Shown piece after piece: positions 1 through 64,000 of a stretch of DNA of 64,000 nt. The notes beneath the pieces were generated by a model that saw nothing but the letters and a program-made list of their open reading frames with translations, was not told the origin of the DNA and did no database searches. The position numbers were made by a program, and so were the translations under genes. The stretch is from Thermocrinis sp. (GTDB lineage Bacteria; Aquificota; Aquificia; Aquificales; Aquificaceae): assembly GCA_028276475.1 (NCBI GenBank), contig JAPYWH010000003.1:1-64000 (forward strand), written 5' to 3'. The stretch's first letter is position 1. Each line of letters opens with the position of its first letter.

Positions 1-543
1 GTGAGCAAATACATAAAGAACGAAGACGAATACTTTGCTAAAAAGGAGGAAATTTTAAGAAAGACCAAAAACTACATACAGGAGCTCTTGGGAAGGGAAG
101 TGGAACTCTTCATAAACACCGCAGACAAAAAGGGTAGCGTTTATATAACCGTCACGGGCACCTCAGCGGAGCAGGGGGACGATGGACAGGTAGGCAGGGG
201 CAACAGGGTTAATGGTCTCATCACTCCCTACAGACCCATGAGCTTGGAAGCGGCGGCGGGTAAAAACCCAATATCCCACATAGGTAAGATCTACAACACA
301 GTAGCCAATGAGATCAGCAAAAGGGTAGTAAAAGAGATCGAAGAGGTTGAGGAAGCGTACTGCTACATTGTTTCCCAGATAGGTAAGCCTATCAACGAAC
401 CACAGGTCTTGGATGTGAAAATAAGGACGAAGAGGAACCTAAGCGCCATCCAAGAGCTTGCAAGGAAAATAGCGGAGGAAGAGCTGGAGCGTATGCCAGA
501 TGTCTGGAAGGGCTTTTTGGAGCGTAGATACTCTGTAGCCTAA
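1..543 (+). CDS. Archaeal-type S-adenosylmethionine synthetase, C-terminal part (5' end truncated by window edge)
   Basis: ORF 1..543; motifs GDDGQVGRGNRVNGLITPYRPMSLEAAAGKNPISHIGKIYN typical of archaeal-type MAT. Confidence 0.9.
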   Translation: MSKYIKNEDEYFAKKEEILRKTKNYIQELLGREVELFINTADKKGSVYITVTGTSAEQGDDGQVGRGNRVNGLITPYRPMSLEAAAGKNPISHIGKIYNTVANEISKRVVKEIEEVEEAYCYIVSQIGKPINEPQVLDVKIRTKRNLSAIQELARKIAEEELERMPDVWKGFLERRYSVA

Positions 544-1043
544 GACTTTAGCTTCCTTTGACATTTTTCGCAGAAAAACCTGCCCTTTTGGTCTACCTCA
601 AGGACGGAGTTTGAAAAGTTCATAACACAGCGGGGGCTATTGCAATGCAAAAGTCCAAAGGTGTGCCCAAGCTCGTGGTTGAGCTCTTTAAAAGTCCTTT
701 CAAAAAACAATTTTTCGTCGGGAGTTTTTAGTCTGTGGATGCTAACAAGGGCACACCTGCCGTTTAATTCTCCCACTCCAAAGACAAAGTTCAAGCCTTC
801 TTCGTAAAGGTCTACATCAGTTATACCCACCACCTTTAGCATGTTGGGTAAATGCACTGCCTTTATGCGTTCTAAAAGTTTGCTGGCGGAGAACTGTCCT
901 CTATGTGGGTTGTAGGCGCTCTTGTAATAGACGGGGACATCCGAAATCCGGACCTCAAAGCCAAAGACATCCTTTACGTTTTTCGCACACGCAAGCAAAA
1001 GTCTCTTTTCCACAGAGCCCACCGCAATGAGGTAGATGAACAT
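540..1043 (-). CDS. Archaemetzincin-family zinc metalloprotease
   Basis: HELGHTFGLLHC...CVMNFS...C..C zinc-protease motif plus Cys pairs typical of archaemetzincin. Confidence 0.85.
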   Translation of the reverse strand: MFIYLIAVGSVEKRLLLACAKNVKDVFGFEVRISDVPVYYKSAYNPHRGQFSASKLLERIKAVHLPNMLKVVGITDVDLYEEGLNFVFGVGELNGRCALVSIHRLKTPDEKLFFERTFKELNHELGHTFGLLHCNSPRCVMNFSNSVLEVDQKGRFFCEKCQRKLKS

Positions 1044-1072
1044 TGGGTTTCTAGTTTAAAATAAATAGCCCT

Positions 1073-2374
1073 GTGGAGGTCAAGGTAGGTATCGTTGGGT
1101 GCGGGGTAGTAGGAACTGGCACCGTTGCCCTGCTTTTGGAAAACGCAAAGGTCATTGAGGAAAAAACTGGCATCAAGCTTTCCATAAGCAAGGTGGCGGA
1201 CAAGGACTGGAGCAGACCTCGGGAGTACGAGGTGCCCTCCACCCTAAGGACCACTGATTATAGAGAAGTTATAGAAAGCTCGGACATAGTGGTGGAGCTC
1301 GTTGGGGGCAAAGACTTTGCCAAAAGGCTCCTCTTGGAAGCCCTTGAGAAGGGAAAGCATGTAGTCACTGCCAACAAGCATCTGCTGGCAGAGGATGGAG
1401 AAGAAATATTCAAAAAAGCCAAGGAAAAAGGGCTTATGGTGGGCTTTGAGGCGTCGGTGGGTGGTGGGATACCCATAATAAAAGCACTGAGAGAAGGGCT
1501 TGTGGGAAACAGGGTACAGAATATCTACGGCATCCTTAACGGCACCACCAACTACATACTTACCCAAATGTTAGAGCAGGATGTTAGCTTTAACACTGCC
1601 CTTAAGAGGGCTCAGGAGCTGGGATACGCAGAGGCGGACCCTTCTTTGGACATAGACGGCTGGGATTCTGCCCATAAGATAACCCTTTTAGCCTTCGTTG
1701 GCTTTGGAAAACTCTTTCCCTTTGAAGAAGTCTATGTGGAAGGCATAAGGAACATAGACCTTTTGGATGTGGAGCTGGGCAAAGATCTGGGCTATACTTT
1801 GAAGCTCTTAGCCATAGCCAAAAGGACGGATTCAGAGGTTGAACTGAGGGTGCATCCCACCTTTATTCCCTCCGATAATCCTTTGGCTAAGGTCTCGGAT
1901 GTTTATAATGCAGTTTTGGTGGAGGGAGATTTTGTGGGGAAAACCATGTTCTATGGAAGGGGTGCAGGCTCAAGACCTACCGCCTCTGCGGTGGTGTCGG
2001 ACATAGTGGATATTGCCAAAAGTATAGGCTCCTGCAAGAGTCAAAGCTTGTTTTGGGAGAGCAAAGAAGAGCTTAGAATAAACAAAAACTTTTACAGCAG
2101 GTATTATCTGAGGTTTGATGTGCCCGATAGGCCGGGGGTGCTGGCAAAGATCGCAAGCGTTTTGGCAGAATATCAGATCAGCATAGCATCCGTTTTGCAA
2201 AAGGAAAAGGTCTGCAAGGTGGCGGGCAGAGAGGGGCAACCCATAGTGCCACTTGTGATCCTCACCCACAAAGCCTATGAGATGGACATGCAAAGGGCTA
2301 TTGGGGAAATCCAACAGCTACCCGTTGTTGAGGGAAAGCCTGTTATCATAAGAGTTGAGGAGGAAGCCTATTGA
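1073..2374 (+). CDS. hom: Homoserine dehydrogenase (GTG start)
   Basis: GxGxVGxG NAD-binding N-terminus, GGGIPIIKALREGL, GILNGTTNYILT, C-terminal ACT domain. Confidence 0.95.
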   Translation: MEVKVGIVGCGVVGTGTVALLLENAKVIEEKTGIKLSISKVADKDWSRPREYEVPSTLRTTDYREVIESSDIVVELVGGKDFAKRLLLEALEKGKHVVTANKHLLAEDGEEIFKKAKEKGLMVGFEASVGGGIPIIKALREGLVGNRVQNIYGILNGTTNYILTQMLEQDVSFNTALKRAQELGYAEADPSLDIDGWDSAHKITLLAFVGFGKLFPFEEVYVEGIRNIDLLDVELGKDLGYTLKLLAIAKRTDSEVELRVHPTFIPSDNPLAKVSDVYNAVLVEGDFVGKTMFYGRGAGSRPTASAVVSDIVDIAKSIGSCKSQSLFWESKEELRINKNFYSRYYLRFDVPDRPGVLAKIASVLAEYQISIASVLQKEKVCKVAGREGQPIVPLVILTHKAYEMDMQRAIGEIQQLPVVEGKPVIIRVEEEAY

Positions 2375-3039
2375 AGCTTTTGGCACCCTCAATACTGTCT
2401 GCGGACTTTTACAGGCTTGGCGAGCAGATAGAGGCGGTTATCAAGGGCGGTGCAGACCTTTTGCACTTTGATGTAATGGACGGACACTTTGTGCCTAACA
2501 TAACCTTTGGACCCGTAGTTCTTGAGAGCATAAAAAAACATTGCAATGTTCCCTTAGATGCCCATCTGATGATAGAGAACGTGGATAAGTACATTCCTGA
2601 ATTTATAAAGGCTGGGGCAGACATGGTTAGCATACACATAGAGAATAGCTATCATATCCACCGTTCCATAGAGCTTATAAAGAGTCTTGGCGCAAAGGCG
2701 GGAGTGGTGATAAACCCTGGAACTCCTCTTTCCCTTTTAGAGGAGGTGCTCCACTATGTGGATTTTGTGCTTTTGATGTCGGTAAATCCGGGCTTTGGAG
2801 GACAAAAATTCATCCCAAGGTCTTTGGAGAGATTAAGAAGATTAAGGGAGATGGTAAACGCCATCAATCCCAAGGTGCTTATTGAAATAGACGGAGGCAT
2901 AAAAGAAGAAAACCTTTTAGAGGTGGCAAGGGCTGGTGCGGACATTTTGGTGGTGGGCTCGGGCATCTTTGCCTATCAGGATGTTCAAGCCCAAACGAGA
3001 AAATTGAAAAATCTTCTTATCTCTTCAGAGGCGCTGTGA
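2371..3039 (+). CDS. rpe: Ribulose-phosphate 3-epimerase (TTG start)
   Basis: LAPSILSADF, HFDVMDGHFVPNITFGP, MSVNPGFGGQKFI. Confidence 0.95.
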   Translation: MKLLAPSILSADFYRLGEQIEAVIKGGADLLHFDVMDGHFVPNITFGPVVLESIKKHCNVPLDAHLMIENVDKYIPEFIKAGADMVSIHIENSYHIHRSIELIKSLGAKAGVVINPGTPLSLLEEVLHYVDFVLLMSVNPGFGGQKFIPRSLERLRRLREMVNAINPKVLIEIDGGIKEENLLEVARAGADILVVGSGIFAYQDVQAQTRKLKNLLISSEAL

Positions 3040-5047
3040 GCCTTTGCAGGTCAAAGAGGTTAAAGGTTAAATACAGCTCCTTTATGTATCTACCTTTTGT
3101 ACCGTCGTAGTTGTCCCTTGCCAACAGTCCCAAGCTCCAACAGGCACCTCTATAATCAACGCTTGCCTGTCTTACAAGGTCTTTGCCTATTCTGTTATCC
3201 CTTGTTAAAAGAAGACCAAAGACCGCTGGACCGTAGGAGGTACTAAAGCTCAAATTTGTTTGGTCGGAGGTTCTCTGTTTTAGCAGGTTTCTTGCAGTTT
3301 GGTAGCCTAAGGTCAAGCTAGCTTGTTTGTATCCCAGGCTAAGGCTGTTGCTTGTTCTCAGAGGGAAACCTCCCTCTATGTCGTATAGGCTATCGGTGGT
3401 CAGGCTCACGCCCTCAAAAGGCTTCAAAGAGACGATGACCCTTATAGGTAGCAGTTTTCTGTCTGCGGTTATGCCTTCGTAGGTATACTTTCCAAGGTAA
3501 TTGTAAGCGGAGCTGACATATAGGTTTAAAAACTCCCTGTCTTTGTAGCCCATACCGCTTGTCCATAGGGCATCAAGCTGGCTCGTTTTGTTAAGTTGGT
3601 CTATGTTGTCAAACCTCGGATTGTTAAAGTCCTTTTCTCTAAAGCTATAACCTACCTTTAGAAAGTTCTTAAACTTAAAGTTCCCCGCTTGCAGGTCAAA
3701 AACAAAGGGCACGCTCTCTGAAAAATAGAGGCTAGATACGGTTTCTTTGTAGCCCTGTTGGTTCAAGCCAAAATAGTAAAGGTTTTCAAAGACAAGGTTA
3801 GAGTAAAAAACTCTCCCAAAAAGTTTTTTTGGGATTGAAAGCTCCGGAAATAGTGCGAGCCTTTGACCCCTTAATCCCTCCTCTCTGTAAAAGTTGGTGT
3901 AAGAGGAAAAAAGGCTAAAAAATATGGGTCCCCAAAGCTGTTGGGACTTCCAATAGAGGGCAATTTCCGGCAGTTTTTGTAGTGTGCCTTTGTTGTTGGG
4001 TGAAGTGGTGTCATAAAAGTGTTTGGCTTCAAAGGTTATCAGGAATCTCTCAAAATCCTTTTTGTAGTCTACATAGGAGGTAAGGTATGGAACCGTTCTT
4101 TCCCTTGCCCTGAGGTAAGTGTCTTCTAAAAAGTAAGGGTCGGAGATGGTGTCCAAGCCTGCCTTGAAATTCCCAAGGTCTAAACTCATCTGAATTCTGT
4201 ATCTGTTTTCTCTGAAGGTAGTAAGGTCCCTACCTTCCCACCACTTATCAGGGGGTGTAGGTTCTTTGTAGTAAGAAACTTTAAACTGCAGGTCATCCTC
4301 CTTGAAAAATGCCTGCCTGTATTCTACGGAAAAGCCTTTGGCTTGTTTGTCCCTTAGGTCTATGGTTAAGGTGGCGTCTTTGTCCTTGGATATAGCCCAA
4401 TATATAGGCTGTTGGTAGATAAAGCTGTTGAAGGTGTTCGATCCCACAGTTGGGAGCAAAAGTCCAGACCTCCTCTCACCCACCGGATAGGCAAAGATGG
4501 GAAGGTAGGCAAAGGGAACTCTAAAGAGCCTTAGAGAGTTGTTTTCGGAGATTACATATTTTTGGTCTATGCGTGCCTTGGAAAAACAAAGAACCATTTC
4601 TTTTCTATCTGGAGGACATGTGGTTATCTCTCCATCTTTAACCGTGTATGTGTCTCCTTCCATTTCTGCTTTCTCAGCTTTAAAGTAGAACTTTTGGAAC
4701 CTACCCTCTGCGTTCAAAAAGTAGCCCACCTTTTTATCAAGGTCTATGTATGCGTAAGAGCCTTTTTTTACTTCAAGCTTTCCATCGGTAGACTTAACAT
4801 ACACATTTCCCTCTGCGATGATCTCTTTAGTTTGGGGATTGTATCTTACCTTGTCTGCCTTTATGTAGTAGTTCTCGTAATAGACCTCCACCTCTTCCCT
4901 TGCGACGAGCGTGCCATCGGGTTCACGCTCCAGGTATCTGGAAAGAACTTCTACACCAAAGGTCAAACTAAAGCACAGCAAAAACAGAACAAAAAGCACT
5001 CTAAAATTATACATATCAGGGTTTTGAGGCTTTTTACGAAAAAGCAC
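3017..5047 (-). CDS. lptD: LPS assembly outer membrane protein LptD
   Basis: OstA-like N-terminus (NVYVKSTDGKLEVKKGSYAYID), CPPDRKEMVLCFSKARIDQ, VPFAYLPIFAYPVGERRSGLLLP, beta-barrel C-terminus. Confidence 0.9.
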   Translation of the reverse strand: MLFRKKPQNPDMYNFRVLFVLFLLCFSLTFGVEVLSRYLEREPDGTLVAREEVEVYYENYYIKADKVRYNPQTKEIIAEGNVYVKSTDGKLEVKKGSYAYIDLDKKVGYFLNAEGRFQKFYFKAEKAEMEGDTYTVKDGEITTCPPDRKEMVLCFSKARIDQKYVISENNSLRLFRVPFAYLPIFAYPVGERRSGLLLPTVGSNTFNSFIYQQPIYWAISKDKDATLTIDLRDKQAKGFSVEYRQAFFKEDDLQFKVSYYKEPTPPDKWWEGRDLTTFRENRYRIQMSLDLGNFKAGLDTISDPYFLEDTYLRARERTVPYLTSYVDYKKDFERFLITFEAKHFYDTTSPNNKGTLQKLPEIALYWKSQQLWGPIFFSLFSSYTNFYREEGLRGQRLALFPELSIPKKLFGRVFYSNLVFENLYYFGLNQQGYKETVSSLYFSESVPFVFDLQAGNFKFKNFLKVGYSFREKDFNNPRFDNIDQLNKTSQLDALWTSGMGYKDREFLNLYVSSAYNYLGKYTYEGITADRKLLPIRVIVSLKPFEGVSLTTDSLYDIEGGFPLRTSNSLSLGYKQASLTLGYQTARNLLKQRTSDQTNLSFSTSYGPAVFGLLLTRDNRIGKDLVRQASVDYRGACWSLGLLARDNYDGTKGRYIKELYLTFNLFDLQRLTAPLKR

Positions 5048-5182
5048 GGAGGTATAGAAATTTATAGGAGGTTTCCTCCTTCCCTTTTTATTAAGCCCTT
5101 CAAAAGCCTTTTTATCCTTTTAAAGAGGAGGTTAAACTTAGAAGTCCAGTCCTAAGGATAAATAAGTCAAAGGAGGTTCTCC

Positions 5183-7483
5183 ATGAAGGTAGTCAAACGG
5201 GCGGGTGTGTTGGAAGATCTTGATATTGGAAAGATAAGGATTGTTATAGACTTTGCTTGCAAGGGCTTGAGGGTGGACCCACTTGAACTGGAGATGGATG
5301 CACAGATACAGTTCAGAGATGGCATAACCACCAAGGAGATTCAGCAATTGCTTATCAGAACAGCTGCGGAGAAGGTCTCTGCAGAAAACCCTGATTGGAC
5401 TTACGTTGCCGCAAGGCTTTTGCTTTACGACCTTTACAAGGATGTGGGGCATCTCAGGGGCTATAAAGTCAAGGACAAAATCAACGGCAAATACAAACCC
5501 TACAATCCTGAAAGCTTTTATGAGCTTATAAAAACCTATACAGAGAGAGGTATATACGGAGAGTATTTGCTTGAAAACTACACAAAGGAGGAGATTGACC
5601 AGCTTGCCCGCTATATTGACCCAGACAGGGACCTTCTCTGGACCTACACGGGCATAAAGGTGCTTTTTGACAGATATTTGGTTAGGGACGAAGAGGGGAG
5701 GGTGATTGAACTTCCGCAGGAGATGTATATGCTGATTGCCATGACCTTGGCGATCCCAGAAAGGAAAGAAGAGAGGCTAAACTGGGCAAAGACCTTTTAT
5801 GACTTGCAGTCTCTCCATCTCATCTCTTTGGCTACGCCCACGTTGATGAACGCAAGGCGTCCTTACACTCAGCTATCTTCCTGCTTTGTTTTGACGGTGG
5901 ATGACGACCTTTATGACATTTTTGACAACGTGAAGAAGGCTGGGATGATCTCTAAGTTTGCGGGTGGGCTTGGCATATACCTTGGAAAGATAAGGGCAAC
6001 GGGTGCCCCCATAAGAAAATTCAAGGGTGCAAGCAGTGGAGTTTTGCCTGTGGTGAAGATTATCAACGATGTGATGGTGTATGTGGATCAGCTTGGGATG
6101 AGGAAGGGAAGTGCGTCAATCACGCTGGATATATGGCACAAGGATGTTTTGGACTTTTTGGAGGTCAAAACCAACGTGGGCGATGAGAGAAAGAAAGCCC
6201 ACGATATACACCCTGCCATCTCCATCCCAGACCTTTTCATGAAAAGGCTAAAAGAAAACCGCAAATGGACGCTTTTTGACCCTTACTGGTGCAAGAACGT
6301 CCGAGATGGCAAAAACTTGGAAGACTTTTACGGAGAGGAGTTTGAAGAGATTTACCTAAAGCTGGAAAGAGAACTCCCAGACTACGCAAAGAGGGAAATT
6401 TCCGCCTTTGAACTGTGGAAGAGATTACTAACAGTTGTCTTTGAAACGGGAGAACCTTACATATTCTTCAGGGATACTGCAAATAGGTTAAACCCTAACA
6501 AGCACTGCGGTATGGTCTATTCCTCAAATCTTTGCCACGAGATAGTGCAAAATCAAAGCGTATCAACTCATATTTCAGAAACCCTCTCAGAAGATGGCAC
6601 TATAACCCATGCGAAGAAGTCTGGGGATGTGGTGGTGTGTAATCTGGGTTCTATAAACCTTGGCAAAGTTTGGAAAAAAGAGGACTTGGAAAGGGTTGTT
6701 CCTATCCTCGTGCGAATGCTGGACAATGTGATAGAAATGAACTTTTATGCCATAAAGGAAGCGGAATATACCAACAAACGCTACAGGGCAATAGGCATAG
6801 GTGTTAGCAACTACCACTACTGCCTTGTGAAAAACGGAATTCCTTGGGAGTCAGACCAGCACCTCAGGTTTGCAAACAGTCTTTTTGAGAGGATAGCTTA
6901 CTATGCCATAAAGGGTTCAATGGAACTTGCAAAAGAAAGGGGCAAATATCCGCTTTTTGATGGGTCAGACTGGAGTAAGGGCATATTCTTTGGAAGGACG
7001 CCAGAAGAAAACCAAAGGCTTTCTCAGGAAAACGGAAACAACTTTGATTGGACAAAATTGGCAGAGGAGGTTAAAAGGAATGGGATGAGAAATGCCTATT
7101 TACTGGCGCCCATGCCCACTGGTTCTACTTCTTTGATAGTGGGCGCTACTCCTTCCATAGACCCGATCTTTGCCAAATTCTACAAAGAGGAAAACATGTC
7201 TGGCATTTTGCCTCAAGTTCCGCCCGAGGTGGATAAATACTTTTGGCACTATAAATCTGCCTATAACATAGACCAAGAGTGGATCGTCCGTGCGGCGGCG
7301 GAGCGTCAGAAGTGGATAGACCAATCCCAAAGCTTGAACTTGTTTATTGACCCTGAAAAGATAGACGGTCCTACCCTCTCTAAGCTTTACACCTTGGCTT
7401 GGGAACTTGGGCTAAAGACCATATACTACTGCAGGAGTAAATCTATGACGGATATAGAGGAATGCGAAAGCTGTACAACATAG
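5183..7483 (+). CDS. nrdA: Ribonucleoside-diphosphate reductase, alpha subunit
   Basis: ATP-cone N-terminus, [12 protein letters not shown]...[38 protein letters not shown]-terminal CESC; Shine-Dalgarno AAAGGAGG upstream. Confidence 0.95.
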
Positions 7484-8100
7484 AGTTGGTGATCTTTGAC
7501 CTTGATGGCACCCTCATTGACTCTGCGGAGGACATAGCCCTCCATGTGGGTCGTGTTTATAGAGAGCTCAAGGGCAGGGATGTGCCCGCCGATGAGGTTA
7601 AAAGGAACATAGGAGACGGTGCCCGAAGCCTTTTGGCAAACTTCTTTCAGGGGCAGGAGTTAGAAAAAGCCCTGGAGAGGTTTTTACAATACTACATTTC
7701 AGAACCCGTAATACACACCAAACCCTACGAAGGATTAGTGGAGACCTTGGAGGGCTTGAAGGAAAGGGGAATACTTTTAGCTGTTGCTACCAACAAGCCA
7801 CACGACATAACTCTGGAGGTGCTAAAAAGGCTGAAAATGCTCCACTACTTTGACGAGGTGCTGGGCGCGGACCTATTACCGGAGAAAAAGCCTTCTCCTT
7901 TGCCTCTGTTGGAAATAGCCAAACGTTTGGGAGTTTCCCCTGAGCTTAGCCTAATGGTGGGAGACTCAGAAAACGATATTCTGGCGGGAAGGAGGGCTGG
8001 CATGCTAACTGCCCATGTCCGTTGGGGATACAAAACTCCCCAGAGCCCACCGGACTATCATTTAAACCATCCCAAAGACCTTTTGCACGTAATTGACTGA
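7462..8100 (+). CDS. gph: Phosphoglycolate phosphatase-like HAD hydrolase
   Basis: [38 protein letters not shown]; overlaps nrdA 3' end. Confidence 0.88.
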
Positions 8101-8119
8101 CTGGTCGGTATGTTATAAT
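8093..8119 (+). promoter_or_regulatory. Sigma70-like promoter of the efflux operon (TTGACT-N15-TATAAT)
   Basis: Hexamers 8093-8098 and 8114-8119; ATG at 8130. Confidence 0.55.
8096..8109. promoter_or_regulatory. Candidate TetR-family operator (ACTGACTGGTCGGT, imperfect palindrome ACnGACnnGTCnGT)
   Basis: 10 of 14 positions symmetric; lies between TTGACT (8093-8098) and TATAAT (8114-8119) ahead of an operon that contains a tetR gene. Confidence 0.5.
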
Positions 8120-8129
8120 TTTGCCCAAC

Positions 8130-9179
8130 ATGTGGGCACTTCTTTTAAGTTTGGTTTTTTTGTTTGCCTGCGGAAAGAAGGAACAAAAACCCCAAGGGCA
8201 AAGAACACAAAAACCTGTGGTAATAACCACCTACGCAGTCTCAAGCCAGGAGGTGGAGGAATATTACACCACAAAGGGCTACTTTGAGTCTCCTCAGGAT
8301 ATAGTTCTTAAGCCAGAAGTAAGCGGGAGGGTTGCCCAGCTTTATGTGGAAGAGGGTGCCTTTGTAAGGGCAGGACAGCCCCTTTTAAAGATAGACCCCT
8401 CTGAATATGAAAACACCCTCAGACAGCTTCAGGCACAGCTCTCTCAGGCAAAGGTCAACTACGAAAACCAGAGGGCTATAGTTGAGAGAAGAAAGATGCT
8501 TTTTGAGAAGGAGCTGATCGCAAAGGAAGAGTATGACAACGCCTTGGCACAGCTCAGGTCCCAGGAGGAGCTTTTGAGAGCCATAAATTCTCAGATAGCC
8601 AACGCCCAGCTTATGGTTTCAAAGACTGTCCTTAGGGCACCATTTTCTGGCTACATTGCCCAGCGTTTTGTAAGTGTGGGGGACTATCTGACTCCCCAGT
8701 CTCAAACCTTTAGGCTTGTATCCTTGAACCCCCTTAGGGTGGTCTTTCAGGTTCCTCAAGAGCTGGTAGCCTTTGGCAAGGTGGGTAGGATGGTGGATTT
8801 GGAGGTGGAGGGTGTGGGAACGGTAAAGGGACGGGTGGTCTTTGTGTCTCCCACCGCAGACCAAAACAGGCTCTTGACCCTAAAGGCGCTGGTGGATAAC
8901 AGAGAGAACCTGATAAAGCCGGGCATGTATGCCTTGGTTAAACTGCCCACTCAGAAGGTTTCTGCCTTTGTGGTTCCCGAGAGGGCTGTTGTTCTGAGGG
9001 GCACCAAAAAGATCGTGTGGAAAGTGGAGGGGCAAAAAGTTATGCCAGTGGAGGTGCAGGTCCTAAGGCAAAAAGATGGAAAGGCATACATCAAGGCAGA
9101 CCTCAATAATGGCGATCAAATAGCCTTAGATAACGCCTTTTTACTCAGGGAAGGTGTTGCGGTGGAGATAAAGCGGTGA
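8130..9179 (+). CDS. Efflux periplasmic adaptor (membrane fusion protein), lipoprotein
   Basis: Lipobox FACGKK; VLKPEVSGRVAQLYVEEGAFVRAGQPLLKID, coiled coil, LRAPFSGYIAQRFVSVGDYL; ATG at 8130 preferred over TTG at 8121. Confidence 0.88.
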   Translation: MWALLLSLVFLFACGKKEQKPQGQRTQKPVVITTYAVSSQEVEEYYTTKGYFESPQDIVLKPEVSGRVAQLYVEEGAFVRAGQPLLKIDPSEYENTLRQLQAQLSQAKVNYENQRAIVERRKMLFEKELIAKEEYDNALAQLRSQEELLRAINSQIANAQLMVSKTVLRAPFSGYIAQRFVSVGDYLTPQSQTFRLVSLNPLRVVFQVPQELVAFGKVGRMVDLEVEGVGTVKGRVVFVSPTADQNRLLTLKALVDNRENLIKPGMYALVKLPTQKVSAFVVPERAVVLRGTKKIVWKVEGQKVMPVEVQVLRQKDGKAYIKADLNNGDQIALDNAFLLREGVAVEIKR

Positions 9180-10408
9180 GGGTGATAATACTTTTGCTTT
9201 TGGTTTTGGGTTTTGCGGGGGCTATTACCTTAGAGCAAGCCCTTGAGCTTGCCAAAGAGAAGGCAAACCAGATAAGGCTCTCAGAACTGGACATAAAAAA
9301 GGCGGAAGAAGAGATCAAGAGGGCAAGGGCTAGCATTCTACCACAGGTAAGCGTCTCCTACAACTACACCCACTTTGGGCAGGACTTAGCCTTGGGGTTC
9401 ACGCCCCACAACAGACAAAGCGCAGTCCTCCAGCTGAACCAGACCATCTTTAACAAACAGGTCTTTGAACTTATAAAGCTGGCAAACATCCAGAGGGAAC
9501 TTCAGAGCCTTATCAAAGAGGATGTGCAAAGAACATTGGAAAGTCAAGTGAAGGACCTATTCTATGGACTCTTATACAGAAAGGCAATTATAAAGCTTCA
9601 AGAGGAGAACGTTAATTACTGGGAGGAAAACTACAGAGTGGTCTCTGTCAAGTTTTCTGCGGGGGTGGTGCCTAAGGTGGAGCTGTTGAGGGCACAGTCC
9701 CAGCTTGAGCAGGCAAGGTCCCAGCTTGAGCAGGCAAAGGCGGATTATCTGAAAGCTTTGGAGAACTTCAAAGCCCTTTTAAAGCTTAATGGAAATGTGG
9801 AGCTGGAGGGCACACTGGAGCTAAAAGAGTTTAGTCTCAAGGAGGAGGAGCTCTTGCAGGCTTTAAAGGAGAAAAACTCAACCCTCAGGGTATCCAAGAA
9901 GGCGGTGGAGTTGGCACAGGGCACGGTGGAATTAAAAAGGGCACAAAACTTTCCCACAGTAAACGGCTTTGCCAACTATCAGGTATTCACGGGCAAAAGG
10001 TCTCCCGTTGGAGATACCGAATGGCTAAAGGGCTACTCCTTTGGAGTGAGCATCAACTACCTGATCTTTGACGGCTTTTCAAGGAAAGCGGAAATATCGG
10101 AGGCGGAGTTGGACCTTCTCAAACAGAGGGAGAACCTGTTGCAGTTAGAGTATGACCTTAGGGCAAGGTTAAGGGGCACACTACTTTCCATAAATTCCCT
10201 TCAGACTCAAATAAGGGCAGTGCAAAGTTCTTTGGAGTTTGCCAAGGAAGGCTTAAGGCTATCCACTGAAAGATACAAGCTGGGGGTGGGCAGTCAGTTG
10301 GAGCTCTTGGAGGCAAGGGCGAACTACAACAATCTCTTGGCAAACTACTATCTTCTTCTTTATCAGTATAACTCCTCCTTGGCAAGCTTGGAAAGGCTGA
10401 CCCAATGA
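9176..10408 (+). CDS. TolC-family outer membrane efflux protein
   Basis: Signal peptide, TLEQALELAKEKANQIRLSELDIKKAEEEI, RYKLGVGSQLELLEARANYNNL. Confidence 0.88.
   Translation: MRVIILLLLVLGFAGAITLEQALELAKEKANQIRLSELDIKKAEEEIKRARASILPQVSVSYNYTHFGQDLALGFTPHNRQSAVLQLNQTIFNKQVFELIKLANIQRELQSLIKEDVQRTLESQVKDLFYGLLYRKAIIKLQEENVNYWEENYRVVSVKFSAGVVPKVELLRAQSQLEQARSQLEQAKADYLKALENFKALLKLNGNVELEGTLELKEFSLKEEELLQALKEKNSTLRVSKKAVELAQGTVELKRAQNFPTVNGFANYQVFTGKRSPVGDTEWLKGYSFGVSINYLIFDGFSRKAEISEAELDLLKQRENLLQLEYDLRARLRGTLLSINSLQTQIRAVQSSLEFAKEGLRLSTERYKLGVGSQLELLEARANYNNLLANYYLLLYQYNSSLASLERLTQ
9698..9739 (+). repeat. Tandem 21-bp duplication (TCCCAGCTTGAGCAGGCAARG x2) inside the TolC-family gene
   Basis: Copies 9698-9718 and 9719-9739 differ at 1 of 21 positions; encodes SQLEQAR/SQLEQAK. 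Confidence 0.9.
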
Positions 10409-10986
10409 GTGTTGCCAGGGAAAGGCTCCTTGAATCCGCAAAGAGGCTCTTTTCTCAAAAGGGTTATTACGCCACCAGCGTGGAGGACATTGTGGCGAGC
10501 GCAGGGCTCTCCAAAGGCGCCTTTTACTTTTACTTCAAAAGCAAAGAAGAGCTCTTTAAAAGTTTGGTAGAGGAGATGCATTTAAACATTGTGAAAAGGT
10601 TGGAGAATTTTTTGGAGAGGGAATTACCCTTAGAGGATGCCCTGATTGAACACGCCAAGGTCTTTTTGGAGGACATATACCAAAACAGGCATATAGCCCA
10701 GATTTTTCTTTTCCAACTGGTGGGAACCAATGAGGAATTTAGGGAGCTTTATTACACCAAAATAGCCCACTTGAGGGAACTGTTAACTAAAATGGTGGAT
10801 AGAGCTATTCAAAGGGGAGAGATAACCTACAAAAACGCAGAGAATATAGTTAATTTGTATGCGGGCTTTTTGAGAATGTTGGTGCTCGAGTATGTTTTTA
10901 GGGAAAGGGAGCCAGATTTAGAGAGGGTGAAAAGCTTAGCCCAAGAAGGTGTGAAAGTGCTCTTTAGGGGGCTAAAAAATGCTTAG
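10405..10986 (+). CDS. TetR/AcrR-family transcriptional regulator
   Basis: RERLLESAKRLFSQKGYYATSVEDIVASAGLSKGAFYFYFKSKEELF. Confidence 0.93.
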   Translation: MSVARERLLESAKRLFSQKGYYATSVEDIVASAGLSKGAFYFYFKSKEELFKSLVEEMHLNIVKRLENFLERELPLEDALIEHAKVFLEDIYQNRHIAQIFLFQLVGTNEEFRELYYTKIAHLRELLTKMVDRAIQRGEITYKNAENIVNLYAGFLRMLVLEYVFREREPDLERVKSLAQEGVKVLFRGLKNA

Positions 10987-12247
10987 AATTTTTGTTTTTT
11001 TGATGGTTCTGATCCACCAATCCTGGGCAATTGGTCTTTCTGAGGCTATTCAAAGGGCTTTGGAGAAAAACCCGGAGCTCTCAGCCCTAAGGCAAGAGCT
11101 AAGGTCTGCAAATCTATCCCTCTCCGCAGAGAAACAGCTCTTTCTGCCCGAGTTCTTTTTTACATACCGCTACACCTACAACTTTGAGAAGCAGACCTTC
11201 AGCATACCCATCTTTAGTGGGTTGCAGGTGGAAAGTGCTAAAAGGTCTTATCAGACTTTTCAGGCGGGGCTAAGATATACGGTCTTTGATGGGTTTGCCA
11301 GAAACTTCTCCGCTGCCTTGGCAAGTTCAAACCTAAAAAGCAAGGAATTTTTACTGAAAGAAAAGGTGGAAAGCCTGAAGTTTGATGTGATCTCCGCATA
11401 CATGGATGTGCTCTCCGCAAAGGGGGTGGTCTCCGCCATAGAGAGCCAGAGGTCTGCGGTTTTGCTTCAGGTTCAAACTGCGGAAGCTTTCTATCAGAAG
11501 GGTCTCGTTGCCATAACGGATGTTTTGCAGGCAAAGGTGCGTCTGGCGGAGGTGGAAAGAGACCTAAGAAAGGCGCAGGGGGATTACAAGATTGCCCTGG
11601 CAAACCTCTCCAGACTTTCTGGCATACCCGAGGAAGAACTTTTAAACTTGGAAGAGCCAAGGGTAGAGGTGGATGTTAGACCTTTGGAGTTTTACTTGCA
11701 AAGGGCAAAGGAGAGAAACATTCTCAAGGCCCAAAGGCAAGCTATAGAAGCCTTTAGGGCACAAAGGGGCATTGCCAAGAGCCAGTTTTTCCCAAAGCTC
11801 TTTGTGGAGGGAGTTTATACCTACTCCGACCAAAATCCCAACATTAAACCAAAGGGTGTGTTTGGTATTGTGGGTGGCGTTGCCCTGAGCTTTCAGGGTA
11901 TAAGACCTTACTATCAAGAACTCTCCTTTGGTGCTTTGGAGCTGAAGGCACAGAAAGAGTATGAAGACCTCTTGGATAAGGTCCAGCTTGAGGTAAAGAG
12001 GGCTTACGAGGAGCTGTTGGTTGCCCAAGACAACCTAAAGGTTGCCCAATCTGCCCTGGCTTTTGCGGAGAAGTTCTTTGAGCTTTCTAAAGAGCAGTAT
12101 GCCAACCAGATAATAAGCCAGAGGGAGCTTTTGGAAGCGGAAGCCAGCTTAACCAGGGCGAGGGTGGATAGGGTAATTGCCTACTATCAGTTCCTTAAGC
12201 AGTACTACAGGCTTTTAATAGCCTCCGGGCTTGGGTTAGAGCCATGA
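10979..12247 (+). CDS. TolC-family outer membrane efflux protein (second copy)
   Basis: GLSEAIQRALEKNPELSALRQELRSANLSL; EQYANQIISQRELLEAEASLTRARV. Confidence 0.88.
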   Translation: MLRIFVFLMVLIHQSWAIGLSEAIQRALEKNPELSALRQELRSANLSLSAEKQLFLPEFFFTYRYTYNFEKQTFSIPIFSGLQVESAKRSYQTFQAGLRYTVFDGFARNFSAALASSNLKSKEFLLKEKVESLKFDVISAYMDVLSAKGVVSAIESQRSAVLLQVQTAEAFYQKGLVAITDVLQAKVRLAEVERDLRKAQGDYKIALANLSRLSGIPEEELLNLEEPRVEVDVRPLEFYLQRAKERNILKAQRQAIEAFRAQRGIAKSQFFPKLFVEGVYTYSDQNPNIKPKGVFGIVGGVALSFQGIRPYYQELSFGALELKAQKEYEDLLDKVQLEVKRAYEELLVAQDNLKVAQSALAFAEKFFELSKEQYANQIISQRELLEAEASLTRARVDRVIAYYQFLKQYYRLLIASGLGLEP

Positions 12248-13365
12248 AAAAGACTTTAGGCGTAGCCCTTTTGGTGCTTATAAGTCTTCTTTTTGTTGTC
12301 TATGCGGTGCGGTGGGTCAAGCACAGGATGGAATATGCAGTTAGCGACGCGGTCTTTGTAAAGGCAGACCAGATGGCAACCTTATCCTTTCAGGTCTCTG
12401 GCAGGGTGATAAAAATAAGCAAAGATCTGGGAGATTTTGTGAAGGCGGGCGAAGTGCTGGCGGAAATTGAACCGGAGGATTACAAGCTTCAGGTGGAAGC
12501 CTTGGAGGAAAAGATAAGGTCTCTCAGAGCCCAAAGGTCTGCCTTGCAACTTGAGATAAACAGGGTATCAAAGGAACTGGGTTTGGGTGTGGAAAGCTCC
12601 TCTTTAGCTTTTGAAGAGCTTGCAAAAAGGGAAGAGACCCTTTTAAGTCAAAAAAGGGAGGTTGAAGCCCAGTTGGAGCTTTTGAAAAGGGACAGGGAGA
12701 GGTTCAAGGAGCTTTTGGATAAGGGTCTAATTCCTCAAAGAAGGTACGAAGAGATAGACACCAACTATAGGGTGATGCTTGAGAGGAAAACAGCCTTAGA
12801 AAAGTCCATAGAGGAGGTTCAAACTGCCAAAAGGAGGGCTATGGTGGGTGTGAGCACCGCAAGGACCTCTCTGGGAAGGGTTCAAGAGCTTCAAAAACAG
12901 TTGGAGGTTTTGGATGGGGAGCTTTCCGCCTTAGAAAGGCAGAGAGAGTTAGCCCAGAGAAACCTTGAATATACAAAACTTACTGCACCCTTTGATGGGG
13001 TCGTAGCCAAGAGGTTCATAGGCGTGGGGGATTTAGTAAGACCCGGTCAGCCCGCCTTTAGCGTTATGAACTTAGACAGCCTTTATGTGGAGGTGCTCTT
13101 AGAAGAGACAAAACTAAAGGGTGTGCAAAAGGGAAGCAAGGCTTATGTTAGGCTTGATGCCTACCCGAGCTTGGTTCTTGAGGGAGAGGTGGAGGAAATA
13201 AGCCCGGCTTCTGCTGCCACCTTTGCCTTGGCTCCAAGGGATGTTTCTGCGGGGGAATTTACCAAGGTGGTTCAGAGGATTCCCGTTAAGGTCAAGCTAA
13301 AAAACGAGGACAAAAAACTCCTCCGGGTGGGCATGGGCGGAAGGGTGGAGATCAGAAGGCAATGA
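12244..13365 (+). CDS. HlyD/EmrA-family membrane fusion protein
   Basis: Single N-terminal TM, FQVSGRVIKISKDLGDFVKAGEVLAEIEPEDY, long coiled coil, LTAPFDGVVAKRFIGVGDLV. Confidence 0.88.
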   Translation: MKKTLGVALLVLISLLFVVYAVRWVKHRMEYAVSDAVFVKADQMATLSFQVSGRVIKISKDLGDFVKAGEVLAEIEPEDYKLQVEALEEKIRSLRAQRSALQLEINRVSKELGLGVESSSLAFEELAKREETLLSQKREVEAQLELLKRDRERFKELLDKGLIPQRRYEEIDTNYRVMLERKTALEKSIEEVQTAKRRAMVGVSTARTSLGRVQELQKQLEVLDGELSALERQRELAQRNLEYTKLTAPFDGVVAKRFIGVGDLVRPGQPAFSVMNLDSLYVEVLLEETKLKGVQKGSKAYVRLDAYPSLVLEGEVEEISPASAATFALAPRDVSAGEFTKVVQRIPVKVKLKNEDKKLLRVGMGGRVEIRRQ

Positions 13366-14912
13366 CGGAAGAAAAGCCACTTCATGAGAGCCTAAGCACC
13401 GCCCAGCGGGTTTTTTTGACCTTTTCTTTGATGGTGGGGGTGTTTATGGCTATTTTGGACACCACCATCGTGGACATTATAGTGCCAAAGATGATGGCAC
13501 CCTTATCCACAGACCTCTATGGGGTGCAGTGGGTGATCACCGCATACATGACCGCTGCAGCCACTGCCATAATGCTGGTAGAGTGGTTGGAAACTAAGGT
13601 GGGGTTAAAGAGGGTATTTACCGCCGGACTCTTTTTGTTTACCACCTCTTCCTTTTTTGCGGGCAACGCCCAGAATTTGGAGTGGATGATCACCGCCAGG
13701 GTAGTTCAGGGTTTTGGAGAGTCCCTAATAGTTGTCAGTGCGGAAGCTATGCTCTTTTCTGCCTACGCACCAGAAAAGAGGGGGCTGGCGATGGGGATTT
13801 ATGGCTTGGGTGTTAGCTTTGCACCCGCCCTGGGTCCTACTCTTGGTGGATGGATCGCAGAACACATAGACTGGCGGTGGGTCTTTTACATAAACATTCC
13901 CATAGGCATTCTCAACTTTCTGGGTGCCATGTTTTTCCTGCCCGACTACAAGCCCAAGCATACCTTTAGGTTGAACTTTGTTTCTTTTTTCTTCCTCTCG
14001 GTGGCTACCGTTTCACTGCTTATAGTTCTCTCAAAGGGTCAGCAGTTGGGATGGTTCTCTTCCGAGCTTATTGGCTACATTACATTTCTTTCCGTGGGCT
14101 CTTTTTTTCTCTTTGCCCTTTCTGAACTTTTATCAAAAAACAGGCTGATAGATTACTCCATCTTTCGTATAAAAGAGTTTGTGGTAGCCTTTTGGGTTTA
14201 TTGCTTTGTGCTTGGCTTTTCCATGTATCAGGTTTTTTATCTTCTGCCCTTATACTTTGAAAGGCTTAAGGGTCTTACCACCTTTCAGGCGGGACTGCAC
14301 ATACTTCCCTTAGCCTTAGCCATAGGTTTGTTTTCTCCCGTAGCAGGGTTCATAAGCGACAAAAAGTCCAGCCTTTTACCCTTGGTTATTGCCTCTGCTT
14401 TATACCTATACTCGGTCTTCTTTATACTTTCGGACTTTAACTATTACACACCTGCCCTTAAGGCCGCTTTTCTTTTAGTGCCTTTGGGCATAGGCATGGG
14501 CTTTTTCTTTGCACCTGTTACCAACCTGGCACTTAAGAATTTGGGTGCTAAAACCACTCTGGGTGTTAGCCTTATGCACTATATAAGGTTTGTGGGTGGT
14601 TCCTTTGGCACCGCCTTGGCTACCAACGACCTTCAAAAGTTTATGGCGGAAAGCTACGACAGAATGGTGGAGCTTCAAAACTACCAAAGGGCTTGGTCCT
14701 TTTTGGAAACCTTAACCGAGTGGGGAGGCTTAACAGAGGAAAAGGCAAAGTATTACCTTCAGTCTATACAAAGCCTCTATGCCCTCTCAGACAGCTTTGA
14801 AAGGACTTTTTTTAATGCGGGCTACTGGGCTCTATTGGGAGTTATTCCCATACTCTACCTTCTTTATCAATCCAAAAAGAGCCTAAAGCCTTCCATGAAT
14901 GAGAGGGCTTGA
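13362..14912 (+). CDS. MFS drug transporter, DHA2/EmrB family (14 TM)
   Basis: FMAILDTTIVDIIVPKM, WVITAYMTAAATAIMLVEWL, LGPTLGGWIAEHIDWRWVFYINIPIGI. Confidence 0.92.
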   Translation: MTEEKPLHESLSTAQRVFLTFSLMVGVFMAILDTTIVDIIVPKMMAPLSTDLYGVQWVITAYMTAAATAIMLVEWLETKVGLKRVFTAGLFLFTTSSFFAGNAQNLEWMITARVVQGFGESLIVVSAEAMLFSAYAPEKRGLAMGIYGLGVSFAPALGPTLGGWIAEHIDWRWVFYINIPIGILNFLGAMFFLPDYKPKHTFRLNFVSFFFLSVATVSLLIVLSKGQQLGWFSSELIGYITFLSVGSFFLFALSELLSKNRLIDYSIFRIKEFVVAFWVYCFVLGFSMYQVFYLLPLYFERLKGLTTFQAGLHILPLALAIGLFSPVAGFISDKKSSLLPLVIASALYLYSVFFILSDFNYYTPALKAAFLLVPLGIGMGFFFAPVTNLALKNLGAKTTLGVSLMHYIRFVGGSFGTALATNDLQKFMAESYDRMVELQNYQRAWSFLETLTEWGGLTEEKAKYYLQSIQSLYALSDSFERTFFNAGYWALLGVIPILYLLYQSKKSLKPSMNERA

Positions 14913-15760
14913 TGGTATTCCTTTTGGGTTATCCTCCTGCTAAGTTCTGGATACTTCCAAGCCATGTAAGATGGGTAATACTGGTCCATCACGTTCACAG
15001 CCATGTTTTTAGACAGAGAACCCAAAAACTCCGCTACCTTTTCGGTTCCCGCGAGCCCATTGGGAAGCACCAGGTGCCTTACAAGAAGCCCTCTGATGGC
15101 TATTCCTCTCTCGTCAAGGATCAGGTCTCCCACCTGCCTGTGCATTTCTCTTATGGCAGTCATGGCAACCTCCGGGTAGTTTTTAACCTTTGAATACCTT
15201 CTGGCGATCTCTCTGTCTGCATACTTCAGATCCGCCAGATATATATCCACTATACCCTCTAAGAGCCTCAAAGATTCTAAGCTGTCAAAGGAGGAGGTGT
15301 TATAGACTATGGGTAATCTAAAACCCTTCTTGACCGCAAGGTAGAGGGCAGAGAGTATCTGAGGCACCACATGGGAGGGAGTCACCAAGTTCAAATTGTG
15401 GCATCCCATTGCCTGAAGCTCCAAAAATATTTCTGAAAGTTCCTCAGGGTTCACCTCCCTCCCTTCTCCCAACTGACTTATCTGATAGTTCTGACAATAG
15501 ACGCATCTCATGTTGCAGTAGGAGAAAAATACCGTTCCAGAACCTCTGTAGCCCCTTATGGGCTTCTCTTCTCCCCTGTGAGGAAAGTAGCTGTCCACTA
15601 TGGCGTTCTCTCCCGTTTTGCAAAAACCAAGCTCCCCCTTAAGTCTATTCACTCCGCACCTATGAGGACATACCTCACAGCTTTCCAAAAGAGACAGAGC
15701 CATTTCTATTCTTTCTTTCCATTGCCCTTCTGTTAAGTTGAGGTACGAAGGATAAACCAT
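14867..15760 (-). CDS. Radical SAM protein, PflA-like
   Basis: CNMRCVYCQN motif, N-terminal CEVCPHRCGVNR, GTVFFSYC. Confidence 0.88.
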   Translation of the reverse strand: MVYPSYLNLTEGQWKERIEMALSLLESCEVCPHRCGVNRLKGELGFCKTGENAIVDSYFPHRGEEKPIRGYRGSGTVFFSYCNMRCVYCQNYQISQLGEGREVNPEELSEIFLELQAMGCHNLNLVTPSHVVPQILSALYLAVKKGFRLPIVYNTSSFDSLESLRLLEGIVDIYLADLKYADREIARRYSKVKNYPEVAMTAIREMHRQVGDLILDERGIAIRGLLVRHLVLPNGLAGTEKVAEFLGSLSKNMAVNVMDQYYPSYMAWKYPELSRRITQKEYHQALSFMEGFRLFLD

Positions 15761-15780
15761 AGATTAAAAGTTATTCCAAG

Positions 15781-15852
15781 AGCGGGCGACGGGAATCGAA
15801 CCCGCGACCTTCTGCTTGGGAAGCAGACGCTCTACCACTGAGCCACGCCCGC
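15781..15852 (-). tRNA. tRNA-Gly (CCC anticodon)
   Basis: GCGGGCG...CGCCCGC acceptor, anticodon loop TTCCCAA, T-loop TTCGATT. Confidence 0.95.
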
Positions 15853-15941
15853 TCACCCTCTCAGAGCTTGATACAACTTGCATTTTCTTGCAAGATATTG
15901 TATATTATAATCCACTCAAAACTTTGAAAGGAGGGACAAAC

Positions 15942-16214
15942 ATGACCAAAGCAGAGCTTGTTACTGCCATAGCCAAAGGAGCGGGCATAACCAAAAAGCA
16001 AGCAGATGCGGCCCTCAAGGCTGCAGTGGAAGCGGTTTCAAATGCCCTCAAAAAGGGAGAAAGGGTAGCCATTCCGGGTTTTGGAATATTCAGCGTGCGT
16101 GAAAGGGCTGCCAGAAAGGGTAGGAACCCCAGGACCGGCGATGTGATTGACATTCCAGCAAGGAAGGTGGTTGTTTTCAAGCCTGCAAAGGACATGAGGG
16201 AAGGGGTAAAGTAA
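15942..16214 (+). CDS. HU-family DNA-binding protein
   Basis: MTKAELVTAIAKGAGITKKQADAALKAAVEAV...VAIPGFGIFSVRERAARKGRNPRTGDVIDIPA; SD GGAGGG upstream; upstream ORF extension is tRNA-Gly. Confidence 0.95.
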   Translation: MTKAELVTAIAKGAGITKKQADAALKAAVEAVSNALKKGERVAIPGFGIFSVRERAARKGRNPRTGDVIDIPARKVVVFKPAKDMREGVK

Positions 16215-16224
16215 AACTTCTTTT

Positions 16225-16254
16225 GGGGAGATGGTCCTCCCCCTATCTTTTTCT
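16225..16254 (+). terminator. Rho-independent terminator after the HU gene
   Basis: GGGGAG-ATGGTC-CTCCCC stem-loop (16225-16242) followed by T-rich CCTATCTTTTTC. Confidence 0.75.
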
Positions 16255-16257
16255 TGA

Positions 16258-16962
16258 TTGGACAGATTTATAGCCACTAAGAGGATTAGCAATACGCTGA
16301 TCATAGAGGGGGAGGAGCTAAAGCATATATTTGCAAAGAGGATAAAGATAGGTCAGGAGCTTGAACTCTTTTTTGAGGATAAGCTTTACCTTTGTTCTCT
16401 TGAAAAACTTACCCAAAAAAGCGCCCTCTGCATTGTAATAAAAGAGCTTGAACTTGCTACACCCTTACCCTTTATAACCCTTTACCAGTGCGTGCCTGTA
16501 GAGCTAAAGACAATGGACTTTATAGTGGAAAAGGTCAGTGAAGTGGGTGCATACCGCTTGGTGCCGACCCTATCAAAAAGAAGCTTTCAGGACATCCCGA
16601 CCATAAACAAAAGAATGGAAAGGTGGAAGAGGGTAGCCCTTTCTGCCTTCAAACAGTGCAAAAGACCAAAGCCCTTGGAAATTGGACATCCCACAAAGCT
16701 TGAGGAATTAAGGGCGAACCATGATTTGAACCTTCTGTTGGATAACTTTGGGGGAGAAAAAAGCCCGAAGGACCTGAATTTAAAGGGAGTAAAAACAGTA
16801 TCCTTGGTGGTGGGTCCGGAGGGAGGGTTCACCAGGCAAGAATCGGAGCTTTTGCGCAAAAGAGGGTTCATACCCATAAAACTTTATCCTCACATCCTAC
16901 GTTCAGAAACCGCCGCACTGTTGGGCGTGGGGCTTATTATGAACCTTAGCACTCCATCTTAG
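16258..16962 (+). CDS. rsmE: 16S rRNA m3U1498 methyltransferase, RsmE family (TTG start)
   Basis: DRFI...EELKHIFAKRIKIGQELELFFED; VVGPEGGFTRQESELLRKRGF..LYPHILRSETAALLG. Confidence 0.92.
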   Translation: MDRFIATKRISNTLIIEGEELKHIFAKRIKIGQELELFFEDKLYLCSLEKLTQKSALCIVIKELELATPLPFITLYQCVPVELKTMDFIVEKVSEVGAYRLVPTLSKRSFQDIPTINKRMERWKRVALSAFKQCKRPKPLEIGHPTKLEELRANHDLNLLLDNFGGEKSPKDLNLKGVKTVSLVVGPEGGFTRQESELLRKRGFIPIKLYPHILRSETAALLGVGLIMNLSTPS

Positions 16963-17130
16963 CCCGTATGTTTGAGGTTAAAGTATCTCTGACCAACTCT
17001 GCGATGGCTAAGGCTTTGCTTTTTGATTCTCTAAATGCAAGCGTCCTATAACTCAGTCCAAGCATAGGAATAACCAGCAGAAAGTCAAGCCCAGCAACAA
17101 CCAGACCCTAATGGTTAGCCTTCTTTCCAT
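16946..17130 (-). pseudogene. Frameshifted, truncated N-terminus of a membrane sensor-like protein, translationally coupled to flgG
   Basis: ATG overlaps flgG stop (TAATG). Frame 1 gives [18 protein letters not shown]..; after a shift near GGG: LVVAGLDFLLVIPMLGLSYRTLAFRESKSKALAIAELVRDTLTSNI. Confidence 0.5.
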
Positions 17131-17918
17131 TATCTCCTCAGGTTAGCGGTTTGTCCAAGCATCTCGTCGGCGGCGGTGATCCCTTTTGTGTTAAACTCAA
17201 AGGCCCTTTGGGCGATTATAAGGCTTACCATCTCCTCCACTATGTTTACATTGGAGGATTCCAAGTATCCCTGAAGGAGGGTTCCCAAACCCTGATTGCC
17301 CGGGTTGTCTATGACTGGTTCTCCAGAGGCATCCGTTTGGATAAACAGGTTGTTCCCGATCCTTCTCAGTCCTGCGGGATTAACAAACTTGGCAAGCTCG
17401 ATCCTTCCCACCTCCTCCACTGCGGTGGCACCTTGCCTGAGCACAGAAACTGTCCCATCGGCGCTTATACCCACGCTGATGGCGTCTGCGGGAATAGTAA
17501 TCTCCGGATCAAGGGGATATCCGTCCGGGTTTACGATCCGCCCTTCCGCATCAAGGCGAAACTGACCGTTGCGGGTGTATGCAATGGTTCCGTCGGGAAG
17601 GACCACCTTGAAGAAGCCATCACCTTGAATGGCTATATCCAACTGGTTTCCCGTTTGAAATATGTTTCCCTGCGTGAATATACCATAAGTATCAGACACA
17701 TAGGCACCCAAGCCTATTTGGAAGCCAGAGGGATTTCTGGTGGTTGGCGAGGTGGGTGCTCCCGGCTCCCTTATGGTTTGATAGACCAAGTCTTGAAAGG
17801 TAGCCCTCATCTTTTTAAAGCCCACCGTATTAACGTTTGCCATATTATGGGATATTACATCAAGGCTTGTTTGTTGGGCGGTCATCCCAGAGGCTGAAGT
17901 CCAAAGGGCTCTAAACAT
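17130..17918 (-). CDS. flgG: Flagellar basal-body rod protein FlgG
   Basis: [48 protein letters not shown]...[45 protein letters not shown]. Confidence 0.96.
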
Positions 17919-17933
17919 AGCACATCCCTCCTT

Positions 17934-19031
17934 TTATGGTTTTAATTCTATTTTATTCCATCTTAAACAATTTGCACACATGGGCGTGTATTCTTTGTAG
18001 CGTGTTCCACAAATACATTCCCAGGTTTTTAAAGCTTCCTCCAAAACCCTTGCACACATCCTGTCCTCTTCCCTATGGGAGGATGAAGATACAGCCAAAG
18101 TCCTGTAATAGTCTGGCAGGCTCTCTAAAAGAGGTTTAACCTTAGAAAAAAGACCCAACCGTAGATAAACCAAAGCTAAAACTATCGTGTTTATCTGATC
18201 CCTTCGCCTTTCTATTATGTCCATAAGCTTTGTAAGTAAAGCTTCTTTTCCTATCAAGAGCATCAAAATGTGGTTGTGAAACCCATCCTCAAAGCTCCTT
18301 TCAAAGAGTTTTATCGCGTCTCTTTCCTTTCCTGAATCAGCAAAGGCGAGTATGCGTGCGGAGTAGGTTATGGGAGTTCTGTAAAAGTCAAAGGCTCTTT
18401 CCGCATGATCTTCGTCCTTAGAAGTTATGTAAAGGCTTGCCAGCAATTCAGCCATAATCTTTTTTTGGTTTTCTCTTTCCCACTTTTCACAGTTCTTTAA
18501 TACCCTCTCCTGAAGCTCCACCGCGTCTTTTAGGTTGCCCTTCAAAAAGTTGATGTCCCTTAGCCCTTTCAATGCCAAGAGGTTTTCAGGCTCTTGCTCT
18601 ATAATCCTTTCAAACTTCTCCTGAGCCTCTTCTATATGGTGAAGTTTTAAAAGCATTAAAGCACAGACGGGACTGGAAAAATTCAGAAGTTTGTTGATAT
18701 CTTCCCTTTCGTAGGCACTATAGCACGCGAAGGCTTCCGTAAAAGGGTTTCCTTGAAAGCTCTGCTCCGCTTTTAAAAAGAGCCCTCTGTTTAGCCTCTC
18801 AACGCCCTCTTTGAGGTTTTCCACAATTCTCCTTAGGGACCATTCCCTCGGCATAAAGTATAAAAAGGCAAAAAGAAAGCCAAGAAAAATACTCAAAAGC
18901 ACCAGCACGAAGAGAGGGGCGTAGCCTTTGTAATTAAAAAAAGAAATTTCCACTATCAATGCATTCTGAAACACAAAAACCAAAAATAGGGCTATCAGAA
19001 GAATTAAGAAAATAAGCTTAATAAATCTCAA
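17934..19031 (-). CDS. LapA-LapB (YciM) fusion-like protein: DUF1049 membrane region + TPRs + C-terminal rubredoxin-type metal site
   Basis: N-terminus FVFQNALIVEISFFNYKGYAPLFVLVLLSIFLGFLFAFLYF; middle TPR; C-terminus WECICGTRYKEYTPMCANCLRWNKIEL. Confidence 0.8.
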   Translation of the reverse strand: MRFIKLIFLILLIALFLVFVFQNALIVEISFFNYKGYAPLFVLVLLSIFLGFLFAFLYFMPREWSLRRIVENLKEGVERLNRGLFLKAEQSFQGNPFTEAFACYSAYEREDINKLLNFSSPVCALMLLKLHHIEEAQEKFERIIEQEPENLLALKGLRDINFLKGNLKDAVELQERVLKNCEKWERENQKKIMAELLASLYITSKDEDHAERAFDFYRTPITYSARILAFADSGKERDAIKLFERSFEDGFHNHILMLLIGKEALLTKLMDIIERRRDQINTIVLALVYLRLGLFSKVKPLLESLPDYYRTLAVSSSSHREEDRMCARVLEEALKTWECICGTRYKEYTPMCANCLRWNKIELKP

Positions 19032-19357
19032 ACCTCAACCCTCCTGGCAGTTGAATATAGCCATTCAAGGTCATAGTAATCTCTCCATTCCCTTTGGAAG
19101 ATATGAACTATTATATCCGTAAAGTCTATGAGCACCCAGTAGGCATTTTCCAAACCCTCCACGTGGTTTGGGTGTATTCCCTCTTTACCTAAGCTTTCAA
19201 TCAGATAATCTGTAAGGGCTCTGGCATGAACGGTGGAGTTGGCAGTAGCTATAACAAAGTAGTCTGCTATGTTTGTATGCTTAGAAACATCCAATACCAC
19301 TATATCCTCTCCCTTTTTCTCTTCAAGAAGCGAGACGATCTTTTTTAAAAGCTCCAT
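19028..19357 (-). CDS. rsfS: Ribosomal silencing factor RsfS (Iojap)
   Basis: DIVVLDVSKHTNIADYFVIATANSTVHARALTDYL; WVLIDFTDIIVHIFQREWRDYYDLEWLY. Confidence 0.93.
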   Translation of the reverse strand: MELLKKIVSLLEEKKGEDIVVLDVSKHTNIADYFVIATANSTVHARALTDYLIESLGKEGIHPNHVEGLENAYWVLIDFTDIIVHIFQREWRDYYDLEWLYSTARRVEV

Positions 19358-20259
19358 TATCTCTTAGCCAACCTTTCCAGTTCCCTGTAGTAGCTGTTTT
19401 CTCCAAAGGTCTCTTTGTACTTTTCCATAAGCCTGAGACCTTCCTCTTTACTACTTTTTGCCATATCATCCCATCTCTTGATTTGCTCTTCCAAAAAGGC
19501 TATTCTCTTTTGAATTGCTTTTTTCTCTTCCTCGTCCTTTGCAGAGTTCAAGCTTTTCTTTGCCTCTTCAATCCATTCTTTATATACCTTTTTCCTTCTT
19601 TCTGCTTGCCTTTCTACCAACAGAAGGGACTTTATGTATCTGTAGAAAGCCTCCGCCTGAGGGACCTGTTCTGGATAGTTTATCAGCAGGTCTCTGTACC
19701 TTAAGCTGGCTGAATAATAATAGCCATAGTCTTCGTAAAATTTGCCCACGAGATATTCATGGTCCGCAAGCTTTTTCTCAGCCCTTTCTAACACTTCCAA
19801 CACCTTGTCCGCATATGCACTGTTTGGGTATCTGTTTAAAAACTCTTTAGCTTTGTCTATTGCCCTGTATGTGTAGGTTTGATCCCTGTAAGCATCGGGT
19901 GCCACTTTCATATAGCTGTCTATGAGTAGGTATTGAACCCTTTCTGATTCGGGCGCCTCTTGATAATTGAATAGGAAGTCTTCAAAATAAACCACCGCGT
20001 TCACGTAGTCTTTATCCAAATAGTAGCTTTCTCCTATCGCTAACTTTGTCTCCTTTATCTGTGCGGGGGTTAGGTTTTCAAGATACTTCAGGGCTTCCTT
20101 GAGTTTCTCCACAGCCTTTTTGTAATCCCTGTTGCCATAGGCAGACATTCCCTCCGAGTATAGCTCCACCGCAAGCTTTGCCCTCTTTTCTTCTGTTACC
20201 TTAGCACAGGAGAACAGAAGGGATAGGATGAACGCAAGAAAAAACCACCTACCTAACAT
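19357..20259 (-). CDS. Outer membrane assembly lipoprotein BamD-like
   Basis: MLGRWFFLAFILSLLFSCAKV lipobox; AxELYSEGMSAYGNRDYKKAVEKLKE TPR repeats, IDKAKEFLNRYPNSAYADKV. Confidence 0.8.
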   Translation of the reverse strand: MLGRWFFLAFILSLLFSCAKVTEEKRAKLAVELYSEGMSAYGNRDYKKAVEKLKEALKYLENLTPAQIKETKLAIGESYYLDKDYVNAVVYFEDFLFNYQEAPESERVQYLLIDSYMKVAPDAYRDQTYTYRAIDKAKEFLNRYPNSAYADKVLEVLERAEKKLADHEYLVGKFYEDYGYYYSASLRYRDLLINYPEQVPQAEAFYRYIKSLLLVERQAERRKKVYKEWIEEAKKSLNSAKDEEEKKAIQKRIAFLEEQIKRWDDMAKSSKEEGLRLMEKYKETFGENSYYRELERLAKR

Positions 20260-21610
20260 GTCTGATTTCATACTTATTGTAATCCAAGTTTTCATCCTCT
20301 ATGATAACTACATGCTCCATTTTCTTTGTCTTTATGTAGCTTTCAACTGCTCCTTTTCTACCCTTGGGCACATAAACTTCCACAAAACCAGCGCCATGGT
20401 TTTCTATATCCAGGTCAAGCTCAAGGACATAAAGATTGTCTCCCTTTACCCTGCCAGAACCATTGCAGTGGGGACAATCCTCCGTCAGCATTTGGGTTAA
20501 GCTTTTTCCACTTTTCCTTCTTGCCATCTCCAACACACCCAACTTGGTAAAGCCGCATATCTGAACATTGTAAAGGTCCTCTCCGAGGGCTTCCTTGAGG
20601 GCGTTTATCACCTTATCTTTATTGCCCTGTTCCTTCATGTCTATAAAGTCTATCATTATTATTCCGCCCAGGTCCCTTAGGATGATCTGCTTGGCGATCT
20701 CCTTTACCGCCTCCAAGTTGGTCCTTAGGGCGTTTTCCTCCTGGGTATAACCGCAGGCGTCTCCGCTGTTTACATCTATAACAGTCATGGCTTCAGTTTC
20801 TTCTATTACAATGTAGCCTCCTCCCTTCAGCCAGAGGCGTTTTTGAAGGGCTCTTTTCAGGGCTTCCCTTAGACCAAAAGATACTGCTAATGTACTTGCA
20901 TCTTTCACATAGTAAAGCTTGTTCAAGAGGGATGGCTCAAAGCCTTCCAAGAAGCTTGATATTTGATGCCAAAGCAAAACATCGTTGCAAAAGATCGCCT
21001 CAATGTCTGACCAGTGGGACCTTATCAGTCCCAAATGCTGGGGAAGTTCTTCCAAAAGAAGCTGAGGCTTTTTATTGTCCTTTAGCTTTGCCTTTAGCTT
21101 CTGATAAAGCCCTCTCAGTTCCTGTAGCTCCCTCAGTATGTCCTCTTTACTTGCCCTAGCTGAAGCAGTCCTAAGTATTACTCCCTCATTCTGAAGGTCT
21201 TCTTTTATAAGATCCAGAAGCCTGCACTTATCCTCAGTGGATAGCTTTGACGAACACTTTATCTCCTGAGTTTCTGGCATATACACAATGTATTTACCGG
21301 GTATTTTTATGCGATTAGTTAGCTTTATGCCCTTTTCTCCCAGTTCATCCCTAACTCCTTGAACCAAAATCCAATCTCCAACCTTTAACATTTCCCCCTT
21401 TAAGGGTAAGTATGCCTCTTTGTCTAGACCTATATCTACAAAGACACCTCCCATGCCCCTTGCCAATCTTTTTACCTTTCCCAAGAAGACGCTTCCCACA
21501 ACCCTTTTTCTATCCTTGCTATCAAGCCGTATCTTTACAACCTCATCTCCTTCCAAAAGAAAGGAAAATACATCGTTTTTTAAGCCTAAGACCACTAACT
21601 TTTTTGCCAT
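20249..21610 (-). CDS. rng: Ribonuclease G/E
   Basis: GKVKRLARGMGGVFVDIGLDKEAYL; ETEAMTVIDVNSG; DLGGIIMIDFIDMKE; TEDCPHCNGSGRV. Confidence 0.93.
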   Translation of the reverse strand: MAKKLVVLGLKNDVFSFLLEGDEVVKIRLDSKDRKRVVGSVFLGKVKRLARGMGGVFVDIGLDKEAYLPLKGEMLKVGDWILVQGVRDELGEKGIKLTNRIKIPGKYIVYMPETQEIKCSSKLSTEDKCRLLDLIKEDLQNEGVILRTASARASKEDILRELQELRGLYQKLKAKLKDNKKPQLLLEELPQHLGLIRSHWSDIEAIFCNDVLLWHQISSFLEGFEPSLLNKLYYVKDASTLAVSFGLREALKRALQKRLWLKGGGYIVIEETEAMTVIDVNSGDACGYTQEENALRTNLEAVKEIAKQIILRDLGGIIMIDFIDMKEQGNKDKVINALKEALGEDLYNVQICGFTKLGVLEMARRKSGKSLTQMLTEDCPHCNGSGRVKGDNLYVLELDLDIENHGAGFVEVYVPKGRKGAVESYIKTKKMEHVVIIEDENLDYNKYEIRHVR

Positions 21611-23604
21611 GAGCTTATAACTTCCTTAAGGGTAAGCAGTATTACCAAAGAGACCAAAGCTACATACAGGGTACCAAGGAAGGCGTTGGTGTAGTCGTTC
21701 ATTATGACCCTCTGGGCTATCTCAAAGGATTTTATGCCTGCCGGCAGTTCTCCCATGGCAACCTTTTGGGATATAGAATCTGCGTGGGCTAAAAAGCCTA
21801 TGCGTGGGTCCGGGTGGAATACCTTGAGGATACCTGCACTTATGGTGTTTATTGTCATCAGAAGGGCTGGCAAGCCTGCCACCCATAGGTACTTAAACCT
21901 GCCAGTTTTTGCAAGATAAAGGACCGCAAGGGTTAAGGCGGTGGTAGCCAAAAGCTGGTTGGATATGCCAAAGAGGGGCCAAAGGCTCCTTATGCCACCA
22001 TATGGGTCAATCACACCCGCGTACAGAAAATAGCCCCAGAGGGCTACGGTTATGAAGCTGGCGGTCATGTTTGCCCAAGGGTTGGAGTAATCCCTAAAGC
22101 TTTTGATAACTCCACCCAAAAGGTCCTGGAGAATGTATCTTCCTACCCTTGTGCCACTGTCTATGGTGGTAAGGATAAAGACCACTTCAAAGAGTATGGC
22201 AAAGTGATACCAGAAGGCCAGCAGAGCTTCTCCTGTTATGCGGGCAAAGATGAGGGCGATGCCTATGGCAAAGGCGGGAGCGCCACCAACCTTTGAGAGG
22301 ATGGTTTGTTCTTCTATTAGCTGTGCTATCCTCTTTAGCTCCTCTGCGGATACGCTAAAGCCCCAGGAGGAGATAATCTGGGCAGCGGTCTCTTCTGTCT
22401 TTCCTATAACGCTTGCAGGGCTGTTTATGGCAAAGTATAGCCCCGGCTCCATAGAAACCGCGGAGATCAGTGCCATTATTGCCACAAAGGATTCGCCCAG
22501 CATTGAACCATAACCTACCAGCCTAACGTGGCTCTCTTTGTCCAAAAGCTTTGGTGAGGTTCCGGAGGATATCAAGGCATGAAAGCCCGAGACCGCACCG
22601 CAGGCTATGGTTATCATCAAAAAGGGAAAAAGAGAACCCTGCCAAACAGGACCTATGCCTGTGTATGCATACTGAGTTAGGGCGGGCATCTTGACCTCTG
22701 GATTGGCTATAAAAACGCCCAGCCCTATGATGATTATGGTGCCCAGTTTCATAAAGGTGCTGAGGTAATCCCTCGGTGCCAGCAAGAGCCACACGGGCAA
22801 AGCGGAGGCAAAAAAACCATAGACCATCAAACCGAAGGCTATTTGAACCTCCGAGAAGGTAAATAGTTTGCTTAGAGTCGGATGGTTTGCCACAAAATTA
22901 CCAAGCACCAGAGAGAGCATCAAGAGGGAAACACCCATAGCAGTTGCCTGTAGGACCGCACCCGGTCTAATCTTCCACATATAAAGTCCCATGAGCATGG
23001 CTATGGGAATGGTGGCAAAGGAGGTAAAAGCAGACCATGGGCTCATGGCGGTAGCCTTGACTACCACCAAAGCAAGAACCGCCAGCAAGATGATAAGGAT
23101 GGAGTAAATAACCAAAAGGACCACGAACCCACCGAACCTGCCCAAATACTCCCTTGCGATGGCACCCAAGCTTTTACCGCCCATCCGCATGGATATGGTA
23201 AGGATGAGCATATCTTGGACCGCACCCGCCACCACCGCACCTATGGGGATCCAGATAACTCCCGGTAGATAGCCCATCTGCGCTGCAAGGACAGGACCCA
23301 CGAGAGGACCAGCACCGGAGATGGACGCAAAGTGATGTCCAAAGAGCACCCACTTGTTGGTGGGCACATAGTCCAAGCCGTTGTAAAACCTGTGGGCAGG
23401 GGTTGGATTTTGGTCCGAGACTTCAAAAACTTTGTAGGCTATGTAGTAGCTGTAATACCTGTAGCCCAAAATGTAAAGGGAGAGGGCACAGAGTAAAATC
23501 CAGCCCGCACTTACGGGCTCCTTTCTGTAGATAGCTAAGACATAAAAGGCAAAGGCAAAGGTTATGGAGAGGGCAACAAGGATCAGCCTATCCTTTAAGT
23601 TCAT
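21595..23604 (-). CDS. cstA: Carbon starvation protein CstA family transporter
   Basis: NPTPAHRFYNGLDYVPTNKWVLFGHHFASISGAGPLVGPVLAAQMGYLPGVIWI; many TM segments. Confidence 0.94.
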   Translation of the reverse strand: MNLKDRLILVALSITFAFAFYVLAIYRKEPVSAGWILLCALSLYILGYRYYSYYIAYKVFEVSDQNPTPAHRFYNGLDYVPTNKWVLFGHHFASISGAGPLVGPVLAAQMGYLPGVIWIPIGAVVAGAVQDMLILTISMRMGGKSLGAIAREYLGRFGGFVVLLVIYSILIILLAVLALVVVKATAMSPWSAFTSFATIPIAMLMGLYMWKIRPGAVLQATAMGVSLLMLSLVLGNFVANHPTLSKLFTFSEVQIAFGLMVYGFFASALPVWLLLAPRDYLSTFMKLGTIIIIGLGVFIANPEVKMPALTQYAYTGIGPVWQGSLFPFLMITIACGAVSGFHALISSGTSPKLLDKESHVRLVGYGSMLGESFVAIMALISAVSMEPGLYFAINSPASVIGKTEETAAQIISSWGFSVSAEELKRIAQLIEEQTILSKVGGAPAFAIGIALIFARITGEALLAFWYHFAILFEVVFILTTIDSGTRVGRYILQDLLGGVIKSFRDYSNPWANMTASFITVALWGYFLYAGVIDPYGGIRSLWPLFGISNQLLATTALTLAVLYLAKTGRFKYLWVAGLPALLMTINTISAGILKVFHPDPRIGFLAHADSISQKVAMGELPAGIKSFEIAQRVIMNDYTNAFLGTLYVALVSLVILLTLKEVISSWQKS

Positions 23605-24308
23605 AACAGGTGGGTTCTAAAGAACTCTATGGTCTTTAGCCACACGTCCTTGGCATACTCTTCGTGATAGACCTCCGGTCTTGTGTCGTTAAAGAAGGCG
23701 TGATCCACGCCCGCATAGATCAAAAACTGGGCATTTACCTTGTTTTCGTTGCACCTTTGAATGGCTTCCATCACCTCTGAGAGGGGTATGAGCGCGTCCA
23801 TGCCCGCATGCACCGCAAGGACTGGCACCTTTATCTTTGAAAAGTCAATCTCCGCAAGCCTGTATAGACCGTAGTATGGCACAAGGGCTTTAAAGTCCTC
23901 TATTCTTGAGCCAAAATACCAAGTGCATGTCCCACCACAGCAGTATCCGGTTGCACCAAACATAAACTCGCCCACCCTTGGCACATAGCCTATGTCTTCC
24001 TTTTTAAAGTATTCAATGGATGCCCTAACCATGTTCTCCGCTTCCTGCAGACGGTTTTGCATAAGGTCCATCATCAGCTTTCCTGCGTCCTCTGGGTTGT
24101 CCGCAGTCTTTCCTTTGTAGAGGTCTATGGCGAAGGCGTAAAAGCCCTCCCTGCCAAAGCGGTCGCATACATCCTCTATGTGTTTGACGAGCCCCCACCA
24201 CTCATGAAAGACCATAATAAGGGGTGCTTGTTCTTGCAGATTTTCAGGCTCTGCCAAATAACCAGAAACTTCTACTCCATTCACATTAAAACTTATCCTT
24301 TGACCCAT
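23601..24308 (-). CDS. Dienelactone hydrolase family protein
   Basis: PLIMVFHEWWGL; GATGYCCGGTCTWYFGSR; VPVLAVHAGMDALIP; GVDHAFFNDTRPE. Confidence 0.9.
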   Translation of the reverse strand: MGQRISFNVNGVEVSGYLAEPENLQEQAPLIMVFHEWWGLVKHIEDVCDRFGREGFYAFAIDLYKGKTADNPEDAGKLMMDLMQNRLQEAENMVRASIEYFKKEDIGYVPRVGEFMFGATGYCCGGTCTWYFGSRIEDFKALVPYYGLYRLAEIDFSKIKVPVLAVHAGMDALIPLSEVMEAIQRCNENKVNAQFLIYAGVDHAFFNDTRPEVYHEEYAKDVWLKTIEFFRTHLL

Positions 24309-24331
24309 GGCAATAACCTCCTGCCTTTGAA

Positions 24332-25705
24332 TTATAACATCTCAAGGGCAGATTTTAGAACTTCCTTTGCTTGCTCTTGGGTGGGCATTTCCACATAGAC
24401 CCTGATCAAAGGCTCAGTGCCGGAGGCCCTCAAGAGGAGCCATCCATCCCCCTCAAAGACGAGCTTTAGCCCATCCTTTGTTATGACCTCCTTGACTTTG
24501 AATCCACCAATCTGGGAGGGAGGATTTTTTATAAGCTCCTTTAGCTTGTTCTTTTTCTCTTCTTCCGCATGAAGGTCATGCCGTAGGTAGTAGGCACTGC
24601 CATAGGTTTCAAAGACCTCCTCCACTATTTGGGAAAGGCTCTTTCCCTTGGTGTATAGGAGCTCCAAAAGGTTGAGTCCAGAAAAGAGCCCATCCCTTTC
24701 GGGCAAAAAGTGTATTATTCCATAACCTCCGCTCTCTTCGCCACCAAAGATGACCTTTTCCCTAAAAAGGACATCGTTTATGTGCTTGAAGCCCACTGGC
24801 ACCTCCAAGAGCTTAACACCCTCCGCCCTGCATATCCGATCCACCAAATAGCTGGTGGAGACAGTTTTTACCACCACGCCATCCTTTAAGCCTTTGTTCT
24901 TTAAAAGGTGTAGCAAAAGAAGGACGTATATGAGTTGGGTATTAACAAAGTTTCCATTTTCATCGCAGAGGGCTATGCGGTCTCCGTCGCCGTCGTTGGC
25001 TATGCCCACCTTTGCCCCCAAGGCACGCACCTTATCAAAGAGCGGTCCAAGGTATTTCTCTATGGGCTCAGGTGGATGCCCACCAAAGAGAGGATCCCTC
25101 TTTGTCCTTATGCCAACCACGCTTAAGGGTGTGTTAAGGAGTGCTTCCGAGAAGAGCCCCGCCGAACTGCCATGCATGGCATCGTGCACCAAAAGGTCCT
25201 CCTCTTCAAAGAGCCATAAGTTTATGAGTTCTTGGACCTTTTTAATGTAAGGACCTTTCAGGTCTATAAGCTCGGGCTTTTTGTTGTCTACCTTTACCTC
25301 CTGCGTGCGGTTGGCGAGCTCCTCTACCCTTTTTACAAACTCCTCCCTAGCAGAGCCCCCAAAGGATTCCTTTATCTTGTAGCCGTTGTATTTGCCCGGG
25401 TTATGAGAGGCGGTGATCATCACACCACCGTCAAAGCCCATGTACTTTACTCCAAAGGATACCATGGGCGTCGTGCATTCTTCCTCCGAAAGATAAGCTT
25501 CGAGCCCAAGGGTCAAAAAGACCTTGCATACCTCCTGTGCAAACTCTTTGCTTAAAAATCTTCTGTCGTAGCCCACCACCACCCTATTTTTACCCTCCTC
25601 TTGGAGCACCAGCCCATGGGCGTAGGCTACCTTTCTTACGTTTTCAAAGGTGAATTGTTCTCCTATCACCGCCCTCCAGCCATCGGTGCCAAATCTTATT
25701 GACAT
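24332..25705 (-). CDS. Phosphoglucomutase/phosphomannomutase family protein
   Basis: MSIRFGTDGWRAVIGEQFT; VMITASHNPGKYNGYKIK; ANDGDGDRIAL; GGEESGG; RASGTEPLIRVYVE; ATG at 25705 preferred over TTG at 25711. Confidence 0.93.
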   Translation of the reverse strand: MSIRFGTDGWRAVIGEQFTFENVRKVAYAHGLVLQEEGKNRVVVGYDRRFLSKEFAQEVCKVFLTLGLEAYLSEEECTTPMVSFGVKYMGFDGGVMITASHNPGKYNGYKIKESFGGSAREEFVKRVEELANRTQEVKVDNKKPELIDLKGPYIKKVQELINLWLFEEEDLLVHDAMHGSSAGLFSEALLNTPLSVVGIRTKRDPLFGGHPPEPIEKYLGPLFDKVRALGAKVGIANDGDGDRIALCDENGNFVNTQLIYVLLLLHLLKNKGLKDGVVVKTVSTSYLVDRICRAEGVKLLEVPVGFKHINDVLFREKVIFGGEESGGYGIIHFLPERDGLFSGLNLLELLYTKGKSLSQIVEEVFETYGSAYYLRHDLHAEEEKKNKLKELIKNPPSQIGGFKVKEVITKDGLKLVFEGDGWLLLRASGTEPLIRVYVEMPTQEQAKEVLKSALEML

Positions 25706-25737
25706 AGGCAAAATTTTAACGGAAAATTATTTTTATA

Positions 25738-25811
25738 GTGCCCGTAGCTCAGTTGGATAGAGCGTGGGTCTCCGGAACCCAAGGTCGGGGGTTCAAGTCC
25801 CCCCGGGCACG
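25738..25811 (+). tRNA. tRNA-Arg (CCG anticodon)
   Basis: Acceptor GTGCCCG/CGGGCAC, anticodon loop CTCCGGA, T-loop TTCAAGT. Confidence 0.95.
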
Positions 25812-25828
25812 CTTATAATTTAAATAGA

Positions 25829-25902
25829 CGGCCCGTAGCTCAACTGGACAGAGCGTGGGACTACGGATCCCAAGGTTGCGGGTTCGACTCCCGCCGGGCT
25901 GG
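25829..25902 (+). tRNA. tRNA-Arg (ACG anticodon)
   Basis: Acceptor CGGCCCG/CGGGCTG (one G-U), anticodon loop CTACGGA, T-loop TTCGACT. Confidence 0.95.
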
Positions 25903-25910
25903 CTTTTACT

Positions 25911-27251
25911 ATGAAGCAAAGGGAACCTATCGTAGCCATAGCTACCCCCTATGGAGAAAGTGCCATTGGCGTCGTAAGGCTCAGTGGTCTGGGTGTTTTG
26001 GAAAAGGTCTTGCCCTTTGTGGAGCTAAAAGGTAAGCCAAAGCCCAGGTATGCCCATCTGGTAAAGGTCCTTGACACGGAGGGAAATCCCATAGACGAGG
26101 GCATAATGATCTATTACCAATCTCCCAAAAGCTACACCGGTGAGGATATGGTAGAGTTGTTTTTGCACGGAAACCCTTTGATATTAAAAAGGGTGGTGGA
26201 GCTTTTCCTTCAGAACGGTGTAAGGATGGCGGAGCGGGGTGAATTTACCAAAAGGGCCTTTTTGAACGGAAAGATGGACCTCCTTCAGGCGGAGGCGGTG
26301 GGAGACCTAATATCCGCCAAGTCCGAGCTTGCCCTAAAAAGTGCCCTAAGGCAACTAAGAGGAGACCTCTCCCAGCTTATTGTTCCCCTCAGGGAAAAAC
26401 TCCTTAACCTCTGCGCCTTTGTGGAGGCAAGCATAGAGTTTGAGGAACAGGACATACCAACCCTGGGCGAGGAGGAGATAAAAAGCCAGCTTGAGGAAAT
26501 AAAAACCAAAATAGAGGAATTGCTTGCCACAGTCCGAACGGGAGAGTTTTTGAGAAAGGGCGTCAATTTGGCAATAGTGGGCAAGCCCAATGTAGGGAAA
26601 TCCTCTCTCTTTAACAAATTGCTGGGCACTCAGAGGGCAATCGTCACGGACATTCCGGGCACCACCCGGGACTTTTTGCAGGAGCCTTTGAACCTGGAAG
26701 GCATACCAATAAACCTCATAGACACCGCGGGCATCAGGCATTCCGAGGACCCAGTGGAAAAAATTGGCATAGAACGGAGCATACAAAAGCTAAACACCGC
26801 CCATCTTATACTCTTTGTGGTTCAAGCCCACGAGCCCCTTGAAGAGGAAGACCTATACATCTACTCCCTCGTGAAAGATAAAAACCATATAGTGGTTTTA
26901 AACAAGGCAGACCTTGGCTTTTGGGAGGCACACAAAAAATTATTCCCAAGCTTTGTGCTGGTCAGTGCCAAAGATGGAAGCGGTATAGAAGAGCTAAAGA
27001 CCACCGTCCTTTCCAACTTGGGTGCGAGCGTGGGCGAAGGGCTTTATATTTCCCTGAGGCACGCAGACCTCTTGCAAAAATCCTTGGGTGTTATAAAATT
27101 AATATTGGAAAAAAACCTAAAAGAGTTGTCGCCCGAGATCCTAATGCTATATCTCAGAGAGGTTCAGCTTTATTTGGAAGAGCTTTTGGGTGGTATTACG
27201 ACGGAGGAGCTTTTGGGAGAGATATTTTCTAACTTTTGCATAGGCAAATGA
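25911..27251 (+). CDS. mnmE: tRNA uridine-5-carboxymethylaminomethyl modification GTPase MnmE (TrmE)
   Basis: PIVAIATPYGESAIGVVRLSG; GEFTKRAFLNGKMDLLQAEAV; GKPNVGKSSLFN; DIPGTTRD; C-terminal FCIGK. Confidence 0.97.
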   Translation: MKQREPIVAIATPYGESAIGVVRLSGLGVLEKVLPFVELKGKPKPRYAHLVKVLDTEGNPIDEGIMIYYQSPKSYTGEDMVELFLHGNPLILKRVVELFLQNGVRMAERGEFTKRAFLNGKMDLLQAEAVGDLISAKSELALKSALRQLRGDLSQLIVPLREKLLNLCAFVEASIEFEEQDIPTLGEEEIKSQLEEIKTKIEELLATVRTGEFLRKGVNLAIVGKPNVGKSSLFNKLLGTQRAIVTDIPGTTRDFLQEPLNLEGIPINLIDTAGIRHSEDPVEKIGIERSIQKLNTAHLILFVVQAHEPLEEEDLYIYSLVKDKNHIVVLNKADLGFWEAHKKLFPSFVLVSAKDGSGIEELKTTVLSNLGASVGEGLYISLRHADLLQKSLGVIKLILEKNLKELSPEILMLYLREVQLYLEELLGGITTEELLGEIFSNFCIGK

Positions 27252-27266
27252 TAAGGAGGTCAAAGG

Positions 27267-28559
27267 ATGGAAGAAAGCCAAGTTCAGGAGAGGAAAACTT
27301 ACTCCTACGAAGAGTTAAAGAGGATGTCCTTTGCAGAGCTACAAAGGATCGGCAGGGAGCTTGAGCTGAGGCGCGTCACCGGTCTCAGAAAGGAGGAGCT
27401 CATAGAGGACATACTCCAAGCCCAAGCCCAGTTGGAGGGTTTGAACTTCGTAAAGGGTGTTTTGGAGATTTTGCCCGAAGGTTATGGCTTTATCAGAAAA
27501 CAGGAGAACAATTACATGCCAAACCCTGGGGATGTTTATGTGGCACCCTCCCAGATCAAAAAGTTTGGACTGAGGACTGGAGACCAGATCGTAGGCTTTG
27601 CAAGACCACCCCAAGATAGGGAAAAGTACCAGGCATTAATAAGGATAGAGTCCGTGTGTGGGCTTAGCCCAGACCCAGAGGTGCTCCGGGCAAGACCTCA
27701 ATTTGAAAAGCTAACACCCTTCCATCCCACCGAAAGGTTCAAGCTTGAGACCACACCAGAGGAGCTATCCACAAGGGTGGTTAGCCTTATAGCACCCATA
27801 GGGAAGGGTCAAAGGGGTCTAATAGTGGCACCACCAAAGGCAGGAAAAACGGTCCTTCTCCAAAAGATCGCCAAGGCTATAATACAGAACCATCCTGAGG
27901 TCTATCTCATAATCCTGCTCATAGACGAAAGACCGGAGGAGGTTACTGAGATGAGGAGGATTGTGGGAGAGGGGGCGGAGGTTATAGCTTCTACCTTTGA
28001 CGAGCCACCAGAAAGGCACATGCAGGTGGCGGAGCTTGTCATAGAGAAGGCAAAGAGAATGGTGGAGCTAAAGCAGGATGTGGTGATCCTCTTGGACTCT
28101 ATGACACGCTTTGGCAGGGCTTCCAACGCAGTAACTCCCTCCACGGGTAGGGTTCTCTCCGGTGGTATAGAGGCAACCGCTTTGCAAAGACCTAAAAAGT
28201 TCTTTGGCGCTGCAAGAAACATTGAAGAGGGAGGTTCTTTAACCATCATAGCCACTGCCCTCATAGAAACGGGTTCAAGGATGGACGATGTAATTTACGA
28301 AGAATTCAAAGGCACTGGAAACATGGAGATCCATCTTGACAGAAAACTCATGGAAAGAAGAATATTCCCAGCCATCAACATAGAAAAGTCTGGCACCCGT
28401 AAGGAGGAGCTACTCTTGGAAGAGTGGGAATTGCAGAGGATTTGGGTGCTCAGAAAGTTCTTGGCGACCATGGACCCGGTGGAGGCGATGGAGTTCCTTT
28501 TGGACAAGCTCAAAAAGTTCAAAACCAACAGAGATTTCCTAAAGGCGATGCACTCTTGA
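27267..28559 (+). CDS. rho: Transcription termination factor Rho
   Basis: EGYGFIR...[70 protein letters not shown]. Confidence 0.98.
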
Positions 28560-28591
28560 CAATACCATACTAAAGTTTATTATAAAAACCT

Positions 28592-29722
28592 ATGCAATCT
28601 TCCAAAAGGGATTACTACGAGGTGCTTGGTGTTCCAAGAAACGCAACCCAGGAGGAAATAAAGAAGGCATACCGGCGTCTTGCCAGAAAGTATCATCCCG
28701 ATTTTAACAAGGACCCGGACGCACAGGAGAAATTCAAGGAGATCAACGAAGCCTATCAGGTCCTTTCGGACCCAGAAAAGAGGAAGCTCTACGACCAGTA
28801 TGGACATTCTGCCTTTCAAACTGCTTCCGGTGGTGAATACAGCCAGCAGGCTTGGGGAGACCTTTTTGAAACCATAGAGGACCTCTTTAGGGGCTTTGGC
28901 TTTGAGGAGGTATTTGAGAGAAGGGGAAGAAGGCGTTCTCAGAGAAGACCCATAAAGGGCGAGGATATATACTACACGGTGGAGCTTACCTTGGAGGAAG
29001 CTTACTCGGGCAAGGTGGTGAGCCTTTCCGTAGTTAGGGATGTTCCATGCCCTGCCTGTGAAGGCTTGGGCTACGACAAGGATAAGGGAGAAAGAACCTG
29101 TCCCACTTGCGGTGGCAGGGGCAGTATATACCAAAGGCAGTTTTTTATAAGCATCTCTCAGACCTGTCCTACCTGTGGTGGAGAGGGAGTGATCAGGGAG
29201 CCCTGTGGTAGATGCGGTGGCAAAGGCACCGTTCCAGAAAGAGAGGAGGTGAAGGTGCGGATGCCTCCGGGCGTGGATAACGGTAGCAGGGTTCTTGTGG
29301 AAGGGAAAGGTCATGCAGGGCTATACGGCGGTCCACCCGGCGACCTTTATTTGCTTGTGAAGGTCTTGCCCCACAGGCTCTTTGAAAGGAGAGGAGATAA
29401 CCTTTACTTGGATATAAACCTAAAGCTAACAGAAGCGGTTATGGGAACAGAACTTGAGGTGCCTACCCTAAGCGGTGAGAAGATTAAAGTAAAGGTCCCC
29501 GCCGGCGTGAAAGAGGGAGACACAGTCCGAGTGGAAGGCAAGGGTATGCCAAGGCTCAGGGGTGGTGGCTTTGGAGACCTATTCCTTAGGGTCCATATAG
29601 ACATACCCAAGTTGGGCTTTTGGGAAAAGCACTTTGGAGATGGCAAAAAGGTAAAACAGCTTCTTGAAGAGTTAGACAAACTACTGCCTGAGCCCACCAG
29701 ATTGAGGGCAAGACAGCCATGA
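28592..29722 (+). CDS. dnaJ: Chaperone protein DnaJ
   Basis: [31 protein letters not shown]; four CxxCxG-type zinc motifs. Confidence 0.97.
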
Positions 29723-30120
29723 AGAGGGAAGTTAAAAAGAAATACACCATAAGCGTAGTGGCGGAGATGTATAACATACACCCGCAGACCCTCCGCCTTT
29801 ACGAAAAGGAGGGGCTCATAAAACCCTACAGAAGCAAAGGAAGAACCAGATATTACACAGAGGAAGACCTCAAAAGGTTGGAGTTTGTGCTTACCCTATC
29901 CCGAGAGCTTGGGGTGAATTTGGCGGGCATTGAAATCATCCTAAGAATGAAAGAACAGATGGAGGAGATGGAAAGACAGATCCAAAAACTCTTGGAGGTC
30001 ATCCAGAGAAGCTTACAGGAAGAAGAAAGTGAAGATGTGAGGGCAATAGTGCTCTCCAGCAAGAATGTGGTGGCACGCCTTCGGGATATAATTAACAGGC
30101 ATGAGAATAAGGGAGACTGA
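29719..30120 (+). CDS. MerR-family regulator, HspR-like
   Basis: [67 protein letters not shown]; follows dnaJ. Confidence 0.88.
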
Positions 30121-30586
30121 CCTACCGGGTATAGGCAAAAAATATGGCGTGTTATTAAAAAGCGGTAAAGAGCTTGTGATAATCATTCACAATACGGGCA
30201 GGAGGGAGGTATATCTTATGGAGGACGAAGAGCCCAGCTGTGTTATAGAGCTAACCGATGAGGAGGCAAAGGAGCTTGGCTTTTTGGTGGCGGGTGCCAC
30301 ATACCAGCCTGTTCCCACAGAAAAGATGGAAATGATCCTCCAACAGGTGGTGATGGAATGGGTGAAGGTTCAACAAAACTCAAACTTTGTTAATAAGACC
30401 ATAGCAGAACTTGAGATAAGGAGAAAGACTGGCGTTTCCATAATCGCCATAGAGAGGGGAGGGAAGGTGATCCCAAGCCCAGACCCTTACAAGGAACAGA
30501 TAAAGGCAGGAGACACCCTGATTGCGGTGGGCACCAGACAGCAAATGAAAGCCTTTTTAGACCTATGCGGAGGATGTAGCACTTAG
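30101..30586 (+). CDS. KhtT-like K+/H+ antiporter regulatory subunit with TrkA-C domain
   Basis: [22 protein letters not shown]...; C-terminal GVSIIAIERGGKVIPSPDPYKEQIKAGDTLIAVGT. Confidence 0.85.
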   Translation: MRIRETDLPGIGKKYGVLLKSGKELVIIIHNTGRREVYLMEDEEPSCVIELTDEEAKELGFLVAGATYQPVPTEKMEMILQQVVMEWVKVQQNSNFVNKTIAELEIRRKTGVSIIAIERGGKVIPSPDPYKEQIKAGDTLIAVGTRQQMKAFLDLCGGCST

Positions 30587-30587
30587 G

Positions 30588-31730
30588 ATGCACTCTTACG
30601 AAATCCTCCTGTGGATAGGACTTCTCTTTAGCCTGCTCTTTGTTTTTGGCTTTTCTCTTAGGTTTTTAAAGGTTCCCTACATACTCTCCTTTATGCTGGC
30701 TGGGCTTGTGGGAAAAGAACTCTTCCACGAAAAAGTAATAGAGTGGGTTACCTTTTTAGAGCATTCCGCGGTGATCTTCCTCTTTTTTTTCATAGGGCTT
30801 GAGTATTCCTTTGAGCGCCTTGGGGCTATGAAGAACATTCTAAAGCCCGGCTTGGCGGACCTTTTTATAAATTTCCCTCCGGTGTTTCTTGTAGCCTATC
30901 TGGCTACCAAGGATTTTATCTTTTCCGCGGTGGTTGCCTCTGCCCTTTACCCTTCCAGCACTGCCATAACCGCCAAGTTACTGTCCGACTACAAAAGGCT
31001 CGTTTTCCCAGAAGCGGAATTGCTCATAGGCATTCTCATCTTTGAAGACCTCATTTCAATAATACTGCTTTCCCTGCTCTCCGGTGGAATTAATAGTGGG
31101 CAGGAGGAGCCTACCTTTCTTTTGCTAAGAAGCGTTCTCTCCCTTTTGGTGTTCTTTTTTGCCTTTTACCTTCTTAGAAACTTAGCCTACAGGACGGTTG
31201 GGGAGATAGATAAGATCTCAGAGGAGACCATATTTCCCTTTTTGATCGTAGGTGCTTTACTCCTGCTGTGTGGTCTTGGAGAATGGATGGGAGTATCTTC
31301 CGCCCTGATTGCCTTCATGCTGGGTGTTGTAGTTCCCGAAGACAGCCTAACTTACAAAACGGTAGAAGAAAGGTTAGCTGACCTAAAAGAGCTCTCTTTG
31401 GGTGTCTTTTTCTTTTCCTTTACCTACTCTGCAAACATAAGCTTTGACCAGAACCTTTATCTTTTGATCGCCTTGGTTTTGCTTTCCTTGATCACAAAGC
31501 TCCTATCCACCTATTGGGGTGCCAGGCTTTATGGGCTTAGCAAGAGGGTTTCCATAAGGGCTAGCCTTTCCTTCTTAGCAAGGGGTGAATTTTCTCTTAT
31601 CTTTGCCAGCTTACTTCCCTCCACCCAAGCTTTGGTCTTTTTGGTGGTTTTGACCACATCCATTCTTGGAAGTATAGGTTTTGTCTATGCACCCAAGGTG
31701 GCATCCGCCTTAGCCAAGTCCAAGGGATAG
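30588..31730 (+). CDS. Cation:proton antiporter, KhtU/CPA2 family
   Basis: Polytopic; KVPYILSFMLAGLVGKELF, FFIGLEYSFERLG, ALYPSSTAITAKLLSD, FEDLISIILLSLLSG. Confidence 0.9.
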   Translation: MHSYEILLWIGLLFSLLFVFGFSLRFLKVPYILSFMLAGLVGKELFHEKVIEWVTFLEHSAVIFLFFFIGLEYSFERLGAMKNILKPGLADLFINFPPVFLVAYLATKDFIFSAVVASALYPSSTAITAKLLSDYKRLVFPEAELLIGILIFEDLISIILLSLLSGGINSGQEEPTFLLLRSVLSLLVFFFAFYLLRNLAYRTVGEIDKISEETIFPFLIVGALLLLCGLGEWMGVSSALIAFMLGVVVPEDSLTYKTVEERLADLKELSLGVFFFSFTYSANISFDQNLYLLIALVLLSLITKLLSTYWGARLYGLSKRVSIRASLSFLARGEFSLIFASLLPSTQALVFLVVLTTSILGSIGFVYAPKVASALAKSKG

Positions 31731-32621
31731 GTATTCCCTTACCAAAACTCCCTCCTTTATGCCCCAATCACTTACCACAATTTCCCTTTTACCAAACAAA
31801 AACATAGCCCTGTAGAAGACCATAAGTCCCGGGATTATCACCTTTGCCCGTTTAGGCTCTATGTGTGGAAAGGTCTTTACTCTCTCTTCTGCCTTTATAT
31901 TGCTGAGGGTCTCCAGCCAAAACATAACATCCTCCAAGGTTAGCTTGGAGCCGTGCACCAAAGAACCTTGATAGGGAAATACATTGTTCTTTATTGCACT
32001 TATAGTGGTAATTGTTCCACCCAACCCCACCAAAACATCGCAGGGACGGACCACATCCTTTATTAGCTCGTCCAAAAAATTCCTCAAAGACTCCAGCTCG
32101 TAAAGCTTGGGAGGGTCGCTTTCTATAAACTCCTCCGTAAGATTAACTACGCCCACCGGAAGGGACCTTAGGTATTCAACCTCTGTGCCCTTGCCACATA
32201 CAAACTCTGTGGAGCCTCCTCCTTGGTCTATTATGCAAAATTTTCCCTCCGGCTTTAGGGAAAAGGCAACCGCTAAGAAGGCAAGGCTACCTTCCTCCTC
32301 TGGGGTTATTACCTTTAACTCCAAGCCCGTTTCTTCCTTTACTCTCTTTAAGAACTCTTGAGAGTTTTTTGCCCTACGTAGTGCTTCTGTGCCAATTAGG
32401 ACTATTCTTTCTGCCCCATACTGTTTTGCCACTTGTATGTATTTTTTGATGGTTCGCAATGTCTCTTCCATAGGCTCCTCTTGGAGGTAACCGTTCTCCT
32501 TCAACCCTGTAGCCAAAGAGGTAATGTTGCCCTCTTCGTATATGATCCTGAAAGAGTTGGAAAAGTCTGCTATGCTCAACCTGCAGGAGTAGGAACCTAC
32601 ATCTATGGACGCAATTTTCAC
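31710..32621 (-). CDS. Ppx/GppA family phosphatase
   Basis: ASIDVGSYSCRLSI; LIGTEALRRAKNSQEFL; CIIDQGGGSTEFV; GLGGTITTISAI. Confidence 0.92.
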   Translation of the reverse strand: MKIASIDVGSYSCRLSIADFSNSFRIIYEEGNITSLATGLKENGYLQEEPMEETLRTIKKYIQVAKQYGAERIVLIGTEALRRAKNSQEFLKRVKEETGLELKVITPEEEGSLAFLAVAFSLKPEGKFCIIDQGGGSTEFVCGKGTEVEYLRSLPVGVVNLTEEFIESDPPKLYELESLRNFLDELIKDVVRPCDVLVGLGGTITTISAIKNNVFPYQGSLVHGSKLTLEDVMFWLETLSNIKAEERVKTFPHIEPKRAKVIIPGLMVFYRAMFLFGKREIVVSDWGIKEGVLVREYLSLGLG

Positions 32622-32691
32622 TGAAGTAATTATACATCAATAGTCCCTTTACTACTTGACCCATCCTCTTCTGGGCGTAATATTTCAACCT

Positions 32692-33590
32692 ATGGAAAGG
32701 GCTTACTGCAAACATCAGCATGTGTTCCATGTGCCCAAGAAGGAGACGGGGAGCGCGTGCTTTTGGTGTTTCTGCTGACACTGGCTTTTATGTTTGTTGA
32801 GATCGCCTCCGGCTTTATTTTTGGTTCCGTTGCCCTTCTGGCGGACGGCATACATATGGGGACCCACGCCTTAGTCTTTGAAATATCCTTCACTGCCTAT
32901 ATGCTGGCAAGAAGGTGGTCAAGGGATGTTAGCTTTTCCTTTGGCACTTGGAAGGTGGAGGTGCTTGGAGCATACACCAGCGCGGTGCTTTTAAGTATGA
33001 TGGCTTTCCTTGTTCTTATAGAAGCCCTCTCGAAGCTCATAAACAGGGTAGCGGTTAAATATGAAGAAGCCCTTTTGGTTGCCTTTGGAGGATTGTTGAT
33101 AAACTTGATCAGTGCCTTTGTTTTGTCCCACGAGGAGGATCACAAGCATGACTTTAATCTGAAGTCCGCTTACCTTCATGTGCTTACAGACGCATTGACC
33201 TCAATATTGGCAATAGGTGCCCTTTTGGGCGGCAAATACCTTGGCATGTGGTATTTGGACCCCCTCTCGGGGATCGTGGGCTTTTTTGTGATCATCAACT
33301 GGGCGTATGGACTTCTCAAAGAAACTGCCTGGATACTCCTTGATAGGGAGATGCGCTCCCCCATAGTGCAAAGGATAATTAACAGCATAGAAAGGGATGG
33401 CACCAGCAAAGTCCAAGATATACACCTCCTCCGGGTCCATCACGACGAGTATGCGTGCATACTTACCATAACCACCACTCAGGACCTTCCTGCGGACGAC
33501 TACGTAAAACGCCTTGAAGAGATAGAAAACCTGGTTCATACTACGGTGGAGGTGGTGTATTGCGTAGATTCTGTTGATAAAAACATATAA
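32692..33590 (+). CDS. Cation diffusion facilitator, DmeF-like; apparent frameshift near 32745-32750 (downstream ORF 32757..33590 intact)
   Basis: ORF 32757-33590: LLADGIHMGTHALVFEISFTAYMLARRWSRD. An ATG frame from 32692 encodes MERAYCKHQHVFHVPKKETG, joining GERVLLVFLL if one G is added to the GGGG run. Confidence 0.8.
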
Positions 33591-33608
33591 CAATGTTAAT
33601 ATATATTG
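33591..33608. promoter_or_regulatory. Candidate ArsR/SmtB-type operator overlapping the arsR-like leader (CAATGTTAATATATATTG)
   Basis: Imperfect palindrome with 4-bp perfect ends, AT-rich, immediately before the ArsR-family start codon. Confidence 0.25.
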
Positions 33609-33612
33609 AAGG

Positions 33613-33924
33613 ATGGAGCATTTGAGTGAAGATATTCTTGAAGAATGGGCAGAGCTTTTGAAGGCTTTAGCCCATCCCATAAGGCTGAGGATTCTGGCAA
33701 CCTTGATAGAAGGCAGGCAGTGTGTCAAAAACCTTAGCGAGCTCCTCAAAATCTCCCAACCCAACGTATCCCAGCACCTTGGAGTGCTTAGGAACAAAGG
33801 GATCGTAGGTTGTAAAAGGGATGGTTCCGTAGTTTGCTATTATATTAAGGATGAAAGAGCTTTAAAGATCTATGAAATATTAAGCAAGGAGGTGATAAAA
33901 TGGCAGGAAACGTCATCACATTAA
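33613..33924 (+). CDS. ArsR/SmtB-family transcriptional regulator
   Basis: LLKALAHPIRLRILATLIEGRQCVKNLSELLKISQPNVSQHLGVLRNKGIVGCKRDGSVVCYYI. Confidence 0.93.
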   Translation: MEHLSEDILEEWAELLKALAHPIRLRILATLIEGRQCVKNLSELLKISQPNVSQHLGVLRNKGIVGCKRDGSVVCYYIKDERALKIYEILSKEVIKWQETSSH

Positions 33925-34226
33925 CCGAAAGCAACTGGCATGCGGAGGTTGTTAGTTCAGACAAGCCAGTTCTTGTGGATTTCTGGGCTCCCTGGTGCGG
34001 TCCCTGTAGGATCATAGCACCCATAATAGAGGAGCTGGCGGGAGAGTTTGCAGACAAAGTGAAGGTTGGCAAGCTAAACACCGACGAAAACCCAAATATA
34101 GCTATGCAGTATGGCATAAGGGCAATACCCACTTTGATGCTTTTCAAAAACGGCGAAGTGGTTGATACAAGAATTGGCGTTCAACCTAAGGAAGCCATAA
34201 GGCAAATGCTCCTTAGCCACATATGA
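33900..34226 (+). CDS. trxA: Thioredoxin
   Basis: KPVLVDFWAPWCGPCRIIAPIIEEL; AIPTLMLFKNGEVV; SD AAGGAGGTG. Confidence 0.97.
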   Translation: MAGNVITLTESNWHAEVVSSDKPVLVDFWAPWCGPCRIIAPIIEELAGEFADKVKVGKLNTDENPNIAMQYGIRAIPTLMLFKNGEVVDTRIGVQPKEAIRQMLLSHI

Positions 34227-35158
34227 TCTCCGAGGATATACTGTATGATTGTGTTATAGTGGGGGGCGGTCCAGCGGGGTTGACCGCTGGGCTTTACTGT
34301 GCAAGGGCAAAGATGAACACCCTCCTTCTGGAGAAGGGGACCATCGGGGGACAGATAGCCATTACAGACTTGGTGGAGAACTATCCGGGCTTTCCGGAAG
34401 GGATAAGCGGTAAAGAGTTGTCCCTCAGGTTCAAAGAGCAGGCGGAAAGATTTGGTTTGAAAATCCACAGGAAGGAAGTGGTAAAGATAGAGAAAGTGAA
34501 TAAAGAGATATTCTTGCATCTTAGGACCGGAGAGCTTTTGAGGAGCAAAACGGTTATTCTCTCTGTAGGAGCAAACCCAAGAAGGTTGGGTGTAAGGGGG
34601 GAGGAGGAGTTTTTGAACAGAGGGGTATCTTACTGTGCCACCTGCGATGGTGCCCTCTTTGATGGGGTGCCCATTGCGGTAATAGGTGGAGGAAATTCCG
34701 CCTGTCAGGAAAGCTTGTTTTTAACCCGTTTTGGTAGTGTGGTTTATTTAATCCACCGCCGGGATCAGTTGAGAGCCCAAAAACATCTTCAGGAGAAGGT
34801 TCTCTCCCATCCCAAGATCAGGTTCTTGCCCAACAAGGTGGTGGAAGAGATAAGGGGCACAGAAGCGGTGGAGGGTTTGCTTCTTAAAGATACCCAAACG
34901 GGGGAACTTTCCACCTTGGAAGTGGAAGGGGTGTTTATTTTTATAGGTTTGGAGCCCGCCACCGGCTTTCTTAAAGGTTTTGTCAAAATGGACGATAAAG
35001 GATATATCATTACCGATGAGAAAATGAGAACCAATGTGGAGGGTGTGTTTGCATGTGGAGATTGCCGAAGCGGAGCCACCGGTCAAGTGGCTGTGGCGGT
35101 GGGGGAAGGGTGCATAGCCGCCATAGAGGCGGAAAAATACCTACAGGAGGAATTCTAA
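34223..35158 (+). CDS. trxB: Thioredoxin-disulfide reductase
   Basis: CVIVGGGPAGLTAGLYCARA; SYCATCDGALF; GGGNSACQESLFLTR; GVFACGDCRSGATGQVAVAVGEGCIAA. Confidence 0.96.
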   Translation: MISEDILYDCVIVGGGPAGLTAGLYCARAKMNTLLLEKGTIGGQIAITDLVENYPGFPEGISGKELSLRFKEQAERFGLKIHRKEVVKIEKVNKEIFLHLRTGELLRSKTVILSVGANPRRLGVRGEEEFLNRGVSYCATCDGALFDGVPIAVIGGGNSACQESLFLTRFGSVVYLIHRRDQLRAQKHLQEKVLSHPKIRFLPNKVVEEIRGTEAVEGLLLKDTQTGELSTLEVEGVFIFIGLEPATGFLKGFVKMDDKGYIITDEKMRTNVEGVFACGDCRSGATGQVAVAVGEGCIAAIEAEKYLQEEF

Positions 35159-35159
35159 T

Positions 35160-36230
35160 GTGAAATACCAGAGAGGATTTGAGGCCCTCAAAGAAGCCAG
35201 CAGATATGTGTTCCAGCCCGATTTGAGAGATGTATTACTTGTTCTTTTTGGCTTCGTAGCCTCCGTGTTGGTTCTTATCGTTCTTCCTTATACCATCTCA
35301 AAATACCTTGCCAGTAGGTCTGCAAGGAGGGGGTTTGAGGTAGCTGGAAAGCAGATGGGGCTTAATGAAGAAGAGATAGCTTTGCTATATAGGTGTGCAA
35401 GCACTTTAGAGGACCAAAATAAAGTCTTTTACAGCAAATATATATTTGAAAGGTGCGCAGGAAAGCTTGTTAAGGAAAGCTCGGATAACATACCCATCAT
35501 TGTTAGTGTTAGAAAGAAGCTCAAATTTGAAAATTTACCATGGTTTCTGCCCCTTGCCACCACGAGGGACATAGAGCTCTATCAGACAGGTTTTATTTCA
35601 TACAAAGGAAAGTCATACGGTGCTGCAGTTTGGGAAAAAACAGAGGAGGATCTAAAGATAGCAATTCTTGATAGAACTCCGGAGTTCCCACAACCTGGTG
35701 ATAGGGTCAAATTTTCCTTTTTAAGGGAAGACGATGGCAGGTATTACTTTGAAGTGGAAGTTTTGAACACTTACCTTGAAGGTGGAAAAGTGATTTTGGT
35801 TATTCCTCATACCGAAAAGCTTAGTAAAGTCCAGCTAGGGGATTCCATAAGGTGGAAAGTATCCATCCCTGCACGAGTATTCTTTTTCAACAGGAAGGTG
35901 CAAGCTGAGGAACTATCTCTCATTGAGGAGTTACCTGAGGAATCCTTCTTGGAAGGAACCATAGAAAACATAAGCCCTGGAGGGGTTAGGGTTTGTTTCA
36001 AAAGGCTCGTTTCCGCAAAGGAAGGCGATAGTTTGCTTTTAGAATTTGAATGGAAAAGACAGCTTTTTAAGAACATTTTAGCGGAGATATGGCATATAAC
36101 GGGTTCTACCGATAGAACGTGTTTTGGTTTAAAGTTCTTAGCTTTTAAAAAAGATTACGAGGATACTATAAGAAAGCTTATTATAGAAGAACAGAGAGAA
36201 GCATTAAGGGCTTATAAGATGGATAGATAA
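35160..36230 (+). CDS. Membrane-anchored PilZ-domain protein (c-di-GMP effector candidate; GTG start)
   Basis: One N-terminal TM; YcgR-like middle (GDRVKFSFLREDDGRYYFEVEVL); SIPARVFFF and EGTIENISPGGVRVCFKR as degenerate PilZ signatures. Confidence 0.65.
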   Translation: MKYQRGFEALKEASRYVFQPDLRDVLLVLFGFVASVLVLIVLPYTISKYLASRSARRGFEVAGKQMGLNEEEIALLYRCASTLEDQNKVFYSKYIFERCAGKLVKESSDNIPIIVSVRKKLKFENLPWFLPLATTRDIELYQTGFISYKGKSYGAAVWEKTEEDLKIAILDRTPEFPQPGDRVKFSFLREDDGRYYFEVEVLNTYLEGGKVILVIPHTEKLSKVQLGDSIRWKVSIPARVFFFNRKVQAEELSLIEELPEESFLEGTIENISPGGVRVCFKRLVSAKEGDSLLLEFEWKRQLFKNILAEIWHITGSTDRTCFGLKFLAFKKDYEDTIRKLIIEEQREALRAYKMDR

Positions 36231-36238
36231 AATGCTTT

Positions 36239-36439
36239 TTATAGCATACTTCTTTTCTTCATAGCCTTTACTATTCTCTTTCTTGCCTGACGTTCCCTTC
36301 TCTTTTTCTTTTCACTTGGTTTTTCGTAGAATTGACGCCTTTTGACTTCCGTAAGTATCCCTTCCTTCTCTACGAGCCTCTTAAACTTTTTAAAAGCCTT
36401 CTCAAAAGGTTCGTTCTCACCTACTACCACAAACACCAA
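36239..36439 (-). CDS. rpsU: 30S ribosomal protein S21
   Basis: VVVGENEPFEKAFKKFKRLVEKEGILTEVKRRQFYEKPSEKKKRRERQARKR. Confidence 0.95.
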   Translation of the reverse strand: MVFVVVGENEPFEKAFKKFKRLVEKEGILTEVKRRQFYEKPSEKKKRRERQARKRIVKAMKKRSML

Positions 36440-36461
36440 CCTTTTTCACCTCCTAATTAAA

Positions 36462-36962
36462 TTATAGCATATTTCCGTGATATTCAGCCTTTGAAGTGGC
36501 TGTTTCCCAAAGCACCACCTTTATAACCTTCACCTCTCCCAAAAGTCCCACCGCCTTCAATTTTTCTTCAAGGAAGTCATAAAAGAACTTGGCAAGGGCT
36601 TCTGCGGTAGGGCAAAAATCTACCGGGAAGAGCTTGAGGGCGCCGTATTTTTCCGCTACCTCTTTGAGCTCCGGGCACATAGGGTCCATTTTATCTATGA
36701 TGAAGCTGTGGTCAATGGTGTCTATTAGTTCCTTCAGGGCGTTTTTTACATGGTAGAAGTCTATGACCATGTCCTGCTCGGAGAGGGTGTCAGAGCCCAG
36801 GACCACTTCCAGCACATAGCTATGTCCGTGCAGGTTTATGCACTTGTTAACTGGGATCTCCTTCCCGACAGTGAAGTCGGCTCCCCTTCCGTAGGTTAGG
36901 TTTTGCTTCCAAACCCTGTGTCCCGCCTCAAACCTAAAGACCTTGGATATTTGCCACTTCAC
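36462..36962 (-). CDS. 6-carboxytetrahydropterin synthase / 6-pyruvoyltetrahydropterin synthase family (QueD-like)
   Basis: FRFEAGHRV...[47 protein letters not shown]. Confidence 0.9.
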
Positions 36963-37339
36963 ACGAACTCCTCCATCATCTCCCTTCTTGCCTCTCTTAT
37001 TCGGTTATGCTCATCCACATAAACAAGAACAGGCTTAAAGTCCTTCAACTCTTCCTCGTCAAAAAGACTATAAGACGCTATTATGATAATATCTCCCACC
37101 GCACCAAGCCTTGCGGCAGCACCGTTTAGTCTTACCTCACCCGAATACCTTGGGGCGGGAATCACGTAGGTAGAAAACCTACTGCCTGTATTCACATTGT
37201 AGACTTCTATCTTCTCGTAGGGGAGTAGCTGGGCAGTTTCCATGAGGCTAACATCCAAAGATAGGCTACCCTCATAGTGCAGTTCTGTGCCTGTTATTCT
37301 TGCCCTGTGTATTTTAGACTTTAGCATAAATCTCTTCAT
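36959..37339 (-). CDS. panD: Aspartate 1-decarboxylase
   Basis: [65 protein letters not shown]. Confidence 0.96.
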
Positions 37340-37387
37340 GGGAGTATAAAAGTATAAGAAAATTCTTTATTCTTTGCAAGGGTATGC

Positions 37388-37551
37388 GAGGCTGTTCTAA
37401 AAACACAAACCCATTGACACACAAGAGTTTTAAGACTAAAATCTAAACTTGATGTTTGTTAGCCTATAGTTCAAGATTGAACTGAAAAAAATAGGTTAGT
37501 TCCCTTAGAGGTTGGGGGACGGTCCTGATGAGGAATTTTTAGAACAGCCTC
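37388..37551. mobile_element. MITE-like element: perfect 16-bp terminal inverted repeats GAGGCTGTTCTAAAAA / TTTTTAGAACAGCCTC around 132 bp
   Basis: TIRs at 37388-37403 and 37536-37551; central stem-loop 37459-37499; no ORF; sits between panD and the NlpC/P60 gene. Confidence 0.55.
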
Positions 37552-37585
37552 CAGATAAAGGAAAAGGTTAAAGAAAGGAGCAGAA

Positions 37586-38194
37586 CTATCTGTTAGCTTC
37601 CTTTTCTATAATTTCAGCTGTAGGGTTGGGTTTTGCCTCATCTTTAACCTCTACAACCCTTTTTGCAAACAAAAACCTCTGCCTGTAATAGGGCTCATGT
37701 ATGCTACTGACCATCACCTGCCCGCCCCTTGTGGCAGCGTGGACCATCTTGCCATCCCCTATGTATATACCCACATGGGATACATCCCGCTTATAGGTCT
37801 TAAAAAAGAGCAGGTCGCCGGGTTTTAATTCCGAGAGGCTAACCTTGTATCCATACTTAGCCTGTGCCCGTGAGTCTCTTGGAAGCTCTATACCGTTTGC
37901 CCTGAAGACCTTTTGAACAAAGCCCGAGCAGTCAAGGGCGTGGGAGCTATTACCTCCAAACCTATAGGGAGTGCCGTAAAAGAGCAAGGAAGACAGCCTT
38001 ATGGCGTCAGGGTCTCCCTCAAAGGTTGGTCCATCTCCATACCTTGAAGCGATCTCCCTTAGGCTAACTGGTTTGGATTTAACCTTAGACTTTTTGTGGC
38101 TTATGCTTTGCCTTTTCTGGGCTTTGGGTTGAGTGGCAAGCACCGTCCCAGTAGCCACAAACAAACACAGGATCGCAAGGATCAGCCTTCCCAT
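37586..38194 (-). CDS. NlpC/P60 family cell wall peptidase
   Basis: ALDCSGFVQKVFRANGIELPRDSRAQAKYG; LKPGDLLFFKT..DVSHVGIYIGDGKMVHAATRGG. Confidence 0.92.
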   Translation of the reverse strand: MGRLILAILCLFVATGTVLATQPKAQKRQSISHKKSKVKSKPVSLREIASRYGDGPTFEGDPDAIRLSSLLFYGTPYRFGGNSSHALDCSGFVQKVFRANGIELPRDSRAQAKYGYKVSLSELKPGDLLFFKTYKRDVSHVGIYIGDGKMVHAATRGGQVMVSSIHEPYYRQRFLFAKRVVEVKDEAKPNPTAEIIEKEANR

Positions 38195-38198
38195 CCTT

Positions 38199-38777
38199 TC
38201 ACCTCCCTTGGGAGAGTTTCATAAAAGTATAAACCCTCTGGATTAAGGTCAAAAAGGAACCTACTGCCAAAAGGATCAGAGCCAAAAATATCTGCTGTAG
38301 AAGAACGCCTGCCAAAAGAACGACCCACCTTTCTGTCCTTTCAAAAAAGCCCACCCTTAACTCAAAGCCCAGTCCCTCCGCCCTTGCCCTTGCGTAGCTA
38401 ACACCAAAGGAAAAGACCAATACCAAAAGGGAGAGAATAGACAAAACCTTATCTTGGGAGGAGAGGGCTATGGCTATGAATGGTAAGGCGTCAGAAAATC
38501 TGTCGGTTAGAGAGTCCAAAAAGGCACCAAAGGGGCTATTCTGTTTGGTTTTTCTGGCTATGGCGCCATCCAAAGCATCACAGAGGGCCCCCAAGAGCAA
38601 GAATATAAAGCTAAGAAGATAAGCCTTAAGGTAAAGGAAATAGGAGCCCACCGCCACGAGGAACAAACCCAAGATCGTTAAAAAATTGGGATGCACCTTA
38701 GCCTTGCTGATGGCGTCAATCAAGGGCATAAAGCCCCTCTCAAAGTAAGGTTTTAGCTCCCTCGTCAAATAACTCAT
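38199..38777 (-). CDS. CDP-alcohol phosphatidyltransferase family protein
   Basis: DALDGAIARKTKQNSPFGAFLDSLTDRFSD (CDP-OH-P motif); upstream ORF extension to 38873 overlaps tRNA-Ser. Confidence 0.9.
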   Translation of the reverse strand: MSYLTRELKPYFERGFMPLIDAISKAKVHPNFLTILGLFLVAVGSYFLYLKAYLLSFIFLLLGALCDALDGAIARKTKQNSPFGAFLDSLTDRFSDALPFIAIALSSQDKVLSILSLLVLVFSFGVSYARARAEGLGFELRVGFFERTERWVVLLAGVLLQQIFLALILLAVGSFLTLIQRVYTFMKLSQGR

Positions 38778-38791
38778 GGTTAAACCTTTTA

Positions 38792-38879
38792 CGGCGAGGG
38801 AGGGATTTGAACCCCCGGTGGGCTTTGAACCCACAGCGATTTTCGAGACCGCCCCGTTCGGCCACTCCGGCACCTCGCC
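38792..38879 (-). tRNA. tRNA-Ser (CGA anticodon)
   Basis: GGCGAGG/CCTCGCC acceptor, anticodon loop CTCGAAA, long variable arm, T-loop TTCAAAT. Confidence 0.95.
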
Positions 38880-39047
38880 TACAAGGTAAGTATTATAATA
38901 TCAGCAAGGAGCAAGAACACAAAAAGTCTGCAAAAGCAAGGAACAAAAGGGCATGAGGCATGTGGAGGAGGAGGATTAATGTAAGGGTAAATTCTCAACC
39001 GAATTAGTTGCAAATTATTTTTATGTGCTTTATATTATTAACTTGAC

Positions 39048-39479
39048 ATGGTGGCGCACCAAAAGGAACGGCTTGAAGAGTTTGTGAAGGTTTGCAAGGA
39101 GAAGGGGTTAAAGATCACCCCCCAGAGGTTGGCGGTTTATGAGATCCTTCTGCGTAGAGAGGACCACCCCACCGTTGAGGAAATTTACGAAGAGGTTAAG
39201 GAAATATATCCCTTTGTCTCTCTGGCTACCGTGTATAGAACGGTGGAAACTTTGGAAGGGTTGGGCTTTATAAAAAGGGTTGCCTACTGGGGAAGTTCAG
39301 TAAGGTATGACGCAAACGTCCAAGAACACGACCATTTGGTATGCGTAATGTGTGGAACCATACTGGACCTGAAGGCAGAGGCTGGATGCCGGGTGCCCGA
39401 GGAGTTAAACGGCTTTAAGGTATTGTCCCACTCCCTTTATATTTATGGGGTGTGTCCCTCATGCCAGAAGAAGGATTAA
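39048..39479 (+). CDS. Fur-family transcriptional regulator
   Basis: LKITPQRLAVYEILLRREDHPTVEEIYEEV; FVSLATVYRTVETLEGLGFIKRV; EHDHLVCVMCG; CPSC. Confidence 0.93.
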   Translation: MVAHQKERLEEFVKVCKEKGLKITPQRLAVYEILLRREDHPTVEEIYEEVKEIYPFVSLATVYRTVETLEGLGFIKRVAYWGSSVRYDANVQEHDHLVCVMCGTILDLKAEAGCRVPEELNGFKVLSHSLYIYGVCPSCQKKD

Positions 39480-39769
39480 AGCGCTACAGCCCCGAGGAGG
39501 TCTTTCAAAAAATACAGGACGAAATTCCCCAATGGAAATACGAGGATGGATACATCTGCAGAGAGATCAACACCAAAAACTGGAAGGAAACGGTCATGCT
39601 TTTCAACGCCATAGCCTACCTGGCTGAAAGCCTGTGGCATCACCCGGATGTGGAACTGGGTTTTAAAAGGCTAAAGATCAAACTAATGACCCACGACGCA
39701 AATGCCATTACAGACAAGGATTTTAACCTTGCCAAGTTGATTGAAAGGCTCATCAGTTTGTCTTTTTAG
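39461..39769 (+). CDS. Pterin-4a-carbinolamine dehydratase family protein
   Basis: AIAYLAESLWHHPDVELGFKRLKIKLMTHDANAITDKDFNLA. Confidence 0.9.
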   Translation: MPEEGLKRYSPEEVFQKIQDEIPQWKYEDGYICREINTKNWKETVMLFNAIAYLAESLWHHPDVELGFKRLKIKLMTHDANAITDKDFNLAKLIERLISLSF

Positions 39770-40397
39770 CACCTACGCAGAAGAACCCTCCCTCTCTCCA
39801 AAAGCCCTCCCTTATTTCTTGATTTTTCACAGGCTCTTGGTCTTGTGGCTCTTCAAAGAGGGTGGTGCATACTTTTTCAATCCTGAAGCTTGCTTGGGCT
39901 AAAATGGAGGAAAGTTCTCCAAAGGAGTAAAACCTTGCGTGGGAGTAAATAGGATGTCCCTTCTTTGCCTTTTCTTTGTAAAAGTCCGCCCAAGGGCTGT
40001 CAGAAAGGACAAGCCCAAGCACTAAATATCCATCGTTCTTTAAAACCCTGTGGGCTTCCTCAAAGGCACGCAAGGGCTCTTCAAAAAAGCATACAGAGAC
40101 CACCATAAGGACCAAGTCAAAGCTTGAGCTTTTGAAGGGCAAAGCCTCCGCCCTTCCGAGAACTCCATGGATACCCCTTTGCCTTGCCAACTTTAAAAGC
40201 TCCATTGAAGGATCCAATCCGTACGGAATCCCTAAGGCTTGAGCAAACCTACCGCTTCCCACTCCCACCTCAAGGGATAAAGAAAAGGGACTTATAACTC
40301 TCTTAAGGCAAGCTACCTCAAGCCTAAAGGCAGAACTTCCAAAGGGTCTTTCGTACCACTGATCGTAGTTTTTGGCGTATTGGTTAAAAATCTCCAT
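39753..40397 (-). CDS. SAM-dependent methyltransferase (class I, Methyltransf_11-like)
   Basis: LSLEVGVGSGRFAQALG; GRAEALPFKSSSFDLVLMVVSVCFFEEPLRAFEEAHRVLKNDGYLVL. Confidence 0.88.
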   Translation of the reverse strand: MEIFNQYAKNYDQWYERPFGSSAFRLEVACLKRVISPFSLSLEVGVGSGRFAQALGIPYGLDPSMELLKLARQRGIHGVLGRAEALPFKSSSFDLVLMVVSVCFFEEPLRAFEEAHRVLKNDGYLVLGLVLSDSPWADFYKEKAKKGHPIYSHARFYSFGELSSILAQASFRIEKVCTTLFEEPQDQEPVKNQEIREGFWREGGFFCVGAKKTN

Positions 40398-40401
40398 GTG
40401 T

Positions 40402-40414
40402 GTTATAATATAAC
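40402..40414. promoter_or_regulatory. Palindromic -10-like element (GTTATAATATAAC) between tRNA-Asp (+) and the methyltransferase gene (-)
   Basis: 13-bp palindrome around one central base; TATAAT 40404-40409 is 10 nt before tRNA-Asp; minus-strand ATG at 40397. Confidence 0.45.
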
Positions 40415-40419
40415 CTTGA

Positions 40420-40497
40420 GGAGCCGTAGTTCAGCCAGGTCAGAACGCCGGCCTGTCAAGCCGGAGGTCGCGGGTTCAAGTCCCGTCGGCTCCGCCA
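40420..40497 (+). tRNA. tRNA-Asp (GTC anticodon), CCA encoded
   Basis: GGAGCCG/CGGCTCC acceptor, anticodon loop CTGTCAA, T-loop TTCAAGT, G+CCA 3' end. Confidence 0.96.
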
Positions 40498-40498
40498 C

Positions 40499-40726
40499 TC
40501 ACTTTCTCAAAAACCAAAATATAAGGTTAAGGATAAGGGTCAGCAAAAGGCTTATCAGCAGAGAAGTGGCTAAGGGAAAGTAAAAGGTAAAATTGTCCCT
40601 CTTTATGAAGATATCCCCAGGCAGTTTGCCAAAACCAAAGGGAAGTTTTTCAACAAACAGAAGGACCAAACCAAAGACTATAAAAAACGCACCCACAAAG
40701 ATCAGCCACTTTCCAAGGTCTGTCAT
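40499..40726 (-). CDS. DUF2905-like small membrane protein
   Basis: MTDLGKWLIFVGAFFIVFGLVLLF...FGKLPGDIFIKRDNFTFYFPLATSLLISLLLTLIL. Confidence 0.85.
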   Translation of the reverse strand: MTDLGKWLIFVGAFFIVFGLVLLFVEKLPFGFGKLPGDIFIKRDNFTFYFPLATSLLISLLLTLILNLIFWFLRK

Positions 40727-41769
40727 ACCGCAATCCTCCTCCTGCGAGAGAGAACGAAGGCTATAACCTCTGCCACCGCCCTGTAGAATTTAGGTGGGAT
40801 CTCCTCCCCAACCTCCACCACTGGATAGAGGGCTCTTGCCAACTCTTCCCTTCTGACTATGGGAACGCCATGAACGATGGCAACCTCTACGATCCTCTCC
40901 GCTGTCTCACCTTTGCCCTTTGCCAAGAGGATGGGTGCTTTATCTCCCTTGCTGGGGTCATAACGGAGGGCTATGGCTATGTGAGTGGGGTTTGTGATAA
41001 CAACGCTCGCCTTGGGAACCTCCTGAAGCATCCTACCCTTTGCCAACTGCCTCATCCTCCGCCTGATGGCACCTTTAACAAGGGGATTACCCTCTTGCTG
41101 TTTGTATTCCTCCTTTACCTCCTCCTTACTCATCCTGATCCTTCTTTCGTAATCCCACCGTTTGTATGCATAGTCCAAAAGGGCTATAAACAGGGCAATC
41201 ACCGAGATAAAGACCACCAACTTAAAGGTGAAGCCCAAAAAACTCCTTATTGCGGTTGAGTTTTCACTGGCAAAAAGGTTAAAGAGTTCCCAAAGCCCAG
41301 ATTTAACAAAGAAATAGGCAACGATCATAAGGAGGAAGACCTTCAGCAGGTTCTTTGTAAGCTCAAAGAGGGTGGTCAGTGAGAAAATTCTCTTTAGACC
41401 CTCAAAGGGGTTTAGCCTTTCAAGCTTGGGCTCAAGGGGTTTTATGGTGAAAATAAAACCAAACTGGGCTATGTGGGTAAGAACAACTACCAGAAGGCTT
41501 AGCACAAAGAAGGGCAGTATAAGGGGAAATATGCTTTCCTTTATTTGAATGAAGATCCTATGGAAATCAACGTGTGGGTTTAAGGAAACACTCCAAAATA
41601 GCTCCAAAACCTTACTAAAAAGCGTATATCCTGTGAAAAAGATCGCTATACTCCCTAAGAGGACTGTGCTTGCGGTGGCGATCTCTACGCTTTTGGCTAC
41701 ATTACCCTCCTCCCTGAGCTTTCTTCTCCTATAAGGCGTCGCCCTTTCTGTCTTGTTTTCCTGCGCCAT
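40723..41769 (-). CDS. flhB: Flagellar biosynthesis protein FlhB
   Basis: TERATPYRRRKLREEGNVAKS; SKEEVKEEYKQQEGNP; VVITNPTHIAIALRYD (NPTH autocleavage site). Confidence 0.97.
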   Translation of the reverse strand: MAQENKTERATPYRRRKLREEGNVAKSVEIATASTVLLGSIAIFFTGYTLFSKVLELFWSVSLNPHVDFHRIFIQIKESIFPLILPFFVLSLLVVVLTHIAQFGFIFTIKPLEPKLERLNPFEGLKRIFSLTTLFELTKNLLKVFLLMIVAYFFVKSGLWELFNLFASENSTAIRSFLGFTFKLVVFISVIALFIALLDYAYKRWDYERRIRMSKEEVKEEYKQQEGNPLVKGAIRRRMRQLAKGRMLQEVPKASVVITNPTHIAIALRYDPSKGDKAPILLAKGKGETAERIVEVAIVHGVPIVRREELARALYPVVEVGEEIPPKFYRAVAEVIAFVLSRRRRIAV

Positions 41770-41770
41770 A

Positions 41771-42532
41771 TTAGCCTCCCACAGCCCTGCTGAATTTGAT
41801 TATATACTCCTTTAGGTGGCTTGATAGCAGATAGGATATTAGTGGAAAGAGAAGCACCAAAAGGGCAAAGCCTAAAAACACTTGCATAGGCAGACCAACT
41901 ATAAAGACGTTTATTTGAGGGATAAACCTATTCAGTAGGGCAAGGGTTAGGTTTAAAAGGAGCATGCTCAGAACTATGGGCAGGGAAATTCTAACCGCAA
42001 GGCTAAAGCCCTCATAAAAAAGCTTTAGGAACACATCTGGGTTTATGGAATAGAGGTCAAAGGTTCCCAAGGGCACCTTGCTCAGGCTATTGGCAAGGGA
42101 GAGAAAAACTATTTCTGGACCTCCCACCGAAAGGAAAAAGGATGTAAAAAGTAGCATAAAAAACACAGAAAAAACAGAAGCTTGGGGCTGTTGGGGAAGG
42201 AAAAGGGTGGCAATGGATAAACCCATGTTTATGCCTATGATCTCCCCCGCCATCATAACCGCATCAAAGATAAACCTAAGAAAAAGACCACTGAAAAAAC
42301 CAAAGAGAAACTCCTTTAAAACTGCAAGAAAAAAGTGTCCTGTGGTAGCAAATTCTATAGGTTTTTGGTTTGTGTATAAAAAGAGCATAAAAGAAAGGGC
42401 GGTAGCAAAGAAGACCTTAAAAGTGTTTGGCAACAGTTCTCTGCCAAAGAAGGGCACCATAAAGAGAAAGGAAATAACCCTAACATGAAGCAAAAAGAGG
42501 GTTAAAAGGCTGTTTAGGTCAAGGGAGATCAT
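41771..42532 (-). CDS. fliR: Flagellar biosynthetic protein FliR
   Basis: Polytopic FliR-like order and position; RVISFLFMVPFFGRELLPNTFKVFFATALSFML, GEIIGINMGLSIATLFLPQ. Confidence 0.93.
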   Translation of the reverse strand: MISLDLNSLLTLFLLHVRVISFLFMVPFFGRELLPNTFKVFFATALSFMLFLYTNQKPIEFATTGHFFLAVLKEFLFGFFSGLFLRFIFDAVMMAGEIIGINMGLSIATLFLPQQPQASVFSVFFMLLFTSFFLSVGGPEIVFLSLANSLSKVPLGTFDLYSINPDVFLKLFYEGFSLAVRISLPIVLSMLLLNLTLALLNRFIPQINVFIVGLPMQVFLGFALLVLLFPLISYLLSSHLKEYIIKFSRAVGG

Positions 42533-42798
42533 CGGAGCCAGACGGGAATATTAACTATGAGCTCCTTTGTAAAGTCCAGCAGTTTGTTTAGCATCCACGC
42601 ACCCAAAAGAAGAACGACCACATAGGCCGCTATGAGCTTTGGGATATAGCCGAGGGTCATTTCCTGTATTTGGGTGGCAGATTGAAGAATGCTAACGATA
42701 AGTCCCACAAGGAAGGTAGCCAAAAGGACGGGCGCCGCCAAAATAAAAGCCATCTCAAGCATCTTCTGTCCCATAGAAAGGATCAGGTCTGGGCTCAT
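42529..42798 (-). CDS. fliQ: Flagellar biosynthetic protein FliQ
   Basis: 89 aa; VLLATFLVGLIVSILQSATQIQEMTLGYIPKLIA. Confidence 0.96.
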   Translation of the reverse strand: MSPDLILSMGQKMLEMAFILAAPVLLATFLVGLIVSILQSATQIQEMTLGYIPKLIAAYVVVLLLGAWMLNKLLDFTKELIVNIPVWLR

Positions 42799-43544
42799 TG
42801 GTAGCTCCTTACAAGGGAAAGTATAACAAGTTCCCAGCCGTTAGCCAACACAAAGAGCATGAGTTTAAAGGGCAAGGAGATGATCTGGGGCGGAATCATG
42901 AGGATGCCCATGGCTATAAGTATGGACGCAACCACCAAATCTATGATCAAAAAGGGTAGGTATAGCAGAAAGACTATCTGGAAAGCTACGCTTATTTCGC
43001 TTACCATAAAGGCGGGGATCAGCACGCTAAGGGGAATATCTTTTGGTGATCTGATCTTTTCCCTTTCCTCCTTGCTCATACCAGACACATCCAAAAAGAC
43101 CTTTATGCTCTCCTTTCTTGTATGCTTAGCCATGAACTCCTTTAATATGTCCGAGGTTCTTTCAAAAAACACCTGATCGGTTATTTCCCCCTTGAGCAGA
43201 GGCTGAAGTGCGGTTTGGTTTATGTTTTCAAAAACAGGCTTCATGATAAAAAAGGTCAAAAAGAGGGCAAGGGATACGATCACTTGATTGGGTGGAACGG
43301 TGGGAACACCCAAAGCCTGCCTTATCAAGGATAACACTATAACGATCCTAACAAAGGATGTTGTCATAATCAGAATGGATGGGGCGAGAGATAGAATGGT
43401 CAGGAGGATCAAGAGCCTTATGGAGGTGTCCAGCTGTCCTGTGCCAACCTTTAGCTCTATGTTTGGCAGTATTTGCTCTTGGGCGTAGCCAAAGCCAACT
43501 AATAAAAGACTAAGGGCTAAGGTCTTTATAAACAACATCCGCAC
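42795..43544 (-). CDS. fliP: Flagellar biosynthetic protein FliP
   Basis: SLAPSILIMTTSFVRIVIVLSLIRQALGVPTVPPNQVIVSLALFLTFF; LLYLPFLIIDLVVASILIAMGILMIPP. Confidence 0.97.
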   Translation of the reverse strand: MRMLFIKTLALSLLLVGFGYAQEQILPNIELKVGTGQLDTSIRLLILLTILSLAPSILIMTTSFVRIVIVLSLIRQALGVPTVPPNQVIVSLALFLTFFIMKPVFENINQTALQPLLKGEITDQVFFERTSDILKEFMAKHTRKESIKVFLDVSGMSKEEREKIRSPKDIPLSVLIPAFMVSEISVAFQIVFLLYLPFLIIDLVVASILIAMGILMIPPQIISLPFKLMLFVLANGWELVILSLVRSYQ

Positions 43545-43773
43545 CCCTTTCGCTTACAAGGATTAACATATACACCCCCTTTACCTCAAGCTCCACCAAA
43601 AAGGCACCCCTCATGAGGGGAACAATGCTTAAAACCTTCACATTACCGGACCTTCCTTTAAGGCTCAGCCTTGTTAGAAGAGGATGCAGGTATGGAACCA
43701 CCAAGAGTATGAGCACCACCACTATGGCTAAAGATAGCAGAACCTTTAAAAGGCTATAAAAGAGATCCATCAC
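43510..43773 (-). CDS. FliO-like flagellar export protein
   Basis: 87 aa, one TM then basic short domain (KVLSIVPLMRGAFLVELEVKGVYMLILVSERGADVVY), directly upstream of fliP. Confidence 0.75.
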   Translation of the reverse strand: MMDLFYSLLKVLLSLAIVVVLILLVVPYLHPLLTRLSLKGRSGNVKVLSIVPLMRGAFLVELEVKGVYMLILVSERGADVVYKDLSP

Positions 43774-44243
43774 GACGTCTGAACTACAAACTCAGTAAAG
43801 TATATGTTTCGGACGCCACCTTCCACCAGAATAATATTGAGCCTTTTTATGAGCTCTAACCTTAAGGCTTCCCTTCCCTCGGGCGTCCTCACAAAATCCG
43901 AGGTCTTGCTACTTATCACATCTATGATGGCATCCTTGATTATGGGCATTCTTTTATCTACCTCCTGTTTTACCTTTTCGTTGGAAAGCTCCAAGGTTAT
44001 GGCTACCCTTGCGTAGGCGTCCGTTCCCTTGTCCGCCAAATTGACGGTGAATACTCCCAAATCTACCATGACTCCCACGTGGGAGGGCGCAACCTTTTCC
44101 TCACCCTCCTTCTTAGGTTTGTTGAGTAGGAAAAAATAGGCACCTCCGCCCGCAACTGCCAAAAGTAATAAAAGGATAGGTATTAGAAACAGGATCTTTC
44201 TTCCTCCCTTTTTCTCTTCTAACTTTTCTTTTTCCTCCGCCAT
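43770..44243 (-). CDS. fliL: Flagellar basal body-associated protein FliL
   Basis: Single TM, VMVDLGVFTVNLADKGTDAYARVAITLELSNEKVKQEVDKRMPIIKDAIIDVISSKTSDFV; ATG at 44243 preferred over TTG at 44249. Confidence 0.92.
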   Translation of the reverse strand: MAEEKEKLEEKKGGRKILFLIPILLLLLAVAGGGAYFFLLNKPKKEGEEKVAPSHVGVMVDLGVFTVNLADKGTDAYARVAITLELSNEKVKQEVDKRMPIIKDAIIDVISSKTSDFVRTPEGREALRLELIKRLNIILVEGGVRNIYFTEFVVQTS

Positions 44244-44254
44244 AGCCAAAAACT

Positions 44255-44264
44255 ATTATAAAAT
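44255..44264. promoter_or_regulatory. Overlapping divergent -10-like hexamers between fliL (-) and the PmbA/TldD gene (+)
   Basis: Minus TATAAT (44260-44255), plus TAAAAT (44259-44264); both 8-11 nt from start codons. Confidence 0.4.
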
Positions 44265-44272
44265 CTTTCACG

Positions 44273-45595
44273 ATGGGACAATTAAAGAAGTGGATAGAAG
44301 ACTCTTTAAAAGGAGAGTATGAATACGAAGCATACATAGAGAGCACGGAAAAACTTTTGGTGGAAACCTCAAGAGAGAGCTTGGAAAACATTTCCAAGTC
44401 AAAGGAGGTTGGCTTGGGTATAAGGGTCCTAAAGGATTTTAAACAGGGATTTGCATACACTACAGACCTATCCTGGACGGCGGTCTCAAGCTGTGTAAAG
44501 AGGGCAGTGGAATCCTTGGAGCTTACGCCAGAGGATGACGGCTTTGTTCTTAACAAAGGCGAGTTTAAAGGGCAGTTGCAAGCGGATTACGATCACGAGG
44601 GACTTTCTCTGAGTGTGGAGGACAAAGCGGAGTTGCTTATAAACCTTGAAAGACTTGCAAAGGACTTTGACAGAAGGGTAGTGGGTACAAGAAAGACAAG
44701 CCTGAAGGAGTTTAAAGTGGAGGTTCATTGCTTTAACTCTCAGGGTCTTGAATACAGCTACACAACCACCTACTTTTCCTGCCTTACCTCAGCCCTTGCA
44801 GTAGAAAACGGGGAAGAGGCTATATCCTATGAATACAGGAGCGGTAGATATTTAAAGGACATAGACTTTGAAGAGATGGCTAAGGATGTAGTCTTTAAGG
44901 CTACTGCCCAGTTGGGGGCGGTCTCTTACGAAACAAAGGTCATTCCCGTTGTCTTCTTCAGAGACAGTGCGGTATCCCTTTTGGAGGCTTTCAGCCCGAT
45001 GTTCTTGGGGGATGCCCTCGTAAAAAACAAAACCCTGCTAAAGGGCAAAGAAGGACAAGCAATAGGAAGCCCTCTGCTAACAGTGATAGATGACGGGACC
45101 CTAAAAGGGGGTGTGGGTTCTCTGGACTTGGACGCGGAGGGCATTCCATCTAAGAAAAACATAGTAATTGAAAAGGGAATTTTTAGAGGGTTCTTGCACA
45201 GTGTATATACTGCAGTCAAATGCAATGCCAAACCAACGGGTAATTCGGTAAGATACGGCTATAAAAGCTTGCCCACCTCCGGCATAAGGAACCTTTACAT
45301 AGAGAGGGGAACCCACACTCTGGAAGACCTGTTGAGGGCTTACGAGGAGGTCTTTTTGATTTTAGACCTTATGGGTTTGCATACCGCAGACCCCATCTCC
45401 GGAGACTTTTCCCTGGGCGCTTCTGGTATAATTTATAAAAGTGGCAAGAAGGAGAGAGCAGTGAAGGGACTAGTCATAGGAGGGAACATTCAGGAACTTC
45501 TGAAAAATTTAGTGGGAATAGGAGAAGACCTTAGGATGTATGGGCATGTGGGTTCTACATCCTTGCTTATAGAAGCTATAACGGTTGGAGGATAA
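44273..45595 (+). CDS. TldD/PmbA family protease
   Basis: GLGIRVLKDFKQGFAYTTDLSWTAVSSCVKRAVE; C-terminal DPISGDFSLGASGIIYKSGKKERAVKGLVIGGNIQELLKNLVGIGEDL. Confidence 0.9.
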   Translation: MGQLKKWIEDSLKGEYEYEAYIESTEKLLVETSRESLENISKSKEVGLGIRVLKDFKQGFAYTTDLSWTAVSSCVKRAVESLELTPEDDGFVLNKGEFKGQLQADYDHEGLSLSVEDKAELLINLERLAKDFDRRVVGTRKTSLKEFKVEVHCFNSQGLEYSYTTTYFSCLTSALAVENGEEAISYEYRSGRYLKDIDFEEMAKDVVFKATAQLGAVSYETKVIPVVFFRDSAVSLLEAFSPMFLGDALVKNKTLLKGKEGQAIGSPLLTVIDDGTLKGGVGSLDLDAEGIPSKKNIVIEKGIFRGFLHSVYTAVKCNAKPTGNSVRYGYKSLPTSGIRNLYIERGTHTLEDLLRAYEEVFLILDLMGLHTADPISGDFSLGASGIIYKSGKKERAVKGLVIGGNIQELLKNLVGIGEDLRMYGHVGSTSLLIEAITVGG

Positions 45596-45597
45596 AG

Positions 45598-46215
45598 ATG
45601 AAAATATTTCTGTCTCTTACTTTCATGATATTGGGCTTCTTATTGTTTGGATTGGGAATCTACACATCCTTTGAAATATACGCCATAAAGAAGCAAGAAA
45701 AAATAAACGCAAATTTTGCCAGTTTTATGCTATCAGTGTATGAAGGTAAAGAGCTAAAGAATATAGACTATCCAGACCAAGGATTTTTTATATTTAAACC
45801 TGCCGAAGGAAAGATATACACATATGGTCAGGTATTTCAGAACCCTACGTATGTCAATATGTATTCGTCCTACCACAAAATATTGCCGTCTAAGGCAGAG
45901 GTATATATATACACCAGAAAATACAATTTTGGAGAATATATAGAAGAAATGCTCAAAAACCCAACATCCCTTGGTATATCCTTGGCTGGATTAATACTAT
46001 TTGCAATAGGCATTGTTTATATGCTAATCCCACAAGCCCAGCAGAAAAACACTGAAGTAAAAATAGTTGAAAAAACCTACCCACCGGATTTAGAAAGGAA
46101 GCTAAAGGCTGTTCGGCTGGCTATTGCTACCCACAGGATAATACCAAGGGAAAGTATTGAAGAGGCAAAAAGAATACTTGATAATATATTTAAAGAAATG
46201 GAGGTAAGAAAATGA
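45598..46215 (+). CDS. Hypothetical two-TM membrane protein with extracytoplasmic domain of about 95 aa
   Basis: TM near residues 3-27 and 120-141; no recognisable enzymatic motif; 4-nt overlap with next ORF. Confidence 0.7.
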   Translation: MKIFLSLTFMILGFLLFGLGIYTSFEIYAIKKQEKINANFASFMLSVYEGKELKNIDYPDQGFFIFKPAEGKIYTYGQVFQNPTYVNMYSSYHKILPSKAEVYIYTRKYNFGEYIEEMLKNPTSLGISLAGLILFAIGIVYMLIPQAQQKNTEVKIVEKTYPPDLERKLKAVRLAIATHRIIPRESIEEAKRILDNIFKEMEVRK

Positions 46216-47606
46216 AAGTATTGATGGTTTCCTTTGACAGAAGTTTAGTAGAACAGCTAAAGAATGCCCTCAGTGAATATGAAGTTATGGATGTTAAAAA
46301 TGGGGAGGAGGCCCTTAGTTTGGCAACTCCATATTTTGACGTGATAATTTATGACGCAATATCGGGAGCCCTCTCCGAAGAAGATATAAACAATCTATAT
46401 CTACAGAAATTCAAGGATGCGAAGTTTGTGGTGCTTGTGGATGACCTGTTCCCTATAAATGCTCAAAATCTAAAACCACAAAAAAAGATGCTTATACCAA
46501 GGGAGAGCACCCTTGATCAAATTCTATCTGCTGTTATGGCGCCTGTTCAAGAAACAGAGGAATACCAATTGCCCACCTTAGAGCTTGAAATAGAAACCCA
46601 CAAACAGACTGTGGGAGAAGTAGATGGGGTGATAGAGATAACTCCCTCGCAACAGGAAAGCATACAAAAGCTATTCTTTGAAGAAGAGCTTAAACTTGCA
46701 GAAGCACACCCAGAATCAAAGGAGGAGGTTTCCCAATACATCCCCGAAAGTGCTCATCCACAGAAGAAGGTTGCAGTAGTGTCCTTTGATAGCACCCTGG
46801 CAGATAGTATTACTCCCTTACTATCTGAAAATTTTGAGCCAGTTGTGGTAAGGTCCCTTAGAGACTTGGAAATTCCTTTAAAAGATGTAGATGGAGTTAT
46901 ATTTGATGCGATCTCAGGGCTTGCAGCAAAGAGGAGATTAATGGAATTAGCTAAAGACCATGATATAGCTCAAAAGCCCTTTTTAGTGTTGATAGACGAA
47001 CTGTTTAACATAAACATAGATGATGTTCCGCTCATAAATAAGCACGCAATTTCAAGGGAAGAGAGCCCCAAGAAAATAGTAGAAAAATTTAAAGAAATCT
47101 TCGTTCCTTTGAAGAAAGAAGAAACAACACTTATTCAAATGCTCGGAGAACTACTTGAGAAGCAAGAAGCTGTGCAGGAAAAAGAAAAGGGTGTTGAACC
47201 TGAGGAATTCCTTCAAATCATTAAAAAACTTGAAATGCCTAGGTTAGAGGAAAGCCCATTGCCTATGGAAGAGTTCGCCTTTAAGGAACAAAAGGAAGAA
47301 CCTACCCCAGTCCCACAAATACCTATAGAGGAGGCTATGCCCACGGTAAGCGCTTCGCAACAGAAGACAGAAAGATTGGAAGATGTATTGAAAGGCGTGT
47401 CCTTGGAGGATATTAAGAAGGTGATAGAGGAAACCATTAAAGAGGAAATCAAAAGAGCCTTTGAAGGTTTTAATCCGAGCGACCTTGTTAGGGAACTCCT
47501 CAGGGAGGAACTCAAAAAGGGTATTGAATCAATACCGTTGGAAGGCATAATCAAAGAGATAACCTACGAGGTTCTTCGGGAAAGGCTCAGAGAGCTTATC
47601 ACTTGA
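46212..47606 (+). CDS. Hypothetical protein with two tandem atypical receiver-like domains and a charged helical C-terminus
   Basis: Repeat 1 (aa 1-112) and repeat 2 (aa 185-296) share V-S-F-D, D-A-I-S-G, L-[VI]-D-[DE]-L-F-x-I-N and R-E-[SE] motifs. Confidence 0.7.
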   Translation: MKVLMVSFDRSLVEQLKNALSEYEVMDVKNGEEALSLATPYFDVIIYDAISGALSEEDINNLYLQKFKDAKFVVLVDDLFPINAQNLKPQKKMLIPRESTLDQILSAVMAPVQETEEYQLPTLELEIETHKQTVGEVDGVIEITPSQQESIQKLFFEEELKLAEAHPESKEEVSQYIPESAHPQKKVAVVSFDSTLADSITPLLSENFEPVVVRSLRDLEIPLKDVDGVIFDAISGLAAKRRLMELAKDHDIAQKPFLVLIDELFNINIDDVPLINKHAISREESPKKIVEKFKEIFVPLKKEETTLIQMLGELLEKQEAVQEKEKGVEPEEFLQIIKKLEMPRLEESPLPMEEFAFKEQKEEPTPVPQIPIEEAMPTVSASQQKTERLEDVLKGVSLEDIKKVIEETIKEEIKRAFEGFNPSDLVRELLREELKKGIESIPLEGIIKEITYEVLRERLRELIT

Positions 47607-49338
47607 AAAACATATACTCCTCTTCGTATTGTCCCCAAACGGTGGGAAAGTAATTTTCAAACTTATCTCTGGCTCCCACCATGCTCTTTGGAGTAGCCAA
47701 GAATATGAGAGGTTGCTCTTTGGCTATTATTCTGTATGCTTGCCTGTATAGCTCAATTCTTTCTTCTCTGTTTAGCACGGAAGAAGCCATGTCAAAGAGT
47801 TCATCCACCTCTTTCTCCCAAACTGTAGCTGGTGTTCTTTGCCTTGGGTTCCACATATGCAGGGTGCCCGAAGAGTGCCACACGTTCCTGCCAAAGTGTG
47901 GGTCCAAGGAACCAGTGAGACCTATTATTACAGCCTCCCACTGGTAGGGAGGGGTGGTGAGCCTGCGCACCAGAGCGTTAAAATCTACAGGGTTAAAAAT
48001 TACCTTTATACCCAACTTCTCCAGATCTTCCTTTATCATGTTTCCTATGGCTTGTCTTTCTTTGTTTTCTGCATTGGTGAGGAGGATGATCTCCACGGTG
48101 TTTCCCTCTGGGTCCTCAAGCCAGCCATCCTTATTTCTGTCTGAAAAGCCAAGTTCCTCTAAAAGCTTTCTGGCGGTTTTTAGGTCATAAGGGATTTCTG
48201 GGAACAGTCCCTCGTAATAGTAAGGTCTGTTGGCGGGTGTGATGGGTCCATAAAGGGGCTGTGCCAAACCATTATAGACGAGCAGACTAATTCCAGAGCG
48301 GTCTATTGCCATAGAGATTGCCCTTCTGAATTGGGAGTTTTGGAACCAACGTAGCTTATACTTGGGAATGTCCGCCTGCGGGTTTTGGTTAAAAACAAGG
48401 AAGGTAGTGGATGGAGTAGGTCCCAAGTCAAAAAGGCTGATACCCTTCAAGCGAACTACAGTCATAAGGTCTGTGGGCCTGATGCCATGATAGTCTGCCT
48501 TGCCGGTGGAGAACATGAGCAGGGCTGTGTCTGGGTCTTGGACTATGTATGCTATTTTTCTTTTTATGTATGGTAGCCCTTTGCCCTCTTCGTCCTTTCT
48601 ATAATAGTAGGGGTTTGCCTCATACTCCACCAGCTGTCCTTTTATGTATCTCTTTAGCTTGTAGGGTCCCGTGCCCACGATCTCCTCTGGGTTTGTGCTC
48701 ACATTCCAAGCCTGCATAAAGGTCCCTTCTTTGACAAACTTTTCCAGCTTATGCTTGGGTAAGATGGGACTTGCCAGGATGCCAAGAAAGGGTGCAAAGG
48801 GCTTTGGAAGCCTAAACTCAAGGGTGTATGAGTCTATTGCCCTTACAAAGTTCTCCACATCCCTTTCTTCTCTGAGAACTCCCCTGAGCATGTCTGCAGT
48901 AGAGTTAGGAATGTTTTTGTTGAGATAGACATCCCTGTATGTGAAAACCACATCCTCTGCGGTAAAGGGCTTCCCATCGCTCCACTTAACATCTTTCCTT
49001 AGCTTTACCACATACCTTTTTCCGTCCTCAGAGGCTAAAATGCTTTCTGCCAAGTCAGGCTCATACTCCATAGTTTTTAGGTTCAGCCTTGTTAGCCCAC
49101 TGAAAAGGTCCGAGAGCACTGCGGTGGAGCTTGTCTCTTGGGCAAGGGCGGGGTTCAAGGTCTTTGGATCTCCCAAAAGTATGTAATAGAGAGTTCCCCC
49201 TTCTTTGCCTACCTTTACCTCAAACTTGGATGGGTCCACGTTTTTCATGCTCACCGAGTAAGCCTTCGGAGAAGATAAAAGATGAAAGGGCAAAAAGGCA
49301 AAGAACACAAAGAGAATGGCGTAAAAGACCTCCCTCAT
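47599..49338 (-). CDS. ABC transporter substrate-binding protein, peptide/dipeptide (SBP_bac_5) family
   Basis: GGTLYYILLGDPKTLNPALAQETSSTAVLSDLFSGLTRLN; RKDVKWSDGKPFTAEDVVFTYRDV; FRRAISMAIDR. Confidence 0.92.
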   Translation of the reverse strand: MREVFYAILFVFFAFLPFHLLSSPKAYSVSMKNVDPSKFEVKVGKEGGTLYYILLGDPKTLNPALAQETSSTAVLSDLFSGLTRLNLKTMEYEPDLAESILASEDGKRYVVKLRKDVKWSDGKPFTAEDVVFTYRDVYLNKNIPNSTADMLRGVLREERDVENFVRAIDSYTLEFRLPKPFAPFLGILASPILPKHKLEKFVKEGTFMQAWNVSTNPEEIVGTGPYKLKRYIKGQLVEYEANPYYYRKDEEGKGLPYIKRKIAYIVQDPDTALLMFSTGKADYHGIRPTDLMTVVRLKGISLFDLGPTPSTTFLVFNQNPQADIPKYKLRWFQNSQFRRAISMAIDRSGISLLVYNGLAQPLYGPITPANRPYYYEGLFPEIPYDLKTARKLLEELGFSDRNKDGWLEDPEGNTVEIILLTNAENKERQAIGNMIKEDLEKLGIKVIFNPVDFNALVRRLTTPPYQWEAVIIGLTGSLDPHFGRNVWHSSGTLHMWNPRQRTPATVWEKEVDELFDMASSVLNREERIELYRQAYRIIAKEQPLIFLATPKSMVGARDKFENYFPTVWGQYEEEYMFFK

Positions 49339-50465
49339 AGCACTCTGCCCAACACTTCATCCACCTTTTTGTAGCCCCACTCTACCGCTTGGATGATCTC
49401 CTCTACGGTTTCTGGGTCTCTTATGCTAACAGAAGAGAGCACCTCCTCCACCAATGGGACTATTTTATCAAAGCTTATGCGTTCCTCCAAAAAGAGCTCC
49501 ACCGCCCTCTCGTCCGCACCCAAAAGCACGGGCACATAAACACCTCCCATCCTTGCGACCCATTCACACAGGGACAAAGCCCTGAACTTTTGCCTGTCCA
49601 CCCTTTCAAAAACTATGGGAGAAAGCTCAAAAAGGCTAACCTCTCTGAAGGGATTGTCTCGCCTTTCGGGATAAAAAATGGCGTTCATTATAGGAATTTT
49701 CATGTCGGGCGGAGAAACCTGAAAGAGAAAACTGCCATCTCTTAACTTTATGGCTCCATGCACCAGGCTCTTGGGATGGATCACCACCTCTATAAGGTCT
49801 GGGTCCAAACCAAAAAGTGCCTTAGCCTCCAAAAGTTCTATGCCCTTGTTCATCAAAGTGGCAGAATCTACTGTGATCTTCTGTCCCATCTGCCAGGTGG
49901 GATGATTTAGGGCTTGGGCGGGTTTTACCTTTGAAAGCTCCTCAATGGGCGTGTCCTTGAAGGGACCACCGGAGGCGGTAAGATAGACCTTTTTTATCTC
50001 TTTCCTGTCTGTCATTGAAAGCAGTTGAAAAAGGGCGTTGTGTTCGCTATCCACGGGCACCACATTTTCTGACTTTTCTCTGATTAACCCATCCAAACAG
50101 ACCACAGATTCCTTGTTGCTGGCAAGTAGCATCTTGTTCTTTGAGAGCACAAGAAAGGTAGGCAAAAGCCCATCTATGCCCGAAATGGCGTTCAAAACCC
50201 TTTCAGATTCCTCCACAACAGCCAGCAAACCCTCTTCACCTTTCAAATACACACACTCCCTCGGGAGACTTTCAAGCCAATCCTTTTCGGGCTCCTGATA
50301 GGACACCACATACTTAGGCTTAAACTCCCTTGCCTGATTTAGCAGTTTATCCGATGCCCTCCTTGCCACCAAACCCACCAGTTCAATATCCTGCCTGTAT
50401 GCCCTAACCACATCTAGGGCTTGCGTGCCCACCGAGCCAGTAGAACCTAATATGCTCAGTTTCAT
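49335..50465 (-). CDS. dxr: 1-deoxy-D-xylulose 5-phosphate reductoisomerase
   Basis: MKLSILGSTGSVGTQALDVV; LASNKESVVC; PVDSEHNALFQLL; LTASGGPF; HPTWQMGQKITVDSATLMNKGIELLEA. Confidence 0.96.
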   Translation of the reverse strand: MKLSILGSTGSVGTQALDVVRAYRQDIELVGLVARRASDKLLNQAREFKPKYVVSYQEPEKDWLESLPRECVYLKGEEGLLAVVEESERVLNAISGIDGLLPTFLVLSKNKMLLASNKESVVCLDGLIREKSENVVPVDSEHNALFQLLSMTDRKEIKKVYLTASGGPFKDTPIEELSKVKPAQALNHPTWQMGQKITVDSATLMNKGIELLEAKALFGLDPDLIEVVIHPKSLVHGAIKLRDGSFLFQVSPPDMKIPIMNAIFYPERRDNPFREVSLFELSPIVFERVDRQKFRALSLCEWVARMGGVYVPVLLGADERAVELFLEERISFDKIVPLVEEVLSSVSIRDPETVEEIIQAVEWGYKKVDEVLGRVL

Positions 50466-50522
50466 CATTGGGATATTAATTATACGAGCTTCCTTTAACT
50501 CCACAAGGTTCATCAGGAACCT

Positions 50523-51539
50523 TTACGTAGACCAAAAGGCTTTTGCTTTGCTTAGGGTTTCCTCCCACTCCCTCTTTTCATCCGAATCATACACAATACC
50601 CGAGCCCGCGTAATAAGAAAGCTCTTGCCCAATGCCAAAGGCTGTTCTGATGAGAACGCATAGGGTAAAGTCTTCATTCCAAACAAAGCCTGCGCACCCG
50701 CAGTAATAGTCCCTCGGATGGGGCTCCAAAGCGTCTATTAGTTCCACCGCCTTTTTCTTTGGTGCGCCCGTCACCGAGGCAGGGGGAAATGTGTTGAGTA
50801 GAATCTCCTCAAGGTCTTTGTCCGTCTGTGCCACCACAGTGGAGTGCATTTGGCACAGGGTTGTGTATTTTTCCACCTTAAAGATCTCCTCTACCTTTAC
50901 ACTGCCCACCTTTGCCACCCTTGAAAGGTCATTTCTCATCATATCAAGGATCATCAAATTCTCTGCCTTATCCTTTTGGCTATTTTGTAAAGCGTCTTCA
51001 CTCTCGGCGGTTCCCTTTATGGGCTTGCTCTTTATTAGCCCTCCCTTTTTCTCCAAAAAGAGCTCCATTGAACCGCTTAGGATGTAAAAGTCTTTCAGGT
51101 CAAGAAAAAAGGCGTAGGGGGTAGGTTGCCTTTCAAAGAATTTCAAGAAGAGGTCCAAGGGATAACCTTCCAGTTTAAAGTCCATCCTCGTCGAAAGGTT
51201 AAGCTGATAGACTGTGCCCTTTTCAATCTCCTCTTTTAACCTTCTGACTTTCTCTATGTACTCCTTCTCGTTCAAGGAAAAGCCCTTCAGGCTCAGTTTA
51301 AAAGGCTTGGGTCTTAGTTCAAACTCAACAGGTTCTCCCGCCTCCACGAAAACAATGGAAGGGAAAGAGGATGCCTTTACCTTTACACCAAGGGTCTCTT
51401 CTGAGAGCTTATAAGAGATGACTACAAAACCCTTTCTTTCCTTTAACTCCAAAAGGGAGTTGAAAAACTTCACTTCCTTGATGGGAAATTTATAAAGTTT
51501 GTTAGACTTTCCTAAAAATCCGCCCGATGCTAAGAGCAT
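50523..51539 (-). CDS. pabB: Aminodeoxychorismate synthase component I
   Basis: KEEIEKGTVYQLNLSTRM; LSGSMELFLEKKGGLIKSKPIKGTAES; MILDMMRNDLSRVAKVGSVKV; TFPPASVTGAPKKKAVELI. Confidence 0.88.
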   Translation of the reverse strand: MLLASGGFLGKSNKLYKFPIKEVKFFNSLLELKERKGFVVISYKLSEETLGVKVKASSFPSIVFVEAGEPVEFELRPKPFKLSLKGFSLNEKEYIEKVRRLKEEIEKGTVYQLNLSTRMDFKLEGYPLDLFLKFFERQPTPYAFFLDLKDFYILSGSMELFLEKKGGLIKSKPIKGTAESEDALQNSQKDKAENLMILDMMRNDLSRVAKVGSVKVEEIFKVEKYTTLCQMHSTVVAQTDKDLEEILLNTFPPASVTGAPKKKAVELIDALEPHPRDYYCGCAGFVWNEDFTLCVLIRTAFGIGQELSYYAGSGIVYDSDEKREWEETLSKAKAFWST

Positions 51540-52028
51540 TCAAAGGTTCTTCTGCCAAGCTTGAACCATCTCTGGGTCTATATCCACCAGAATGACCTTC
51601 TTTAGGCTCTTGGGTTTGAAGTTTTTTATTTCCTCAAGCATTGCCTTTGCGGAGAGTTCCTTGGGAAGTCCGCCCACACCCGTGCCCATTCCGGGCATCG
51701 CCAAGGTCTCAAAGCCCAAGCGGTCCGCCAACTCTAAGCTTGCCCTCACCGCCTTCCTCACCTTTTCCTCCGAGCTGTCCATGGCGGGCTTTTCCATGGT
51801 GGGCGCGTGGATCACTCCTTTGAATTTTAGCTTGCCTGGGGTGGTAAGCACTGCAGAGCCAACCGGAATGGGTGCCTTTTGCACCGCCTCCTTTTCTATC
51901 TCCTCTCCTCCAAACCGCTTTATCACACCCGCCACACCACCACCCATAAGTCCCAAGGAGTTGGCGGGATTAACGATCACATCCGCATCCACTTCAAGGA
52001 TGCTACCTTTGATTACTTCTATTTGCAT
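51540..52028 (-). CDS. Macro domain protein (ADP-ribose binding)
   Basis: DADVIVNPANSLGLMGGGVAGVIKRFGGEEIEKEA; AMPGMGTGVGGLPKELSAKAMLEEI. Confidence 0.92.
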   Translation of the reverse strand: MQIEVIKGSILEVDADVIVNPANSLGLMGGGVAGVIKRFGGEEIEKEAVQKAPIPVGSAVLTTPGKLKFKGVIHAPTMEKPAMDSSEEKVRKAVRASLELADRLGFETLAMPGMGTGVGGLPKELSAKAMLEEIKNFKPKSLKKVILVDIDPEMVQAWQKNL

Positions 52029-52034
52029 GAGATT

Positions 52035-52044
52035 TAAAATTTTA
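52035..52044. promoter_or_regulatory. Palindromic -10-like element TAAAATTTTA between the macro-domain gene (-) and flhA (+)
   Basis: Perfect 10-bp palindrome; flhA ATG 52047, macro-domain ATG at 52028; start codons 18 nt apart. Confidence 0.45.
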
Positions 52045-52046
52045 GC

Positions 52047-54083
52047 ATGAACATTACCCAGGGATGGGTGCTTTTGGCTTTTGTGGTGATACTGGGTGCC
52101 ATAATTTTGCCCATTCCTGCCCTGCTTCTTGATGTGCTTTTGGCATTAAGTATAACTTTTTCTTTGACGGTTTTAACGCTTACCGCCTTTATAAAAGAGC
52201 CTTTGGAACTTTCAGCCTTTCCCTCTATACTGCTTTTGGGAACACTCCTTAGGCTATCTTTAAACATTGCCGCAGCAAGAAGGATTCTACTTTACGGTCA
52301 TGAGGGCACCTCTGCTGCGGGGCACATAATAGAGGGTTTTGGTAAGTTTGTTGTGGGTGGGGATGTAGTGGTGGGCTTGGTGGTATTTTTGATCTTCATA
52401 GTCATAAACTTTGTGGTTATTACAAGGGGTGCGGAGAGGATCTCAGAGGTGGCAGCGAGATTTACCTTGGACGCCATGCCCGGAAAGCAGATGAGCATAG
52501 ACGCGGACCTCAACGCCGGGCTGATCTCTGAGGAAGAAGCCCGTAGGAGAAGGGCACAGTTAGAGCAGGAGGCATCCTTTTACGGTGCCATGGACGGTGC
52601 CAGCAAGTTCATAAGGGGAGACGCCATTGCCGCATTGATAATACTCTTTTTGAGCTTGGTGGGCGGTCTTATAGTAGGCATAGTCCTTAAAGGCATGCCT
52701 TTTTCCGATGCGGTTTCTACCTATACCTTGCTAACGGTGGGCGAAGGTCTCGCAAGCCAAATACCCGCTTTGATGCTTTCCACTTCTGCAGGTATAGTGG
52801 TAACAAAGTCCTCCTCCAAAGATCAGCTGGGAAATGTTCTGCTTCAGGAGTTTTCCAAAGAACCCAGGGTGTTCCTCTTTTCCTCTGCCCTCCTGACGTT
52901 TATAGGGCTCATTCCGGGATTTCCTAAGGTTCCCTTTTTCTTCATGGCTGGGCTTTTAGGAGGACTTTACTATCTGCTGAAAAAGAGCCTTCAGGAAAGG
53001 GAGCTAAAAGAACTGGAAAAGCTTTTGGTGGAACAGAAAAAACCACCCGAAAAGACGGAAGAGGAGGTCATCACACAACCGGAGACCCTTGCCTTTGAGA
53101 TAGGCTATGGGCTTGTGCCCTTGGTGGATGAGTCTCAGGGTGGAGACCTTCCAGAGAGGATAAAATCCATGAGAAAGCAAATAGCCCGAGAATTTGGTGT
53201 GGTAGTTCCTTTGGTGCATATAAGGGACAACCTAACCCTCAGACCCTATCAATACAGAATACTCATAAGGGGGCTTGAGATCAGTAGCTACGAGGTAATG
53301 CCAAACAGATACCTGGCAATAGACTTGGGAAATGTGAGAGGGAGCATTGAGGGTGTGGAAACCTACGAGCCTGCCTTCAACTTAAAAGCCTACTGGATCA
53401 CAGAGGACATGAGAGAAAAGGCTCAAAGGCTGGGCTATATGGTGGTGGATGTAAGCACCGCCATAATTACACATCTTTCTGAAGTAATAAAGAGAAACCT
53501 TCACGAGATCCTTGGTAGGGGTGAGGTTATAGAACTGGTGGAGAACCTCACCAGGAAGTATCCAAAGGCTATGCAGGGGCTCGTGCCGGATGTGATACCC
53601 ATCTCTATTCTACACAGAACACTGCAGAACCTTTTAAGCGAGGGCATCCCAATAAACGACCTTCTAACCATAGTGGAGACCTTGGCAGACTATGTGGAAC
53701 AAACAAAGGACCCAGACCTGCTTACTGAATACGTCAGGCAGAGGCTTGCAAAGAGGATCACAAGGCTATATCTAACGGACAATGTCCTTTACGCACTGAT
53801 AATCTCTCCCAGGTTGGAGGCAAAGCTCAGTGCATTCTTGCAAGAGGGAAAGGAGGAGGAGTTCCTTGACCTGCTTATAAACAAAATATATCCCAAGCTA
53901 AACCCAGAAATTTCAAAGTTTGTCCAATACCAAGCCAAACCAGTGTTGATAACCGCCACAAACCTGAGAAGGCACATCAAAAAAGTCCTGTCCGCATACC
54001 TCCCCCAACTTGCGGTTTTATCTTATAATGAAATTGACAGGCAGGTAAACCTAAAAGTTCTGGGTGTCGTAGATGAAGATTAA
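52047..54083 (+). CDS. flhA: Flagellar biosynthesis protein FlhA
   Basis: [94 protein letters not shown]. Confidence 0.98.
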
Positions 54084-55185
54084 AAAATTGGTGGTGGACT
54101 CCCTTCAGGAGGCAGTGGAGGAGGTGAGAAATCTCTACGGACCAGACGCCACCATACTATCCACAAGGATCATAAAGAAAAGGTTGATACCCTTTTTGCC
54201 CTTTATCTCCCGTTCCCAATTGGAGGTTACCATAGGCATCCCAGATACAGAAGATTTTTCTAACCATCTTAAAAGCCAAGATAGCGTTTATGAAGAGATC
54301 AACAAACTAAAAGAAAGCCTAAGGGAGGTGGTTGAATTAGTCAAAAAGCAAAAGGGAGAGACTCCAGAGGAAACAAAACCTATAGAAAGCGAATACTCTC
54401 TGAGGGCGCTAAATCTTATGAACAAACTTATAAACAGAGGTGTTGCAAGGGATGTGGCAAAGGCGATCATTGACGCAGGGAGTGGTTATGACTACGAGTT
54501 AAGGCGTTTGGACTTGAAGGGAGAAACATACGAATCCTTAAAGATGGGTTTTGAAAGCACCTTGAATTTGGTTAGGGATTTTGAAAGTTCCCTACAGGAT
54601 TTTAAGATCATAGCCTTGGTGGGCCCAACGGGTGTGGGGAAAACTACAACGGTGGCAAAGCTTGCCTATTACATAAAGGAGCTTGGAAAAAAGGTGGGTG
54701 TTATAACCATAGACAGCTACAGGGTGGGTGCAGTTCAACAGTTAAAAACATTTATTAGCATTATGGAATTGCCCTTCAGAACCGCAGACACTCCCCAAAG
54801 ATTGAGAGAATGCATAGGAGAGCTTTCTTCCATGGATGTTGTACTTGTGGATACTGGTGGAAGAAGCCATTATGATGACATAAAGGTAAAGGAATTGGTG
54901 CCCTTTTTTAACAAACTGCTCACCTTGGAAATATACTTTACGGTAAGCGCCAACATGGACGAAAGGGTCATGGCGGAAGCGTTGGAAAGGTTTAGTGTAT
55001 TGCCCATAAAAGGGCTAATATTCACAAAGATGGACGAAACCCTCTACCACGGCTATGTTTTGAACCTTGCTTACCGCACCAAACTGCCCATACTCTGCTG
55101 GACAACTGGACAGCGGGTTCCGAAGGACCTGGTAATGGCAAACTATGAATACCTTACCAAACTCTTTCTGAAGGTGGAAGAGTAA
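54073..55185 (+). CDS. flhF: Flagellar biosynthesis GTPase FlhF
   Basis: [66 protein letters not shown]. Confidence 0.95.
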
Positions 55186-56018
55186 TGGAACTACAGACCA
55201 TGCCCCTGAAGGTTTTAGAGGGTAAGGAAAAACCTACGGGCTACATATCAGTTGCCAGCGGAAAGGGTGGTGTAGGAAAGACAATAATTACCATAAACAT
55301 AGGAAGGATCCTTCACTCTAACGGCAAAAAGGTCCTGCTTATAGATGGAGACCTTGGACTGAGCAACATACATCTGATGCTTGGTATAACCCCACCTAAA
55401 AATCTCTATCACTTCTTTACAGGAAGTGCGTCCCTTGAAGAAGTGGTTGTTCCCGTGGAGGAAGGTTTTGACTTTATCTCAAGCGGCAGTGGTATAAGGG
55501 AGTTAGTAAATATACCCTTTGGCAGGCTAAAGACTTTAATTCAAAGGCTTCAGGACTTTGCAGAAGGGCGCTACGATTGGGTCATCTTTGATACGCCACC
55601 TGGCATACACTCAGACACCGTAGCCATAGTTTCCTCCTCCCAAATACCCATACTGATCACAACTCCAGAGCCCACCGCTATAGCTGATGCCTACGGTTTT
55701 ATAAAGGTGATGAACTCAGAAGAGGGTATGAAGGAGTTTTTCTTGATCGTCAACAAAGTATCCTCAGAGGAAGAGGGTAAAAAGGTATATGAAAACATAA
55801 GACTTGTGTGTCAAAAATTCACAACTGCAGAACCAAAATACGCGGGTAGTGTAAAATACCATCCAAAGCTGATAAAGAACATAATAGGACAGAACCCTTT
55901 CAACGACGAACTGATAGGAGAACTAACCAGAATATTAAACAGGCTTTCCTTGGTGCAAGCAAAGCCAAAGGAGGGCTTTTGGGAAAGACTTTTAGCAAAG
56001 CTAAAAAGAGGCGGTTAA
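55185..56018 (+). CDS. flhG: MinD-like ATPase FlhG/FleN
   Basis: SVASGKGGVGKTIITINIGRIL; LLIDGDLGLSNIHLMLGITPPKNLYHFFTG; DWVIFDTPPGI. Confidence 0.94.
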   Translation: MELQTMPLKVLEGKEKPTGYISVASGKGGVGKTIITINIGRILHSNGKKVLLIDGDLGLSNIHLMLGITPPKNLYHFFTGSASLEEVVVPVEEGFDFISSGSGIRELVNIPFGRLKTLIQRLQDFAEGRYDWVIFDTPPGIHSDTVAIVSSSQIPILITTPEPTAIADAYGFIKVMNSEEGMKEFFLIVNKVSSEEEGKKVYENIRLVCQKFTTAEPKYAGSVKYHPKLIKNIIGQNPFNDELIGELTRILNRLSLVQAKPKEGFWERLLAKLKRGG

Positions 56019-56028
56019 AATAAATTAA

Positions 56029-56601
56029 ATGCTCAATCACAATGTTTTCATTGCACTTCTACATTTTCCTGCCATGGATAGAGATGGAAAAACCATAATA
56101 ACCTCCTTTACCACCATGGACCTGCACGATATAGCAAGACCAGCCAGAGCCTATGAAATAAACACCTTTTACATAGTCCAGCCGGTAGATGCCCAAAGGG
56201 CTGTGATAAAAAAACAGATAGAGTATTGGTCCTCTGAAGAGGGTATAAATACCAACCCAACGAGGGCAGAAACGGTTAGCCTTGTTCAGCTCGCTTACAA
56301 CTTGGAGGAGGTTATAGAGGATATCCAAAACAGAAGGGGAAGAAAGCCAAAGCTTGTGGGCACAGACGCAAGAACCTATCCAAACACCGTAAGCTATGAG
56401 TTTTTAAAAAGGGAGATAGAAAAAAGACAGGAGGACTTTTTAATCCTTTTCGGCACAGGTTATGGCATTCCTCCAGACCTTATGAGGACCTTTGACTACA
56501 TACTGGAGCCCATCCACGGTGCAGGAGATTGGAACCACCTTTCGGTGAGAAACGCCTGCGCCATAATACTGGATAGACTTTTTAGTAAAAACAGGTGCTG
56601 A
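56029..56601 (+). CDS. SPOUT-type RNA methyltransferase (Methyltrn_RNA_4-like)
   Basis: [81 protein letters not shown]. Confidence 0.85.
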
Positions 56602-56602
56602 C

Positions 56603-57682
56603 ATGCTATACCATCTATCCTTCTATCTAAAGGACTTCTTCTTTGGTTTTAATGTTTTCAAATACATAACTTTTCGGTCCTTTTTGGCTATAATGCTTGC
56701 CTTCTTTCTAACCCTACTGCTAACGCCCATTTTCCTAAAGAAGCTAAAAGCCCTTCAAAGACTCTTTAAGGGTTATGTGCGGGAATACACACCGGAGGGA
56801 CACATAATCAAAAAACTGGTGCCCAACATGGGCGGATTGGTGATACTTATATCCGTCCTTCTGTCCTCCCTCCTTCTCATGCGGCTGGACCTTGCCTACT
56901 TTTGGGTGATCTCCCTTTGCATTCTTGGCTTTGGGCTCATAGGTCTTTGGGACGACTATACCAAGCTAAAGAACAAAAAGGGTATATCCGCAAGGGCTAA
57001 GTTCTCCGCCCAGGTGCTTGTGGCATCCTTAACAGCCTTTGCCCTCTATAAATTTACAGAGGTAGGCACAAAGCTTTACTTTCCTCTTTTTAAAAACCTT
57101 CAGATAGATTTGGGGCTTTTTTATATACCCTTTGCGGTTTTGGTGATTGTAGCCACATCTAACGCGGTAAATCTTACCGATGGACTTGACGGGCTTGCGG
57201 TTGGACCTGTTATGACCACCGCCGCATCCTTGGGCATAATAGCCTACGCAGTAGGGCACGCAAACATTGCCAAGTATTTAAACATTCCCTATGTGCCCTA
57301 TGCGGGAGACCTTGCAGTTATTTGCTTTGCCATAGTAGGTGCTGGACTTGGCTTTTTGTGGTTCAACGCTTATCCAGCCCAGCTATTTATGGGGGATGTG
57401 GGTGCCTTAGCCCTTGGCGCGGGACTTGGGGTAATAGCCCTCGTAGCAAAGGCGGAACTCATTCTGCCTATAGCGGGAGGGATCTTTGTTTTTGAAACCC
57501 TGAGCGTGATCCTTCAGGTGGCATACTTCAAACTTACAAAGGGAAAAAGACTCTTCAAAATGGCACCCTTCCACCACCATTTGGAGCTTTCGGGCATTCC
57601 AGAACCCAAAATCGTAGTCAGACTCTGGATCGTCTCCATTCTGCTCAGCGTCTTGGCGGTGGCAACCCTAAAGCTGAGATAA
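56603..57682 (+). CDS. mraY: Phospho-N-acetylmuramoyl-pentapeptide-transferase
   Basis: [70 protein letters not shown]. Confidence 0.97.
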
Positions 57683-58162
57683 AAGCCCTTCTACCAAAGC
57701 ATCGGGCGGTTTGTCTGCTTTTAGTCTGATATGTGCCAGCCTATAAACCTTTTCCCTCTCCTCCATTAAGACCCTTAGGTAATCCAACCCTCTCTTCAAA
57801 AGAGGTCTACCCTCTTGGTGGGCACACCTTTGCAAAAAGGTTTCAAAGTCTAAATCCAGCCATACCACCAAGCCCGCAGACTTCATTTTTTCCATAGCGG
57901 TAGGGTTCGCGCCAAGTCCTCCTCCCGTGCTGACCACAATCCTTTCTTTTTCCAAAAACTCCTCCAACACACTCCTCTCAATGCTTCTGAAGTACTCTTC
58001 TCCTTTGCTTTTAAATATCTCTTCTATGCTTTTGCCCTCCCTCTCCTCTATAACTTGGTCTATGTCCCAAAAGGTGTAGCCAAGCTTGTCCGCCAATAGC
58101 TTTCCCACTGTGCTTTTTCCACTGCACATAAAACCTACTAAAAAAATACGGACAAGTCTCAT
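57668..58162 (-). CDS. aroK: Shikimate kinase
   Basis: [45 protein letters not shown]. Confidence 0.95.
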
Positions 58163-58956
58163 AGAAAGCTGTCTAAAATGGCTTGCATCTGTGTAGTGAG
58201 CAAGCCCAAAGTTTGAAGTTGAAATGCCACCTCTTGCCCTTTTGCTTCTATCAGGTCCTTTAATCCTTCACCAAACTTTTGATAAAAGCCGTCTTTGTCC
58301 TTGTAGTCATCGCACATCTGAAAGAGAAGCCCAAAGTTCATACCTACTCTTTCCAAATCATTGACAAGCTCATCCCTCTTTGCGACCAGACCTCCCAACA
58401 TAAAACAGGCGGAAAAAAGCTCTGCGGTCTTTTTAAGGCTTATATGTTCAAGTTCTCCCAATTTTCTAACATCCATCACCTGCCCACCCACCATACCCTC
58501 GGCACCCGCCTTTTTGCTAAGAAGCTTTATCATCAAAAGGAGCCTGTCTGCCTCTAAGGTTCTAAAGTTATCTTTATCAGAGAGCACCTCAAAGGCTAAG
58601 GTTAGCAGGGCATCCCCCGCAAGAAGCGCCAAATCCTCTCCAAAGACCACATGGCATGTGGGCTTTCCTCTTCTGTATTGGTCGTTGTCCAAAGGGGGCA
58701 GGTCGTCGTGTATCAGGGAGTAGTTATGAATAAATTCAACAGAACAGCCAACGGTTATAGCATCCTCAAGGTCTCCGCCAAGGGCTACAGCCACCGCACA
58801 CACGATCAATGGTCTTAGTCTTTTACCTCCCTGAAGGGGATAATATGCCATAGCGGACTGTAAAATTGGCGGTTCAATGCCCTCAAGAAACTCCTGTAGC
58901 CTTCTCTCTAACCTCTGCTTCCAGTTTATCAGCAGATTTTCACCGATCAAGTTCAA
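58159..58956 (-). CDS. Polyprenyl (farnesyl/geranylgeranyl) diphosphate synthase
   Basis: MAYYPLQGGKRLRPLIV; EFIHNYSLIHDDLPPLDNDQYRRGKPT; FQMCDDYKD. Confidence 0.94.
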   Translation of the reverse strand: MNLIGENLLINWKQRLERRLQEFLEGIEPPILQSAMAYYPLQGGKRLRPLIVCAVAVALGGDLEDAITVGCSVEFIHNYSLIHDDLPPLDNDQYRRGKPTCHVVFGEDLALLAGDALLTLAFEVLSDKDNFRTLEADRLLLMIKLLSKKAGAEGMVGGQVMDVRKLGELEHISLKKTAELFSACFMLGGLVAKRDELVNDLERVGMNFGLLFQMCDDYKDKDGFYQKFGEGLKDLIEAKGQEVAFQLQTLGLLTTQMQAILDSFL

Positions 58957-58960
58957 TTAT

Positions 58961-58996
58961 TTAGCTCCCTGCCCCTGCAAGACCTACAGGAGCTAA
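58961..58996. repeat. 8-bp perfect inverted repeat TTAGCTCC/GGAGCTAA at the 3' boundary of the TnpB remnant
   Basis: Arms 58961-58968 and 58989-58996, 20-nt spacer; possible subterminal hairpin of the decayed element. Confidence 0.5.
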
Positions 58997-59371
58997 CATG
59001 TTCCTGTCTCCTATCCAACACCCCTTCCACCAGCATGGGCTTCGGAAGAGATAGACCCCTTGATGGAGTTCTGCAAAGGATAGGGAAGGGGACGTCTGCC
59101 CTTCCCCTCTCAGGATTCTCTCCATCGGTTCCTTTATCTGTGGGATATTGCCTGTTCTTTCTGGTGGCAGAGTTTATATTCCAAGCGGGTAAGGAGTTAA
59201 ATTTTTCTTGGGTCAGCTTGTATATTTCGTTATCGGTTTTTCCCTCTTTCAGCCTGTTGTGTATGAAGTGTATGATTGAGGACCGAGGACGCATTAGCTT
59301 TATAACTTTTTCCCTCTCTTCCTTTCTTTCAAAGATTAGCTTAAAGCTTAGGGTGATGGGTAATGGCATGA
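58961..59371 (-). pseudogene. Remnant of an IS200/IS605-type transposon-associated TnpB/OrfB gene (N-terminal piece plus frameshifted tail)
   Basis: PLPITLSFKLIFERKEEREKVIKLMRPRSSIIHFIHNRLKEGKTDNEIYKLTQEKFNSLPAWNINSA resembles TnpB N-termini; the +1 frame then stays open to TAA at 58961. Confidence 0.5.
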
Positions 59372-59475
59372 TATGATTATACAATAACAATCTCTTACGG
59401 GTTATAAGTGCAAAGCGTTAGGCTTGTGGAGGGATAGAAGGCTACTTATTGGAAACAATGTTATAATCTATTGCC

Positions 59476-60570
59476 ATGCGTCTGTTTGTGGATAGGGTGG
59501 AGCTGGAGGATGTGCTTACAAAGGCAAAATCTGCTACAGAAAAGAAGTCAGCCCTTCCTGTTCTAAACAACTTTAAGCTGTTAGCAACAGAAGATCGGCT
59601 GATCATTTACGCCACAGACCTGGAAAACTTCTTGGTTTTGAACCTGCCCGCAAGGGTGGAGGTGCCCGGAGAGACCTCCGTCAACGCAGACAAGCTAACA
59701 TCCATAGTTAAGAGCTTGTCCTCCGCCGAGATATATATGGAGCTGGAAGAGGATAAACTGATTATCAAAGGAGGAAAGAGCCAGTTTAAGCTGGTTTGTG
59801 GGGACCCTTCCGAATTTCCCGAATTTCCTGAGGTGGTTTGCAAGGATGCTATTCCAAGCGGGTTGCTTTCAAAGGGTATATCCAAGGTAGAGTATGCAAT
59901 CTCCAAAGAGGACACAAGGTATGCCCTTCAGGGCATGTATGTGGGAAGCAAAGAGGGAAGGCTTCACTTTGTGGGTTCTGATGGACACAGGCTTGCCCTC
60001 TATATGCCCGAGGGTGTTTCCTTTGAGGAGGAGCTTTTGCTCTCTCGTAAGAGCCTAAAGGTCTTAGAAAGGCTTTTAAAGGACACTATAGGTTCTGTGG
60101 AAGTGGGGAAGGACGAGAACTTTGCCCATGTGAAGGGAGAAAATTGGTCCCTCTCTGTTAGGCTTTTGGAGGGAGAGTATCCTGACTACATGGCAGTTAT
60201 TCCTACCGACTACAGGTTAAACGTGCTACTTGATAGGGCTGAGTTTGAGAGTGCTCTAAAAAGACTCTCTGCAATAGCATCTGCCAGCGCCTTTCCCGTG
60301 AAGCTCTCATTCTCCTCTGAGGTCATCTTGATGGAAATCTCAGAGCCCGAGTTTGGTGAGGGCAGTGATGAGGTTCAAATTGAGAGCCTTTCCGCTGTTG
60401 AGCCTATGGACATAGGTTTTAACGGAAAGTATCTTTTAGAAGCCCTTGGAGGGTTTGATTCAGACAGGGTGTATCTAAAGGCAATAGACGCAGACAGCCC
60501 TGTGATCCTTGAGAGCGCAAACTTGGAAAAGGATCCCTATCTTTGTGTAATCATGCCAATGAGGCTTTAA
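59476..60570 (+). CDS. dnaN: DNA polymerase III sliding clamp (beta subunit)
   Basis: LPVLNNFKLLATEDRLIIYATDLE; LQGMYVGSKEGRLHFVGSDGHRLALY; SPVILE; CVIMPMRL C-terminus. Confidence 0.97.
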   Translation: MRLFVDRVELEDVLTKAKSATEKKSALPVLNNFKLLATEDRLIIYATDLENFLVLNLPARVEVPGETSVNADKLTSIVKSLSSAEIYMELEEDKLIIKGGKSQFKLVCGDPSEFPEFPEVVCKDAIPSGLLSKGISKVEYAISKEDTRYALQGMYVGSKEGRLHFVGSDGHRLALYMPEGVSFEEELLLSRKSLKVLERLLKDTIGSVEVGKDENFAHVKGENWSLSVRLLEGEYPDYMAVIPTDYRLNVLLDRAEFESALKRLSAIASASAFPVKLSFSSEVILMEISEPEFGEGSDEVQIESLSAVEPMDIGFNGKYLLEALGGFDSDRVYLKAIDADSPVILESANLEKDPYLCVIMPMRL

Positions 60571-61972
60571 GGATCGGCTTTCTGTTGGCTTCTGCTTCCT
60601 TTATTCTTCTGACCGGTGTCCTTTTTGGGCTGGTTTTTACCTCCTCCGGGTCCTGCTGGAGTATTTCCTTTATAGCGCTGGCAAAAGCCCTTAAGGTTCT
60701 TGGGCTCTCTGTTTCTGTGGGTTCAATCAGGAGTGCATCCTTGACCACGAGGGGGAAGTAGACGGTAGGTGCGTAAAAGCCTTTGTCCAAAAGGGCTTTA
60801 GCTAAGTCTGTGGGGCTTATGCCTGTTTTTTGCATAGAGAAGACAACTTCGTGCATTTTGGGTGAGCTTGGGTATGGGTCCCACAAAACATCCTTAAGAA
60901 GGCTGTATAAATACCTTGCGTTCAAAACTGCATGCTTTGATACTTTGTCTATATCCTTGCCGTAGGACAGGATGTATGCCAGAGCCCTAAGCATCACACC
61001 CACATGTCCGTAAAAGGTAAGCATCTTACCCACGCTTTTGGGAATGTCCCAATTGAGGTAATATCTTTGACCGTCAAACTCCACCTGTGGCACAGGTAGG
61101 TAGGGCTTTAACCTTTCTGAAACTCCCACGGGACCAGCACCCGGACCACCCCCTCCGTGGGGTGTGGAGAAGGTTTTATGGAGGTTAAAGTGCATAACAT
61201 CCACCCCCCAAGTAGCTGGCTTTGCCATACCGACTAAGGCGTTGAAGTTGGCACCGTCCATGTAAAGGAGCGCATCCCTTTGATGTAGGGCATCCGCAAG
61301 CCTTTTGACCTTTCTCTCAAATATGCCCAGGGTGTTTGGATTTGTTAGCATAAGCCCTGCGGTTCTGTGGTCAAGCTTTTTTATAAAGTCCTCCCAGTCT
61401 AACTCTCCGTTTGAGTCGCTTTTTACACTTGCCACCTCCAAACCGCATATGCTGGCAGAAGCTGGGTTTGTGCCATGGGCAGAGTCTGGCACCAATATTC
61501 TGTTTTTGTGGGTATTTCCTCTGTCTCGGTGATAGGCGGTTATGAGCAGTAAGCCAAGGAGCTCCCCCTGTGCACCGGCGGCGGGCTGAAGGCAAACCTC
61601 CGCAAAACCGCTAAGTTCTTTTAAAAGCTCCTTGAGTTCATACATAAGCTTGAGGGTGCCTTGGACACAATCCTCTGGAGCAAAGGGATGCACCTGTGTG
61701 AAGGCTTCTATCCTAGCCAGTTCTTCGTTGATCTTGGGGTTGTATTTCATGGTGCAGGAGCCAAGGGGCACCATGGTGGTATCTATGGCGTAATTTCTCT
61801 GGGAGAGCTTTGTGTAGTGTCGTATCAGGTCAAGCTCCGAGACCTCTGGAAAGTTAAGATTTTCCCTATAGTATTCACCGAGGTATTTGGCTGAATCTAC
61901 CGTCGGCACATCCAACTTGGGTAGCCTGTACCCTTTCCTTCCTTTCTCAGAAAGTTCAAATATCAACCCCAC
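60551..61972 (-). CDS. gcvPB: Glycine dehydrogenase (decarboxylating) subunit 2
   Basis: TTMVPLGSCTMKYNPKINEE; LQPAAGAQGELLGLL; DSAHGTNPASASICG; NLHKTFSTPHGGGGPGAGPVGV. Confidence 0.97.
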   Translation of the reverse strand: MGLIFELSEKGRKGYRLPKLDVPTVDSAKYLGEYYRENLNFPEVSELDLIRHYTKLSQRNYAIDTTMVPLGSCTMKYNPKINEELARIEAFTQVHPFAPEDCVQGTLKLMYELKELLKELSGFAEVCLQPAAGAQGELLGLLLITAYHRDRGNTHKNRILVPDSAHGTNPASASICGLEVASVKSDSNGELDWEDFIKKLDHRTAGLMLTNPNTLGIFERKVKRLADALHQRDALLYMDGANFNALVGMAKPATWGVDVMHFNLHKTFSTPHGGGGPGAGPVGVSERLKPYLPVPQVEFDGQRYYLNWDIPKSVGKMLTFYGHVGVMLRALAYILSYGKDIDKVSKHAVLNARYLYSLLKDVLWDPYPSSPKMHEVVFSMQKTGISPTDLAKALLDKGFYAPTVYFPLVVKDALLIEPTETESPRTLRAFASAIKEILQQDPEEVKTSPKRTPVRRIKEAEANRKPILKASLA

Positions 61973-61976
61973 CTTT

Positions 61977-62330
61977 CTACCTCTTTTGCGGTTCTTCCAG
62001 AGTTCGTGGCGATCTCTCCGTTAAAGGCTTACAGCTCACTGTGTTTATTATGAAGGTCTCTCCAGATGTCGTGTAGCATCCGTAGGCGTTGTATGGCACA
62101 CATTCATCAGTTTCCGCCACCACAAGCCTATTCCTCTGGGGTTCAAAGGTTATCCTGCACCTTCCACACACCTGAGGTCTAAGGCTCTCCTTCTTTAGCA
62201 AGCTCTCGCAGTTTTCTACGTTTTCTATAATCGTAGTGCGCAGGCTGTATTTATAAAGCCCTTCTTCGCCCGTTCTCACCGTTCCACAGGAGGCAGAAAG
62301 TATTAACAAAGCTAAGGGTAGCTTCTTCAT
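61977..62330 (-). CDS. Hypothetical Cys-containing small lipoprotein
   Basis: LPLALLILSASCGTV lipobox; further Cys at CESLL, CGRC, DEC, GCY, SCKP. Confidence 0.6.
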   Translation of the reverse strand: MKKLPLALLILSASCGTVRTGEEGLYKYSLRTTIIENVENCESLLKKESLRPQVCGRCRITFEPQRNRLVVAETDECVPYNAYGCYTTSGETFIINTVSCKPLTERSPRTLEEPQKR

Positions 62331-62371
62331 GGCTATAAAAGTTTAACAGAAAAGCGTTTAAAATTTTACGC

Positions 62372-63556
62372 ATGCTCTCTCCCGAAGAACAGTTGGGCAT
62401 TATAAAAAGAGGTGTTGTTGAGATCATTGAAGAAGAAGAGCTTTTGAGAAAGCTGAAGGAGGGAAGACCCCTGAGGGTAAAGGCGGGCTTTGACCCAACC
62501 GCACCGGACCTGCATCTTGGTCATACGGTTCTGCTTCAAAAACTAAGGCAGTTCCAACAGCTTGGACACGAGGTCTATTTTGTGATCGGAGACTTTACCG
62601 CCATGATAGGGGACCCAACGGGCAGGAGCGAAACCAGACCTCCCCTCTCAAGGGAGGAGGTGTTGGAAAACGCCAAAACTTACGAGCATCAGGTTTTCAA
62701 AATCCTTGACCCAGAAAAAACTAACATAGTTTTCAACAGCACCTGGCTTTCTGGGCTTGGAACCGAGGGGATAATAAAGCTGGCAGGAAAATACACAGTG
62801 GCAAGGATGTTAGAAAGGGATGACTTTTCAAAGCGTTTTAAAGAAGGCGTCCCTATATACATCCATGAGTTTATATATCCCCTACTGCAGGGCTATGACT
62901 CAGTTTTTTTAAAGGCTGACGTGGAGCTCGGCGGCACAGACCAAAAGTTTAACCTTCTGGTGGGAAGGGACCTGCAGAGGGCTTTCGGACAGGAACCGCA
63001 AGTTTGCATAACCCTGCCACTGCTTGTAGGCTTAGACGGCGTAAGAAAAATGTCCAAATCTTATCAAAACTACGTAGCCATACAGGAAGAGCCAGAAAGT
63101 ATGTTTGGCAAGATCATGTCCATCTCAGACGACCTTATGTGGGACTACTACACCCTTTTAACCGACTACACAGAGGAGGAGATAGAGAACTTTAAGAAAA
63201 ACTTGCACCCAATGGATGCCAAAAAGAAGCTTGCCCACTTTATAGTAGAGCGTTTCCATGGCAAAGAGCAGGCGGACAAGGCTTTAGAGTTCTTTGTTAA
63301 AACCTTCTCCGAGAGAGAATTCCCTGAGGATGCCCCCATCATAGAGGTTCCTCATGGTCTTAAAAGGAGGGCTTACGAGCTTTTGTTTGAGCTTGGTATA
63401 GAGAGCTCCAAAAACTCCGCCCGAAGGGTGGTGGAAGGAGGAGGCTTAAGGATAAATGGCACAAAGGTGGAGGATCCAAACCAAGAGATAGAGATAAAAG
63501 GTGAGCTTCGCCTTCAGCTGGGTAAAAAGAGATTTTACAGGGTGGTGCCCAAATGA
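62372..63556 (+). CDS. tyrS: Tyrosyl-tRNA synthetase
   Basis: [82 protein letters not shown]4 domain C-terminus. Confidence 0.97.
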
Positions 63557-64000
63557 GGTTTAACTCTAAGGATATTGCAGACTTGGTGGATGGTTTGCTT
63601 TTTGGTGAAAACTTAGAACTTGTAGGCGTGTCTTCTCTGGAGGACCCAAAGGAGAGAACTTTGATCTTTTGTCCTTCTGATAAGGATGCAGAGAGGGTAA
63701 AGGATGTAAAAGACGCCACCTTGGTGGTTCCAAAGCCAGTGGAACATCCAAGCTACATACTGGTAAAAGACACAAAGCTCGCCTTGGCTACTGTTCTGGA
63801 AAAGCTATATCCGGAGGAGCATCCCACGGGCATCTCCGAAAAAGCCCACGTGGAAAGCTCGGCGGTGTTGGGAGAGGATGTTTATGTGGGACCCTTTGCC
63901 TACATTGGAAAAAATGTGGTCCTTGAGAGAGGTGTAAAGGTTTATCCTTTCAGCTACATTGGAGACCACTCCTTTGTGGGAGAAAATACGGTTATCTTCA
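63553..64000 (+). CDS. lpxD: UDP-3-O-acylglucosamine N-acyltransferase LpxD, N-terminal part (runs off window end)
   Basis: Frame from ATG 63553: [40 protein letters not shown]...[56 protein letters not shown]. Confidence 0.9.

Follow-up and report, generated by a model that had tools for sequence, protein, structure and literature searches.

Loss of the acidic pair blocks phosphorylation of CheY, and the receiver of FrzS, which has no phosphorylation site, serves as a polar-localisation domain (PMC1974792). How pseudo-receivers switch on and off is an open question (PMC12632262). RomR, another receiver-based protein, is described as a receiver followed by an unstructured linker and a helical C-terminus; it co-occurs with MglA and MglB, and RomR sequences from 'Aquificales' were among those studied (PMC3441718).

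Here we describe an operon from an Aquificaceae genome of 1.3 Mb that encodes a tandem pseudo-receiver protein (P0001) and a membrane protein (P0002). It lies in the window, that is, the whole stretch of 64,000 nucleotides that was analysed. An earlier interpretation, made from the DNA letters only (the sequence-only reading), had proposed that the two proteins form a transmembrane signalling or scaffolding pair, perhaps linked to adjacent flagellar export genes. The scaffold or signalling part of this proposal is plausible. Both open reading frames are present as it had described them and overlap by 4 nt (46212–46215). The operon is laid out as follows:

44273–45595, plus strand: gene for a PmbA/TldE-like protein, which opens the conserved operon
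45598–46215, plus strand: P0002, a two-TM membrane protein of 205 aa (AlphaFold2 mean pLDDT 82.5), present throughout Aquificaceae beside P0001
46078–46212, plus strand: cytoplasmic helical hairpin of P0002 (aa 161–205), its best-conserved part by identity
46212–47606, plus strand: P0001, a tandem pseudo-receiver protein of 464 aa (open reading frame and family searches)
46212–46547, plus strand: module 1 of P0001 (aa 1–112), receiver-like, no helix 4 (pLDDT about 95; Foldseek; mean family identity 0.51)
46548–46763, plus strand: acidic linker 1 (aa 113–184), predicted to be disordered (pLDDT below 50; 25% Asp+Glu)
46764–47102, plus strand: module 2 (aa 185–297), receiver-like (AlphaFold2, alignment, BLASTP)
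47103–47372, plus strand: acidic, Pro-containing linker 2 (aa 298–387), mostly disordered (pLDDT below 50 for aa 322–388; dN/dS 0.49)
47373–47603, plus strand: C-terminal region (aa 388–464) with three predicted helices (398–417, 422–440, 443–463; pLDDT about 70–92)

Among the families compared, we take f1 to be Aquificaceae, f3 Hydrogenothermaceae and f5 Desulfurobacteriaceae; a further one is referred to as f2.

The two modules were compared by BLASTP (aa 1–112 versus aa 185–297), which confirmed their similarity at 33% identity and E=4e-10. Both carry the same VSFD / YDAISG / D-LFxI / R signature. After alignment of the modules with six canonical regulators of this genome and of related ones, VSFD fell on V-E/D-D-D, YDAISG on the phospho-Asp, LVDDLF on L-T-A and IPRE on T-K-P, exactly the placement that had been proposed. 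Profile alignment to CpxR and to the response regulator 3a0u also put YD on the phospho-Asp.

The acidic pair (Mg2+) is replaced by Ser-Phe in P0001 and by Ser-Phe, Thr-Phe or Ser-Tyr across homologues, and both of its residues are replaced in every homologue seen; therefore, no Mg2+ site is expected. In the modules of f1 and f2, the conserved Thr has become a hydrophobic residue and the Lys an Arg. The phospho-acceptor Asp is kept, with D48 (module 1) and D232 (module 2) invariant in 28 homologues. Thus, the non-canonical motif set noticed earlier holds for the acidic pair, Thr and Lys but not for the phospho-Asp itself.

An AlphaFold2 model of P0001, built on 46 homologues, contains two receiver-like domains (pLDDT about 95) that lack helix 4 and are each followed by a disordered acidic linker; the chain ends in three helices. 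Single receivers (PhoB and RR468) matched module 1 with Foldseek TM scores of 0.73–0.77, and the best Foldseek match was to PleD (E=2e-11), a protein with two domains of the receiver fold. The CheY-like fold, whose absence would have counted against the sequence-only reading, is thus predicted for both modules, albeit without helix 4. For P0001 alone, a search by sequence returned no relatives in the PDB. P0001 gave no match over the curated cut-off of Pfam PF00072, and 4 of 28 relatives matched with an E of 0.0025 at best. Judged by fold and profile alignment, and not by the Pfam cut-off, the modules are pseudo-receivers as defined in PMC12632262, i.e. recognisable as receivers but missing residues of phosphotransfer.

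Purifying selection acts on P0001, strongly in modules 1 and 2 and weakly in the second linker (dN/dS against genome G003 of 0.12, 0.14 and 0.49, respectively). Across the 28 homologues, the signature residues of each module vary little or not at all: module 1 always has F8, D9, D48, A49, G52, D77, L79, F80, P81 and R97, and module 2 always has S191, D193, D232, G236 and D262. The signature recurs throughout Aquificaceae and in one sister family. Invariant residues, low dN/dS and the domain tree described below all agree with the earlier claim that the two copies share a selected family signature and not a chance one. The last C-terminal helix, IIKEITYEVLRERLRELIT, is conserved too, with a mean identity of 0.47 over the last 20 aa. 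Of the long charged helical tail that had been suggested, a conserved three-helix C-terminus (388–464) stands, while the preceding 298–387 turned out to be a poorly conserved acidic linker. PADLOC gave only weak matches, to the coiled tail, and a defence system was rejected.

The P0001 family is real, conserved and nameless in the databases searched, and in Aquificaceae it consists of tandem pseudo-receivers with a membrane partner. By far most f1 genomes encode it, usually at full length, and so do all seven of the listed f2 genomes. Profile searches also revealed divergent f3 relatives, in which only one module precedes a long acidic linker and a conserved tail of helices. A reverse search with the f3 profile recovered module 1 of the window at 8.9e-16 and module 2 at 3.9e-7, and hhalign joined f1/f2 with f3 at 1.8e-13. 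Members from f3 lack the acidic pair but keep the Lys and sometimes the Thr ('LTAPENP'), which argues that the module descends from receivers. Ordinary phospho-receiver residues in homologues would have spoken against the sequence-only reading; in Aquificaceae, neither this nor its other refuting conditions came true.

In the domain tree, the first modules of f1 and f2 lie near each other, their second modules are grouped (support 91/80) and f3 forms a separate group. The simplest reading of this tree, which has few columns and long branches, would be one duplication before the split of f1 and f2. At L114, L119 and L122, in three genomes of genus g13, the one-module relative adjoins, divergently, a parA-parB-like pair.

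Outside Aquificota, homologues were sought with exact peptide patterns in 84,980 species. The 48 loci found are nearly all titled Aquificota; two (L069 and L108) are titled as an 'Acidobacteria' and a 'Gammaproteobacteria' MAG, and we take them for mislabelled or mis-binned Aquificota contigs. The same patterns missed f3, so divergent relatives may exist elsewhere.

The operon is conserved in Aquificaceae. In all 37 loci that have P0002, its gene is directly upstream of P0001, with the 4-nt overlap in about half of them. A pmbA/tldE homologue on the same strand is directly upstream of the P0002 gene, or overlaps it by <100 nt, in 36 loci; the one remaining locus is at the end of a contig. Genes downstream of P0001 vary between loci. 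In f2 and f3, searches for P0002 homologues gave no convincing match. The pairing of the receiver-like protein with a two-TM protein, as had been suggested, thus holds only in Aquificaceae. A further P0001 copy, with neither P0002 nor tldE upstream, is present in one Aquificaceae MAG (L078:6001-7182).

AlphaFold2 predicts for P0002 a long TM1 helix (aa 2–49), an extracytoplasmic beta segment (about aa 50–120), TM2 (aa 122–143) and a cytoplasmic hairpin (aa 163–203). This bears out the description of a two-TM protein with an extracytoplasmic segment and no kinase domain, and adds the helical hairpin to it. Mean pairwise identity is 0.47 in the hairpin versus 0.26–0.28 in the TM and extracytoplasmic parts. 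As the hairpin is the most conserved part of P0002, we infer that it contacts P0001. Above a Foldseek probability of 0.8, the extracytoplasmic domain matched only the KinD sensor domain (0.98), with a weak E=0.045 over 59 columns. We judged the weak, scattered Pfam matches of P0002 and of the P0001 tail, among them DUF445, AAA_lid_3 and Tetraspanin, to be due to chance.

We also studied the co-occurrence of P0001 with MglA and Roadblock proteins in 50 relatives that are at least 90% complete. MglA and Roadblock matches were present in 45 of them, and each of these has the P0001 family, although G025 shows only a fragment of it where a contig ends. Two genomes of different genera (G053 and G055) lack the P0001 family, MglA-like and Roadblock proteins altogether. 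The remaining three, from Hydrogenobaculum (g10), have P0001 and P0002 and no MglA or Roadblock match. The co-loss of P0001 and MglA gives a one-sided Fisher p of about 0.008, calculated by hand from the tallies and ignoring relatedness.

Hydrogenobaculum keeps the pair without MglA; therefore, dependence on MglA is not strict. In its module 2 the motif is gone (SKD, DTTEG), and this module sits on the longest branch of the family. Such degeneration would be expected if a partner had been lost, although it is one case only. PilT occurs in 61 of 61 genomes, so the co-occurrence with pili is uninformative.

The P0001 gene does not adjoin mglA. In Aquificota, the MglA-like module forms one apparent operon (L126:179-2484, L127:766-3090) that encodes a membrane protein, a Roadblock protein, a 230-aa protein that we take to be DUF4388-like, and the GTPase. 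In G016, a second Roadblock gene and another gene for an MglA-like GTPase are located divergently beside flhA (contig C1, 870848-873869).

With a probability of about 0.4, we propose that P0001 is a non-phosphorylated scaffold of the RomR/FrzS type that positions or controls the MglA/Roadblock GTPase module and probably serves cell polarity and type IV pili. On this view, the family was inherited vertically in Aquificales from a receiver that lost its phosphotransfer chemistry, and the module was duplicated in the lineage of Aquificaceae and f2. The modules might then bind other proteins, with the linkers giving flexible spacing and the C-terminal helices serving for oligomerisation or docking. 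In Aquificaceae, P0001 may be tethered to the inner membrane via the cytoplasmic hairpin of its operon partner P0002, and the extracytoplasmic domain of P0002 may determine the state of P0001 or where it is located. Against this scaffold stands the constant neighbour pmbA/tldE, which it leaves unexplained.

That neighbour is what speaks for another reading, in which P0002 and P0001 bring substrates to the upstream-encoded TldD/TldE peptidase or regulate them. Here pmbA/tldE opens the operon in every locus that does not stop at a contig end; however, relatives in f2 and f3 do not adjoin tldE, and a common operon alone is weak evidence, so we hold such a protease-linked role to be improbable. 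Less unlikely, although still doubtful, is a membrane-linked signalling adaptor unrelated to MglA, with P0002 as the sensor of an extracytoplasmic cue and with pseudo-receivers that recognise a partner or a ligand, for example c-di-GMP. The KinD match, the presence of GGDEF proteins in 6 of 6 genomes tested, the ligand-binding pseudo-receivers already described (PMC12632262) and the retention of the pair in Hydrogenobaculum are all consistent with it, but the extracytoplasmic domain of P0002 is less conserved (0.26) than the hairpin (0.47), and an adaptor of this kind would leave unexplained why G053 and G055 lack both gene sets. The three predicted C-terminal helices after acidic linkers, as well as the parA-parB-like neighbours in g13, could also point to a pole or membrane organiser that oligomerises through its C-terminus and acidic linkers and uses the receivers as client-binding sites. 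We assume a resemblance to PopZ in this respect. The P0001 tail has no Pfam match to any such family and the parAB adjacency is confined to one genus, which makes an organiser of this type rather improbable.

Two further readings are weaker. A working pair of phospho-receivers, fed by an orphan kinase and using D9 and D77 as unusual metal ligands instead of the acidic pair, could be imagined from the invariance of D48, D9 and D77 in module 1. It is very unlikely, given that the acidic pair is replaced in all homologues seen, that Thr is gone and Lys changed to Arg in f1/f2, and that no kinase gene adjoins. Least credible of all is a component of flagellar export or assembly. The operon of the window does sit between the fliL-flhB genes and flhA-flhF-flhG, but all four Hydrogenobacter (g7) genomes among the relatives, including the one-contig G033, lack FlhA and keep the P0001/P0002 pair, flhA is hundreds of kb away from the pair in G016 and G023, and the one-module relatives have other neighbours. 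A flagellar role is unsupported because Hydrogenobacter retains both genes in the absence of flhA; the link suggested by the sequence-only reading is largely refuted, and the position amid flagellar genes appears to be local to the lineage of the window. Just upstream of flhA, a macro-domain-like protein, judged as such by eye, is encoded at 51540-52028 of the window on the minus strand.

For the MglA/Roadblock scaffold, RomR is the best lead. The RomR-C peptide used as a query was a consensus of our own that we assume to be representative. It agrees with residues E390, K391, W394 and E402 reported for RomR (PMC12719032). Matches were found in 20 genomes, all of f5, while profile searches did not find the P0001 family in f5 and placed it only in f1–f3; RomR-C and P0001 are therefore complementary within Aquificota. 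Most f5 RomR receivers keep the phospho-Asp and the Lys. In some f5 RomR-C proteins (L171, L173), the phospho-Asp is missing, as is one acidic residue. Canonical f5 RomR-C genes (L167:5209-6695 and equivalents in L168-L176) follow a gene for a one-TM coiled-coil protein, usually with a 4-nt overlap, and this protein is a possible membrane partner of f5 RomR.

In permutations keeping the hydrophobic pattern, p was 0.006 for the tails of f1 against f5 and 0.40 for those of f3 against f5; the likeness between the tails of the P0001 family and RomR-C is weak and only suggestive. The Trp and Pro of RomR-C (Trp-Glu-Val-Val-Pro) are absent from P0001; therefore, we do not file it as RomR. A canonical RomR in the window genome was rejected: there was no RomR-C match, and the three of its four PF00072 receiver genes that we read are ordinary regulators.

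A more far-reaching version of the scaffold reading, which we regard as unlikely, is that a phosphorylation-dead P0001 replaced RomR in the MglA/Roadblock module of Aquificales, was doubled in Aquificaceae and f2, and came under a dedicated membrane sensor or anchor in Aquificaceae. It would amount to a polarity switch that needs neither phosphate nor a histidine kinase. One fixed set of replacements, a conserved duplication, a dedicated membrane partner and the compact genomes of thermophiles offer a possible mechanism that can be tested with two small proteins. If the link to MglA is true, it would show how one lineage swapped the receiver-based recruiter of its polarity GTPase.

Several known systems resemble P0001 in part. 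The domain PF20299 (NARF) shows weak profile similarity, with 13 of 28 members at E<=0.1 and one relative at 26 bits against a cut-off of 25; however, most members are under the cut-off (P0001 itself at 17.3 versus 25 bits), no nucleotidyltransferase is encoded at the P0001 locus, and our search of the literature on NARF returned nothing useful. PleD, with its receiver and pseudo-receiver, shares the tandem receiver-fold modules, but P0001 has no GGDEF domain and neither of its modules has the acidic pair. FrzS of Myxococcus xanthus uses a non-phosphorylatable receiver fold to localise and to bind proteins within a type IV pilus and polarity pathway (PMC1974792, PMC12632262). It differs in its extensive coiled-coil domain and in the loss of the phospho-Asp position, which P0001 keeps; P0001, for its part, has tandem modules, linkers predicted to be disordered, and C-terminal helices that are short.

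With RomR of Myxococcus, Bdellovibrio and f5 Aquificota, P0001 shares an N-terminal receiver-type domain, a long disordered acidic linker and a conserved helical C-terminus, and f5 romR, too, comes directly after a gene for a membrane protein, which it overlaps by 4 nt in most cases. In contrast to RomR, P0001 of f1/f2 has two modules, a derived and duplicated REC, and the acidic pair is lost throughout. P0002 is unrelated in sequence to the membrane neighbour of f5 romR, and P0001 is retained in one genus that lacks MglA.
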